Of a stretch of 41,776 bases of DNA, positions 1-41,776 are shown one piece after another. Numbering within the stretch: the first letter of the stretch is position 1; every line of letters starts with the position of its first letter. Below the pieces are notes generated by a model. The model did not search any database, was not told the DNA's origin, and saw only the letters and a program-made list of their open reading frames with translations. Made by a program: the position numbers and the translations under genes. This stretch comes from Candidatus Gastranaerophilales bacterium. Its GTDB lineage: Bacteria; Cyanobacteriota; Vampirovibrionia; Gastranaerophilales; Gastranaerophilaceae. Where the stretch lies: positions 1 through 41,776 of the forward strand of contig CANQLG010000015.1 of NCBI GenBank assembly GCA_947624645.1, in the 5' to 3' direction.

Positions 1-590
1 TATAAATCAACTGCAAAATGCACCAAAACTCTTTGTTTAAATTCAAACATTTTGTCTTTTGTTGCTCTGTCAAATTTATATTGGTTAATTGCGTTGCTTG
101 CATCTTGTCCGGTAAATTGGTTTTTAAGTTCCATAGATACAACAGGAATACCGTTTAATAAAAGGACAATATCAATACTTCTTTCATCTAATAAAGAAAA
201 TTTCATTTGACGAGTGCAATGCAAGATATTTTGAGAATATTTTTCTGCATGTTCAGCATTTTTTGTGCTTTCCGGTTTAAAAATACAAGGTAAAAATTTT
301 ACCCCTCTATCCTTGAAACCGTGTCTTAAAACATACAAAAGGTCAGTTGCTGCTACTTCATCTTGAAATCTTTTGAGAAGTGCTTGTTCGGGATTGTTAG
401 GATAATTCCTTGTGTGTTTTTCCCATTCTGTCGGTTGAGTGGTTTTGATAAATCTTATAAAAGTATCTTCATCTAAAGCAGTTGTTCTGTTTAGATGTTC
501 GGGATTACCTTTTTCATAACCGCCTTCGGTTATCAAATAATTCTCAATCGCTTCTTCAAAATTTCTTTCTTTTAATAAAGTATCTTGCAT
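1..590 (-). CDS. hsdR: Type I restriction enzyme R subunit, N-terminal part (runs off left edge)
   Basis: The minus strand is open from an ATG at 590 to the window edge, giving about 196 residues starting MQDTLLKERNFEEAIENYL. This is the N-terminal nuclease domain of HsdR, the motor and nuclease subunit that cleaves unmodified DNA with HsdM and HsdS. A PD-(D/E)xK core is visible: an Asp in 'SIDIVLLLNG', then 'VVSMELKNQFTGQ' with the Glu-x-Lys pair, and the usual following 'NQYKFDRATKDKMFEF' segment. The start is supported by a GAGGA ribosome site about 7 bases upstream. It sits 11 bases after the 319-aa gene and is last in the operon. The helicase domains lie outside the window, so intactness cannot be judged. 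Confidence 0.93.
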   Translation of the reverse strand, partial: MQDTLLKERNFEEAIENYLITEGGYEKGNPEHLNRTTALDEDTFIRFIKTTQPTEWEKHTRNYPNNPEQALLKRFQDEVAATDLLYVLRHGFKDRGVKFLPCIFKPESTKNAEHAEKYSQNILHCTRQMKFSLLDERSIDIVLLLNGIPVVSMELKNQFTGQDASNAINQYKFDRATKDKMFEFKQRVLVHFAVDL

Positions 591-601
591 TGTTTATTTC
601 C

Positions 602-1561
602 TCAAATTTTGTGTATTCTTGCTAAATCACTATGCGTAATTCCATTAGATTTTGTTTTTGTTTCAATTTGTTCTACTACATCCAATCCTAAAATGTCGTG
701 CAAATATGTTTTGCCAATACATTTTCCTACTGAAGTAAGTTTGGAAGATGATGTTGCTAATTCTTTCCATATACTTCCAAGATGCACAATTTTAGTTTTT
801 ATATCAAGGTTTATATCATATAATTTGCCTGTTAGTGCATCATAAAAACTATTTGGCAAATAAGATATAATATCCCAACCTAATGTAAATGCTACTGCAA
901 TTCCATTTCCTAAAATTGTTATTCCTAATTCTTGCAATTTTTTAAAAGGAAAATCAACAAGCGGTTCTATGTACTTATCATAAAATTCTAAAAAGTTTTT
1001 AGAATTTGTATTATATTTCACATAATTTGATTGAAATAAGTACAAGAAAGCGATAATTTTTAAATGGCTTTTTGTCAAATTTTTCATCAAAGAAATTGCT
1101 TGTGATATTACATTAGAATCATATTCATCATCTGTTATATATTTTTGATAAATTAAATCTGACAATAATTTTCGTTTATCAAGATCATCTATCGTGTATG
1201 CTATTTCATTCGCTTTCGCCATTGTTGATATAAATTCGGGATTTGATAATTTTTCTTGAATTTTATCTTGCGAAACATTATTATCTTTTAATAGTTTATA
1301 AACTTCATTTCCTATTGCTTCAGCATTTTTATTTCCCTTTAAGAAAGATTGCATTAGAGCATCTTGATAATTTAATCCATTAAAAATAGCAATATGAAAA
1401 TTTTGTTGCATTACATTGTTATTGTTTTCTGTCTTATTATATTCAATCAGTTTATTATCTGTAACTGTATCAGCAATTTTATTGTTAATTTCTGCTTTAA
1501 ATAAATTACCAATATTAAAAGACAATATTTTTTCAATAAAATGTTTCAAGTTATTAAACAT
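602..1561 (-). CDS. Unknown 319-aa protein inside the type I R-M operon
   Basis: A 319-residue, Lys/Asn-rich, mostly helical protein between hsdS and hsdR. Its ATG overlaps the hsdS stop by one base (TAATG), and its stop is 11 bases before hsdR, so it is translationally coupled to the restriction genes. I see no catalytic motif. There is a modestly hydrophobic stretch near residues 165-180 (HLKIIAFLYLFQSN) and another near 215-235 (GITILGNGIAVAFTLGW) that could be membrane-associated or buried helices. Residues 100-150 look like a helical bundle. It may belong to a family of uncharacterised proteins found with R-M operons (the LPO_1073/Vpar_1526 type comes to mind), but I cannot confirm this by eye. 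Inference: an accessory or regulator of the restriction system, or a second defence gene nested in it. Confidence 0.75.
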   Translation of the reverse strand: MFNNLKHFIEKILSFNIGNLFKAEINNKIADTVTDNKLIEYNKTENNNNVMQQNFHIAIFNGLNYQDALMQSFLKGNKNAEAIGNEVYKLLKDNNVSQDKIQEKLSNPEFISTMAKANEIAYTIDDLDKRKLLSDLIYQKYITDDEYDSNVISQAISLMKNLTKSHLKIIAFLYLFQSNYVKYNTNSKNFLEFYDKYIEPLVDFPFKKLQELGITILGNGIAVAFTLGWDIISYLPNSFYDALTGKLYDINLDIKTKIVHLGSIWKELATSSSKLTSVGKCIGKTYLHDILGLDVVEQIETKTKSNGITHSDLARIHKI

Positions 1562-2877
1562 TATACAACAATCCTCTTTTTACCTGTTACATATTCGTAA
1601 ATTAGTGATTTTTTGTATTCGGTAAATTTTTCAATTACCTTTTCTTTATCCGATATTGCTTTGTCGATTTCAGAGCATTTTTCGTCAAGATAATTTATTA
1701 TTTTTTCTTGTTCTTTGTATGGTGGAATTGGCAAATATAGGTTTTTTATATCATAATTTGAAACCTTTAAGCGACAAGTATTTACTCTATCATTTCCTCG
1801 TTCTATTGCCATAATACCTTTTCCCAAAGAAAATAAAACTTTTCTAATTGTTGAAGTTAAAAAAACATATTCAAAATATTTTGTTAAATATTTATTAGAA
1901 TCAGAAGAATAAAATACATAATAGGCAGGACTTACACATCCAAAATACTTTGAAAGTCCAACAGCACCAACAATTACATTCATACTGTTCATAACCAAAT
2001 CATTTTCTCTTGCTAATTTATATTGAGTAAAATCGTCTTTAAAACGATCAAGATTAGTCGTCTTTTCTGAATATAAAGTTACACCTAAACCTATTGATAA
2101 AGATAATCGTTCAGTTGTCTGTATTGGTATGTTTTTTTCATTTCTTTCATTCAATACATTTTTCAATCTTTTTAAATCCCAATGTTGAGGAATTTTACCT
2201 ATCCATTCAATGCCACTATCTTTCAAAGAGATGTACTTATCTAAACCTTTTGTTACTGTTTCAGTAATTATTGATTGTCTATATTCTTTTAATTTTTCTA
2301 TAATGGATTTTTCTGTTTCTATAACTTCATCAATTTCATTACATTTTTTATCCAAATAGTCTGCTATGTTTTTTTGTTCTTGAAATTCAGGAACAGGAAT
2401 AAAATAATTCATTAAGGTTTCATTATTAAGTGTCCACCGATTATCAAAAGAAACTCCTTTTCCGTGAGCAAAAAAAGCCATGCCCCAATACTGTAATTTG
2501 AAGTAATAATCATAATATTTACTATAATAACCTTCTTTAGTCTTTAGATTTATATATGCAGGACTAATCACTCCTTCCACATCAGAAACCGCAGAAAAGG
2601 CATTACTAACTAAATCCATAGGATTTAACAATAAATCACCTCTTTCAACAGGGTTGTAATTAAAGTAAGATTCTGCGATTTGTCCTTCATTATTTGATAT
2701 ATCTCTGATTTTTACTCCTTTGTTTGTTAGAGATAATATTATTGGATCTTCTACATTACAAGTATCCTTTTTTCTTAAAAAAGCATTTTTAACTTTTTTA
2801 ATTAGCCATTCCTTTGGAATATTCCCAATCCAATCTATACCAGAATTTTTGTATGCTTCTGTGTAAATATTATTCAT
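1561..2877 (-). CDS. hsdS: Type I restriction-modification specificity subunit
   Basis: HsdS binds the bipartite DNA target and assembles with HsdM (methylase) and HsdR (nuclease). The protein shows the usual duplicated layout: two target-recognition domains, each opening with a matching motif ('SGIDWIGNIPKEW' near the N-terminus and 'SGIEWIGKIPQHW' in the middle). Each ends in a conserved helical spacer ('EQKNIADYLDKKCNEID' and 'EQEKIINYLDEKCSEID'). I place the start at the ATG at 2877 (MNNIYTEAYKNSG). An upstream in-frame start at 2916 lies inside hsdM and would add 13 residues unlike the family. The gene overlaps hsdM by 8 bases. The two TRDs differ from each other, so the site should be asymmetric. 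No inverted partial hsdS copy is seen in the window. Confidence 0.95.
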   Translation of the reverse strand: MNNIYTEAYKNSGIDWIGNIPKEWLIKKVKNAFLRKKDTCNVEDPIILSLTNKGVKIRDISNNEGQIAESYFNYNPVERGDLLLNPMDLVSNAFSAVSDVEGVISPAYINLKTKEGYYSKYYDYYFKLQYWGMAFFAHGKGVSFDNRWTLNNETLMNYFIPVPEFQEQKNIADYLDKKCNEIDEVIETEKSIIEKLKEYRQSIITETVTKGLDKYISLKDSGIEWIGKIPQHWDLKRLKNVLNERNEKNIPIQTTERLSLSIGLGVTLYSEKTTNLDRFKDDFTQYKLARENDLVMNSMNVIVGAVGLSKYFGCVSPAYYVFYSSDSNKYLTKYFEYVFLTSTIRKVLFSLGKGIMAIERGNDRVNTCRLKVSNYDIKNLYLPIPPYKEQEKIINYLDEKCSEIDKAISDKEKVIEKFTEYKKSLIYEYVTGKKRIVV

Positions 2878-4597
2878 TGAACACTCCTTCCAAAACACCG
2901 TCAAGAGATTTTTCAAGTTCTTTTATCTCTACCATAATATCTTCAGACGGTTTTGGTGGAACATATTTATAAAAATATCTTGTAAATGGTATTTCATAAC
3001 CTATTTTTGTTTTCTTTGTATCTATCCACGCATCAGAAGTGTAAGAGATTATTTCTCTATTAAAATATTCTTGTATATCTTCTTTAAGAGGTACATTTTC
3101 TGTATCTCTTAAATTGGTATCTGCGACAGGCTTGCCACCTTTCAAAACGGGATTGCCGTTTTCATCTTTTTCCGGTCTTTCGACAACAATCTTTGAATAT
3201 CCAAAATCTTCATTATCAAAAATTTTACTTACTTCATTTTCTGTGAAATCTGAGTAAATTTGGGTAATTTTATCAATATAATGTTTTGGTATATCATTGC
3301 GTTTATTTCCTAAATTTTTTCTTCGTCTTTCATACATATTATTTGCATTTATTAGTTGAACTTTGCCTTTTCTTCTTTGTTCTTTTTTGTTTGATAGCAC
3401 CCAAATATAAGTTGGAATACCTGTGTTATAGAAAATATCATTAGGAAGTGCGATTATTGCTTCAAGCAAATCGTGTTCTAAAATATATCTTCTGATTTCT
3501 GAAGGCCCTGAACCTGCATCACCTGTAAAAAGTGGTGAACCGTTATGAATAATGGCGATTTTACTTCCGCCTTGACTTGGCTCTTTCATTCTTGCAATAG
3601 CAGTTTGTAAGAATAACATTTGTCCGTCACCAACTGCCGGAAGTCCATATCCAAATCTGCCGCCTGCTCCTAATTTTGCTTCATCTTCAACGGCTTTTTT
3701 ATCATTTTTCCATTCTCTGCCGAAAGGTGGATTAGATAAAACATAATCAAAAGTTTCACCTTTAAAATTATCATCAGATAGAGTGTTGCCGTTTCTTATA
3801 TTATTCGCATCATTACCTTTAATAAGCATATCTGCCTTACAAATAGCAAAAGTTTCATCATTGATTTCTTGTCCAAAAGGCAATAATGTTGCTGAACTGT
3901 TTAATTTTTTCATATAGTCTTGTGCAACGGATAACATACCGCCTGTACCACAAGCCGGATCGTAAATAGTTTTTGCAACATTACCTGTCAAAATATCATT
4001 ATCGTTAGTAAATAGAATATTTACCATAAGTTCGATAACTTCTCTTGGAGTGTAGTGCTGCCCTGCATCTTCGTTATGTGCTTCTGAAAATCTACGGATA
4101 ATTTCTTCAAATATGTAACCCATTTCAAGATTTGATATTTTATTTGGGTGTAAATCCGCTTTTGGAGTGGTAAATTCTTGAAGTACAATGAAAAGCAAAT
4201 TTTTATCAGCCATAGTTTGAATTTCGTTATCAAACTTAAATTTTTCAATGATTTGTCTTACATTTTCTGAAAATCCGTTAATATAGTTTCTAAAATTGGC
4301 TTCAATGTTGCTTGCATCATCAAGGAGTGATTCAAAGGTGTATTTGCTTGTGTTGTAAAATTCATAGCCGGATTCTTTCTTTAAGAAATTATCTCTCATA
4401 GGGAAATCAGCAGGCATGCTATTATGCTTGTTTAATACGGCTTCTTTTGTATCTGCCAAAATACAATCAAATCTTCTTATTACGGTTAAAGGTAATATAA
4501 CCTTTCCGTATTCGTGAGGTTTATAAACACCTGTTAATTTATCTGCTATTGCCCAAATTAGGTTTGCTTTTTCATTTACATTTGCACTTAAACTCAT
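2870..4597 (-). CDS. hsdM: Type I restriction-modification DNA methyltransferase subunit
   Basis: An N6-adenine methylase subunit that transfers a methyl group from SAM to adenine in the site read by HsdS. The protein has an N-terminal helical HsdM domain (about residues 10-140), then SAM motif I 'DPACGTGGML' near residue 211 and catalytic motif IV 'NPPFG' near 291. About 575 residues is normal for HsdM. The chosen ATG at 4597 (MSLSANVNEK) lies 10 bases after AGGAG. A GTG at 4606 would leave almost no spacing from that site. It is first in the operon and overlaps hsdS. The upstream 4600-4750 region is AT-rich and probably carries the promoter, but I see no convincing -35/-10 pair. Confidence 0.96.
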   Translation of the reverse strand: MSLSANVNEKANLIWAIADKLTGVYKPHEYGKVILPLTVIRRFDCILADTKEAVLNKHNSMPADFPMRDNFLKKESGYEFYNTSKYTFESLLDDASNIEANFRNYINGFSENVRQIIEKFKFDNEIQTMADKNLLFIVLQEFTTPKADLHPNKISNLEMGYIFEEIIRRFSEAHNEDAGQHYTPREVIELMVNILFTNDNDILTGNVAKTIYDPACGTGGMLSVAQDYMKKLNSSATLLPFGQEINDETFAICKADMLIKGNDANNIRNGNTLSDDNFKGETFDYVLSNPPFGREWKNDKKAVEDEAKLGAGGRFGYGLPAVGDGQMLFLQTAIARMKEPSQGGSKIAIIHNGSPLFTGDAGSGPSEIRRYILEHDLLEAIIALPNDIFYNTGIPTYIWVLSNKKEQRRKGKVQLINANNMYERRRKNLGNKRNDIPKHYIDKITQIYSDFTENEVSKIFDNEDFGYSKIVVERPEKDENGNPVLKGGKPVADTNLRDTENVPLKEDIQEYFNREIISYTSDAWIDTKKTKIGYEIPFTRYFYKYVPPKPSEDIMVEIKELEKSLDGVLEGVFNE

Positions 4598-4820
4598 ATT
4601 TTTCACACTCCTTTATGCTTTTATTGTACTACAAAAATACTCATTTAATTGTTGTGTGTCGTTTCTGTATCATACCTATTGTAAAGTTTGTATTTACATT
4701 ATAAACAAACCCTATGTCAAATATGGACATATTAAATTTAAGCAATTTTTATATTGCGTAAAAACGAATCTTCGTCTTTGATAGATTCGAGTAAAAAAGT
4801 TCTAACTTTGTCTATTTGCC

Positions 4821-4945
4821 CCCACCATAGAAAATCCCAGAGTTTCAAGGCTTCGGGATTTTTTATTTTACTCCTGTGTCCATTTCTTATTTTTAATTTT
4901 GCTTATTCCTGGAGGGGTCTTGTGTCTGCTGTGGGTTTTTCTTGA
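4821..4945. repeat. Direct repeat copy 1 (tRNA 3' end, terminator and gene-tail fragment)
   Basis: Starting at CCCACCATAG, this stretch is nearly identical to 9051-9175. The main difference is an 11-base CCTTGTGTCCA insertion in the right copy. It carries the last bases of a tRNA acceptor end (CCC-ACCA), a rho-independent hairpin (4831-4864, AAATCCC...GGGATTT followed by T's) and, read on the minus strand, the 3' tail of the small-ORF family. The sequence left of 4821 does not resemble a tRNA, so only the last bases of the tRNA are shared. It looks like one edge of a 4.2-kb inserted or excised unit. Confidence 0.8.
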
Positions 4946-4982
4946 ATATCCCCATTTCTCTCAATTTCTTGTCTGCGTAACT
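4893..4982 (-). pseudogene. Remnant of the small 'KLREMG...PQQTQDPS' ORF family
   Basis: Thirty open codons on the minus strand read SYADKKLREMGIFKKNPQQ and then TQDPSRNKQN before the stop. They match the C-terminal half of the 68-aa protein at 6417-6623. An in-frame TAA at 4983-4985 cuts it off upstream, and there is no start codon, so this is a broken 5'-truncated copy. In the other frame the same DNA reads '...TADTRPLQE' and stops, as does the copy at 9134. The fragment lies inside the direct repeat, so it probably moved with it. Confidence 0.7.
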
Positions 4983-5072
4983 TTAAAGTTTAACTTCTTA
5001 ATAATATACCTGATGTTTACAGATGTTATTTTTTCTAATATCAGGGTATTGTTTAAAAGAGGATATTGTTAA

Positions 5073-5621
5073 ATGAAAATAGTAGCTTTAACGGGAGCAG
5101 GTATTTCAAAATCATCAGGAATACCTACATTTGAAGAAGTACCGCACTTAAAAGAAAAATTGTCGGTTGAGTTTAAAGAAGCTCATCCCGAAGAATTTAA
5201 TGAGGCAATTAATTTATTGAAAAACAATGTTATAGGGAAAAAACCTACAAAAGCTCATTATGCTTTAGCCGAGGCAGATATTCCCATAATAACAATGAAT
5301 ATTGACGGCTTACATACAAAAGCAGGTTCAAAAATAGTTTATGAAATCCATGGTAGTGTTGAACAGGATAACATTGTTTTATATGGTCAAAGCATACATT
5401 ATGAACTTCAAAGTAAAAGATTAGTATGGCAAACAGCTATGGAAGCTGAAGAAAGATATGAAAAATCCTTGTTTTTAATAATAGGAAGTTCAATGCAAAC
5501 ATCCTTTGCTCATCATTTATTATATTTAGCCGTAAGTTCAGGCATGCAAATACATTATATTAATGAAAATGCAGATGAAGAAGTGCTGAAATTTTTGGCT
5601 GACAATTTAACAAAATACTAA
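5073..5621 (+). CDS. Sirtuin-like NAD-dependent deacylase, short form without zinc module
   Basis: A Sir2-family fold is clear. The NAD-binding loop 'GAGISKSSGIPTF' is at residues 8-20, the 'NIDGLH' ribose/nicotinamide pocket motif at 76-81, the catalytic His in 'EIHGS' at 93, and the second Rossmann motif 'IIGSS' near 136-140 with 'HYIN' further on. Known sirtuins use NAD to remove acyl groups from lysine or transfer ADP-ribose. At 182 residues it is well short of the usual 230-250. The stretch after HGS has no Cys pairs, so the zinc ribbon is missing; the whole protein has no cysteine. The start follows an AGAGGATATTGTTAA ribosome site. It is followed after 13 bases by a second gene (5635) and probably forms a two-gene unit. 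Its substrate cannot be inferred. Confidence 0.85.
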   Translation: MKIVALTGAGISKSSGIPTFEEVPHLKEKLSVEFKEAHPEEFNEAINLLKNNVIGKKPTKAHYALAEADIPIITMNIDGLHTKAGSKIVYEIHGSVEQDNIVLYGQSIHYELQSKRLVWQTAMEAEERYEKSLFLIIGSSMQTSFAHHLLYLAVSSGMQIHYINENADEEVLKFLADNLTKY

Positions 5622-5634
5622 TGAAAGGACTTTT

Positions 5635-6102
5635 ATGTATTTAACTAAAGATGAATTTATTATTTTATCAGGATTAAAACAAGGATATAAATTGTTTCAA
5701 ATCGGTCAAGAATATAACATTTCTATTGGTATGAATGACCCAAGAATAGTTTCTTTATGTAAAAAGTATGGAGTTGATAACTATAATATTAAAGCATTAA
5801 TTCAAAAGGCTGACTTAAATAAGGCAGTTGTTATAAATAATAGAAATGAAATTCCTTATTTTCAATATAACGGATATGAACTTGTAGAAACAGTTAAAAT
5901 CTGCAAAAAAGATATAAAAGAATTGGTTGTTTTTTTTAACAATTTTGTAAAAGATGATGATAAATATTACGACATAATTACTTATTATGACGGACTCTGT
6001 TCATATATAAAATTAATAGATAAAGAAAATAATAAAGAATATTCAATTAGAACCGTTATTGATGGCGAAGAAGAAAATGGCTCAGAAAATAATTGGAAAT
6101 AA
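5635..6102 (+). CDS. Hypothetical protein co-transcribed with the sirtuin
   Basis: A 155-aa soluble protein with a good ribosome site (AAAGGAC) 13 bases after the sirtuin stop. The first 60 residues are helical ('KDEFIILSGLKQGYKLFQIG...') and could be a small helix-turn-helix-like fold. The second half looks like a beta-rich domain ('YYDIITYYDGLCSYIKLID') ending in an acidic tail. I recognise no family or catalytic motif. Tight coupling suggests it works with the sirtuin, as substrate, regulator or partner; that is inference from position only. Confidence 0.7.
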   Translation: MYLTKDEFIILSGLKQGYKLFQIGQEYNISIGMNDPRIVSLCKKYGVDNYNIKALIQKADLNKAVVINNRNEIPYFQYNGYELVETVKICKKDIKELVVFFNNFVKDDDKYYDIITYYDGLCSYIKLIDKENNKEYSIRTVIDGEEENGSENNWK

Positions 6103-6128
6103 AAATATGTAATTTATATTAGTTTCAC

Positions 6129-6365
6129 TTAATCGTTCGTGGGTTGGTCGAGTGTCTGCTGCGGAGCTTCCTTGTACTTCTGGTCTATTTTCTCTTGCAT
6201 TGCTATGTACTTCGGTTGAAGCTCTGCGTATGCTTTGTTCTCGGCTTCCTCTTTCGATAGGTTTTCCGTTTTCTGATAATGAGCTGTTAAATCCCTCATT
6301 GCTGAACTCATTTGCATTGTTAGGTTCATTATCTCTATATCTTTGTCCGTTAGTGTCATTACCAC
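6129..6365 (-). CDS. Small helical protein, member of the 'APQQTxDQ' tail family
   Basis: A 78-aa Met/Glu/Lys-rich helical protein ('TDKDIEIMNLTMQMSSAMRD') whose C-terminus, 'YKEAPQQTLDQPTND', matches the tails of the small ORFs at 6417, 9493 and the large ORF at 9134. It has no strong ribosome site. The DNA encoding the tail (6134-6172) is one of five copies of a repeated segment in this island. It lies directly downstream of the 68-aa gene, separated by about 50 bases that are open in the alternate frame. Whether it is expressed as a protein is uncertain. Confidence 0.45.
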   Translation of the reverse strand: MVMTLTDKDIEIMNLTMQMSSAMRDLTAHYQKTENLSKEEAENKAYAELQPKYIAMQEKIDQKYKEAPQQTLDQPTND

Positions 6366-6416
6366 TTAACTCACTTTCTAATTTTGTTTTGTTGTTTTCA
6401 GCTTCAACTTCATTCT

Positions 6417-6623
6417 TTATTGATTTTGCTCGTTCGTTGACTGGTCTTGTATCTGCTGCGGATTGTTCTTGAATATCCCCATTTCCCTCAACTTCTGGTT
6501 TGCGTATGCTCCTATTTCTTCCAGAGTTTTCAAACCCTGTTTTCTGGCTTGAAGTTTCAGACTGGTTAATAATCCCATCAGCTTTGCTGCTTCCTGCTTT
6601 GACATTTGTTCTTCGTTGCTCAT
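6417..6623 (-). CDS. 68-aa helical protein of the dual-frame module family
   Basis: A 68-codon ORF preceded by AAAAGGATTATT (a GGA ribosome site) immediately before the ATG. The middle forms a helix ('LLTSLKLQARKQGLKTLEEIGAY'), then 'KLREMGIFKNNPQQ' and a tail 'DQSTNEQNQ'. The ORF at 9493-9699 is also exactly 68 aa with the same leader sequence, helix ('LMTTLKMEAQEQGAKTTEEIAEY') and tail. Both are fully open in a second frame. I do not recognise a function. Small size, a conserved leader and copies beside other mobile debris suggest a module carried by a mobile element. Confidence 0.55.
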   Translation of the reverse strand: MSNEEQMSKQEAAKLMGLLTSLKLQARKQGLKTLEEIGAYANQKLREMGIFKNNPQQIQDQSTNEQNQ

Positions 6624-6639
6624 AATAATCCTTTTGCTA

Positions 6640-7173
6640 TTAATTTTTTTTAGTTAAATTTTGCTCCATTTTTTGTTTAAAACCATTTTTTATAAGCCAT
6701 GTTTCAGGTATATCGGTATTTTTATATATAATTAAATTATTTCTAAACCAAAATAAAAAAATAGTTATTATCACAAAAGCAAAGATGTTATTTAAAAAAT
6801 TTGGTAACGGATGTTCAAGAAAAACATACCAAATATAACAAAAAATACCGATTGATGATACAAATGTGGAATGAATATTAACATATTGAGTATCTATTAG
6901 CCATTTATTTTTTATATTTTTAATAGTAAACATTCCGATTATGGCAACCGGTATTAAAAAGATACTTGGTAAGTTAATTATATTAACAATACCCAATATT
7001 ATTTTTGTTGCCGTATACCACTTAAATGATAAAAAGCAAATATAATAAACAAAAATACTAAATATAAAGCTATTATAACATCCTATTAAAGCTCTTGTCA
7101 CACATTCAAACTCAGAATATGCTATACAATCATCACCGTTTTCTGCCAATATCCATTGTTCTTTTGAAAGCAT
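6640..7173 (-). CDS. Hypothetical membrane protein, about four transmembrane helices
   Basis: A 177-aa protein with hydrophobic segments at roughly residues 35-55, 60-85, 105-120 and 130-145, a short N-terminal soluble part containing Cys residues (DDCIAYSEFECVTRA) and a basic C-terminal tail. The ATG at 7173 follows a clear AGAGGAG site. It lies just downstream of the secreted protein gene at 7189-7632 (15-base gap), so the two are probably co-transcribed. No family recognised. Typical cargo of an integrated island; role unknown. Confidence 0.7.
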   Translation of the reverse strand: MLSKEQWILAENGDDCIAYSEFECVTRALIGCYNSFIFSIFVYYICFLSFKWYTATKIILGIVNIINLPSIFLIPVAIIGMFTIKNIKNKWLIDTQYVNIHSTFVSSIGIFCYIWYVFLEHPLPNFLNNIFAFVIITIFLFWFRNNLIIYKNTDIPETWLIKNGFKQKMEQNLTKKN

Positions 7174-7188
7174 AAAAACTCCTCTCTT

Positions 7189-7632
7189 TTATTTATAGCG
7201 AAGCATTCCCATTTTAGTAATAGTTTTCAGACTTTCTACATTTTGTTTACCTTCTATTACAGTATCAAAAATATACATTGTAGCAGTATTTTGTGGTATT
7301 TCTTGAAAATCTCTGCCTTCTGGATATACTGAACTATACACTATATTTCCATTTCTATCATACTCATTTGTAATACGAAGTAAATATGTTAAATCATTTT
7401 TTGAAAATATAAACCAATCTTCTATATATTTAGTTTCTTTAGGAATCATTATTTTATAATCTTGCCTTAATCCATCTGCATCAAATTTTACCCAAACAAA
7501 TATTTTATCTTGAGTATATCGTAAACGCTCAAAATCCAATTCCAAGTAATCCGCTATTTTAAACCAATCAGCAGCAAAACTAGGCATTTTAAATAAAAAT
7601 AAACATAAAATAATTATCAATTTAATTTTCAT
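7189..7632 (-). CDS. Secreted protein, surface-adhesin-E-like
   Basis: The 147-aa product opens with a clean signal peptide ('MKIKLIIILCLFLFKMPSFA', cleavage after SFA), so it should be exported. The mature part reads like the small beta-rich Adhesin_E-type exported domain: an opening 'DWFKIADYLELD', a central 'KIFVWVKF', then 'DYKIMIPKETKYIEDWFIF' and a late Tyr/Phe-rich strand pair. That assignment is by pattern only. It precedes the membrane protein at 6640 with a 15-base gap. The ribosome site AAGGAGAAAAAG is clear. An alternative is simply a lineage-specific periplasmic protein. Confidence 0.65.
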   Translation of the reverse strand: MKIKLIIILCLFLFKMPSFAADWFKIADYLELDFERLRYTQDKIFVWVKFDADGLRQDYKIMIPKETKYIEDWFIFSKNDLTYLLRITNEYDRNGNIVYSSVYPEGRDFQEIPQNTATMYIFDTVIEGKQNVESLKTITKMGMLRYK

Positions 7633-7731
7633 TTGAAACTTTTTCTCCTTGTAATTTATACAATATTAGTAACCTAGAAATAATTTATAATGTATTAACA
7701 ATGTCTTTCTTAAAGAATTTAATGATATAAG

Positions 7732-7800
7732 ATATTGTAATTTTTCATAATTACTTATTTTATATCATATATTTTGTTGTTTTACAATATTGCTTAATGT
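7732..7800. promoter_or_regulatory. Possible operator: widely spaced inverted repeat before the XRE gene
   Basis: ATATTGTAA at 7732-7740 and its exact complement TTACAATAT at 7792-7800 lie in the AT-rich region upstream of the XRE-family gene at 7846. XRE regulators often bind inverted repeats at their own promoter, so this may be autoregulatory. The 51-base spacing is long for one dimer site, so it may be two half-sites or chance. Confidence 0.25.
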
Positions 7801-7845
7801 TTATTATCGGCTTTATAACCCATATAATTTTTTTGTGGAGTTTAT

Positions 7846-8166
7846 ATGAACGAAAAAGAACTAAAAATATCATTAGGTTCAAGAATTAAAGAATATAGAA
7901 ATAGGCTTAATCTAACACAAGAAAAATTTTCTGAACTTCTTGGAATATCGCAAAGACAAATTTCTTTAATCGAATTGGGTAAAAGTTTTCCTAAACCTTT
8001 AACTTTATCTAAAATCTCCGAAATCTGTAATTGTAATATTTCAGACCTATTTAATTTTGAGCCTGTTATTAATATAGATAAGCTAAAAGTTGAAATGTTT
8101 AAATTAATAGATACTCTTCCCGAAGATAAATTAAAGACCTTATATATTGTTGGAAAAAATATATAA
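7846..8166 (+). CDS. XRE-family helix-turn-helix transcriptional regulator
   Basis: A 106-aa protein with an N-terminal HTH_3 domain (residues about 10-65): 'SRIKEYRNRLNLTQEKFSELL' followed by 'GISQRQISLIELGKSFP' is the classic XRE pattern, with Gln-Glu in helix 2 and the recognition helix 'QRQISLIE'. The remaining 40 residues are helical and may dimerise. The start has a TGGAG site seven bases upstream. It converges with the toxin-antitoxin genes to its right and may regulate genes of this small island. Its target is unknown. Confidence 0.88.
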   Translation: MNEKELKISLGSRIKEYRNRLNLTQEKFSELLGISQRQISLIELGKSFPKPLTLSKISEICNCNISDLFNFEPVINIDKLKVEMFKLIDTLPEDKLKTLYIVGKNI

Positions 8167-8179
8167 TACTTTTTAGGAA

Positions 8180-8452
8180 TTAGGTTGTTATAGGTTCAAT
8201 TTTAATCTTACAGTTTACTGCTTTTGCAAGTTTAATTAATGTTTCTACATTCATAGACCTTAAAGGGTTTACTTCCATTCTTGCAATAAAAGACCTTTTA
8301 AAACCACATAATTGAGCATATTCTTCTTGTGTGATTTTCTTTTCTTTCCTTAATTCAATCAGTTTCCCTATTAACTCAAGTTTTAAATCCAGTATTTCTT
8401 GTTCTTCAGGGGTTAAAGGATATTCTTTTAATATATCATCAAGGTTTTTCAT
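8180..8452 (-). CDS. HigA-type antitoxin, XRE DNA-binding
   Basis: A 90-aa protein: an acidic helical N-terminus ('YPLTPEEQEILDLKLELIGK'), then an HTH domain ('KKITQEEYAQLCGFKRSFIAR' and 'NVETLIKLAKAVNCKI'), ending in a short beta tail. In HigBA and related systems this protein neutralises the toxin encoded just upstream and represses the operon. It overlaps the toxin gene by 14 bases, so the two are translationally coupled in toxin-first order. That is the usual HigBA order, opposite to most type II systems. Confidence 0.87.
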   Translation of the reverse strand: MKNLDDILKEYPLTPEEQEILDLKLELIGKLIELRKEKKITQEEYAQLCGFKRSFIARMEVNPLRSMNVETLIKLAKAVNCKIKIEPITT

Positions 8453-8822
8453 TAGTTTCCCTTTCTTTTATTAGTCTTATGGCTTTTTCTATTTCTTTTT
8501 TTGGGGTCTTTTCTGTTGACTTTACAAAGTGATTAAGAATTATATATTTATTCTCATCTTCAAATATAAAGAAAAATCTATCCCTTAATGGTCTTAACTC
8601 ATATAATTTATATTCAGAGTTAATAATTTGCTTTATATACGGTTCCCCAATAGTTGTACCATAGTATTTTAATAAATTTAGATACTCAATAATCTTGTTA
8701 TATTTTATTCTTGCATCTTTTGACCTTTCTCTTTTCTTTGCTAAAGATACAATATAATCATAAGAAAGATTATCTCCATTTGGTCGTGTATAAAATTCTA
8801 TAATATATTTTATTTCATTCAT
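8439..8822 (-). CDS. HigB/RelE-like toxin (phage Gp49-like family)
   Basis: A 127-aa member of the RelE/HigB superfamily of ribosome-dependent mRNA interferases. The family pattern is visible in 'YKLYELRPLRDRFFFIF' (the L-R-P strand with basic residues), 'KYIILNHFVKSTEKTPKKEIEKA' (the typical H-x-F-x-K-K/S-T-x-K-T-P motif) and the closing helix 'AIRLIKERE'. The basic and aromatic residues expected for RNA cleavage are present. It is first in the pair with the XRE antitoxin at 8180. The AT-rich stretch to the right (8823-9000) probably holds the promoter. Such pairs commonly stabilise mobile islands. Confidence 0.88.
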   Translation of the reverse strand: MNEIKYIIEFYTRPNGDNLSYDYIVSLAKKRERSKDARIKYNKIIEYLNLLKYYGTTIGEPYIKQIINSEYKLYELRPLRDRFFFIFEDENKYIILNHFVKSTEKTPKKEIEKAIRLIKERETNEKP

Positions 8823-9010
8823 ATTATATATTGTAACTCTTCGGTTACATTTTCGTCAAGTCTAATAACTAATTTTGTATTAAATCTTTAAGATTTCATG
8901 TAGCTTATATGTATCCAAACTATGTTTACGAATAAAATTATAATTTTATGAAATATGTTTAAATTTCATTCTTATATTACTTTTTTAATTCATAACAAAT
9001 AAAAAAATCG

Positions 9011-9057
9011 CCCTTACAAGGAGGATGTCAGGAGTTCAAGTCTCTTAACGCCCACCA
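9011..9057 (+). pseudogene. 3' half of tRNA-Val(UAC), probable attachment-site scar
   Basis: The bases fit tRNA geometry exactly from the anticodon loop onwards: loop CTTACAA (9013-9019, anticodon TAC), stem GGAGG (9020-9024), variable ATGTC, T-stem AGGAG, T-loop TTCAAGT, CTCTT, acceptor strand AACGCCC, discriminator A and encoded CCA (9055-9057). The 5' half is absent; upstream is A-rich unrelated sequence with only CC of the anticodon stem. Integrases often cross over in the anticodon or T-loop and leave such a 3' duplicate. The intact tRNA-Val, presumably starting GGGCGTT, should lie elsewhere, probably left of the window. Confidence 0.85.
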
Positions 9058-9175
9058 TAGAAAATCCCAGAGTTTCAAGGCTTCGGGATTTTTTATTTTA
9101 CTCCTGTGTCCACCTTGTGTCCATTTCTTATTTTTAATTTTGCTTATTCATGGAGGGGTCTGGTGTCTGCTGTGG
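9051..9175. repeat. Direct repeat copy 2 (continues the tRNA-Val fragment)
   Basis: Nearly identical to 4821-4945. It begins in the tRNA-Val acceptor stem and includes the terminator hairpin at 9061-9094, then the 3' end of the large minus-strand ORF at 9134. An extra CCTTGTGTCCA sits after the CTGTGTCCA in this copy. Because the tRNA fragment continues leftward only here, this copy looks like the original junction and 4821 the derived or second one. Confidence 0.8.
9061..9094 (+). terminator. Rho-independent terminator of the tRNA-Val (displaced)
   Basis: AAAATCCCAGAG...CTTCGGGATTTTTT forms a stem of about 11 bp with one mismatch, followed by a T-rich run. It lies 3 bases after the CCA end of the tRNA-Val fragment, as expected for a tRNA terminator. 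An identical copy is at 4831-4864. Confidence 0.75.
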
Positions 9176-10519
9176 AGCTTCCTGTGGTATTAACCCCATT
9201 TCCTTCATTCTCTGAAAGGAATATTCTGCTATTTCATCTGTTGTTTTTGTAAGTTCATCAGCTATATCTCTTATTAATCTCTCAGCTGCAAGTTGTTTAG
9301 ATGCAATCAAATTAGCTAATTCAACATCTTTATTTGAAATAGCTTCTTTTATTGCAGTAGTTTCTAAACCTTTAGCTCTTAACTTTTGATAATAATCCTC
9401 GGCATTTTCAGCGGTTATTTTCCAAGGAATAGTATCTTTTGAATAGCTTTGAGCAGCTTCATCAATAAGTTGACTTGCTTCATTTTCACTTTTTATTGAT
9501 TTTGCTCGTTCTTCGATTGGTCTGGTGTCTGCTGCGGAGCTTCCTGTGGTATTAACCCCATTTCCTTCATTCTCTGGAATGCGTACTCTGCTATTTCCTC
9601 TGTTGTTTTTGCTCCCTGTTCCTGTGCTTCCATTTTCAAGGTTGTCATTAGACTTCGGAAGTTGCAAAATTTCTGCATTCTTTCGTGATTTATTGTCATA
9701 ATAATCCTTTTTCTTTTGTAACATTTCTTCTGCAAAATTATCAGCTTCCTTTTCTAATGAATTATTTAGATAATTTGATAAATCTTTACTGGTTTGAATA
9801 TTTTCAGTTAAGTTTATTAATTCTTCAATATCTTTCGCATTTGCAGAATTTTTAACTTGTTTTGCATGTCCTAACTCATGAAATAAAGCATATTTAGCTT
9901 TTTCTGTGGATAAATTAGGATTTAATTTAATCCCTATTATATCATTATTTTCATTTAAAACAAGAGTAGCATTAGTTTGATAACCATTTGTAGTAAGTTC
10001 TGATATTTCCTCTGTTGTCATTTTTTGAATAGGAAGGTTTTTATACTCATCTAACAAACCTTCCGCTTTATATGCTTCATCATTTAAAACTGTATCTACA
10101 CTTGCCCAAGTTCTTTCAGAATTATTTATAAATTCTTCTAAATTTTCAGAAGCAGTTTTTAAAACAGGTTCTTCCGCAGGAGCTTGCTCTACTGTTCTTC
10201 CTGCTCTTGAATCAGCTTTCTTCTTTACATACCCTAATGCCATTTCACTTTCGTTCATTCCTTCATAACGATTGAAATGTTTAACTTTTTGATTGGGTAC
10301 TTCTCCTTTTGCTCTATCTCTTGCGTGTTCAAGTTCACTCCTTAAGATGGCATAAGGGTTTTTAGCATTCTTATTTATCCTGATTAAGATTTTGGAAGTA
10401 TATTTTGACTCTTGATTTAATTCTCCTTTTGCTTGTGCATCTTTCTTAACGGGAACTTTTAAGATTTCTTTTTTCGATATATGTACCGTTATTTTACATA
10501 TTTTTCGCCCCATTCGCAC
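9134..10519 (-). CDS. Truncated large polyvalent-type protein with HExxH peptidase domain
   Basis: A 461-aa open frame. The middle contains 'YALFHELGHAKQ' (about residues 211-222), a zinc-metallopeptidase HExxH motif of the type found in polyvalent proteins of phages and conjugative elements, with a further acidic helix 'SLEKEADNFAEEMLQ' that could supply the third ligand. Residues about 290-345 are the alternate-frame reading of the small-ORF module (9493-9699), and the C-terminus (EIAEYSFQRMKEMG... NKQN) is the direct-frame reading of another copy. The first ~10 codons overlap the HxlR gene and no ribosome site is seen. The protein is therefore probably a 5'-truncated fragment joined behind that gene. 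Start uncertain; expression doubtful. Confidence 0.6.
   Translation of the reverse strand: MRMGRKICKITVHISKKEILKVPVKKDAQAKGELNQESKYTSKILIRINKNAKNPYAILRSELEHARDRAKGEVPNQKVKHFNRYEGMNESEMALGYVKKKADSRAGRTVEQAPAEEPVLKTASENLEEFINNSERTWASVDTVLNDEAYKAEGLLDEYKNLPIQKMTTEEISELTTNGYQTNATLVLNENNDIIGIKLNPNLSTEKAKYALFHELGHAKQVKNSANAKDIEELINLTENIQTSKDLSNYLNNSLEKEADNFAEEMLQKKKDYYDNKSRKNAEILQLPKSNDNLENGSTGTGSKNNRGNSRVRIPENEGNGVNTTGSSAADTRPIEERAKSIKSENEASQLIDEAAQSYSKDTIPWKITAENAEDYYQKLRAKGLETTAIKEAISNKDVELANLIASKQLAAERLIRDIADELTKTTDEIAEYSFQRMKEMGLIPQEAPQQTPDPSMNKQN
9157..9248. repeat. Intragenic direct repeat, distal copy (partner at 9519-9610)
   Basis: About 90 bases starting GGTCTGGTGTCTGCTG match 9519-9610 with roughly nine of ten bases identical, 362 bases apart and both inside the 461-aa ORF. 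The two copies are translated in different frames in that ORF, because the distance between them is not a multiple of three. Weaker copies lie at 4910-4980, 6134-6172 and 6440-6520. Confidence 0.75.
9493..9699 (-). CDS. 68-aa module ORF nested in another frame inside the large ORF
   Basis: An ORF of exactly 68 codons with the leader AAAAGGATTATT before its ATG, as in the paralogue at 6417-6623. It encodes 'MTINHERMQKFCNFRSLMTT' and on to a tail 'QQTPDQSKNEQNQ'. It lies wholly within the 461-aa ORF, which reads the same DNA in a different frame as a Ser/Asn/Gly-rich linker (…GSSAADTRPIEERAKSIK…). Both the direct-frame protein and the alternate frame are preserved in both loci. Function unknown. 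It could be a real small gene overprinted on the linker, or a mobile module that tolerates insertion in coding DNA. Confidence 0.5.
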   Translation of the reverse strand: MTINHERMQKFCNFRSLMTTLKMEAQEQGAKTTEEIAEYAFQRMKEMGLIPQEAPQQTPDQSKNEQNQ

Positions 10520-10827
10520 ATTTTATATAATATGGGAATGAAAGTTGTTCCTCTTTCCGATAGACTATATTCAACTTTTGGAGGGATTTGAGGATATTCT
10601 TTTCTTATTATCAATTTACTATTTTCAAGCTCTTTTAGAGTATTACTTAAAGTTTTATGCGACAGAATATTTAAATACCTTTGTAACTCATTGAATCTGA
10701 TTGTTTTATGCCTATAAATTGCATATAAAACAGTCAGTTTATATTTTCCGTTAATATGGGACATTGTATAGTTAAATCCCGTTTTATCAAAACTTTCAAC
10801 ACTTTTTAAGCAATCTTTTTTGTTCAT
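10489..10827 (-). CDS. HxlR-family winged-helix regulator with N-terminal cysteine
   Basis: A 112-aa HxlR/YodB-type repressor. The family pattern is clear: 'INGKYKLTVLYAIYRHKTIRF' (the G-K-W/Y-x-x-x-I-L core), 'ELQRYLNILSHKTLSNTLKELE' (the L-S-x-K-x-L-x-x-x-L-x-x-L recognition helix) and the wing 'YPQIPPKVEYSLSERG'. I take the ATG at 10827 (MNKKDCLKS) because the longer reading adds residues unlike the family. Cys6 sits where redox-sensing members such as YodB carry their reactive cysteine. It is divergent from the NTF2-like gene at 10904, with paired GTAC sites between them. Confidence 0.9.
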   Translation of the reverse strand: MNKKDCLKSVESFDKTGFNYTMSHINGKYKLTVLYAIYRHKTIRFNELQRYLNILSHKTLSNTLKELENSKLIIRKEYPQIPPKVEYSLSERGTTFIPILYKMCEWGEKYVK

Positions 10828-10851
10828 TTTTAGACAGTTACCTTTATTACC

Positions 10852-10870
10852 GTACTTGTTAATTTGGTAC
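10852..10870. promoter_or_regulatory. Candidate HxlR operator, GTAC-N11-GTAC
   Basis: Two GTACTT half-sites (10852 and 10867) lie in the 76-base gap between the divergent HxlR and NTF2-like genes. GTAC is self-complementary, so the pair can also be read as an inverted repeat. HxlR-type repressors commonly bind TAC/GTA-containing repeats in such intergenic spaces. Assignment is by position. Confidence 0.35.
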
Positions 10871-10903
10871 TTTAAATATAACATAAAATAAAAGGAGATT
10901 ATT

Positions 10904-11287
10904 ATGAGAGAAGATATTAAAGAATTTAATACAGTTGAAACTGTTGCTAAAAAATTTGTTGAAGCTGTAAAAAAAGGTGATAGTTCAATAGTTAAACCTT
11001 ATTTTTATGAAAAAGCCTGTTTCTTTGGTCAATTAAATGAAGAAGTTTATCAATCGGGACCGATTCAAGAATTTTATGATACTATCGATAAATTTGGTGC
11101 TTGTGATGATAATTATATTTCAAGAGTTGATGTTATATCGTTAGAAAAAACAATTGCAACAGTAAGAGTAATAGAAGATAACTGGCACGGTTATAAATTT
11201 ACCGATTTTTTAATTATGAATAAAATCAACGGAACATGGAAAATAGTTTCCAAAGTATATGATACTTTGGAAAATCTGAATAAATAA
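10904..11287 (+). CDS. NTF2-like (SnoaL / lumazine-binding-like) protein
   Basis: A 127-aa protein with the cone-shaped NTF2 fold pattern: an N-terminal helix pair ('VETVAKKFVEAVKKGDSSIVK'), then 'PYFYEKACFFG', and a run of beta strands ending 'FTDFLIMNKINGTWKIVSKVY', which is the standard signature of putative lumazine-binding/DUF4440 proteins. Members bind small hydrophobic ligands or act as minor enzymes; this one's ligand is unknown. A strong AAAGGAG site precedes the ATG. It is divergent from the HxlR regulator and so probably controlled by it. Confidence 0.85.
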   Translation: MREDIKEFNTVETVAKKFVEAVKKGDSSIVKPYFYEKACFFGQLNEEVYQSGPIQEFYDTIDKFGACDDNYISRVDVISLEKTIATVRVIEDNWHGYKFTDFLIMNKINGTWKIVSKVYDTLENLNK

Positions 11288-11294
11288 TGAAAAA

Positions 11295-11320
11295 AGCCGA
11301 TAGCAATTAAACTATCGGCT
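11295..11320. terminator. Bidirectional rho-independent terminator
   Basis: AGCCGATAG / CTATCGGCT form a perfect 9-bp stem with an 8-base loop between the convergent NTF2-like gene and the flavin oxidoreductase gene. A's precede it and a T-rich stretch follows, so it can work on both strands. Confidence 0.88.
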
Positions 11321-11333
11321 GATTATTATTTAT

Positions 11334-11975
11334 TTATAAACTTTTCCCCAGTTCATAGGCTTGTTTTGGGAAATTTGTGTTGTTTACCGAACCTTCAGTC
11401 CAAACTCCCGATGCAATAATTTGCCCTGCATCTGTCCAGCCTAAATAATTTAAAAGCACTTCATAATGTTTTTTAATAGGCTCTGCTTCTTTTGCCGAGG
11501 TATCAGCGTAAGTTAAAATAAGAGCTGATTTTTTGGGAGTATGAATTTTTCCGTTAATTGAATAAAATCTGTCTATTACGGCTTTTAATTGTGCGGATAT
11601 CCCAAAATAGTACATCGGAGTTGCAAAAACGACCATATCCGAATCAACTATATTCTCTTTTATAAAATTAAAGTCGTCATTATAAACGCAGTCCCCATCC
11701 ATACCGCATTTATTACAAGCAATGCATGGGTGAACATTTTTAAATGCACTGTCAAAACGAATTACATTGTGACCGTTTTCTTTTGCACCTTTTATAAAAT
11801 TATCAGCTAAGGTATTTGAGTTGCCGTTTTTTCTGGGGCTTCCCGTTATTACTAATATTTTCATTTTTTTATTCTCCTTGCTCACTGATGGCAGTACTGA
11901 TTTTGAAAGCACTGCCCCGCTTGCTATAACACCTGCAATAATTGCAGAGTTTTTTATAAAACTTCTTCTGTCCAT
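11334..11975 (-). CDS. Tat-exported NAD(P)H-dependent FMN oxidoreductase-like flavoprotein
   Basis: A 213-aa protein. Residues 1-30 form a twin-arginine signal ('MDRRSFIKNSAIIAGVIASG'), unusual for this mostly cytoplasmic family. The rest is a flavodoxin-like fold: 'MKILVITGSPRKNGNSNTLA' is the FMN phosphate loop, 'PCIACNKCGMDGDC' is the Cys-rich segment seen in iron-sulfur-flavoprotein-type NADPH:FMN reductases, and 'FATPMYYFGISAQLKAVIDR' is the isoalloxazine loop and dimer helix. It probably reduces quinones or other electrophiles outside the cytoplasm. Its start overlaps the end of the upstream flavodoxin gene by 22 bases, so the pair is one operon. Confidence 0.88.
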   Translation of the reverse strand: MDRRSFIKNSAIIAGVIASGAVLSKSVLPSVSKENKKMKILVITGSPRKNGNSNTLADNFIKGAKENGHNVIRFDSAFKNVHPCIACNKCGMDGDCVYNDDFNFIKENIVDSDMVVFATPMYYFGISAQLKAVIDRFYSINGKIHTPKKSALILTYADTSAKEAEPIKKHYEVLLNYLGWTDAGQIIASGVWTEGSVNNTNFPKQAYELGKSL

Positions 11976-12532
11976 TTTTTAAGTTCTTCTTTAGTCGGAT
12001 GATTGTTAAATAATTTCCCCTCTTTAATTTCCGTAGAACTTGAAACACTTTTTTTCAGGTTTTCAACTGTTCTTCCGAATCCACTTCCGCCTGATGTTGC
12101 AAAAAGAATAATTTTTTTATTCGTAAAGTCGTGTGCTTCCAAAAATGTATTAACAATGGTTGGTGCTATATACCACCAAATGGGGAAGCCTAAAAATATT
12201 GTGTCATAATTATCAGTTGAAAAATTATCATTAACAATTTCAGGGCGTGAGTTATGGTCGTCCATCTCAAGAGTGCTTCTTGAACTTTTATTAGTCCAAT
12301 CTAAATCGGCACTTGTATAAAGAACTTTAGGTTTTATTTCATAAATATCTGCGTTTATTGCAGCTGCCAAATTTTGAGCAACTTGTTTTGTAGTTCCCGT
12401 TGCACTAAAATACGCTACCAACACTTTTTTATCCATATTTGTATCCTCCTTTGCTGGTTTACCATTTAGAGCCCAAACAGCTCCCGCACCAATAATAACT
12501 AATCCTAAAATTATCAAAAATATATTTTTCAT
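11954..12532 (-). CDS. Membrane-anchored flavodoxin
   Basis: A 192-aa protein starting with a hydrophobic anchor ('MKNIFLIILGLVIIGAGAVW') and a short linker, then a flavodoxin domain. 'VLVAYFSATGTTKQVAQNLA' is the FMN-binding S-x-T-G-x-T loop. 'DNYDTIFLGFPIWWYIAPTIV' is the second FMN contact and 'IILFATSGGSGFGRTVENL' the third. Such flavodoxin-4 family proteins carry electrons or act in quinone handling; the anchor would place the domain outside the cytoplasmic membrane. It is first in a two-gene operon with the Tat-signal oxidoreductase. The presumed promoter lies in 12533-12772. Confidence 0.88.
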   Translation of the reverse strand: MKNIFLIILGLVIIGAGAVWALNGKPAKEDTNMDKKVLVAYFSATGTTKQVAQNLAAAINADIYEIKPKVLYTSADLDWTNKSSRSTLEMDDHNSRPEIVNDNFSTDNYDTIFLGFPIWWYIAPTIVNTFLEAHDFTNKKIILFATSGGSGFGRTVENLKKSVSSSTEIKEGKLFNNHPTKEELKKWTEEVL

Positions 12533-12772
12533 TAATTTTCTCCTTATTTTATTTTTTTCACAACAGCGACTTGTATTAGATTTTTACAATAAAGATTTTG
12601 TTATAAAAAAAGCAAAGAAAAATTTGTCAGAAAAGAATTAAAACGTTTTAAATAAACTTATTAATATAGCTGACTTTATCATATAAATTTGGATATTACA
12701 GTTACATTTGTGTTTTTCTACATTTATACAAAAAACATGTTAAAATAGACATAATTTGTTAAGGTAAAATAA
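12533..12772. promoter_or_regulatory. AT-rich divergent promoter region
   Basis: 240 bases separate the leftward flavodoxin operon from the rightward SGNH-like operon. I see no ORF or stable hairpin. A TTAAAATA box near 12738 could be a -10 for the rightward genes, but no matching -35 is clear. Confidence 0.35.
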
Positions 12773-13654
12773 ATGAGCATTAAGAGATTTTTTTATAAAA
12801 TATTAGAAACATACATTAAAAATAAATATAAAATGACATCTAATGAATTATTAAATTTTATGCTGCGTCGCGATGGAATTGAAGTATATAAAGATAATAT
12901 AGAATTTCTATTCTTAGGTTCATCTAACGGAGAATTAGGGGTAAATACCAACATGTTCGATGATAACAAAGCTTTTAATTTATGTATAAGTTCTCAAGAC
13001 TTATACTATTCTTGTGAGCTTTATAAAAAATATGTAAAAGAATTAAAAAACCTCAAAAATATTTTTGTAACGTTCTCAGTATTTTCATCCGGTTTCGAAC
13101 TACAAAAAACAAAGAACAAAAGACATATTCAATACTATAAAGAAGTATTTAATATTCCGTTTAAGTACGAAACCGAATGGGGGGGGGTAGAATTAAAAAA
13201 CGAGCTTAAAATAATTAAATATCTGACTAAAAAACATTATAACTTAAATAAAGGTTTTTCGGGATATACAGAAAAAATTCCAACGTTTGATATAAATGTT
13301 GCTATAAATGATATAAAATCTCACCTGAAAAATGCTTTTAGGGGAACTCATCAGGAAGAATACTTAAAAATAATGAACGATATAGCAAAAGAAAATAATC
13401 AAAACTTTTATGTTATTGTTTTACCCCGTTCACCTGAATACAGAAAGAGATTAAAAGAATATGCAATACAAGGTGGTTATGATTATGATAAAATATTCAA
13501 TCCGATGTACAAAATATCAGAACAATACAATATAAAAATAATTAATCATTTTGATGATGAAAATTTTACGGATAAAGATTTTGCAGATTTTGAACACTTA
13601 CTGCCCGCAGGTGCCGTTAAATTTACAAATATATTATTGAAAGAAATACAATGA
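12773..13654 (+). CDS. SGNH-hydrolase-like protein, poly-G phase-variable (in frame)
   Basis: A 293-aa protein with an SGNH/GDSL-like arrangement: 'FLFLGSSNGELGVNTNMF' supplies the nucleophile Ser block, 'FNLCISSQDLYYSCELYKKY' the following helix, 'FYVIVLPRSPEYRKRLKEYA' the central strand, and 'DFADFEHLLPAGAVKF' a D-x-x-H block near the C-terminus. Known relatives add or remove acyl groups on surface sugars; the substrate here is unknown. No signal peptide or membrane segment is seen. Nine G's at 13179-13187 encode Trp-Gly-Gly (TEWGGV) and keep the frame open. It overlaps the paralogue by ATGA, so the two are coupled. Confidence 0.75.
   Translation: MSIKRFFYKILETYIKNKYKMTSNELLNFMLRRDGIEVYKDNIEFLFLGSSNGELGVNTNMFDDNKAFNLCISSQDLYYSCELYKKYVKELKNLKNIFVTFSVFSSGFELQKTKNKRHIQYYKEVFNIPFKYETEWGGVELKNELKIIKYLTKKHYNLNKGFSGYTEKIPTFDINVAINDIKSHLKNAFRGTHQEEYLKIMNDIAKENNQNFYVIVLPRSPEYRKRLKEYAIQGGYDYDKIFNPMYKISEQYNIKIINHFDDENFTDKDFADFEHLLPAGAVKFTNILLKEIQ
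13179..13187 (+). repeat. Poly-G tract (G9), in-frame state
   Basis: Nine consecutive G's in an AT-rich gene, within ACC-GAA-TGG-GGG-GGG-GTA. Tracts of this length slip during replication. Gain or loss of one G would truncate the protein after residue about 138. Confidence 0.85.
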
Positions 13655-14528
13655 AATTAAAAGAACTGACTAATAAAATTAAAGCGAAATTTATAAAAAA
13701 ACGATACGGAATAACTCCAAAAGAATTATATAATTATTTCATATTAAAAGACGGGATTGAAGTATATAAAGAACGAATAGAAATTCTTGTTTTAGGTTCA
13801 AGCCATGGTCAACTTGGAATAAACACAAATTTATTTGAAAATTTTAAAGCTTTTAATCTCTGCATAGGTTCTCAAGATTTATATTATTCCTGCGAACTTT
13901 ACAAAAAATATGTAAAAGAACTTAAAAATCTAAAAAATGTTTTATTGACATATAGTGTATTTTCATCAGGGTATGAACTTCAGAAAACAAAAAATATCAG
14001 GTATATCGATTATTACAAAGAAGTCTTTGGCATAGAACCAAAGTATAAAACCGAATGGGGGGGGTAAATCATGATAAGGATATTCAAATTATCAGTGAAC
14101 TTTCCAAAAAGAAATATTATCTGCCTAAAGGTTTTACCGGATACGAAGGAAAAGTTTCTACAATGGATGTAAATGTTGCAATACACGATATTAAATCTCA
14201 TTTAAAAAATGCCTTCAGGGATAATCATCAGGAAGAATATGTAAAAATTATGAATGATATAGCACAAGAAAACAATCAAAAACTATTTATTATCATTCCT
14301 CCGCATTCTCCTATATATAGAGAAAAATTAAAAGAATTTGCAATGCAATACGGCTTAGAGTATAATGACATTTTCAAACCCTTGTTTAATTTGGGAGAAA
14401 AATACGGTTTAAAAATTTTAAACTATTATGATAATCAAAATTTTACCAATGAAGATTTTGCTGATTATGAACATTTACTTCCGACAGGGGCAATCAAATT
14501 AACAACTATGTTATTAAAGGAGATATAA
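13651..14528 (+). pseudogene. Second SGNH-like paralogue, frameshifted at a poly-G tract (phase-off)
   Basis: A tandem copy of the preceding gene. The first 138 codons (to 14067) match it closely ('LVLGSSHGQLGINTNLFENF', 'SQDLYYSCELYKKYVKELKN'). A stop then falls just after the eight-G run at 14057-14064. The remainder continues in another frame from about 14065 to 14528, including 'MDVNVAIHDIKSHLKNAFRD' and 'DFADYEHLLPTGAIKLTTML'. One more G would restore TEW-G-G-VNHDKD and give an intact protein of about 292 aa with both SGNH blocks. Everything else is conserved, so this looks like a switchable OFF state and not decay, unless it is a sequencing error in the G run. Confidence 0.8.
14057..14064 (+). 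repeat. Poly-G tract (G8), out-of-frame state
   Basis: Eight G's at the position equivalent to the G9 tract of the upstream paralogue. TGG-GGG-GGG-TAA ends translation at once. A single added G restores the family reading. Confidence 0.85.
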
Positions 14529-15533
14529 GTGAACATCAAAGATTTTTATAAGGCTCTAAAATCAAAAATTAAAAGGTATAAAATTAGACCAAAGTCAGTA
14601 ACAATAGATATAAGTAACAGATGTAACGCTCAGTGTCCTTTTTGTTCAAGACAAATATCGGAAATTAATCGTAATGAATTAATGCCAAAAGAAATGTTTT
14701 ATGACATTATGGAGCAAATTTCAAAAATAAAAACAATAAAACAAATATGTTTTGCCGCATTTGGAGAGCCCTTATTACACCCTGATTTTGATGAATTTAC
14801 CGATTTTGTAATATCGAAAGGTTATAGACTTGCTTATCCGACAAATATGCAGCTTGCTGATAAACATTTCGATTTCTTGTTAAAAGCGACAAATATTATG
14901 TTTTCTATTGAAGGATACGATAAAGAAACATACGAAAAAAGCAGAGTAAATCTTAATTTTGAAAGAACTTTAAACAATATAAAGGAATTTGACAGATTAA
15001 TCAGAGAAAAACGAGCTCGCAAAGAAAAAACCCCAAATCGGGAAATTAACTGCCTGATAACTAAAGAATCTGATATTGAAAAGTATTTTAGCTTATGGGG
15101 CGAAGTAGCAGATATTATCAGAGTAGGTCCGATATTGCCTGTTTTAATCTATGATAATAAAGCTCAACTTCCTGTTTTAAAATACAATGAAAACGAAGAA
15201 AATATTACGTTTAAACTTGAAAAAAACGTTAAAAATATGTATTGTAATCAAATTTTTAATAACATAAATATAAGAGCTAACGGAGAATTGGCTTTATGCT
15301 GCAGTGACTATGATTTTAATACCGATTTCGGAACTTATAAAGATTTACAAAATTCTTTCCGTAACAATAAAAATTTTAATAAAATCAGAAAAGAATTTAA
15401 ATTACATCAACTTGAATACTGCAAAAATTGTCCGCAAAATTTTGAAATCGATTTAGATGAACTTTTTAAATTAAAACCCGAACTTACATCATTTCAGAAA
15501 GACCCTAAAGTAATTATATATTCAAACAGATAA
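14529..15533 (+). CDS. Radical SAM protein with SPASM-like C-terminus
   Basis: A 334-aa radical SAM enzyme starting at GTG, directly after the stop of the paralogue, with AAGGAG nearby. The [4Fe-4S]/SAM motif is 'RCNAQCPFC' (CxxxCxxC, residues about 32-40). 'CFAAFGEPLLHPDF' is the GGE-like SAM contact. The C-terminal part has a cysteine set for auxiliary clusters: 'MYCNQIF', 'GELALCCSDYDF' and 'LEYCKNC'. Such SPASM members modify peptides, lipids or sugars. Coupling to the two SGNH-like genes suggests one surface-modification pathway (inference). It ends before a terminator shared with tRNA-Ile. Confidence 0.9.
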   Translation: MNIKDFYKALKSKIKRYKIRPKSVTIDISNRCNAQCPFCSRQISEINRNELMPKEMFYDIMEQISKIKTIKQICFAAFGEPLLHPDFDEFTDFVISKGYRLAYPTNMQLADKHFDFLLKATNIMFSIEGYDKETYEKSRVNLNFERTLNNIKEFDRLIREKRARKEKTPNREINCLITKESDIEKYFSLWGEVADIIRVGPILPVLIYDNKAQLPVLKYNENEENITFKLEKNVKNMYCNQIFNNINIRANGELALCCSDYDFNTDFGTYKDLQNSFRNNKNFNKIRKEFKLHQLEYCKNCPQNFEIDLDELFKLKPELTSFQKDPKVIIYSNR

Positions 15534-15544
15534 TCACAATAAAA

Positions 15545-15567
15545 AAGACCAACAATAATTTGGTCTT
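15545..15567. terminator. Rho-independent terminator (tRNA-Ile / radical SAM gene)
   Basis: AAGACCAA / TTGGTCTT form a perfect 8-bp stem. On the minus strand it is followed by a run of six T's, ending the tRNA-Ile transcript. It also lies just after the converging radical SAM gene. Confidence 0.85.
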
Positions 15568-15574
15568 ATATTAA

Positions 15575-15651
15575 TGGTGGGCCATCCTGGACTCGAACCA
15601 GGGACCTTACGCTTATCAGGCGTACGCTCTAACCACCTGAGCTAATAGCCC
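15575..15651 (-). tRNA. tRNA-Ile (GAU)
   Basis: The reverse strand reads GGGCTATTAGCTCAG..., giving a 7-bp acceptor stem (GGGCTAT with ATGGCCC, including G-T pairs), D-arm, anticodon loop CTGATAA (GAT), T-loop TTCGAGT and an encoded CCA. 77 bases. It is last in the direction of the pilus operon. Confidence 0.97.
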
Positions 15652-15696
15652 TTCCCTTTCCTTTATAATTACATAGACATATTTAAAAATCAAGCA

Positions 15697-15996
15697 TTAA
15701 TCTTCATTTAATGGTCTTAATAAAATTATTGAATTTAAATTTAATTGCAAAAAATCATGTGTTTCTGCTTTTCTGTTTGGAAACTCTCTATGTACTACTT
15801 CACAATCCTTTATCGCAACAAATCTCTTTGAACCATTCAATATATCTGACAAAACCCTGTTTTTTCTGCCTGTTTTGGGCATAAAAACATTTCCTTTTAT
15901 TTGATAATCTTTTGTTATTACCAAAACTTTTTCAGACCATATTCCTGTTATAAAATTATTTTCATCAATATTTTTGTTTTTGTTTTCGTTATTCAT
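15697..15996 (-). CDS. Small conserved hypothetical protein after the pilus operon
   Basis: A 99-aa soluble protein with a beta-rich core ('EKVLVITKDYQIKGNVFMPK', 'RVLSDILNGSKRFVAIKDCEV', 'FLQLNLNSIILLRPL') after a disordered Asn/Lys-rich N-terminus. The pattern resembles small barrel-like proteins predicted in cyanobacteria-related lineages, but I recognise no named function. It lies 18 bases downstream of the PilC/GspF-like gene, so it is probably the last gene of that operon. Confidence 0.75.
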   Translation of the reverse strand: MNNENKNKNIDENNFITGIWSEKVLVITKDYQIKGNVFMPKTGRKNRVLSDILNGSKRFVAIKDCEVVHREFPNRKAETHDFLQLNLNSIILLRPLNED

Positions 15997-16014
15997 AAAA
16001 TTTTATGCCCTTTC

Positions 16015-17217
16015 TTATACAGAATATGATTGAAATAATGGTAAATACAATGATAATGCCAAGAAACATACCAAAAACCCAATAAATATTAACAGAATAG
16101 GTTCTACTAATTTACCCATTGTTTCTATAATTAAATCTAATTGCTGGTCAATATGTTCAACACATTGTGTCATTAATTCACCCAAACGACCGGACTGTTC
16201 TCCTGTTGCAACCATAAATAGAATCATTTTCGGAAACAGGTTTGATGCCTTTAATGATTCTGATAAATGCGCACCTGATTGCATCTTTTTTATCGATATT
16301 TTCATTGAATCTTGCATTATATAATTTGATAAAGTCGATTTTGATAAAAACAAACATTCAATAATCGGAATACCTGCATCGTAAGCTATTTGTAATACTG
16401 TCAAAAAGTTAGAAAATGAAGCAGCTTTTACCAAATCAGATATTAACGGTATTTTCAATAAGATTTCATCAATTTTTCTTCTTGAAGGCTCCCACTTTAA
16501 CAGATACATAGCTGAACCAACTATTGCAATAATACCAAGTGGTATTAAAGCCCATTTATCTTTTAAAAATTCACCTGTTGTAATACAAAATTGAGTAATT
16601 GCCGGCAGCTCTTTACCTTGTTGATCAAACATTTCTTTAAATGCCGGGAATACAAACATTAACATTATTAAAACTACAACAACTGCCAAACATACAACAA
16701 ATGCAGGATATGTTATCGCTGATATTACCTTTCCTTTTATGTCACCTTGTTTTTTTAATAATTGTATTAATCTGTCAAAAGTTTTATCAATTTCACCGGA
16801 ATCTTCACCAGCTTTTGCAAGCCCGATATATACCTGACCAAATAAATTCGGATACTGAGCTATTGTATCAGAAAGTGTATAACCTGCAATAATCTGCCTT
16901 TTAATTTCTTGGGCAAGCATTCTTACCTGTCTTGAAGCCGCATCTTTCTCTATAAATATCAAACTTTCAATAATTGGCAATCCTGCTTTATTTAAAGTTA
17001 AAAATGTTTGTGTAAAATCAATTTTTTCTTTTAAAGAAAGTTTTTGTAATGTTCCTGGTTTTGCCCCAACATTGCCGGATGTAATTTCACGTGCTGAAAT
17101 AAGCTTATAGCCCATATTTCTGACACGAACCTTAACTTCAGAGAGAGATTTTGCGTCGAGACGGTTTTTTATTCGTTCACCATTCCATTTTTCAGCTTCA
17201 TATTCATATCTGGTCAT
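16015..17217 (-). CDS. pilC: Type IV pilus / type II secretion inner-membrane platform protein (PilC/GspF)
   Basis: A 400-aa PilC/GspF protein that sits in the inner membrane and couples the assembly ATPase to pilin movement. It has the two duplicated T2SSF domains: the first around residues 70-190 ('LTLNKAGLPIIESLIFIEKD... LAKAGEDSGEIDKTFDRL'), the second around 270-395 ('IAYDAGIPIIECLFLSKST... VATGEQSGRLGELM'). Long hydrophobic segments lie near 168-192, 218-240 and at the C-terminus. The first 50 residues form the usual N-terminal cytoplasmic domain ('YEYEAEKWNGERIKNRLDAK'). It follows the ATPase gene after 11 bases. PilC versus GspF cannot be decided from sequence alone. Confidence 0.93.
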   Translation of the reverse strand: MTRYEYEAEKWNGERIKNRLDAKSLSEVKVRVRNMGYKLISAREITSGNVGAKPGTLQKLSLKEKIDFTQTFLTLNKAGLPIIESLIFIEKDAASRQVRMLAQEIKRQIIAGYTLSDTIAQYPNLFGQVYIGLAKAGEDSGEIDKTFDRLIQLLKKQGDIKGKVISAITYPAFVVCLAVVVVLIMLMFVFPAFKEMFDQQGKELPAITQFCITTGEFLKDKWALIPLGIIAIVGSAMYLLKWEPSRRKIDEILLKIPLISDLVKAASFSNFLTVLQIAYDAGIPIIECLFLSKSTLSNYIMQDSMKISIKKMQSGAHLSESLKASNLFPKMILFMVATGEQSGRLGELMTQCVEHIDQQLDLIIETMGKLVEPILLIFIGFLVCFLALSLYLPLFQSYSV

Positions 17218-17228
17218 ACGTTATCTCC

Positions 17229-19349
17229 TCACTCTTTTACGGGCCCGAGTACACGAATGAACTCTGATATTGTTGTCTTACCGTCAATTATATGTTTTAG
17301 GCAAGCCTGCTGCAAGGTTTTCATACCTGTACCAACAGCTGCTTCTTCTATCTGAATGTCATGAGCACCTTGAGCTATCAATCTTTTAATTTCTTTTGTT
17401 ATTGGCATTATTTCATATACACCTATACGACCTGAATAACCTTCAAAATTACATTTATCACAACCATTTGCTTTGTATACAGGAGTTTTCATAAATTCTT
17501 GAATTTCTTTTTCTCCGCCTGCTACTACTAATTCCGCTTCTTCTCTTGTCGGGAAATATTGAGATCTGCAATGCGGACACAAATTTCTAACCAATCTTTG
17601 TGCTATTACTCCTACTAAAGTAGAAGATACCAAATAATCTTTTGCTCCCATGTCTATTAATCTGGTTATTGTCGAAGCTGCTGAGTTTGTGTGTAATGTA
17701 GACAATACCAAGTGACCTGTTAATGCTGCTGAAATTGCAGTTTCTAATGTTTCTAAGTCACGGATTTCGCCGACCAGTATAACATCAGGGTCTTGTCTTA
17801 ATATAGCACGCATACATGATGCAAACGTTATTCCTGCTTTTGGATTAATTTGCGATTGGTTAATCCCTTCTATTCTGATTTCGACAGGGTCTTCTATTGT
17901 CGTTATATTTATTTCTTCATCATTAATTGCTTTTAATAAAGTATATAATGTTGTTGTTTTACCTGAACCGGTAGGACCTGTTGCCAATATAATACCATTT
18001 GGCACACTTTCCATCTTCTTTATAAGGTCTGTTTCTTCTTTTGATGCACCGACTAATACTATTTCGTCATGTGCAGCATCTAATGATACGGCCGGTGCCA
18101 ATATTCTTATTACCATTTTTTCAGACTCTCCGACAGGAAGAGTATTTATTCTGAAATCGTAATCTTTGTCTTTGTATGTTATTGAAAAAGAACCATCTTG
18201 AGGACGTCTGTGCTCTGCAATATTCATCTTTGATATTACTTTTAAACGTGTTAAAATCGCAGATTCCGTCTTTGGCGGTAATTTTAATGAAACTCTTAAT
18301 ATACCGTCTTTTCTGTATCTGACTACATGACTGTCTAATCTGGGCTCGATATGAATATCACTTGCGTTCATGTCTATTGCATCAGATATTATCTTATTTA
18401 CAAATTTTACAACTAAACTTGAATCATCTTTTAGTTCTTTTTGTGCCTGTTCAAATAATGTTTCTTCCTGATCAAATGCTAAAGTTTCTCTTTCAATTTT
18501 CTTCAGCATTTTATTGGTAGCTTTTTTATTTTCATCAAACATGTTTTTTATACACATTAAAAATTCATAATGTGTGATGATTGAAATACTTGGCTTTAAA
18601 CCTGTCAGAAATATTATATCATTTATTACTTTTTTATCATTGGGATTTACCATCCCAACAACAAGGACTTTATCATCATAACTAAGAGGAATAACTTTAT
18701 TCATTTTAATAAAGTCTTCGGGCAACATTGATATTACATTTTCCGGAACTTTTAATTGATCCGAAGAAACTGCATCATAACCTTGTTGCGCCTCAAGTGC
18801 TGTTTTTAAATCCTGTAATGAAATTATACCTTGTTGTACTAAATATGTACCCAATGGTATATGCGCTTTTTTGGATTCAACTAAAGAATTAAAAATTTGC
18901 TCATTAGTTACAAATCCCATATCAACCAATATTTCACCAATTTTCTTGGCAAAAAATTTATCATTATGTCCAACATCTGTAACAGATTCTGAGTGCAAAT
19001 CAGGAATTACCGAATCTTCTTCTTGTTCTGAATCTTCTTCATTATCCAACTTCAAAGTCAATTCATTTTCTTTATTTAACGAATTATTTTCATTTGTTAT
19101 ATAACTTAATATTTCTTTAAAATCAACTTCTGAAATTTGCTTATAATTTATTTTATCTATATCAGTTTTATTTTTTACAATATCAAGAATTTTCGCCTGA
19201 TCAGCCGATGAAGTTATTAGAACATATAAAGCACCCTTTGAAACACACACAGGTATAAATTGATTGGAATTAATTTCATCTGTATCAAATTTTGATAACC
19301 AAGAAATATCAATCGCTGGTTTTATTTTATCTAAAATTGCACTTGCCAT
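17229..19349 (-). CDS. pilB: Type IV pilus / type II secretion assembly ATPase (PilB/GspE)
   Basis: A 706-aa hexameric motor that hydrolyses ATP to drive pilin assembly. The N-terminal ~130 residues are poorly conserved and acidic. Residues about 130-250 form an MshEN-type domain ('KIGEILVDMGFVTNEQIFNS', 'LGTYLVQQGIISLQDLKTAL'). The ATPase core has Walker A 'GPTGSGKTTTLYT' near 455, an Asp box with 'TTIEDPVE', Walker B 'ILVGEIRD' and the His box 'HTNSAASTITRL'. The two zinc-binding Cys pairs 'CPHC' (about 590) and 'CDKC' (about 629) are intact. It is the third gene of the operon behind the secretin. Confidence 0.95.
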   Translation of the reverse strand: MASAILDKIKPAIDISWLSKFDTDEINSNQFIPVCVSKGALYVLITSSADQAKILDIVKNKTDIDKINYKQISEVDFKEILSYITNENNSLNKENELTLKLDNEEDSEQEEDSVIPDLHSESVTDVGHNDKFFAKKIGEILVDMGFVTNEQIFNSLVESKKAHIPLGTYLVQQGIISLQDLKTALEAQQGYDAVSSDQLKVPENVISMLPEDFIKMNKVIPLSYDDKVLVVGMVNPNDKKVINDIIFLTGLKPSISIITHYEFLMCIKNMFDENKKATNKMLKKIERETLAFDQEETLFEQAQKELKDDSSLVVKFVNKIISDAIDMNASDIHIEPRLDSHVVRYRKDGILRVSLKLPPKTESAILTRLKVISKMNIAEHRRPQDGSFSITYKDKDYDFRINTLPVGESEKMVIRILAPAVSLDAAHDEIVLVGASKEETDLIKKMESVPNGIILATGPTGSGKTTTLYTLLKAINDEEINITTIEDPVEIRIEGINQSQINPKAGITFASCMRAILRQDPDVILVGEIRDLETLETAISAALTGHLVLSTLHTNSAASTITRLIDMGAKDYLVSSTLVGVIAQRLVRNLCPHCRSQYFPTREEAELVVAGGEKEIQEFMKTPVYKANGCDKCNFEGYSGRIGVYEIMPITKEIKRLIAQGAHDIQIEEAAVGTGMKTLQQACLKHIIDGKTTISEFIRVLGPVKE

Positions 19350-19359
19350 TATTATTGTC

Positions 19360-21165
19360 CTAAAGTTCAGCTACATCTTCCGTATCTTTTATTATTCTTG
19401 GAGTAATCATTATAAGTAATTCTTCTTTTTTGAGCCCCTTACTTTGATTTCTAAAGAAGAATCCGATTAACGGTAGATCACCTAAAATTGGAATTTTAGA
19501 TACAGTATTATTTTCTGATTCGGTAATCATACCACCAAGCAATAAAGTTTCTTCATCCTTTATTCTTATGCCCTTCAAATCTAAATTATGTCTTTGAAGT
19601 AAAGTAGCTGCCGTATATGGAACAGGTGGCTGACTTGCACTTATCGGATACATATCTAGAACATCTCTATAAACCGATGCATAATCAGGTTTTATATCCA
19701 AAGAAACATAACCATCAGGCGATATAAACGGTAATACATTTATTTTTATACCGTTATCATTACCAATATTATATGTCTTTTGAACAGAACCCATACCTCC
19801 GAATTCACCGCCGCCATAACTGTTTAATATTTGAACAGTCGTAGATTCAATATAATCTTGAGTTAAGTCTATTTCTGATTTTTTACCGTTAGTAATAACT
19901 ATTTTCGGATTAGCAAGCATTCTTGCTTTATTGTTTGAAATTAAATAGGAAATTTGTTGTTGCAGTGAATGAACGGCTGAACCATTACTTGGACCATGCC
20001 AACTGTATGAATTTGTCGTAAATCCATCATTGCCGTTAAAATTCAAATTCAAATGTTTACCGCTGTATAACCAAGTATTATTAAATTCTTTTGATCCATC
20101 TTCTGATAGAGCCAAAATTGAAATTTCCAAATATGCTTGCGGTTGTTTTTTATCATTTTCAAGAATAAAATCATTTACCATTTGAATTTGTTGTTCACTT
20201 CCGCCCATCATTGTCAAAGTACCGAGTTCATGTTGTACATATATTGTCAGAGTCGGTTTTGATTGATATGAAGAAAGGTTATCCGTTGTTACACCGCTTG
20301 TATACACACAAGCAATTTCTCCGCCGCCAAACTCACCTTCAGGTGAAGTGTTTCTTGCTGATTGAGTTTTCAAATTTGCGTTTAATTGAGAATTATATGT
20401 TCCCGTTGCAGCTCCGCCACCGCTTACACTGCCTTCAAAAGGCAGTTGAAACAGTGTTTCACATATCATTTTTGCCATTTCAAACGGAGTTGTATGATTT
20501 ACTCTGAATGTTGTCATTACAGGTTTTTTATCGAATTTATCAACTATTTTTTTTGCCATTTGATAGTCATTTTCAGTACCGAATATTAACAATTCATTTC
20601 TATCAGCATTTGTAGATACTATCGGACCATAAGATAATCCCGGTGCATTTAATCCAAATATATTTGTATTTAAAAATTGGGCAATATATGCTGCATCAGC
20701 ATATTTTACCGGAATTATAGTCATGTTATCTTTTGTTAAATTTAATTTCTCGGCACTCTCTGTTGATACAATCATCATGGTCTTATCTTTTATTACATAC
20801 GTTAAATTGGTCATTTTCATTACCATTTTAAACGCATCTTCCAATTTTACATTAACTAAATCTAAACTTACAGTTCCGGTTGCAGATGAATGGAATACTA
20901 TGTTTAAACCTGCTTTATCGGCAAACATTCTTAGTACTTGCTGTACATCGGTATTTCTTAAACTTAAATTTATTAATTGATCGCCACCGTTAAAATTAAC
21001 ATTACCTGTCAAATTGATTTTGTTCGGCGCATTATAGTCAGTTCTTAATGTCGGTTGATTCATATCGTATGTCAGAGGAGCTGCTAATGCAATGTTATAT
21101 GCCAGTACAGCTACACACCCTGCTGCTGTTAAAAGTTTTGTTATGTTGTTTAACCTTCTTTTCAT
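19360..21165 (-). CDS. Secretin (PilQ/GspD family outer-membrane channel)
   Basis: A 601-aa secretin that forms the outer-membrane gate for pilus or type II secretion. A signal peptide (residues 1-28, ending in ALA) is followed by an STN-like domain (about 65-125: 'VQQVLRMFADKAGLNIVFHS'), an N1-type domain around 140-215 and a Gly/Ser-rich linker near 245-290. The C-terminal secretin barrel (about 410-595) includes the family stretch 'IKDEETLLLGGMITESE', 'VSKIPILGDLPLIGFFF' and 'ELLIMITPRII'. This is firm evidence for a double-membrane cell. It lies between the PilP-like gene and the ATPase gene. Confidence 0.95.
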   Translation of the reverse strand: MKRRLNNITKLLTAAGCVAVLAYNIALAAPLTYDMNQPTLRTDYNAPNKINLTGNVNFNGGDQLINLSLRNTDVQQVLRMFADKAGLNIVFHSSATGTVSLDLVNVKLEDAFKMVMKMTNLTYVIKDKTMMIVSTESAEKLNLTKDNMTIIPVKYADAAYIAQFLNTNIFGLNAPGLSYGPIVSTNADRNELLIFGTENDYQMAKKIVDKFDKKPVMTTFRVNHTTPFEMAKMICETLFQLPFEGSVSGGGAATGTYNSQLNANLKTQSARNTSPEGEFGGGEIACVYTSGVTTDNLSSYQSKPTLTIYVQHELGTLTMMGGSEQQIQMVNDFILENDKKQPQAYLEISILALSEDGSKEFNNTWLYSGKHLNLNFNGNDGFTTNSYSWHGPSNGSAVHSLQQQISYLISNNKARMLANPKIVITNGKKSEIDLTQDYIESTTVQILNSYGGGEFGGMGSVQKTYNIGNDNGIKINVLPFISPDGYVSLDIKPDYASVYRDVLDMYPISASQPPVPYTAATLLQRHNLDLKGIRIKDEETLLLGGMITESENNTVSKIPILGDLPLIGFFFRNQSKGLKKEELLIMITPRIIKDTEDVAEL

Positions 21166-21188
21166 AATATATGCTTTTTCTCCTCTAA

Positions 21189-22196
21189 TTAATATTTATA
21201 TCTGCCTGCAAATTTATTTTGTAGATTAGCAACCGATTGTTGATTTTCCAAATTCCCTTTGGTAAACAACTCGCCCACTGAAGCTACATAACTATTATTT
21301 TTATAACTTATTTCTACTTTGTCTTTTGTTATACTTTTTATTTTATAACCTGAAATCGTATCACCGACTTTTACAAAATGATCCAAACCATTTAAATTTA
21401 CAATTGCCGATGGACTTTGATTATCATACAAAATACCTGAAATTTGAGTTTGCAATAATCTTGTAAGATTTTCGTCAACTACTGATTCTTTTGGAGGTTC
21501 AATTATCTCAAACGGAGTATTATTTAGCACTTCAAACGGAACATCCTTATCTTCTTGTGCAACAACCGGTGGTTTAAAAGGATTTGTTCTGGCTGCTTTG
21601 TTATATACTACCATTATTGCATTATTTTCTTGGTCATTTTCTGTATTAACGTTCGTTTGATTATCAAATAAATCACTTTCTTTTGCCGTATTATCAGAAT
21701 TTGTATCCGTAACCGTCGCAACTTGTTCATTATTGCCTTCACCTGACGTTACATTTGTTTCTCCGGCTTCATTAAAGTTAACACTCATCATGTTGTTATC
21801 TTCATTATTGTTTTCATTAGAAGCATCCTCAAAAAATGAATTTGCTAATTCATTAGTCGACTGCTCTTGCTCCTGATTATTGTTTTCAGCCTCACTTGAT
21901 ACATAGTTGTTATTATTGGCGGGCGGATTTACATCTTGATGATTGTTGCCAAGTTTCTTTGATAACAATATAAATACTATTGCTGCTACTATAATCAAAA
22001 ATATTATAATCAAGAGCAAAGGATTACTTTTCTTATTAGCAGGAGCAACCCCTTCTTCATCTTCATCTCCATCCGATTCATATTCTTCATAAGAATCATC
22101 ATAATCCTGATCTTCAGCATCATCAGCATTACTAATATCTTCTGTCTGCTCCTCTGAATATTCAGTTTCTTCCCATTGATCTTTATTCTCTACCAT
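21189..22196 (-). CDS. PilP-like pilus assembly protein with acidic cytoplasmic N-terminus
   Basis: A 335-aa bitopic protein. The first ~55 residues are very acidic (about half D/E), then a transmembrane helix 'NPLLLIIIFLIIVAAIVFILL' near 57-77, then a long Asn/Glu/Ser-rich disordered linker. A C-terminal globular domain begins near 205 ('RTNPFKPPVVAQED') and reads like PilP/GspC homology regions: 'LQTQISGILYDNQSPSAIVN', 'DHFVKVGDTISGYKIKSITK'. PilP normally links the inner-membrane complex to the secretin; this one replaces a lipid anchor with a TM helix. It is first of the operon, directly before the secretin. PilM, PilN and PilO are not in the window. Confidence 0.78.
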   Translation of the reverse strand: MVENKDQWEETEYSEEQTEDISNADDAEDQDYDDSYEEYESDGDEDEEGVAPANKKSNPLLLIIIFLIIVAAIVFILLSKKLGNNHQDVNPPANNNNYVSSEAENNNQEQEQSTNELANSFFEDASNENNNEDNNMMSVNFNEAGETNVTSGEGNNEQVATVTDTNSDNTAKESDLFDNQTNVNTENDQENNAIMVVYNKAARTNPFKPPVVAQEDKDVPFEVLNNTPFEIIEPPKESVVDENLTRLLQTQISGILYDNQSPSAIVNLNGLDHFVKVGDTISGYKIKSITKDKVEISYKNNSYVASVGELFTKGNLENQQSVANLQNKFAGRYKY

Positions 22197-22363
22197 ATAC
22201 TCTCACTCTTTATTCCGAATAAGTTTCTTATTTCATTTTACACTCATTATTTAAAATGGGCAAATGATATTTTAAAATTATATTTTTCTTCATACTTTTT
22301 AATTTATATTCTAGAATTTTTTTTTAATATTTACGTCAATCATTTAAATTATTTTTAAAAAAA

Positions 22364-22434
22364 AGGCGGCACCCAGATTCGAACTGGGGATAAAAGCTTT
22401 GCAGGCTTCTGCCTTACCACTTGGCCATGCCGCC
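22364..22434 (-). tRNA. tRNA-Cys (GCA)
   Basis: The reverse strand reads GGCGGCATGGCCAAGTGGTAA..., with acceptor GGCGGCA/TGCCGCC, anticodon loop CTGCAAA (GCA) and T-loop TTCGAAT. The discriminator is T and no CCA is encoded. A run of T's follows and may terminate transcription. 71 bases. Confidence 0.96.
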
Positions 22435-22448
22435 TAATCAAAATAAAT

Positions 22449-22521
22449 AGCGGAAGACGGGACTCGGACCCGCGACATTCTGCTTGGAAGGCAGATGCTC
22501 TACCAACTGAGCTACTTCCGC
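22449..22521 (-). tRNA. tRNA-Gly (UCC)
   Basis: The reverse strand reads GCGGAAGTAGCTCAGTTGG..., with acceptor GCGGAAG/CTTCCGC, anticodon loop CTTCCAA (TCC) and T-loop TCCGAGT. CCA is not encoded. It is 14 bases upstream of tRNA-Cys, so the two are one transcript. Confidence 0.96.
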
Positions 22522-22578
22522 ATTTAGAAGTTTCACTTTCCTTTATACTACTAAAAACATTTTTATTTCGCAACATTT

Positions 22579-23115
22579 TTATATTATTGTTTTTACTGCT
22601 AAATATATTAATAATAACGAACCCGTTATTCCTAAGATTTTTGCCGGACAATTCCTAAAAATTTCTGCAGAGTAAAATCCTATTAATGATAATACAAAAG
22701 TTACCATGCCTATAATTAATGCCACATATATTATATTGGTGTTTAAAAATCTTAATGATATTCCTGCTCCAAAAGCATCAATACTTGTTGCTATTGCCAG
22801 CCCGATTACCACCATTATATTGAGTTTTTTTATATTTATTTTTTCATTTACAGACTCTTTTATGAATTTTATTGCCAAGAACATAAATATTACAAACACT
22901 ATCCATTTAGAATATATTTTTAGCTGTTCATATATAATTTTAGTAAAATTCCATCCCATTATCGGCATGATTGTTTGAAAAACGGCAAACATACTTGATA
23001 GGATTAATGCATTTTTTATTTTATCCGCATTTATCACCATCCCGTATGAAAAACTTACAATCATGGCATCCAATGACAATGCGACAGCTAACAATATAAT
23101 TTCTAATATGTTCAT
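22579..23115 (-). CDS. mntP: Manganese efflux pump, MntP family
   Basis: A 178-aa six-helix membrane protein of the MntP (DUF204) family, which exports Mn(II) across the inner membrane. The two symmetric halves each carry the conserved acidic motif: 'AVALSLDAMIVSFSYG' near the N-terminus and 'GLAIATSIDAFGAGISL' in the second half, with the Asp residues that bind metal. Hydrophobic segments fit six helices with a charged central loop ('ESVNEKINIKKLN'). The start lies in an AT-rich stretch without a strong ribosome site. No yybP-ykoY-like riboswitch structure is seen upstream. Confidence 0.9.
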   Translation of the reverse strand: MNILEIILLAVALSLDAMIVSFSYGMVINADKIKNALILSSMFAVFQTIMPIMGWNFTKIIYEQLKIYSKWIVFVIFMFLAIKFIKESVNEKINIKKLNIMVVIGLAIATSIDAFGAGISLRFLNTNIIYVALIIGMVTFVLSLIGFYSAEIFRNCPAKILGITGSLLLIYLAVKTII

Positions 23116-23208
23116 AATACATATTATAAGATGATTATATTAATTTTTCGACAAATAATATTTCTTAAATTATACATAGATTACATGCCTGTATAAAGAT
23201 AAAAAAAA

Positions 23209-23230
23209 ACCGCTTTCGTTAAAAAGCGGT
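23209..23230 (-). terminator. Rho-independent terminator of rpsP
   Basis: ACCGCTTT / AAAGCGGT form an 8-bp stem. On the minus strand it is followed by a run of nine T's. It lies 36 bases after the rpsP stop. Confidence 0.93.
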
Positions 23231-23265
23231 AAATAAGTGTTCTCTTTCCCTGTAAAAACTTTATA

Positions 23266-23634
23266 TTATGCGGAAGCCTCTTCTGTTTTTGTTTCAGATT
23301 CTGCCGCTTTTTTAGCTTCTTCTGCTTCTTTTTCTGCTTGAAGCTTTGCTTGAGCTTTTTTAGACAGCTTTTGTGTTTCTTTTTTTACATAATTTAATTT
23401 GCCTTCATCAGTACAATTATTTATTAAGAATTGCACTGTTCCTGTCGGTTGAGCTCCTTTTTTTATCCAATCCAATGCACTTTGTTTATCTAACTGCATT
23501 TCTTTTGTTTTTGGATTATAGTACCCTAGCTGTTGAATAGGTGCTGTTTCTCTCTTTGTTGTTGAGTTTAAAACTACTATTCTGTAAACAGGGTTCTTCT
23601 TATATCCTAATCGTCTTAATCTTATTTTAACCAT
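23266..23634 (-). CDS. rpsP: 30S ribosomal protein S16
   Basis: S16 binds 16S rRNA early in 30S assembly. The N-terminal ~80 residues match the family ('MVKIRLRRLGYKKNPVYRIVV', 'ETAPIQQLGYYNPKTKE', 'ALDWIKKGAQPTGTVQFLI'). The C-terminal ~40 residues are a charged, Ala/Lys/Glu-rich extension ('AKLQAEKEAEEAKKAAESE') that is longer than in E. coli. I choose the ATG at 23634 because GGAG lies 10 bases upstream; the ATG at 23643 would be almost on top of that site. It is followed by a strong terminator. Confidence 0.97.
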   Translation of the reverse strand: MVKIRLRRLGYKKNPVYRIVVLNSTTKRETAPIQQLGYYNPKTKEMQLDKQSALDWIKKGAQPTGTVQFLINNCTDEGKLNYVKKETQKLSKKAQAKLQAEKEAEEAKKAAESETKTEEASA

Positions 23635-23860
23635 GCGGTTCATTCTCCATCTGTATTACAACTGTGCTATATTTAGCATTTGCAGCCGTTGAATTCGCAA
23701 TTTAAAAGAGGATTATTGCTCCTTCTTTTTTATCAAAACACAAGCATAATTTTTTATCAAGTCATTTGTCTATATTTTTGTAACTATTCTTAAAGATAGT
23801 TTTTTTTATGACATGCTATAATTATTTTTATAGTTAATTTTGAAAGTAATTTTTTTATAT

Positions 23861-24322
23861 ATGAAGAATATCAAAATATTTGTTACAGACTTTGACGGTA
23901 TTTTTACCGACGGTAAATTGAGGGTATATTCTGACGGGTCTACCTCTAAAGATATAGACTATAAAGATATTATGGCAATTGCTAATATTCTTAAAAAAAA
24001 TATTAAGTTTGCAATTATTTCGGGAGAAAAATCTGCTGCTATTGATGTTATTAAAGTAAAATTCCCCAATATTGATGTTTTTCAAAATGAAAGAAATAAA
24101 ATTAATATTTTTAAAAGTTTACTGGAAAAATATAATATCGAACCAGAAAATGCACTTTATATGGGCGATGATATTAATGACATTGAATGTCTTAATATAG
24201 CAGGTTTCCCTGCCACTGTTAATAATGCACATAAAACCGTTAAATCGATTAAAAATATTTATATTACTTCTTCTGACGGAGGGCAAGGTGCCGTTAGAGA
24301 AATTGCGGATTTAATCTTATGA
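23861..24322 (+). CDS. kdsC: KdsC-like 3-deoxy-D-manno-octulosonate-8-phosphate phosphatase
   Basis: A 153-aa cap-less HAD phosphatase of the KdsC type, which removes phosphate from Kdo-8-P in lipopolysaccharide core synthesis. HAD motif I 'VTDFDGIFTDG' (nucleophile and acid Asp), motif II 'FAIISGEKSAA', and motif IV 'MGDDINDIECL' are intact. The closing 'GGQGAVREIADLIL' is typical of KdsC, where the C-terminal tail closes the active site. The ATG at 23861 is preferred over an upstream in-frame TTG. The family also contains phosphatases for other nonulosonates, so the exact sugar is uncertain. It overlaps the TPR gene by ATGA. Confidence 0.88.
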   Translation: MKNIKIFVTDFDGIFTDGKLRVYSDGSTSKDIDYKDIMAIANILKKNIKFAIISGEKSAAIDVIKVKFPNIDVFQNERNKINIFKSLLEKYNIEPENALYMGDDINDIECLNIAGFPATVNNAHKTVKSIKNIYITSSDGGQGAVREIADLIL

Positions 24323-26025
24323 AAAATTTCTTCAGACAAATTTATTACAATATATTAAAATTTGATAAATACACAAATGATTATCTTAAAATATCAAGCA
24401 ATATAGAGATACCGTCCTTAGCATATACGGATTGGGGGCTATATTTAGCCAATTTAAAAGATTTTAACAGCGCAATTGAAAAACTTGAAACTGCTATTTT
24501 GATGTCAAATAATAATCCTAAGCCTTGCATAAATTTGGGAATTATTTATGCAAAGCTTAAAGAATATGATAAAGCAGAAGCTGCACTTAATGAAGCTATT
24601 AAGAGAGATACTCAAAATGCATTTACTTATACCATTCTCGGAAGTATTTATATTGCAAAAGATAACTATAAAGAAGCAGAGGAATCACTAAGAAAAGCCT
24701 TAAAACTTGCTCCTTATGATTCCGATGTATATTTTAACTACGGTATTTTATACACTAAAACAAAAAATAAAACTAAAGCGATTGAAATGCTTAAAAAAGC
24801 AAAAACTCTTAATCCTGCAAACAATAATATTTATTTTATGCTCGGAGTTCTGTATTTTGAATCGGACAAAATAGCAGATGCTTTTAATGAATTTAAGCAA
24901 CTTGAAAATAATAATAAAAATTACAAAGAATTAAATTATTATATGGCACTTTGCTATAAAAAAGAAAAGAATTATTCCGCAGTTATGGAATATGCTACAA
25001 GAGCTTTAAATGAAGATAATAATAATCCTGCAATATATATGCTCTTGGCACAGAATTATATTGATATGAATAATTTTGAAGAAGCATTCAGAATATATCA
25101 GTTTGGCGAAAACAAAGGTTTTAATAATTATGATTATTACCTTTCTTGGGGAATATCTTTAATAAAAAACGAAAATATTTCCGAAGCAAAAAAAATACTT
25201 TTCAAGGCTTTGGATATAAAAAATAATGATGCAAATGTTTTATATCGGTTAGGATATTGTTTTTATAAAGAAAAGGCCTATGATAAAGCCGAAGAATATT
25301 ATAAACAAGCATTAGTTTATGATGAAATAAATCCGACTGTTATCGGAGCTTTAGGCATGATTTATTATGATAAGAAAGACTATCAAAATGCCATAACAAA
25401 CTTTTTCCGAGCAATTGATATTTCTTCAAAAAAAGCATATTTATATTTTTACATTGCAAATTGCCATTATAAATCAGGGAAATTAAAAAAAGCCTCAGAT
25501 TATTATCAAAAAACTATTGAATATTATCCTAACCATATAGAAGCATATATTAACTATACAATGTGTCTGTTGGATTTAAATAATAATAAAGATGCTCTAA
25601 GAAAAATCAGAACCGCATATCAAATAAACAGAAAATCAAAAAAAATAATTTTAATCTATGCTTTAACAAATTTAAAAGTCGGTATTTACTCTGAAGCAAT
25701 AGAAAAAGCTGATATGGTTTTAGATATGGAGCCTGAAAATATTCAGGCCCAAATAATAAAAGCTCAGGCACTTATAAATATAAGGAAAGCCCCTGAAGCT
25801 CTGGCTATTTTATGCACATTACCGGGTTCTGAACAAAATTCTTATGTATATAATTATTTATCATATTTAGCATATAAAGTACTTGTAGAAGACAATCCGT
25901 CGAATTATAATGAAAGCATGCTTAATTCATTTAATGAAAAAATTCAACAAATAACATTACAAAATAATGGGACAGAAGAATTAAGCAATTATATAAGCAA
26001 GACTCTAAACATTAATAAAGGATGA
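24319..26025 (+). CDS. Tetratricopeptide-repeat protein
   Basis: A 568-aa protein made almost entirely of TPR units (helix pairs with the W/L-G-Y-A-F-A-P pattern), for example 'PKPCINLGIIYAKLKEYDKA', 'AFTYTILGSIYIAKDNYKEA' and 'ANVLYRLGYCFYKEKAYDKA'. I count about a dozen repeats. TPR arrays hold protein partners together. There is no signal peptide or TM segment, so it is probably cytoplasmic. It overlaps kdsC and lysC by ATGA on both sides, so the three genes are one tightly coupled operon. Its partner is unknown. Confidence 0.92.
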   Translation: MKNFFRQIYYNILKFDKYTNDYLKISSNIEIPSLAYTDWGLYLANLKDFNSAIEKLETAILMSNNNPKPCINLGIIYAKLKEYDKAEAALNEAIKRDTQNAFTYTILGSIYIAKDNYKEAEESLRKALKLAPYDSDVYFNYGILYTKTKNKTKAIEMLKKAKTLNPANNNIYFMLGVLYFESDKIADAFNEFKQLENNNKNYKELNYYMALCYKKEKNYSAVMEYATRALNEDNNNPAIYMLLAQNYIDMNNFEEAFRIYQFGENKGFNNYDYYLSWGISLIKNENISEAKKILFKALDIKNNDANVLYRLGYCFYKEKAYDKAEEYYKQALVYDEINPTVIGALGMIYYDKKDYQNAITNFFRAIDISSKKAYLYFYIANCHYKSGKLKKASDYYQKTIEYYPNHIEAYINYTMCLLDLNNNKDALRKIRTAYQINRKSKKIILIYALTNLKVGIYSEAIEKADMVLDMEPENIQAQIIKAQALINIRKAPEALAILCTLPGSEQNSYVYNYLSYLAYKVLVEDNPSNYNESMLNSFNEKIQQITLQNNGTEELSNYISKTLNINKG

Positions 26026-27287
26026 AAAAAGTGGGAATAATAGTACAAAAATTTGGCGGGACATCCGTTGCAGATCCTCAAAAAATCCATAATGTTGCAA
26101 AAGCTGTTATCAAAGAAAAAAATAACGGAAATGATGTAGTAGTTGTAGTTTCTGCGATGGGGCATACAACGGATTATTTAATAAAACTTGCTAAAGAAAT
26201 CACTAATAATCCTGATTCAAGAGAAATGGATATGTTGTTATCAACGGGGGAACAAGTATCAATAGCCCTACTTACAATGGCAATCCAATCAAACGGGTAT
26301 AAAGCTGTTAGTATGAACGGTCAGCAGGTAGGAATAATAACTGAATGTATTCATTCAAAAGCAAGAATTGTAGATATAAAAACTGATAAATTAAATAAAT
26401 ATTTAAAAGAAGGTAAAATAATTGTAGTAGCAGGATTCCAAGGAGTTACGCCCGATGGAGAAATTACTACACTTGGAAGAGGAGGTTCTGATACTTCAGC
26501 AGTTGCTATCGCAGCAGCACTTAAAGCAGACAGATGTGATATCTATACTGATGTAGAAGGTGTTTATGCTACTGATCCAAGGATTGTTCCTAATGTTCAA
26601 AAGGCTGATGTTATTTCGTACGAAGAAATGCTTGAGCTTGCAAGAGTCGGAGCTAATGTTTTACATCCGAGAAGTGTTGAAACGGCAAAACAATTTAATG
26701 TCCCTTTGAGAGTCAGAAGCTCTTTTAAATTAGATAATTTAGGTACTTTGATTATAGGAGTTGATAATATGGAAATATACAAGCCAGTTGCCGGAGTGGC
26801 TGCCGATTGTTCTCAAGTCAGAATTTTAATATCCAGTTTACCTGATATTCCGGGTACTGCGGCTAAAGTTTTCGGGGCATTAGCTAAACATAATATAAGC
26901 GTTGACATGATAATTCAATCACTTGCAATTGACGGCAAAAACTCTATTGCATTTACGGTTGATGCTCAAGATCTTGATGATGCACTTAAAATTTTAGACA
27001 GTGAAAAAGACCATATTCAATCCGGTAATATATTAACGGATAAAGACATTGCTAAAGTGTCAATAGTAGGCGCAGGTATGGTTGATAGACCCGGTATTGC
27101 TGCTGATATGTTTAAAGCTTTAGCAGAAAAAAATATTAATATTAAAATGATTTCCACAAGTGAAATTAAAATAAGCTGTCTTGTTGAAAAACAAAATGCT
27201 AATGATGCTATTAAGGTATTATGTAAAGAATTCGGATTGGAATCAAAAGAAATTGCTGTTGTTAAAGGTGATTTACCTAATATATAA
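26022..27287 (+). CDS. lysC: Aspartate kinase
   Basis: A 421-aa aspartokinase, the first step of lysine, threonine and methionine synthesis (aspartate + ATP to aspartyl-phosphate). The kinase domain has the 'VQKFGGTSVADP' nucleotide motif (about residues 8-19), 'GFQGVTPDGEITTLGRGGSD' for aspartate/ATP binding and 'TDVEGVYATDPRIVP'. The C-terminal ~150 residues hold two ACT domains ('ISSLPDIPGTAAKVFGALAK' and 'VGAGMVDRPGIAADMFKALA'), the usual site of lysine/threonine feedback. The ATG overlaps the TPR stop (ATGA); a GTG four codons later is a possible alternative start. Length is normal for the single-function type. Confidence 0.97.
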   Translation: MKKVGIIVQKFGGTSVADPQKIHNVAKAVIKEKNNGNDVVVVVSAMGHTTDYLIKLAKEITNNPDSREMDMLLSTGEQVSIALLTMAIQSNGYKAVSMNGQQVGIITECIHSKARIVDIKTDKLNKYLKEGKIIVVAGFQGVTPDGEITTLGRGGSDTSAVAIAAALKADRCDIYTDVEGVYATDPRIVPNVQKADVISYEEMLELARVGANVLHPRSVETAKQFNVPLRVRSSFKLDNLGTLIIGVDNMEIYKPVAGVAADCSQVRILISSLPDIPGTAAKVFGALAKHNISVDMIIQSLAIDGKNSIAFTVDAQDLDDALKILDSEKDHIQSGNILTDKDIAKVSIVGAGMVDRPGIAADMFKALAEKNINIKMISTSEIKISCLVEKQNANDAIKVLCKEFGLESKEIAVVKGDLPNI

Positions 27288-27294
27288 AAAAAGA

Positions 27295-27317
27295 GCGTAA
27301 GGTTAATAAACTTGCGC
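27295..27317. terminator. Bidirectional terminator between lysC and the prophage
   Basis: GCGTAAG / CTTGCGC form a 7-bp stem with one G-T pair. The minus strand is followed by a run of seven T's and the plus strand by CCCTTTT. It insulates lysC from the converging prophage operon. Confidence 0.8.
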
Positions 27318-27329
27318 CCCTTTTAAATT

Positions 27330-27545
27330 TTAACAAAATCCGTCTATCCTATGATGTGCTGACTTTACCGAATCTTCAACTCTTATCAGCCTTTCAAGAA
27401 CATTATTATATTTTTTCATATCTTGTTTTAATTCAATAATTTGCTGTTGCATAAAACTCACCGTGCATTTATAAACGCCGATACAAATACCCGCAGTAAG
27501 CAGCTGTACGCCAATACAAAACATTAATTCATATGTTACAGACAT
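27330..27545 (-). CDS. Small phage membrane protein, XhlA/holin-like
   Basis: A 71-aa protein with one transmembrane helix near the N-terminus ('LMFCIGVQLLTAGICIGVYK') followed by a charged helix with coiled-coil character ('QQQIIELKQDMKKYNNVLERL') and a short tail. XhlA-type hemolysins and some holin partners have a coiled coil plus one TM helix, but in reverse order. A ribosome site GTGGAG precedes the ATG. It is the last gene of the prophage operon and overlaps the DUF1353 gene by 10 bases. Role in lysis is inference. Confidence 0.65.
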   Translation of the reverse strand: MSVTYELMFCIGVQLLTAGICIGVYKCTVSFMQQQIIELKQDMKKYNNVLERLIRVEDSVKSAHHRIDGFC

Positions 27546-28006
27546 TTATTTCTCCACCCGCAAAACTTTTGGTAATTATCAACGCTGTGTTTAATAAGCC
27601 AGCGTTTAAAGGAGCATACGTCAGCCGATTTCATACATCCGATTAATACTAATGTTGAAAGATAACGGTCATTATTGATAAAAGAATGATTTTCGCAGAG
27701 TTTGTCGTGAAGTAATGATGCTATTTGAAATTCTGGTTCTGTCTTTGAGCCTATCAATCGCCAAAATACACGGGGGATACTCGCACCGTCCCAGCGGTAC
27801 CCCTTATCAATTAAAAATTTATACTCTGCCTGCTCTGTTTGTCTCTTATCAAGAATAGTAACAAACAACGGCTTTTTATTCAAAAAAGGTTTATCCGTTA
27901 TCTCTTTTTTTTCCTGCTTTGTCATAGACGGCAGTGGAAAGAGCATAGTCGTACAAGGAATGATATTAAAGTCAATTTCAATTTCATCATCTTTATACCA
28001 AAGCAT
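27536..28006 (-). CDS. DUF1353-family phage protein
   Basis: A 156-aa protein with the DUF1353 signature: 'DKGYRWDGASIPRVFWRLIG' and, further on, 'IASLLHDKLCENHSFINNDR'. The conserved 'W-D-G-A-S-I-P-R' and 'A-x-L-x-H-D' blocks suggest a metal or active site, but the function is not established; these genes occur near phage lysis and tail genes. I choose the ATG at 28006 (MLWYKDDE), 10 bases after AAAGGA. The upstream in-frame extension to 28096 runs through GC-rich hairpin DNA and is not family-like. Confidence 0.85.
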   Translation of the reverse strand: MLWYKDDEIEIDFNIIPCTTMLFPLPSMTKQEKKEITDKPFLNKKPLFVTILDKRQTEQAEYKFLIDKGYRWDGASIPRVFWRLIGSKTEPEFQIASLLHDKLCENHSFINNDRYLSTLVLIGCMKSADVCSFKRWLIKHSVDNYQKFCGWRNKCL

Positions 28007-28027
28007 TTTATAAATCCTTTCGAAGGC

Positions 28028-28129
28028 GGGAGGGAGTACCCCTCCCTGTGGCTGACCGAGGGCATACGCCCAGCCAGTAAATCCGAGGCAGGGCATTTTA
28101 GCATTATTAAAATAAGAATCTTCCCTGCC
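28028..28129. repeat. GC-rich multi-hairpin block in the prophage
   Basis: Three inverted repeats in a row: GGGAGGG/CCCTCCC (28028-28046, perfect 7-bp stem, 5-base loop); GGCT...GGGC/GCCC...AGCC (28050-28075, a two-part stem); and GGCAGGG/CCCTGCC (28087-28093 with 28123-28129). The surrounding DNA is very AT-rich, so this looks foreign or structured. It lies in the leader of the DUF1353 gene and could be an RNA structure or a small palindromic element. Confidence 0.65.
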
Positions 28130-28173
28130 GTTATAGTTATATTTTCCAAGTGAATAAAAACCCGATACGATTT

Positions 28174-28356
28174 TTACTTATTCTTATGCTCCTCAATAAA
28201 CTTAACGATAGCTTCTTTAACTTTTTCCAAAATTTCATCCGAGTATTTTTCAATTATTTCAAGTCCTTTTTCTTTTAATTCGGGCATAAGTTTAACAATT
28301 TTTTTTGCCAATCTTCTTATTACGAATCTTTCAAACCAATTAAATACTTTTGCCAT
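28174..28356 (-). CDS. Small amphipathic helical phage protein
   Basis: A 60-aa basic/acidic helical protein ('WFERFVIRRLAKKIVKLMPE', then 'IIEKYSDEILEKVKEAIVKF'). The pattern is amphipathic with no clear transmembrane span. The ATG is preceded by AAAGGAG and it starts 3 bases after the stop of the fibre-associated gene (28360). Its place between tail-fibre and DUF1353 genes would suit a lysis accessory or fibre chaperone, but I recognise no family. Confidence 0.6.
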   Translation of the reverse strand: MAKVFNWFERFVIRRLAKKIVKLMPELKEKGLEIIEKYSDEILEKVKEAIVKFIEEHKNK

Positions 28357-28359
28357 AGT

Positions 28360-28983
28360 TTACTCCTTTTCTAAATCTTTTTTAATGACGGCGGAGGAGG
28401 TTAAGTCCTCCGCACTGTCGGCGTCGGCTTCGAGAGCCTCTGCGGGTAAAGTATATAATCCTGCTTCTTCCGTCGCTTTAATAACATTATCAAGCGTTTT
28501 TTCGGGTAATTCCTTATTCTCAAACAAATAATCAAGGTCATCAGATGTATAACCTAATAAAGCGCCTATTTTGTTGATATATGGGTGTCCACGGTAGAAA
28601 TTATTTGCCTTAAGTTCTATTTTTAAAGCTTTAATATCAATTTTTTCAGGTATTTCATCCGCCAGTGCCACTGTTTGAATTTGTGCTTGCTGCTCATTTG
28701 CTTGCTTTGCAAGTTCAACTACATCGTCAAAATCAATGCCCTTTGCTTTATATAAAGCTCTTTCAATATCGGCAGAGGTTAAAGAGAGTGCATTAATTCT
28801 GTCTCTTTCTTTTTGTGCCAATATTTCCTCGTAATTTTCAGGTTTTTTAATATATTCCGTCATATCGTCATTTAGAATATACTCGTCCTGCGTTTCAACC
28901 CAAGTTGTATCGGGGTAAAATTCAGGGTTTTTTACAGTTTCAACATAAAATTTGACTTTTCCGTCTTGATAACCTAAAAACAT
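28360..28983 (-). CDS. Tail-fibre-associated phage protein
   Basis: A 207-aa protein following the tail-fibre gene. I take the ATG at 28983 (MFLGYQDGK): GGGAG lies 8 bases upstream, and a longer start would fall in the fibre coding sequence. The N-terminus 'FLGYQDGKVKFYVETVKNPE' and the central 'KERDRINALSLTSADIERAL' resemble short proteins that sit behind fibre genes (fibre assembly or chaperone type). The C-terminal half is acidic and Ala/Glu-rich. No enzymatic motif is seen; role inferred from position. Confidence 0.7.
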   Translation of the reverse strand: MFLGYQDGKVKFYVETVKNPEFYPDTTWVETQDEYILNDDMTEYIKKPENYEEILAQKERDRINALSLTSADIERALYKAKGIDFDDVVELAKQANEQQAQIQTVALADEIPEKIDIKALKIELKANNFYRGHPYINKIGALLGYTSDDLDYLFENKELPEKTLDNVIKATEEAGLYTLPAEALEADADSAEDLTSSAVIKKDLEKE

Positions 28984-28984
28984 A

Positions 28985-31708
28985 TTATTTACTCCCTTCC
29001 GCATAAATAAATCTAAATTGATTTGTAGTGCCCGTTGCAGTATAGTAACAATTTAAACTGTCGCCTTCTTTAACAGGAACACTCGCTCTTAATCCATTGC
29101 CGTTATTCTGTGAAAATGTTGTAAAACCTAATCCTGTTGGAGAAATAGAAAGGCTTATAAACTCTCCTGCCGCATTAGTGTTTTTTGCCAGAATAAACCA
29201 TCCATTGGCAGGTGCTTTATATGTTGAACCGCTTATGCCTAGTGTCAAATTATTATATTTACTGCTAGGCATTGAAGCTGCTGCAGCCTCGTTGAAAGCG
29301 GGCTTTGATGCCAAATCTTCTAATACTCCCCCAATATCAATTAACTGCTGATTTTCTAAAGCATTGCCAAGTTTGAAATATAAATCGCCGCTGCCTTTAC
29401 ATCTGTAAATATATATATACTTATCTTCACTTCCTACACCTGTGGTTCCGCCGGAACTTTTAATTTTTGTCCCTCGCGGAAAAGGCGGGGACATCCATTC
29501 TCCAAATCCCCTATCATGTATTATTAAAGTATTCCATGTGGTTCCCTTATCATAAGAGAATTGTATAATACCATCATCGTCATAAGAAGAAGAATATGCA
29601 CCGCCATAAATTATTGAATTATGTGTTAAATCAAATGTTGTTCCCCAAGTTTTTTGTACCCTTGTAGGACAGTCAATTATATTTTCACTTCCGTTATATA
29701 ACGGAAGTCTGAATGTCATTTCATCCTGATTTATTACAAGGTCATAATCATCATAGCTTTCCGTACTTTCTTTAATAAATCCCGAACAAAAAGCCTGTCC
29801 TATCTTTGCTACGGATTTATTATAAAATGTTTCATATATTTTTCCGCTTAAATATAATCCCGTTGATTTTACCCATCCTGCGTTAGGTTCTAACGGTTCA
29901 GGCGAATACATAGACGTACCTAACGGTATTGTATCGTTCTCGCTTGACGTAAGCTCCGTTAAAGCTGATTTATATTCTTTAACATAAGTATTTCCTACCA
30001 CCATATAAACAGCTACCCCTACTGCATTAGGCTGTACGGTAGTCGACTTTCCGTATATGGAATTAGATAAACTTGCATTAAAATTAAACACATCAGCTGC
30101 TGCCGCTGTTGCTTCAAACCGTCCGGTAGTTACATTAGACCCTTTGGTAAATGCTCCTGTTGTTTCATTAATACCCCCGCAGGTAATTCTCAAGCTGCCT
30201 TGTATATTCGGCAACCCTGCTTCAATATATTTCCCTGCATTTTTACTACTTTGGAAGAAATAATTATTACGAGGCAAAAGTATTCTTTTATTAGTCTCAT
30301 CAACTCCATAGTACCAGGCAACTCCATTCTTATTATATATTTCATCTATCTTGGCTTTGTCTGAAATATTATAAAACTTGTGCCCGTTAGAATTAACTTT
30401 TATCGTAATCCCTGATATTTCTGATGTATTTGAAGTTCCTTCTTTATATTCTTTTATACATCTTTCATAAAAATCCGGATAACCATAGCGCTCGTCAGCT
30501 GCTTCTTTATATACGTATTCACCTAAAAGCTCTAATCCCTCTTTTTCCTCAAATGTTAATATATGATCTTTTGGGATTATGTCAAAAAGCTTGAATCCTA
30601 ATCTTTTTTTTAATTTTTCATCTTCAATTGAAAAAATATTTCTATTATATTCATTAAAATCCAGTTTTTTATCAGTATATGTAATTTGTAACAAGCCTGC
30701 ATAAACATCTTTTAAACCTTTTTCATTTGATAAAGTTGTTTTTTTCTCTAAATCAAAAGGCGGTTTTATAGTATTTAATAAATAATCACCCTCTTTCGCA
30801 TCTTCAGGAAAAAATTCGCCGATGTAAATTTTATTATTTATTAATTTGATTTTCTTTGTTTCAGGGTTAATAAAAATGTTATATATACCCATTGACACAT
30901 CAGCAATATTTAAAGTAAGTTCCTCCGTGATAGTATATGTTTTGCCTTGAATTGTCGTAAGGTCAAACGAGCCTGATGTTTTTAGAATATTTTTTTCTAT
31001 TTTCAAAAAAGCAGGTTTGCCGTTTTCAATATTACCTGTGTTTATACAGAAGACATTATATCTTAACGTTGAAAATGATTGGGCTTGACGAACATAACCT
31101 TGAGCTTCCAATGCATAATATTTTGAAGAATATTCTTTATCATCGACTGTATCTTCCGTTTTTATTGCCCATTGTTTTGCAAGCTCCGCATTATCTTTTG
31201 CTTCGTTTGCCTTTTTGTCAGCATATTCAGAATATTTTTGTGTATTAGCCTTATTTTCTCTTATTTTTTGTAAAAATGATTCCGAATCCTCTTCATCCTC
31301 ACCCTCAGGAGTTTTTATACATCTTTCTATTTTTCTGTTTAATATTTGTAAAATTCTTACAATATAATCAAACGTCCACTCTAATATATTAAAGTTGAAA
31401 TATGATGAATTTCTGAATTCACTTTCTTGTTTAATAATAAGAGTTAACATAAGACTTATCTTTTCATCTTCTTTTAATACCGAATATGTTGAAGATTCCA
31501 AAGGAAAAATTATATAACTTCCTTCCTTATTGCCAATTTCGTGTATGGAATAATCTATTCCCTCTTTTAATACTGTTTTTAAACCTTTGTTATTAATATG
31601 TTGAACTATCAATTCTGAATTTGATTCAATTAGAAAATCAAAATCAAATTTTTTGGATGATGAATTTCCTGCATAGGTATTTACAGGAACCAAAGATGAT
31701 ACGGTCAT
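28985..31708 (-). CDS. Podovirus tail fibre
   Basis: A 907-aa fibre. The first ~150 residues resemble the T7 gp17 N-terminal attachment domain ('MTVSSLVPVNTYAGNSSSKK', 'FDFLIESNSELIVQHI... EGIDYSIH'), which binds the tail tube. A coiled-coil stretch follows (about 165-205: 'IRENKANTQKYSEYADKKAN'). The rest is Gly/Ser/Asn/Thr-rich, as expected of a beta-helical shaft and receptor-binding tip, ending in a small beta domain ('GWFILAKNTNAAGEFISLSI'). The start follows AAGGAAAG. It defines host range. No C-type-lectin variable tip or diversity-generating repeat is seen. Confidence 0.85.
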   Translation of the reverse strand: MTVSSLVPVNTYAGNSSSKKFDFDFLIESNSELIVQHINNKGLKTVLKEGIDYSIHEIGNKEGSYIIFPLESSTYSVLKEDEKISLMLTLIIKQESEFRNSSYFNFNILEWTFDYIVRILQILNRKIERCIKTPEGEDEEDSESFLQKIRENKANTQKYSEYADKKANEAKDNAELAKQWAIKTEDTVDDKEYSSKYYALEAQGYVRQAQSFSTLRYNVFCINTGNIENGKPAFLKIEKNILKTSGSFDLTTIQGKTYTITEELTLNIADVSMGIYNIFINPETKKIKLINNKIYIGEFFPEDAKEGDYLLNTIKPPFDLEKKTTLSNEKGLKDVYAGLLQITYTDKKLDFNEYNRNIFSIEDEKLKKRLGFKLFDIIPKDHILTFEEKEGLELLGEYVYKEAADERYGYPDFYERCIKEYKEGTSNTSEISGITIKVNSNGHKFYNISDKAKIDEIYNKNGVAWYYGVDETNKRILLPRNNYFFQSSKNAGKYIEAGLPNIQGSLRITCGGINETTGAFTKGSNVTTGRFEATAAAADVFNFNASLSNSIYGKSTTVQPNAVGVAVYMVVGNTYVKEYKSALTELTSSENDTIPLGTSMYSPEPLEPNAGWVKSTGLYLSGKIYETFYNKSVAKIGQAFCSGFIKESTESYDDYDLVINQDEMTFRLPLYNGSENIIDCPTRVQKTWGTTFDLTHNSIIYGGAYSSSYDDDGIIQFSYDKGTTWNTLIIHDRGFGEWMSPPFPRGTKIKSSGGTTGVGSEDKYIYIYRCKGSGDLYFKLGNALENQQLIDIGGVLEDLASKPAFNEAAAASMPSSKYNNLTLGISGSTYKAPANGWFILAKNTNAAGEFISLSISPTGLGFTTFSQNNGNGLRASVPVKEGDSLNCYYTATGTTNQFRFIYAEGSK

Positions 31709-31718
31709 TTTTTCTTTC

Positions 31719-31777
31719 CTTTAACTTGTTTTACTATTTTTTTACTTGTTTTACTTGTTTAACTTGTTTTATACTTA
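31719..31777. repeat. Short tandem repeats of ACTTGTTTT before the tail fibre
   Basis: In the gap between the tail-fibre gene and the 452-aa gene, ACTTGTTT(T/A) occurs four times within about 45 bases, with weaker copies on each side. On the coding strand this reads AAACAAGT repeats. It is intergenic and could be a variable-number tract tuning fibre expression. Confidence 0.6.
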
Positions 31778-31784
31778 TTTAAAA

Positions 31785-33143
31785 CTATTTGGAGAACCTT
31801 GAAGTTACTGATTCTATAAATTTATTTCTTGTTTCTATATCCGCTTCTTTTTTATTTGTTTCTTTATACTTTTCAAAGGATGATATTACAAGCTTAATAA
31901 ACTCATACTTATCGTCATCAGATTTTAAATTTATTTCATTAAATTTTTTCTTAATATATTTATAGTCTGAATTTAATATTAAAAATTGATTATCAGTAAT
32001 ATTTTGATAACCTATTATCAAATCAAAATCTTCTTTTGATAAAGAACAATAATTATTTGATAAATCAGATTGTTTGAATTTTTCATAATCTTCAAAAATT
32101 TCTGAAAATAATTCCACAAACTTAGATTTATCGGTAATTATTAAGCCTGAATTTTTTATTTGTTTTATATACGATTTTTTAGCCTTAATACTCTCATCAT
32201 CAAGAGTATAATCGACATATAATATAGCTTTATCAAACTCCTCCAACGACATTAAGGTTTGCCAATTTTGATAATTTTTATTTTTTAAATCCTGTTCATT
32301 AAACTTTTTTTCATCAGATTTAAAATCCGAAAGAAAGAATCCGACATATTTTTTAATATCATTATCTTTGATTTTGGCCAGTTCTTTTTCCTGCTCCGAG
32401 GCGGAAAGTTTATATGAGAACAATTCTTTGGCAAAATTATAAGCTATAACATTTGTTTTAAGTTTATTTACCGCTGTTTGAGTTTTTTCTTTAAGATCTT
32501 CATCAAGAAAATCTTTATATTTATCAAAAAAAACCGAAGCTTTTATATCTTTATCTTCTATAAAAGACTGAATTAGCTCTGTATAAAATTTTGACTTAAA
32601 TTTTTTAATTTTATCGGATTTGATTTTAATATTCCAATTTTCTTTTTGTGCCATGGCTTCAATTACTTCTAAAGCATTATTAAATGAAGATTGAATAATA
32701 TTATCATCTGATTTATAAAGCACAGCCCTTGTAACAGCACAATTAAGAGCTTCTTCAAAAATATCGGTCTGCCAGATTTGAAGCTGCTCTTGCTCATAAA
32801 ATTTCATTTTAAGTTTTATTGCATTAAGTTTATTATCCTTAATTTCAAGTGCTTTTTCTTTCATAAAATCATCAGAAAAAGAAACCTCTGATATTTTGAC
32901 ATTGATAAAATCTTCAAGTTCTTTTTCAAACTCTGGTAATTTTTCCTTAACATCTTTACCTTTAACCGAGTAAAATCCTTTTTCGTCAAATAATATTTCT
33001 TGTTCCCATTTATCAATGGAATTACACAATTCTAAGATTTTAATTTTATCAAAATTAATATCATCAATATCTTGATTTTGTTTATTACTAACGGGAATTT
33101 TCCTCATAGAAAAATTATTACTAAACTTATTTTCTTCCGACAT
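31785..33143 (-). CDS. Large helical internal virion protein (candidate ejection protein)
   Basis: A 452-aa, very Lys/Glu/Asp-rich, almost all-helical protein with long coiled-coil segments ('KLPEFEKELEDFINVKISEV', 'KAKKSYIKQIKNSGLIITDK'). No TM helix or enzymatic motif is visible; there is no lysozyme-like catalytic pattern. Position between the gp14-like protein and the tail fibre matches where T7-like phages encode their core ejection proteins (gp15/gp16), but it is much shorter than those. Function inferred from order. Confidence 0.65.
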   Translation of the reverse strand: MSEENKFSNNFSMRKIPVSNKQNQDIDDINFDKIKILELCNSIDKWEQEILFDEKGFYSVKGKDVKEKLPEFEKELEDFINVKISEVSFSDDFMKEKALEIKDNKLNAIKLKMKFYEQEQLQIWQTDIFEEALNCAVTRAVLYKSDDNIIQSSFNNALEVIEAMAQKENWNIKIKSDKIKKFKSKFYTELIQSFIEDKDIKASVFFDKYKDFLDEDLKEKTQTAVNKLKTNVIAYNFAKELFSYKLSASEQEKELAKIKDNDIKKYVGFFLSDFKSDEKKFNEQDLKNKNYQNWQTLMSLEEFDKAILYVDYTLDDESIKAKKSYIKQIKNSGLIITDKSKFVELFSEIFEDYEKFKQSDLSNNYCSLSKEDFDLIIGYQNITDNQFLILNSDYKYIKKKFNEINLKSDDDKYEFIKLVISSFEKYKETNKKEADIETRNKFIESVTSRFSK

Positions 33144-33153
33144 GTTTTTTCCT

Positions 33154-33663
33154 TTATTTTTTATTTATATTCATAGATTTATTGTATAAGCCGCTGCCCG
33201 TATCTAATAAGCACGTTGCGGCAGAAAAAAGATTATTTTTATAATTATTTTTATTGTTAAAAGAATTAAGCTGCGCATTGGAATAATACTGACCTGTCTG
33301 TTGAAGATATGCATCCGAGCGTCTTTGGGATACTTTTAAAGTATTTAAAGCCGAAAGTTCTCCGTTAAGTTTTTCATCATCAACAAGATTTAAAGCCGTT
33401 TGAGAAGATAAAGCAATATTACCGGATGCAATTTTAGATTTGACTTTTCCCATATTAAGAATAGATTGCAGTTTCTGATTTCTTGATTCTTCAATACCCT
33501 CTTGCATTTCATAAGCAGCATTTTTCCTTGCTTGATTTGCTTGTTGAATAAGCAATTGAGATTTATAATTTCCATAAGCTTTTTCATAATTGGCATTTTG
33601 GTATTCCCTAAAAGTTTCAAGAGCAGTGGTGACTCCCATTATAGCTAAAGTAACAGTACACAT
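33154..33663 (-). CDS. T7 gp14-like internal virion protein B
   Basis: A 169-aa protein with a short hydrophobic N-terminus ('MCTVTLAIMGVTTALETFRE') and then the Ala/Gln/Tyr-rich helix typical of the family ('YKSQLLIQQANQARKNAAYE'), followed by 'GKVKSKIASGNIALSSQTAL', the G-x-x-x-x-x-x-A-S-S-G-I-x-L-x-S-G core of gp14-type proteins. In T7, gp14 is ejected into the envelope and starts the DNA channel. It lies between the gp13-like and the 452-aa internal genes, as in T7 order. Confidence 0.8.
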   Translation of the reverse strand: MCTVTLAIMGVTTALETFREYQNANYEKAYGNYKSQLLIQQANQARKNAAYEMQEGIEESRNQKLQSILNMGKVKSKIASGNIALSSQTALNLVDDEKLNGELSALNTLKVSQRRSDAYLQQTGQYYSNAQLNSFNNKNNYKNNLFSAATCLLDTGSGLYNKSMNINKK

Positions 33664-33678
33664 TAATATTCCTTTCTT

Positions 33679-34155
33679 TTAATTAGATTTATAGAAAAAT
33701 TCAAAACCCTCATCTGGCTTGATTAAGATTGGGTTAGGGTTATCAAAACTAAAACCCAATTTTCTCAGCCATTTTTTAGCTTCCAGATTAGATTTATAAA
33801 TATAGTTATATAAAATATTATATTTTTTGGAAGCCTTTAAAATTTCTTTTCTAAGTATTTTCATAAGTAAATGTTTGTTATTATAAACAAATATTGAAGA
33901 TAAAAGCCAAACACAAGCTATTGATGAGGTTTTATCGGATAAATCATAAAATCCTCCTATGGCTATGGGTACTAAGACATTTGAATAATTTTTACCGTAA
34001 AGAACAAGTCCGTTTTTATCTTGGACATTATTTAGAGCAAGTGCTTTCCAATTATCACCCCAAAGAGCTGCCAATTCTTTTTTATCCTCAAGTCTCAAAT
34101 TATCAAGAACAAAAAGAATTTCATCATTATTATCAATTTTTTTAAGCATTGACAT
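33679..34155 (-). CDS. T7 gp13-like protein with GNAT-type fold (DUF2833)
   Basis: A 158-aa protein that reads like a GNAT-fold acyltransferase relative: strands 'DKNGLVLYGKNYSNVLVPIA', a loop, 'SIACVWLLSSIFVYNNKHLL' and the helix 'KILRKEILKASKKYNILYNY', then 'SNLEAKKWLRKLGFSF', the usual last beta-strand region. T7 gp13 (internal virion protein A) has this fold and is needed for virion morphogenesis. It overlaps the TTB gene by 14 bases; the start could also be the ATG two codons later. Confidence 0.75.
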   Translation of the reverse strand: MSMLKKIDNNDEILFVLDNLRLEDKKELAALWGDNWKALALNNVQDKNGLVLYGKNYSNVLVPIAIGGFYDLSDKTSSIACVWLLSSIFVYNNKHLLMKILRKEILKASKKYNILYNYIYKSNLEAKKWLRKLGFSFDNPNPILIKPDEGFEFFYKSN

Positions 34156-36193
34156 CAGCCACCGTAATATCGATAGAAAGTGAATTAACGGTAATAGGAA
34201 GCGGATATATTTGTTTTAAATGTACCGTTGCACTATCAGAATAATCCGTAAATACAAAAGCTTCTACATTACCCGAATGCAGATAATTTGCATCATTAGC
34301 ACTTTTTACGCTTCTTGAATTTTGAACCATTTCACCGTTTGTTCCGACAATAAAGAAATCTTCGCGAGATTTATCAAGCATAACATTTATTGAATTAACT
34401 ACTTTTGTAAGTCCGTGAGTGCTTTCACCCTCTATATTTAATGTTTCCATTTCAAATTCATAAGGCAAACCGGCAACAATTTTTGAAGCCGGATAATCAA
34501 GCTTAACAGAGCCGTTTTTTACGGTTTTATTTATAATTACACAACCGTCTGCAAGCAGATTTATCGTTTCGCCCTCCAAATGTTCCAATCCGTGAATGCT
34601 GGATATAGGTTCGCCCTCATAACATAAAGAGCAATCAAGGAAAATTCCGTCTTGAGTTTTTTCAATATATCTTGACGCCATACGTTCTATAAAACGTTTG
34701 GTTTTTCCGTTTATTTGGCGTGCCACAACAAAATAAGCAACATCCTCAAATCCCTCTCTAACAACAGTAACCGCTTCAAATTTGCCTTTTGTTTCATGGC
34801 AGTGCCAGCCTGAAACTTCTTGTTTTTTATTATAAGTTAGTGCATTGACCGTGCCGTCGGACATAACACACCAAAGTATTCTATAAGGTTCTTTAGAATA
34901 TGCCATGTCTATGACTTGTTTACCCTCAAAAAGATGATTTGCATATATGGAGAGCTCTTCTCCGTCATATCCGTCCGAAACGTAAGTATACCCTAAATCT
35001 CTTATAACGGCACCGCCTGATTGTGCAAAAAGAATCATATTCCCTGAAACGGCAGGTGCAACATGAGAACATCCGTAAAAACTTTGAGGTGATGCTACAA
35101 GCGAAGACGTAGCCGTAAATGCTCCGTCTGAACCGTTTAATTTCCATTCTCCGCCTGAAGTTAAAATTATTAAGTCATTTAACGCAATGACATGCCTGAT
35201 TTCATTAACTTCTCGTTCTGAAAGTGTAATATTTATTGAATCTGTGGCATTCAAAGGTCTTGAAATATTAAAATTATTATTTGTTGAGGTTTGTGATGTA
35301 ATAAGCTGCTGGGGACTGTTTTTTAAACAGGCAAACACTTTTCTTTGCTGAAAATAATTAACGCAAGCCGGATTATTATTACCTTCAAAAGGGTTAGTAA
35401 ATATTGGAGCCGTAGAAGTCAAATCAGGTTCTATTTTGTCATCCTTAAACGTAGTTGTAGAGGTAGTTCCTACGAAAGCAAATACACCGTTAACAGATTT
35501 ATAAACATTATATTCGACTGCATCTTTAACTGCTTCAAAAGTAACAGTAATATATTCCGCTGCGCCCCAATAGGATTCAAGTTCACCCGTAACACTTACT
35601 TCCTCCGAACGATTGCTTTCTTCGAATGTGTCTTTTTTTACCGCAGTAACTACATATTTATAAATAGTTGGTGCTTCACTTCCGCCGGTCCATGTTGCTT
35701 TTAAACCCTTTGGAGCATCAATTTGAGGTTGAAAACTTATTTTTTTTAAATCCCAGTTATAATGAGATAATCTTGAAAGTTCACATGGTTCATGATTATT
35801 ATGACAAAGGGTAAGAACATCTGCATTTTGAGCATATTTTATATTAGGCAGGTCTTCTTTAGTATATTCGGTTTTTATTTCAACGGGAATAAAAAAGGTA
35901 TTATCAACAATTTGAGCGCCATCTTTTATAAATCTGGCATACTTATTACCCATCTCTATAACATAGGTTTGTTCCGTATTAAAAGAAAATGGAATTAAAC
36001 GTACTTTTTCATCAGAGTTTTTAACTTCGCAAACAAGCTCCAAACCGCTTCTGTTACTTACACATCCTTCTGCTCTTACAAACCCGTTTTTTAATGTTTT
36101 AAGCCCGACGGCATACTTTGCTAAGTCATTTCTTGAATATAAAGCAGGGCTTAATACTCCGCCTGTAAAAGATTTTTGAGTATATCTTGTCAT
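34142..36193 (-). CDS. Tail tubular protein B (T7 gp12-like nozzle)
   Basis: A 683-aa beta-propeller-type tail nozzle protein. The N-terminus 'TRYTQKSFTGGVLSPALYSR' and 'LKTLKNGFVRAEGCVSNRSG' is the family opening, and 'PFSFNTEQTYVIEMGNKYAR' is the first propeller strand. A fibronectin-like domain sits around residues 160-245 ('PTIYKYVVTAVKKDTFEESN'). The middle carries the 'NFNISRPLNATDSINITLSE' and 'DLIILTSGGEWKLNGSDG' blades. In T7 it closes the tail and binds the fibres. It is 11 bases after the TTA gene. Confidence 0.85.
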   Translation of the reverse strand: MTRYTQKSFTGGVLSPALYSRNDLAKYAVGLKTLKNGFVRAEGCVSNRSGLELVCEVKNSDEKVRLIPFSFNTEQTYVIEMGNKYARFIKDGAQIVDNTFFIPVEIKTEYTKEDLPNIKYAQNADVLTLCHNNHEPCELSRLSHYNWDLKKISFQPQIDAPKGLKATWTGGSEAPTIYKYVVTAVKKDTFEESNRSEEVSVTGELESYWGAAEYITVTFEAVKDAVEYNVYKSVNGVFAFVGTTSTTTFKDDKIEPDLTSTAPIFTNPFEGNNNPACVNYFQQRKVFACLKNSPQQLITSQTSTNNNFNISRPLNATDSINITLSEREVNEIRHVIALNDLIILTSGGEWKLNGSDGAFTATSSLVASPQSFYGCSHVAPAVSGNMILFAQSGGAVIRDLGYTYVSDGYDGEELSIYANHLFEGKQVIDMAYSKEPYRILWCVMSDGTVNALTYNKKQEVSGWHCHETKGKFEAVTVVREGFEDVAYFVVARQINGKTKRFIERMASRYIEKTQDGIFLDCSLCYEGEPISSIHGLEHLEGETINLLADGCVIINKTVKNGSVKLDYPASKIVAGLPYEFEMETLNIEGESTHGLTKVVNSINVMLDKSREDFFIVGTNGEMVQNSRSVKSANDANYLHSGNVEAFVFTDYSDSATVHLKQIYPLPITVNSLSIDITVADVNA

Positions 36194-36204
36194 AATTCAG
36201 CCCC

Positions 36205-36795
36205 TTATCTTGCATCCAGCCAAGAGCATTCATCGGAATTTTTAATATACCCCTCGGAAGCATTTATTGTTTTAGCCTTTGCCAGCATACTTGTATACAC
36301 ATTTAAACAGTCGCTTTGAATAGCTCTGTTACCCGTGATAGATGGTGCGGCAAGAAACGCTAAATACCAGCACAGCGCCATTACAAACTCCGTAGAATAA
36401 TATACTTCATTATCAACCAATCTGGTAAATCTCAATACTGCCGGTGTAATATTGGAATTTATTACCTTTTGTCCCGTAATATTTGATGCCACTTCAAACT
36501 CTACAATTTTACTGTTTGTATAAGGAATAATTTCACGGGCAAATAAGCAGTCGTTAGGATAATCATATTCATAAAGAAATTTAGGATTTTGAGGAATATT
36601 TCCCGTAAGAGTGAGTTCTCTATAAGCATTAGCAAAATTCCAATCAAAATCTTTTAATACCTGTTCTCGGGCACTTTCATAAAATTCATTGAGTACAACA
36701 GTATTTTTATCCGTTTGATTAGTATTTTGAATACCTACACTTACTCTCAGATTTTTTAAAGTAATATTAAATATTTTAGCTTTTGTATAGTTCAT
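36205..36795 (-). CDS. Tail tubular protein A (T7 gp11-like adaptor)
   Basis: A 196-aa adaptor that joins portal and tail nozzle. The family pattern is visible: 'NEFYESAREQVLKDFDWNFA' (the Y-x-x-x-R-x-x-x-L-x-x-x-x-W-x-F-A core), 'YEYDYPNDCLFAREI', and 'VMALCWYLAFLAAPSITGNR' in the C-terminal helix with a closing 'DECSWLDAR'. It follows a strong hairpin (36862-36886) that separates it from the capsid genes. Confidence 0.85.
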   Translation of the reverse strand: MNYTKAKIFNITLKNLRVSVGIQNTNQTDKNTVVLNEFYESAREQVLKDFDWNFANAYRELTLTGNIPQNPKFLYEYDYPNDCLFAREIIPYTNSKIVEFEVASNITGQKVINSNITPAVLRFTRLVDNEVYYSTEFVMALCWYLAFLAAPSITGNRAIQSDCLNVYTSMLAKAKTINASEGYIKNSDECSWLDAR

Positions 36796-36861
36796 TTTAT
36801 TTCACCTTATATATTGTTCGAAAATATTTTCAGATAAAAACTTGAGCAAAATTTAAAGAAA

Positions 36862-36886
36862 TTTACCCGGCATAACGCCGGGTAAA
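36862..36886 (-). terminator. Strong hairpin between capsid and tail genes (attenuator-like)
   Basis: TTTACCCGGC / GCCGGGTAAA form a perfect 10-bp stem with a 5-base loop. On the minus (coding) strand it is followed by TTTCTTTAAATTTT. It lies after the capsid/cement genes, the position where T7 has its partial terminator. Confidence 0.8.
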
Positions 36887-36912
36887 AGAAAGAGAAAGGT
36901 TAATATACATAA

Positions 36913-37311
36913 TTAGGAATTATGGAAACTTTCCTGCTGTCCGTCAACAACACCGGCAATAATTGAACCTTTAGAGGGATTTTCACCCGTAACGGTATAA
37001 TACAGTCTCATGAAACCGAGATTACCTTTAGGTATAAACTTAACAGAAGACACTGCACCTTTTTCAAGTTCTTCCAATAACATGGTTTGCTCAATTAAAT
37101 CTGTCGGAGAAGAAAAAGTTTCTTCATTTGATGTTTGAACGGCAACAGTAAGACTTGTTAAATTATCAAAAGTATCACTTATTTGTATAAAAAGTTCTAC
37201 CGGTGTACCGAATGAAATTTCTCGTTTTCCGAAATCTATAATATTTTCGGAAGCACAACTTTGAATTATACTTTGTTTATTTGAAAACATACTTTGTTCA
37301 TCTAAAATCAT
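36913..37311 (-). CDS. Bbp16-like capsid cement protein
   Basis: A 132-aa beta-rich protein. 'MILDEQSMFSNKQSIIQSCA' followed by 'NIIDFGKREISFGTPVELFI' and 'SLTVAVQTSNEETFSSPTDL' matches the Bbp16 family of capsid-stabilising proteins known from Bordetella phage BPP-1, which bind between capsomers. Late residues 'FIPKGNLGFMRLYYTVTGEN' give the last sandwich strands. It lies just after the major capsid gene (17-base gap), as in BPP-1-like phages. Confidence 0.85.
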   Translation of the reverse strand: MILDEQSMFSNKQSIIQSCASENIIDFGKREISFGTPVELFIQISDTFDNLTSLTVAVQTSNEETFSSPTDLIEQTMLLEELEKGAVSSVKFIPKGNLGFMRLYYTVTGENPSKGSIIAGVVDGQQESFHNS

Positions 37312-37328
37312 TATGAATTCCTTTCCAA

Positions 37329-38324
37329 TTAAGATACTAAAGCTTCATTACAAGAAATAAGTTCGCATTCACGAATAGGGATATTTTTATAATGAAGAAT
37401 ATTTTCATTTAAATATTCCTTAATAGTGAAATTAACATTGGTTTTTGCTTTTAATTGTGCTTCAAAATACATTAAAACAGTAGAATTACAATAGATACAA
37501 GTATTACCTGTTTTAGCATATCTTCTTATTTTGTAATATGCTTTATTTAAAAGTTCTTCAATATCAGCAGCATCTGAGCCTGCAAGATTTGCGATACTGA
37601 TATTAGCGATACGGCAAGTAGAACGCCAATCTCTGACAGATAAACCGACATCCATTTTATAATGATCCTGATAAACTTTGCGTTTACCGCCCGTTGAACT
37701 TGTTTCCGTGAGTATACCGTCATCTTTATGTTGAACTCCTGCTAAAGAGCCTTGAGGGTAGAGTAAAGAAGTATGCAAATCGCCCCAAGTAACAAACCAA
37801 ACAGAAGTATTATCAGTACCTTTACCGCCCGCATCAATGATATTAGAGCCTATTTTTTTGGTATCCGTTGATTTTTTAGAATATCTGACAGCCAAACCGT
37901 CAAAAGCAGCAGCATTTTCCTTTATACTTCCGTAAAAAACGGTTTCTTGAAGTTTTTGGTTCATTGCTTCAATAAAAGCAGATGATTCGGATAATCTGAA
38001 TAATTTAGGATTTTCTGACTTATCAACCAAATCAACATCAACAATAGAATAAGTTTCTAACATACCTGTAACGTCTTTAACTTGTTCAGTAGCAGATTTA
38101 GATGTAGGAACAAATCCGTATAAGTTTCTGAATACGGCTGAGGGTAAACCTGTTCTGATGGTAGTAATATGATTAGTACCGTCATTACATTGGAGTGCAT
38201 TAGCATCTTGAAGCACTTCATTGGTTTCGGACATCATTTCAATAATTTCGGCAGCAATTTTTCCGTTTTCGGTTCTTTTTAACCTGTCTGCCAAGGTTAG
38301 ATAATTAGCACCAAGTGTAGCCAT
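37329..38324 (-). CDS. Major capsid protein (BPP-1 type)
   Basis: A 331-aa capsid protein. 'LGANYLTLADRLKRTENGKI' and 'EMMSETNEVLQDANALQCND' are the N-terminal arm, and 'TIRTGLPSAVFRNLYGFVPT' is the family's conserved loop. The late part 'TGNTCIYCNSTVLMYFEAQL' and 'EYLNENILHYKNIPIRECEL' matches the P-domain and terminal strand of HK97-fold coats in the BPP-1/Bbp17 group. It lies between the scaffold-like and cement genes. The start has AAAGGAAAA upstream. Confidence 0.88.
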   Translation of the reverse strand: MATLGANYLTLADRLKRTENGKIAAEIIEMMSETNEVLQDANALQCNDGTNHITTIRTGLPSAVFRNLYGFVPTSKSATEQVKDVTGMLETYSIVDVDLVDKSENPKLFRLSESSAFIEAMNQKLQETVFYGSIKENAAAFDGLAVRYSKKSTDTKKIGSNIIDAGGKGTDNTSVWFVTWGDLHTSLLYPQGSLAGVQHKDDGILTETSSTGGKRKVYQDHYKMDVGLSVRDWRSTCRIANISIANLAGSDAADIEELLNKAYYKIRRYAKTGNTCIYCNSTVLMYFEAQLKAKTNVNFTIKEYLNENILHYKNIPIRECELISCNEALVS

Positions 38325-38345
38325 GTGTTTTCCTTTCTTTGATTA

Positions 38346-38930
38346 TTACGACATCGTAGGGAATAAAATATCTTCCCTGTTTTCTTTTGGCGCTGCCGCA
38401 GCATTAACTTGATAAATTGCGTCATTTTGCATTCTTTTGCCGATGTTATAAAACATTCTGACAATTGAAGGATGACAATTCAATCCCGATTCATTAAGCA
38501 AAGATTGAACTTCATTATCCGCAAATTGAGTATAAGCAATATCGGCAGTTCTCATGGTTTTTTCGAAATTAGCACCGCCCAAATCTCTGTCATTAATAAG
38601 AGCTCGTTTGTAGTCTTCAATTTTTAGTCTTTGTTGTTCCGCAATAGTTTTAGAGTAATTTTCACCCGTCAACTGTGATAGCTTCACTGCCATAGACATT
38701 AATTCATTAGCACTTTTTTGAGAGAGATTGTATTTAGCTGCCAATTCATTAAATTCATTTAAAAGATTTTCGTCATAGCAATAGTTTTCAGGAAGTTTAA
38801 CTCCCGAATAATCGTAGAATTCGGGTTTACCAAAATAACCCTCATCATCGACAGGCGTTGTTAATCTTTCCTGTTTTGGGGCATAAGCATTTTCGCCCAG
38901 CTCAACTTTTTGTAGTTCGTCGTTTAACAT
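38346..38930 (-). CDS. Probable capsid scaffolding protein
   Basis: A 194-aa acidic, mostly helical protein between portal and major capsid, the usual place for a scaffold. The middle is helical ('LLNEFNELAAKYNLSQKSAN... MSMAVKLSQLTGENYSKTIA'), the C-terminal part is helical with an Ala-rich segment ('MQNDAIYQVNAAAAPKENRE'). No protease motif is visible. Assignment is by position and character. Confidence 0.72.
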   Translation of the reverse strand: MLNDELQKVELGENAYAPKQERLTTPVDDEGYFGKPEFYDYSGVKLPENYCYDENLLNEFNELAAKYNLSQKSANELMSMAVKLSQLTGENYSKTIAEQQRLKIEDYKRALINDRDLGGANFEKTMRTADIAYTQFADNEVQSLLNESGLNCHPSIVRMFYNIGKRMQNDAIYQVNAAAAPKENREDILFPTMS

Positions 38931-38946
38931 TTGTTTTCTCCTTTTC

Positions 38947-40599
38947 TTAAGTTAATCCCAGTCTGGCCATTAAATCACTGCCATAAGAGTCAGTGCCTGC
39001 AATATTTTTAATAATTTCCGAAGTACTTTTAGCTTGTTCCAACTGAGTTTGTTGAGCCTCAGCTTCTTGTTGAGCATTTTTTTGTTTTTCAACTTCTCTT
39101 GTGGGAACAAGGTGTTCAGGCGATATATTAGCGTAATCTGCATAGTCATCAATAATTTTGTTTGCATTAAGTTTTTTAGCAATAGCAGGGTCAAGCATTT
39201 GCGCTAAATTAATTGTAAAAGTCGTAAATCTTTCCATTGCGGAAATTTTAACAGCCTTTTGAGCTTGAGCAAGCGTAGACACAAACTCAATATCCATATT
39301 TGCGCCCATAATCTCAGCCGGCGGATCGGGCAAAATATTCAATTGAATACACTCATCAAAAACCCAATCCATTATCTGATTAAGCCCGTTATGAATTTGC
39401 TGAAGCAACGGCGAAAGAAGCACCATTTTTTCTTCTTTCAGTTCGTTAACCTCGGTAGCTGTTCTTGATCGTTCGGAAGTATTTAATATCATTGCAAATA
39501 AATCATTATAGAAAATTTCTTTTATTGATTCTTTTAATTTTTCAATAATGGAATCAACCTCTAACACTCTCGGGTTAACTTCATATATAGGCGATAAACC
39601 TCTGCCGTTCTCATCTTCTTCAATAAATGCAGCAGGTGCATCAATCATTTTCTTATTTTTCAAACTTGCAGGCCCCTTATAAGTAGGACTAATCATTTTT
39701 TTAACTGCCTTACCCTCATCAATAATCATACTCATAAGCTGTTTTACATCCGGTAAAGCATTAACTCCGGGGCACTCTGACGGATATACATCTTCTCCGT
39801 TAACTTCAGATTCAAAAACAGCATAAGGAAACTTGTCAAATCCGCTTTTCGATAAAAATTTATCCTCGGTTGACGCATATTCATAATAAACGGAAACGTA
39901 CTTTTTATCTTGTGCCCAAGGGGAATCAGGCATAAATTCTTTGTTTGGTTCAACAAAATGAACTATTTCAAACATTTCTTCAAATCTGTTCGAATGAATG
40001 GCATTAAGGACTTCGGATGAAACATTTTGTTCTCCAAACCTGTCATACAGATTTTTTGCCGATTCCATAAAAACTCTGCAAATGGTATCAACTTCACCCT
40101 TTTGGTTTTTAGCAATACGATAAGAACCGATTGGCAAGAGCTGACATCTCAAAATAGACGTTTCATCATTGATAAGTCCGAGTACTGAAATTCCAAACAC
40201 CCCGATTTGCTTATAAACAGCAGGTAATACACGGTATAAGTTAGAAGAATTAAAAATATCCCTAAAAAGATTTTCAACATTTGTACACCATTTTTTAACT
40301 TCATAACTTTCACTTTGCCCGTAATTTCTGACTTTTACCTTAAACCAATTAGTAGCGGGACTTGTAGCACCTGACATCATGCCCGAAGAAAAATTCCGAA
40401 CCGCAATTAACGGGGTAGAATCTTTAATCTTCTTATTTTTGACAGGCTGTTTATTAGCAGAACGAGCAAGAAATCTGACCGACCTCGGTAAAAAATAATC
40501 TGCCAAATCCTGCCAATCAGCTTTCAAATTATTATAAGCAGATTCCAGTTCGGTTCTTCTGGCATTAAAATATTTTTTTGTATATTTTGTATCAGTCAT
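38947..40599 (-). CDS. Portal / head-to-tail connector protein
   Basis: A 550-aa podovirus portal (Head-tail_con family). 'LESAYNNLKADWQDLADYFL' at the N-terminus is the usual opening helix with 'R' clusters, 'AVRNFSSGMMSGATSPATNW' is the conserved G-M/L-x-S-G-x-T-x-P-x-x-x-W-F block, and 'SERSRTATEVNELKEEKMVL' near residue 380 is the stem motif T-A-T-E-V-x-E-x-x-x-E. A Gln/Ala/Glu-rich tail ('QKNAQQEAEAQQTQLEQAKS') closes it. It forms the DNA entry ring. Terminase should lie to the right, outside the window. Confidence 0.92.
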   Translation of the reverse strand: MTDTKYTKKYFNARRTELESAYNNLKADWQDLADYFLPRSVRFLARSANKQPVKNKKIKDSTPLIAVRNFSSGMMSGATSPATNWFKVKVRNYGQSESYEVKKWCTNVENLFRDIFNSSNLYRVLPAVYKQIGVFGISVLGLINDETSILRCQLLPIGSYRIAKNQKGEVDTICRVFMESAKNLYDRFGEQNVSSEVLNAIHSNRFEEMFEIVHFVEPNKEFMPDSPWAQDKKYVSVYYEYASTEDKFLSKSGFDKFPYAVFESEVNGEDVYPSECPGVNALPDVKQLMSMIIDEGKAVKKMISPTYKGPASLKNKKMIDAPAAFIEEDENGRGLSPIYEVNPRVLEVDSIIEKLKESIKEIFYNDLFAMILNTSERSRTATEVNELKEEKMVLLSPLLQQIHNGLNQIMDWVFDECIQLNILPDPPAEIMGANMDIEFVSTLAQAQKAVKISAMERFTTFTINLAQMLDPAIAKKLNANKIIDDYADYANISPEHLVPTREVEKQKNAQQEAEAQQTQLEQAKSTSEIIKNIAGTDSYGSDLMARLGLT

Positions 40600-40600
40600 G

Positions 40601-40804
40601 TTATTCCCCTAACAATTTTTTCTTGGAGGTCAAAATATCATCTTCAACCCCTGAGTTAGAGGTTCTGATATTTTCTGAAACAACCCCTCTTCTGTTTGTT
40701 CTGTTTTGGACATTTGCCTTTTGTGTAGAGGCATCGGCCCGAATTGCCGTTTTAATAACTTCTGTATTTTGAGTAACAGAAGGCATTTTTGGTGTTGAGC
40801 ACAT
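40601..40804 (-). CDS. Small basic phage protein beside the portal
   Basis: A 67-aa protein, Thr/Asn/Arg-rich and probably disordered ('TQKANVQNRTNRRGVVSENI'), ending in 'DDILTSKKKLLGE'. Short proteins with a closing 'K-x-L-L-G' are common just before podovirus portal genes, but their role is unknown. A ribosome site AAAGGAAAAG lies upstream. It ends one base before the portal ATG. Confidence 0.7.
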   Translation of the reverse strand: MCSTPKMPSVTQNTEVIKTAIRADASTQKANVQNRTNRRGVVSENIRTSNSGVEDDILTSKKKLLGE

Positions 40805-40905
40805 ATCTTTTCCTTTCTATTATTTGTTTGGTAAACTTAAATCCTTATCAAAGCGAGGATGAATAAGTCTGCATCCTAAACTTAACGCAGCATTGCAAAG
40901 AAATT

Positions 40906-40926
40906 CCGCCCCAATAATTGGGGCGG
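40906..40926. terminator. GC-rich hairpin upstream of the structural genes
   Basis: CCGCCCCAA / TTGGGGCGG form a perfect 9-bp stem with a 3-base loop. On the minus strand it is followed by AATTTCTTT, the same bases found after the 36862 hairpin. It separates the small-gene cluster from the portal cluster. The U-tract is weak, so it may be an attenuator or processing site. Confidence 0.6.
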
Positions 40927-40959
40927 TTAGAATGGAATGGAATGAATCAGGAGGTATAA

Positions 40960-41004
40960 ATGATTAATATTAAATTTTTCGCACGCATCCTAAGAGTGCC
41001 ATAG
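40960..41004 (+). other. Possible 14-codon ORF with strong ribosome site, opposite strand
   Basis: ATG-ATT-AAT... reads MINIKFFARILRVP and then TAG. AGGAGG lies 6 bases upstream, the best Shine-Dalgarno in the region. It overlaps a small stem (AGAGTG / CACTCT, 40993-41019). All nearby genes run the other way. The rest of 40805-41083 shows no gene. It may be a leader peptide or chance. Confidence 0.3.
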
Positions 41005-41083
41005 TAAAAACAACACTCTAAAATTTACTTTGATAGTAAATAACCATTTTGTCAGGTTTAAGGTAATTAGTTTTTCTGATAAT

Positions 41084-41371
41084 CTAACGTATGTTTTGTT
41101 TAAAGTATAGTGTTCTAAATTCGCCTTTTTTTTCAGCAGCTTCCATTGCATCCATATCAAGGTAAGAGCTTAATATTTCATCATTAAGAAAATATTCTTT
41201 TGTGGCTTCATAATTAAGCCGCCCCCTATAAATAGTTTCCATTGCTTGTTCTCTATTGATTCCGTATTCTTTCATAATGTCAGAAATATAATTTTCATTG
41301 ACATTCATTTCTTTCATAATTTTTTCAAGTTCTTTCATTCTTGCTTTTTCTTCTTTATTTTCTTCAAACAT
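41084..41371 (-). CDS. Small acidic helical phage protein, paralogue 1
   Basis: A 95-aa protein with a charged helix ('KARMKELEKIMKEMNVNEN') and a compact three-helix-like segment ('YISDIMKEYGINREQAMETI') that looks like a UBA-type small fold. It differs from its two neighbours in having a ~35-residue extension after this segment. The start has AGGAGG upstream. The two genes to the right share the first 40 residues closely, so this is a tandem family. Role unknown. Confidence 0.75.
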   Translation of the reverse strand: MFEENKEEKARMKELEKIMKEMNVNENYISDIMKEYGINREQAMETIYRGRLNYEATKEYFLNDEILSSYLDMDAMEAAEKKGEFRTLYFKQNIR

Positions 41372-41408
41372 TTAGACCTCCTATAAAGCGTTATTAAACC
41401 ATTAGATT

Positions 41409-41585
41409 TTACCAACCGTCAGATATGGCCAACATGGCACTTTCTCTATCTAACCCGTTTGCCTCCATCATATTTAATATTTCATATTCCGATACATCCA
41501 TTTCTTTCATAATTTTTTCAAGCTCTTTCATCCGTGCTTTTTTTCTTTTTTCTTTTTCTTTTTCTTTATAATCTTCTTCGAACAT
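41409..41585 (-). CDS. Small acidic helical phage protein, paralogue 2 (58 aa)
   Basis: A 58-codon gene: MFEEDYKEKEKEKRKKARMK, then 'ELEKIMKEMDVSEYEILNMM' and 'EANGLDRESAMLAISDGW'. A GGAGATC-type ribosome site precedes it (CAGGAGATCCGA). It shares the charged repeat and the three-helix segment with the gene at 41084 and is nearly identical over 40 codons to the partial gene at 41618. The poly-A/G-rich coding run near its start (KEKEKEKRKK) is prone to slippage. Confidence 0.75.
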   Translation of the reverse strand: MFEEDYKEKEKEKRKKARMKELEKIMKEMDVSEYEILNMMEANGLDRESAMLAISDGW

Positions 41586-41617
41586 TCGGATCTCCTGTGC
41601 TTAATTAATATGTATTT

Positions 41618-41776
41618 TTACCATCCCATCCTTATTGCCCTCATTGCACTTTCTCTATCCAACCCGTTTGCCTCCATCATATTTAATATTTCATATTCTG
41701 ATACATCCATTTCTTTCATAATTTTTTCAAGCTCTTTCATCCGTGCTTTTTTTTCTTTTTCATCTTCATCTTCTTC
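41618..41776 (-). CDS. Small acidic helical phage protein, paralogue 3 (runs off right edge)
   Basis: The C-terminal 52 codons are visible: an acidic lead (EEDEDEKEKKARMKELEKIM), then 'KEMDVSEYEILNMMEANGLD' and 'RESAMRAIRMGW'. It is nearly identical to the 41409 gene in the middle and differs at both ends. The start lies beyond the window. Three adjacent copies mean recent tandem duplication. Confidence 0.75.
   Translation of the reverse strand, partial: EEDEDEKEKKARMKELEKIMKEMDVSEYEILNMMEANGLDRESAMRAIRMGW

What the first reader, a model, noticed from the sequence alone, without database searches (positions are those of the whole stretch)
12773..14528. Tandem SGNH-like pair with matched poly-G tracts: a phase-variable switch, one ON and one OFF
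Both paralogues have a G-run at the same codon position (13179-13187, nine G; 14057-14064, eight G) in otherwise AT-rich DNA. Nine keeps the frame; eight stops it at once. Adding one G restores a full paralogue with a conserved D-x-x-H block. Gene overlaps (ATGA, then TAA-GTG to a radical SAM gene) mean the switch could also alter expression of the downstream gene by polarity. Poly-G switching of surface genes is known in Campylobacter; I do not know of it for this gene type.
Basis: partly seen in the sequence, partly recalled or inferred. Interest (0 to 1): 0.76.

Follow-up and report, generated by a model that had tools for sequence, protein, structure and literature searches.

The report
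Poly-G on/off switches in gut Gastranaerophilales
Two neighbouring enzyme genes of an uncultured gut bacterium each carry a run of G's that probably switches them on or off by slipping in length, and they are two of about 52 such runs in this genome and of a family-wide repertoire of random surface switches for which I found no earlier report.

Summary
ORF A (12773-13654, G9) reads through its tract. Its tandem paralogue B (13651-14528, G8) is stopped right after its tract. Both tracts follow codon 135. The genome belongs to Candidatus Gastranaerophilales (non-photosynthetic Cyanobacteriota of guts).

The pair is not isolated. The 2.14-Mb genome has 52 runs of 8 or more G. In the fetched DNA the run lengths are bimodal (7:0, 8:5, 9:30, 10:12, 11:3), the G9/G10 pattern of Campylobacter. 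A sister-species orthologue has its tract after the same codon, and more distant paralogues have tracts elsewhere. Sequence beyond the tract stays under purifying selection in OFF copies, so these are not plain pseudogenes. Other tracts lie in AlgX-type and AT3 acyltransferases, glycosyltransferases, pilins and giant secreted proteins, and about 11 in a repeated promoter cassette. Tracts of 9 or more G occur in 126 of 146 genomes sampled from the family.

A is an SGNH-fold enzyme (closest fold PatB), most likely acting on acyl groups of a surface glycan (inferred). Switching itself was not observed, because no reads were available. The mechanism is known (SSR slippage); lineage, scale and gene family appear new.

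The parts
12773..13654 (+). SGNH-fold enzyme A, 293 aa, in frame through its G9 tract (ON); catalytic-type residues G49-S50-S51 and D272-x-x-H275 (numbered by inspection)
   Evidence: DUF1574 E 1.6e-6; PatB Z 12.0
13179..13187 (+). G9 tract after codon 135, between the Ser block and the DxxH block
13651..14067 (+). 5' part of SGNH paralogue B (138 aa), overlapping A by ATGA; ends at the TAA touching the G8 tract (OFF)
14057..14064 (+). G8 tract after codon 135 of B
14055..14528 (+). 3' part of SGNH paralogue B (DxxH block), open in another frame; PF07611 30.8 bits, above cut-off
14529..15533 (+). radical SAM/SPASM protein, GTG directly after the TAA of B; own AAGGAG ribosome-binding site. Co-directional neighbour, functional link inferred only
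   Evidence: not found beside the homologues

Best explanation
This is a pair of tandem simple-sequence-repeat contingency genes: translational phase variation by slipped-strand mispairing in poly-G. The G-run lies in a loop insertion of an SGNH-fold enzyme, between the serine block and the Asp-His block. A length giving the right frame yields a whole enzyme. The other lengths cut off the Asp-His half and leave a dead N-terminal piece. A and B switch independently, so a population would hold up to four states; this assembly records A on, B off. The enzyme is most likely cytoplasmic (no signal peptide seen) and adds or removes an acyl group on a precursor of a surface glycan (inferred). The pair belongs to a genome-wide set of about 52 G/C tracts that would vary acyltransferases, glycosyltransferases, pilins, giant secreted proteins and promoters. 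Shown: anatomy, frames, selection, recurrence across species and family. Inferred: slippage, reversibility, substrate, and benefit (variation of the surface seen by phages or host).
For: Tract after codon 135 in A, B and the G053 orthologue; G004 has G11 at the corresponding place, in frame across the tract. Run lengths in 303 kb of own DNA: 5:62, 6:5, 7:0, 8:5, 9:30, 10:12, 11:3, 12:1, 13:1, while A/T runs decline smoothly; C. jejuni tracts are likewise mainly G9/G10 (PMC8355987). Beyond the tract, A against B: dN 0.26, dS 1.23; A against G053: dN 0.33, dS 1.24; B against G053, both OFF: dN 0.42, dS 1.16. Own C10 and G053 C32 paralogues each carry a G10 tract out of frame, beside a hexapeptide transferase gene. 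A homologue in another genus has an in-frame C10 at a different codon. AlgX-type SGNH genes carry C8-C10 at a corresponding place in G000, G048, G047, G052, G046, G041, G051 and G006, some open across the tract and some not. SGNH fold: PatB Z 12.0, rmsd 4.4, 170 aligned; TesA 11.6.
Against: No reads or second strain: mixed lengths in one population were not seen. Species are represented by single metagenome assemblies, and a consensus G8 or G9 can hide errors. The G004 orthologue has a second frame break upstream of its tract, so some copies may be decaying. The structure model is weak (mean pLDDT 56). The chemical role is inference from fold and neighbours. MutS is present above the family cut-off in 39 of 41 genomes of the genus, this one included, so the genus is not simply lacking that part of mismatch repair.
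Confidence: 0.86

Rival explanations
1. B is an ordinary pseudogene, and its G8 is a fixed frameshift.
For: B is out of frame in this assembly. The G004 orthologue carries an additional frame break.
Against: The 3' half of B is open for about 153 codons, 59% identical to A, with dN/dS about 0.2. The frame break lies exactly in a tract shared with A and the sister species, and the genome has 52 such tracts with coding ones in both frame states.
Confidence: 0.05
2. Sequencing or assembly error in a homopolymer; both genes are intact.
For: Homopolymers are error-prone. Three of 52 tracts lie within 10 bases of a contig end, so assembly was troubled there.
Against: The tracts exist whatever their exact length: the excess at 9-10 and the absence of 7 are not an error pattern. 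Contig breaks at tracts are also what real length mixtures would give. Matching tracts recur in many other assemblies.
Confidence: 0.05
3. The tract is a site of transcriptional slippage or ribosomal frameshifting, so both products are made from one DNA length and nothing switches genetically.
For: Polymerases can slip on long G runs (general knowledge). An ATG (14055) overlaps the B tract and could re-start the 3' half.
Against: Tracts also sit between promoter elements, where slippage on the transcript cannot explain them. Tract positions differ between paralogues, unlike a conserved recoding site; no search for a stimulatory element was made.
Confidence: 0.08

Closest known systems
Campylobacter / Helicobacter poly-G phase-variable genes (PMC8355987, PMC2823697)
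   Same: G/C homopolymers of mainly 9-10 in AT-rich genomes; tens of loci; surface-modifying genes, promoters, and some tracts near the 3' end.
   Different: Different phylum (Cyanobacteriota), uncultured gut lineage; MutS1 present; repeated promoter cassette; AlgX-type and DUF1574-like SGNH genes among the targets.
Phase-variable O-acetyltransferases, e.g. H. influenzae oafA (PMC9558356)
   Same: Acyl modification of a surface glycan switched at random; the genome here also has an AT3 acyltransferase with a G9 tract.
   Different: oafA is a membrane AT3 protein; A and B are small SGNH-fold proteins with no membrane domain seen, and their substrate is unknown.
Neisseria porA-type promoter tracts (own knowledge)
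   Same: Poly-G between promoter elements, changing their spacing.
   Different: Here one near-identical cassette (Gn-TAAAAGTGGTATAAT) is repeated about 11 times in this genome and occurs in 14 of 41 genomes of the genus.

Membership tests
SSR contingency locus (translational phase variation) | Tract far longer than chance for the genome | tested here: met
SSR contingency locus (translational phase variation) | Unit not a multiple of 3, inside the ORF, so length change truncates the protein | tested here: met
SSR contingency locus (translational phase variation) | Sequence beyond the tract still under selection in OFF copies | tested here: met
   dN/dS about 0.2-0.4 (synonymous sites near saturation)
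SSR contingency locus (translational phase variation) | Tract lengths vary between related copies | tested here: met
   G8, G9, G9, G10, G10, G11 among homologues; C8-C10 in AlgX-type genes. Between species and paralogues only
SSR contingency locus (translational phase variation) | Mixed lengths in one population, reversible, high rate | not testable with these tools
   no reads, no second strain
SGNH/GDSL superfamily | Ser in a block I motif (here GSS) and DxxH block V | tested here: met
   LGSSxG and DxxHL in the alignment
SGNH/GDSL superfamily | Block II Gly and block III Asn | tested here: inconclusive
   not assignable from the alignment
SGNH/GDSL superfamily | SGNH alpha/beta fold | tested here: met
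   most of the top 50 are SGNH-fold enzymes (PatB, TesA, PAF-AH), Z 10-12; the model is weak
Pfam DUF1574 (PF07611) | Score above curated cut-off 29.1 | tested here: inconclusive
   A 28.1 bits, 3' part of B 30.8 bits; homologues from other genera have no hit

The most novel reading that the evidence does not exclude
Gastranaerophilaceae, gut Cyanobacteriota not known as pathogens, carry a family-wide poly-G phasome (about 50 to 130 tracts in the richest genomes) that randomises surface glycans, pili, secreted giants and lipoproteins, partly through a duplicated poly-G promoter cassette, and that has repeatedly created tracts at new positions in SGNH acyl-modifying genes.
Probability: 0.72. 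Interest if true: 0.78.

Novelty: new member of a known kind. Interest (0 to 1): 0.66.

Why it matters
[quoted passage not shown] Here is a family of uncultured gut bacteria, in a lineage for which I found no such report, with tract numbers in the range of the richest Campylobacter species. It makes that question testable with public gut reads, suggests an explanation for strain-level surface variation in this group, and warns that many 'frameshifted' genes in its assemblies may be switches.

Tried and rejected
Loss of mismatch repair as cause: MutS1 is found above cut-off in 39 of 41 genomes of the genus, including tract-rich and tract-free ones. MutL was not tested. Phage origin of the SGNH genes: no relatives in viral contigs, nor the promoter cassette, although the G004 copy lies near an integrase-like gene. 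Conserved operon with the radical SAM gene: no close relative beside the homologues. Homologues in named species by direct scan: none, so the lineage was named through PilB. Alignment A2 was too diverse for a viral-contig search. Sequence search of solved structures gave nothing credible. The gapped pattern counts one tract several times, and asked for exactly eight G; counts per genome are taken. Literature searches for phase variation in this lineage found none; preprints and most subscription papers are not in the library.

Full report
OBSERVATION. ORF A (12773-13654, 293 aa) is open across G9. ORF B starts inside the ATGA overlap at 13651 and stops at the TAA touching G8 (14065-14067), and its remainder is open in another frame to 14528. 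Each tract follows 135 codons. The window contains no other G or C run above five, and shuffles give 0.11 G8 words where three are seen.

WHERE IT IS. The genome has 2.14 Mb in 71 contigs, and 41 genomes of its genus are held, this one included. A scan with the window's PilB protein returned relatives named Candidatus Gastranaerophilales, up to 80% identical over the full length, that is, non-photosynthetic Cyanobacteriota of animal guts. The flanking T2SS/pilus cluster and tRNA-Ile are conserved in congeners. The SGNH pair is not general: matches were found in 4 of the 41 genomes at E 0.001, this one included.

NOT AN ISOLATED CASE. The genome has 52 tracts of at least eight G. In 303 kb fetched around them, G/C runs fall from 62 (length 5) to 5 (6) and 0 (7), then rise to 5 (8), 30 (9), 12 (10), 3 (11), 1 (12), 1 (13), while A/T runs fall smoothly. 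The regions were chosen for tracts, so the numbers at 8 and above are enriched by design; the gap at 7 is not. C. jejuni tracts are held mainly at G9 and G10 by opposite biases at G8 and G11 (PMC8355987). In the family, 126 of 146 sampled genomes and 37 of 41 genera have tracts of nine or more, some above 110 (G221 132, G088 128, G042 119). The 15 sampled genomes from other families of the order have few: at most ten overlapping G9 words each.

SELECTION AND RECURRENCE. B's 3' half is 59% identical to A. Beyond the tract dN is 0.26 and dS 1.23 for A against B; values against the G053 orthologue are similar. The G053 orthologue has G9 after codon 135 but is out of frame there; G004 has G11 and is in frame across the tract, with another break upstream. 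More distant paralogues (own C10, G053 C32) have G10 tracts at another position, both out of frame, next to a hexapeptide-repeat transferase. Of five further homologues in other genera of the family, four have no tract and one, G102, has an in-frame C10 near codon 53. So tracts have probably arisen more than once in this gene family.

WHAT THE OTHER TRACTS DO. Coding tracts include four tandem AlgX/DHHW SGNH genes, one in frame and three not, with tracts at a corresponding place in seven other species; an AT3 acyltransferase; GT6 and GT10 glycosyltransferases; a GT2; pilins; and very large secreted proteins with the tract just before the signal peptide. About 11 tracts lie in a near-identical cassette, Gn-TAAAARWNNTATAAT, preceded in most by TTGC-type hexamers and followed by secreted, membrane or lipoprotein-like ORFs. 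The cassette occurs in 14 of 41 genomes of the genus and the reversed control in none. This resembles promoter-spacing switches.

THE ENZYME. Pfam DUF1574 matches A just below and the 3' part of B just above its cut-off. A model from window sequences alone is weak (mean pLDDT 56) but VIA-align places most top matches in SGNH enzymes: PatB O-acetyltransferase Z 12.0 (rmsd 4.4, 170 aligned), TesA 11.6. The tract falls in the low-confidence stretch 103-192, a likely loop insertion that could bear a variable Gly run. Truncation there removes D272/H275. A role in acylation or deacylation of a surface glycan precursor is inferred from fold and from the transferase beside the paralogues.

POLARITY. 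The radical SAM gene begins directly after B but has its own AAGGAG, so an effect of the switch on it is possible and unproven.

LIMITS. No reads, no second strain, single assemblies. The mechanism rests on anatomy and comparative evidence. No report of phase variation in this lineage was found in the held library. The mechanism is a known kind; the lineage, scale and gene family appear new.

Noticed in passing
L024, L026, L027, L028, L031, L038, L052; 14 of 41 genomes of the genus: Near-identical poly-G promoter cassette (Gn-TAAAAGTGGTATAAT) repeated before secreted, lipoprotein-like and kelch-like ORFs; looks like a duplicated transcription switch.
   Followed up: partly
L039:8932-15743: Four tandem AlgX/DHHW SGNH paralogues with poly-C at a corresponding codon, one in frame and three out of frame; tracts at the same place in other species.
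   Followed up: yes
L032 (contig C63): GT6 (ABO-type) glycosyltransferase with an out-of-frame G10 and a GT10 fucosyltransferase with C13 near its 3' end: possible switching of host-like glycans.
   Followed up: partly
L038, L047, L048, L049: Pilin-like genes with G/C tracts, three of them with poly-C 5 to 10 codons after the start, before the GFTLAEVLITLV segment.
   Followed up: partly
L029, L030, L040, L042, L044, L052, L056: Large secreted proteins (several over 1,200 aa within the fetched DNA) with the tract just upstream of the signal peptide.
   Followed up: partly
L054:4974-15229 (contig C13): Four polysaccharide-type genes (GT2, radical SAM, ATP-grasp, TupA-like) with tracts near their 3' ends, like the C-terminal switching of Helicobacter canadensis (PMC2823697).
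   Followed up: no
contigs C13 end, C30 end, C63 start: Three contigs end within 10 bases of a poly-G tract; consistent with length mixtures breaking the assembly.
   Followed up: no
genus and family counts: Tract-rich and tract-free species occur in the same genus although MutS1 is present in both; cause unknown.
   Followed up: partly
L033:2839-5259: The G004 SGNH homologue lies beside a tyrosine-integrase-like gene, hinting at mobility.
   Followed up: no
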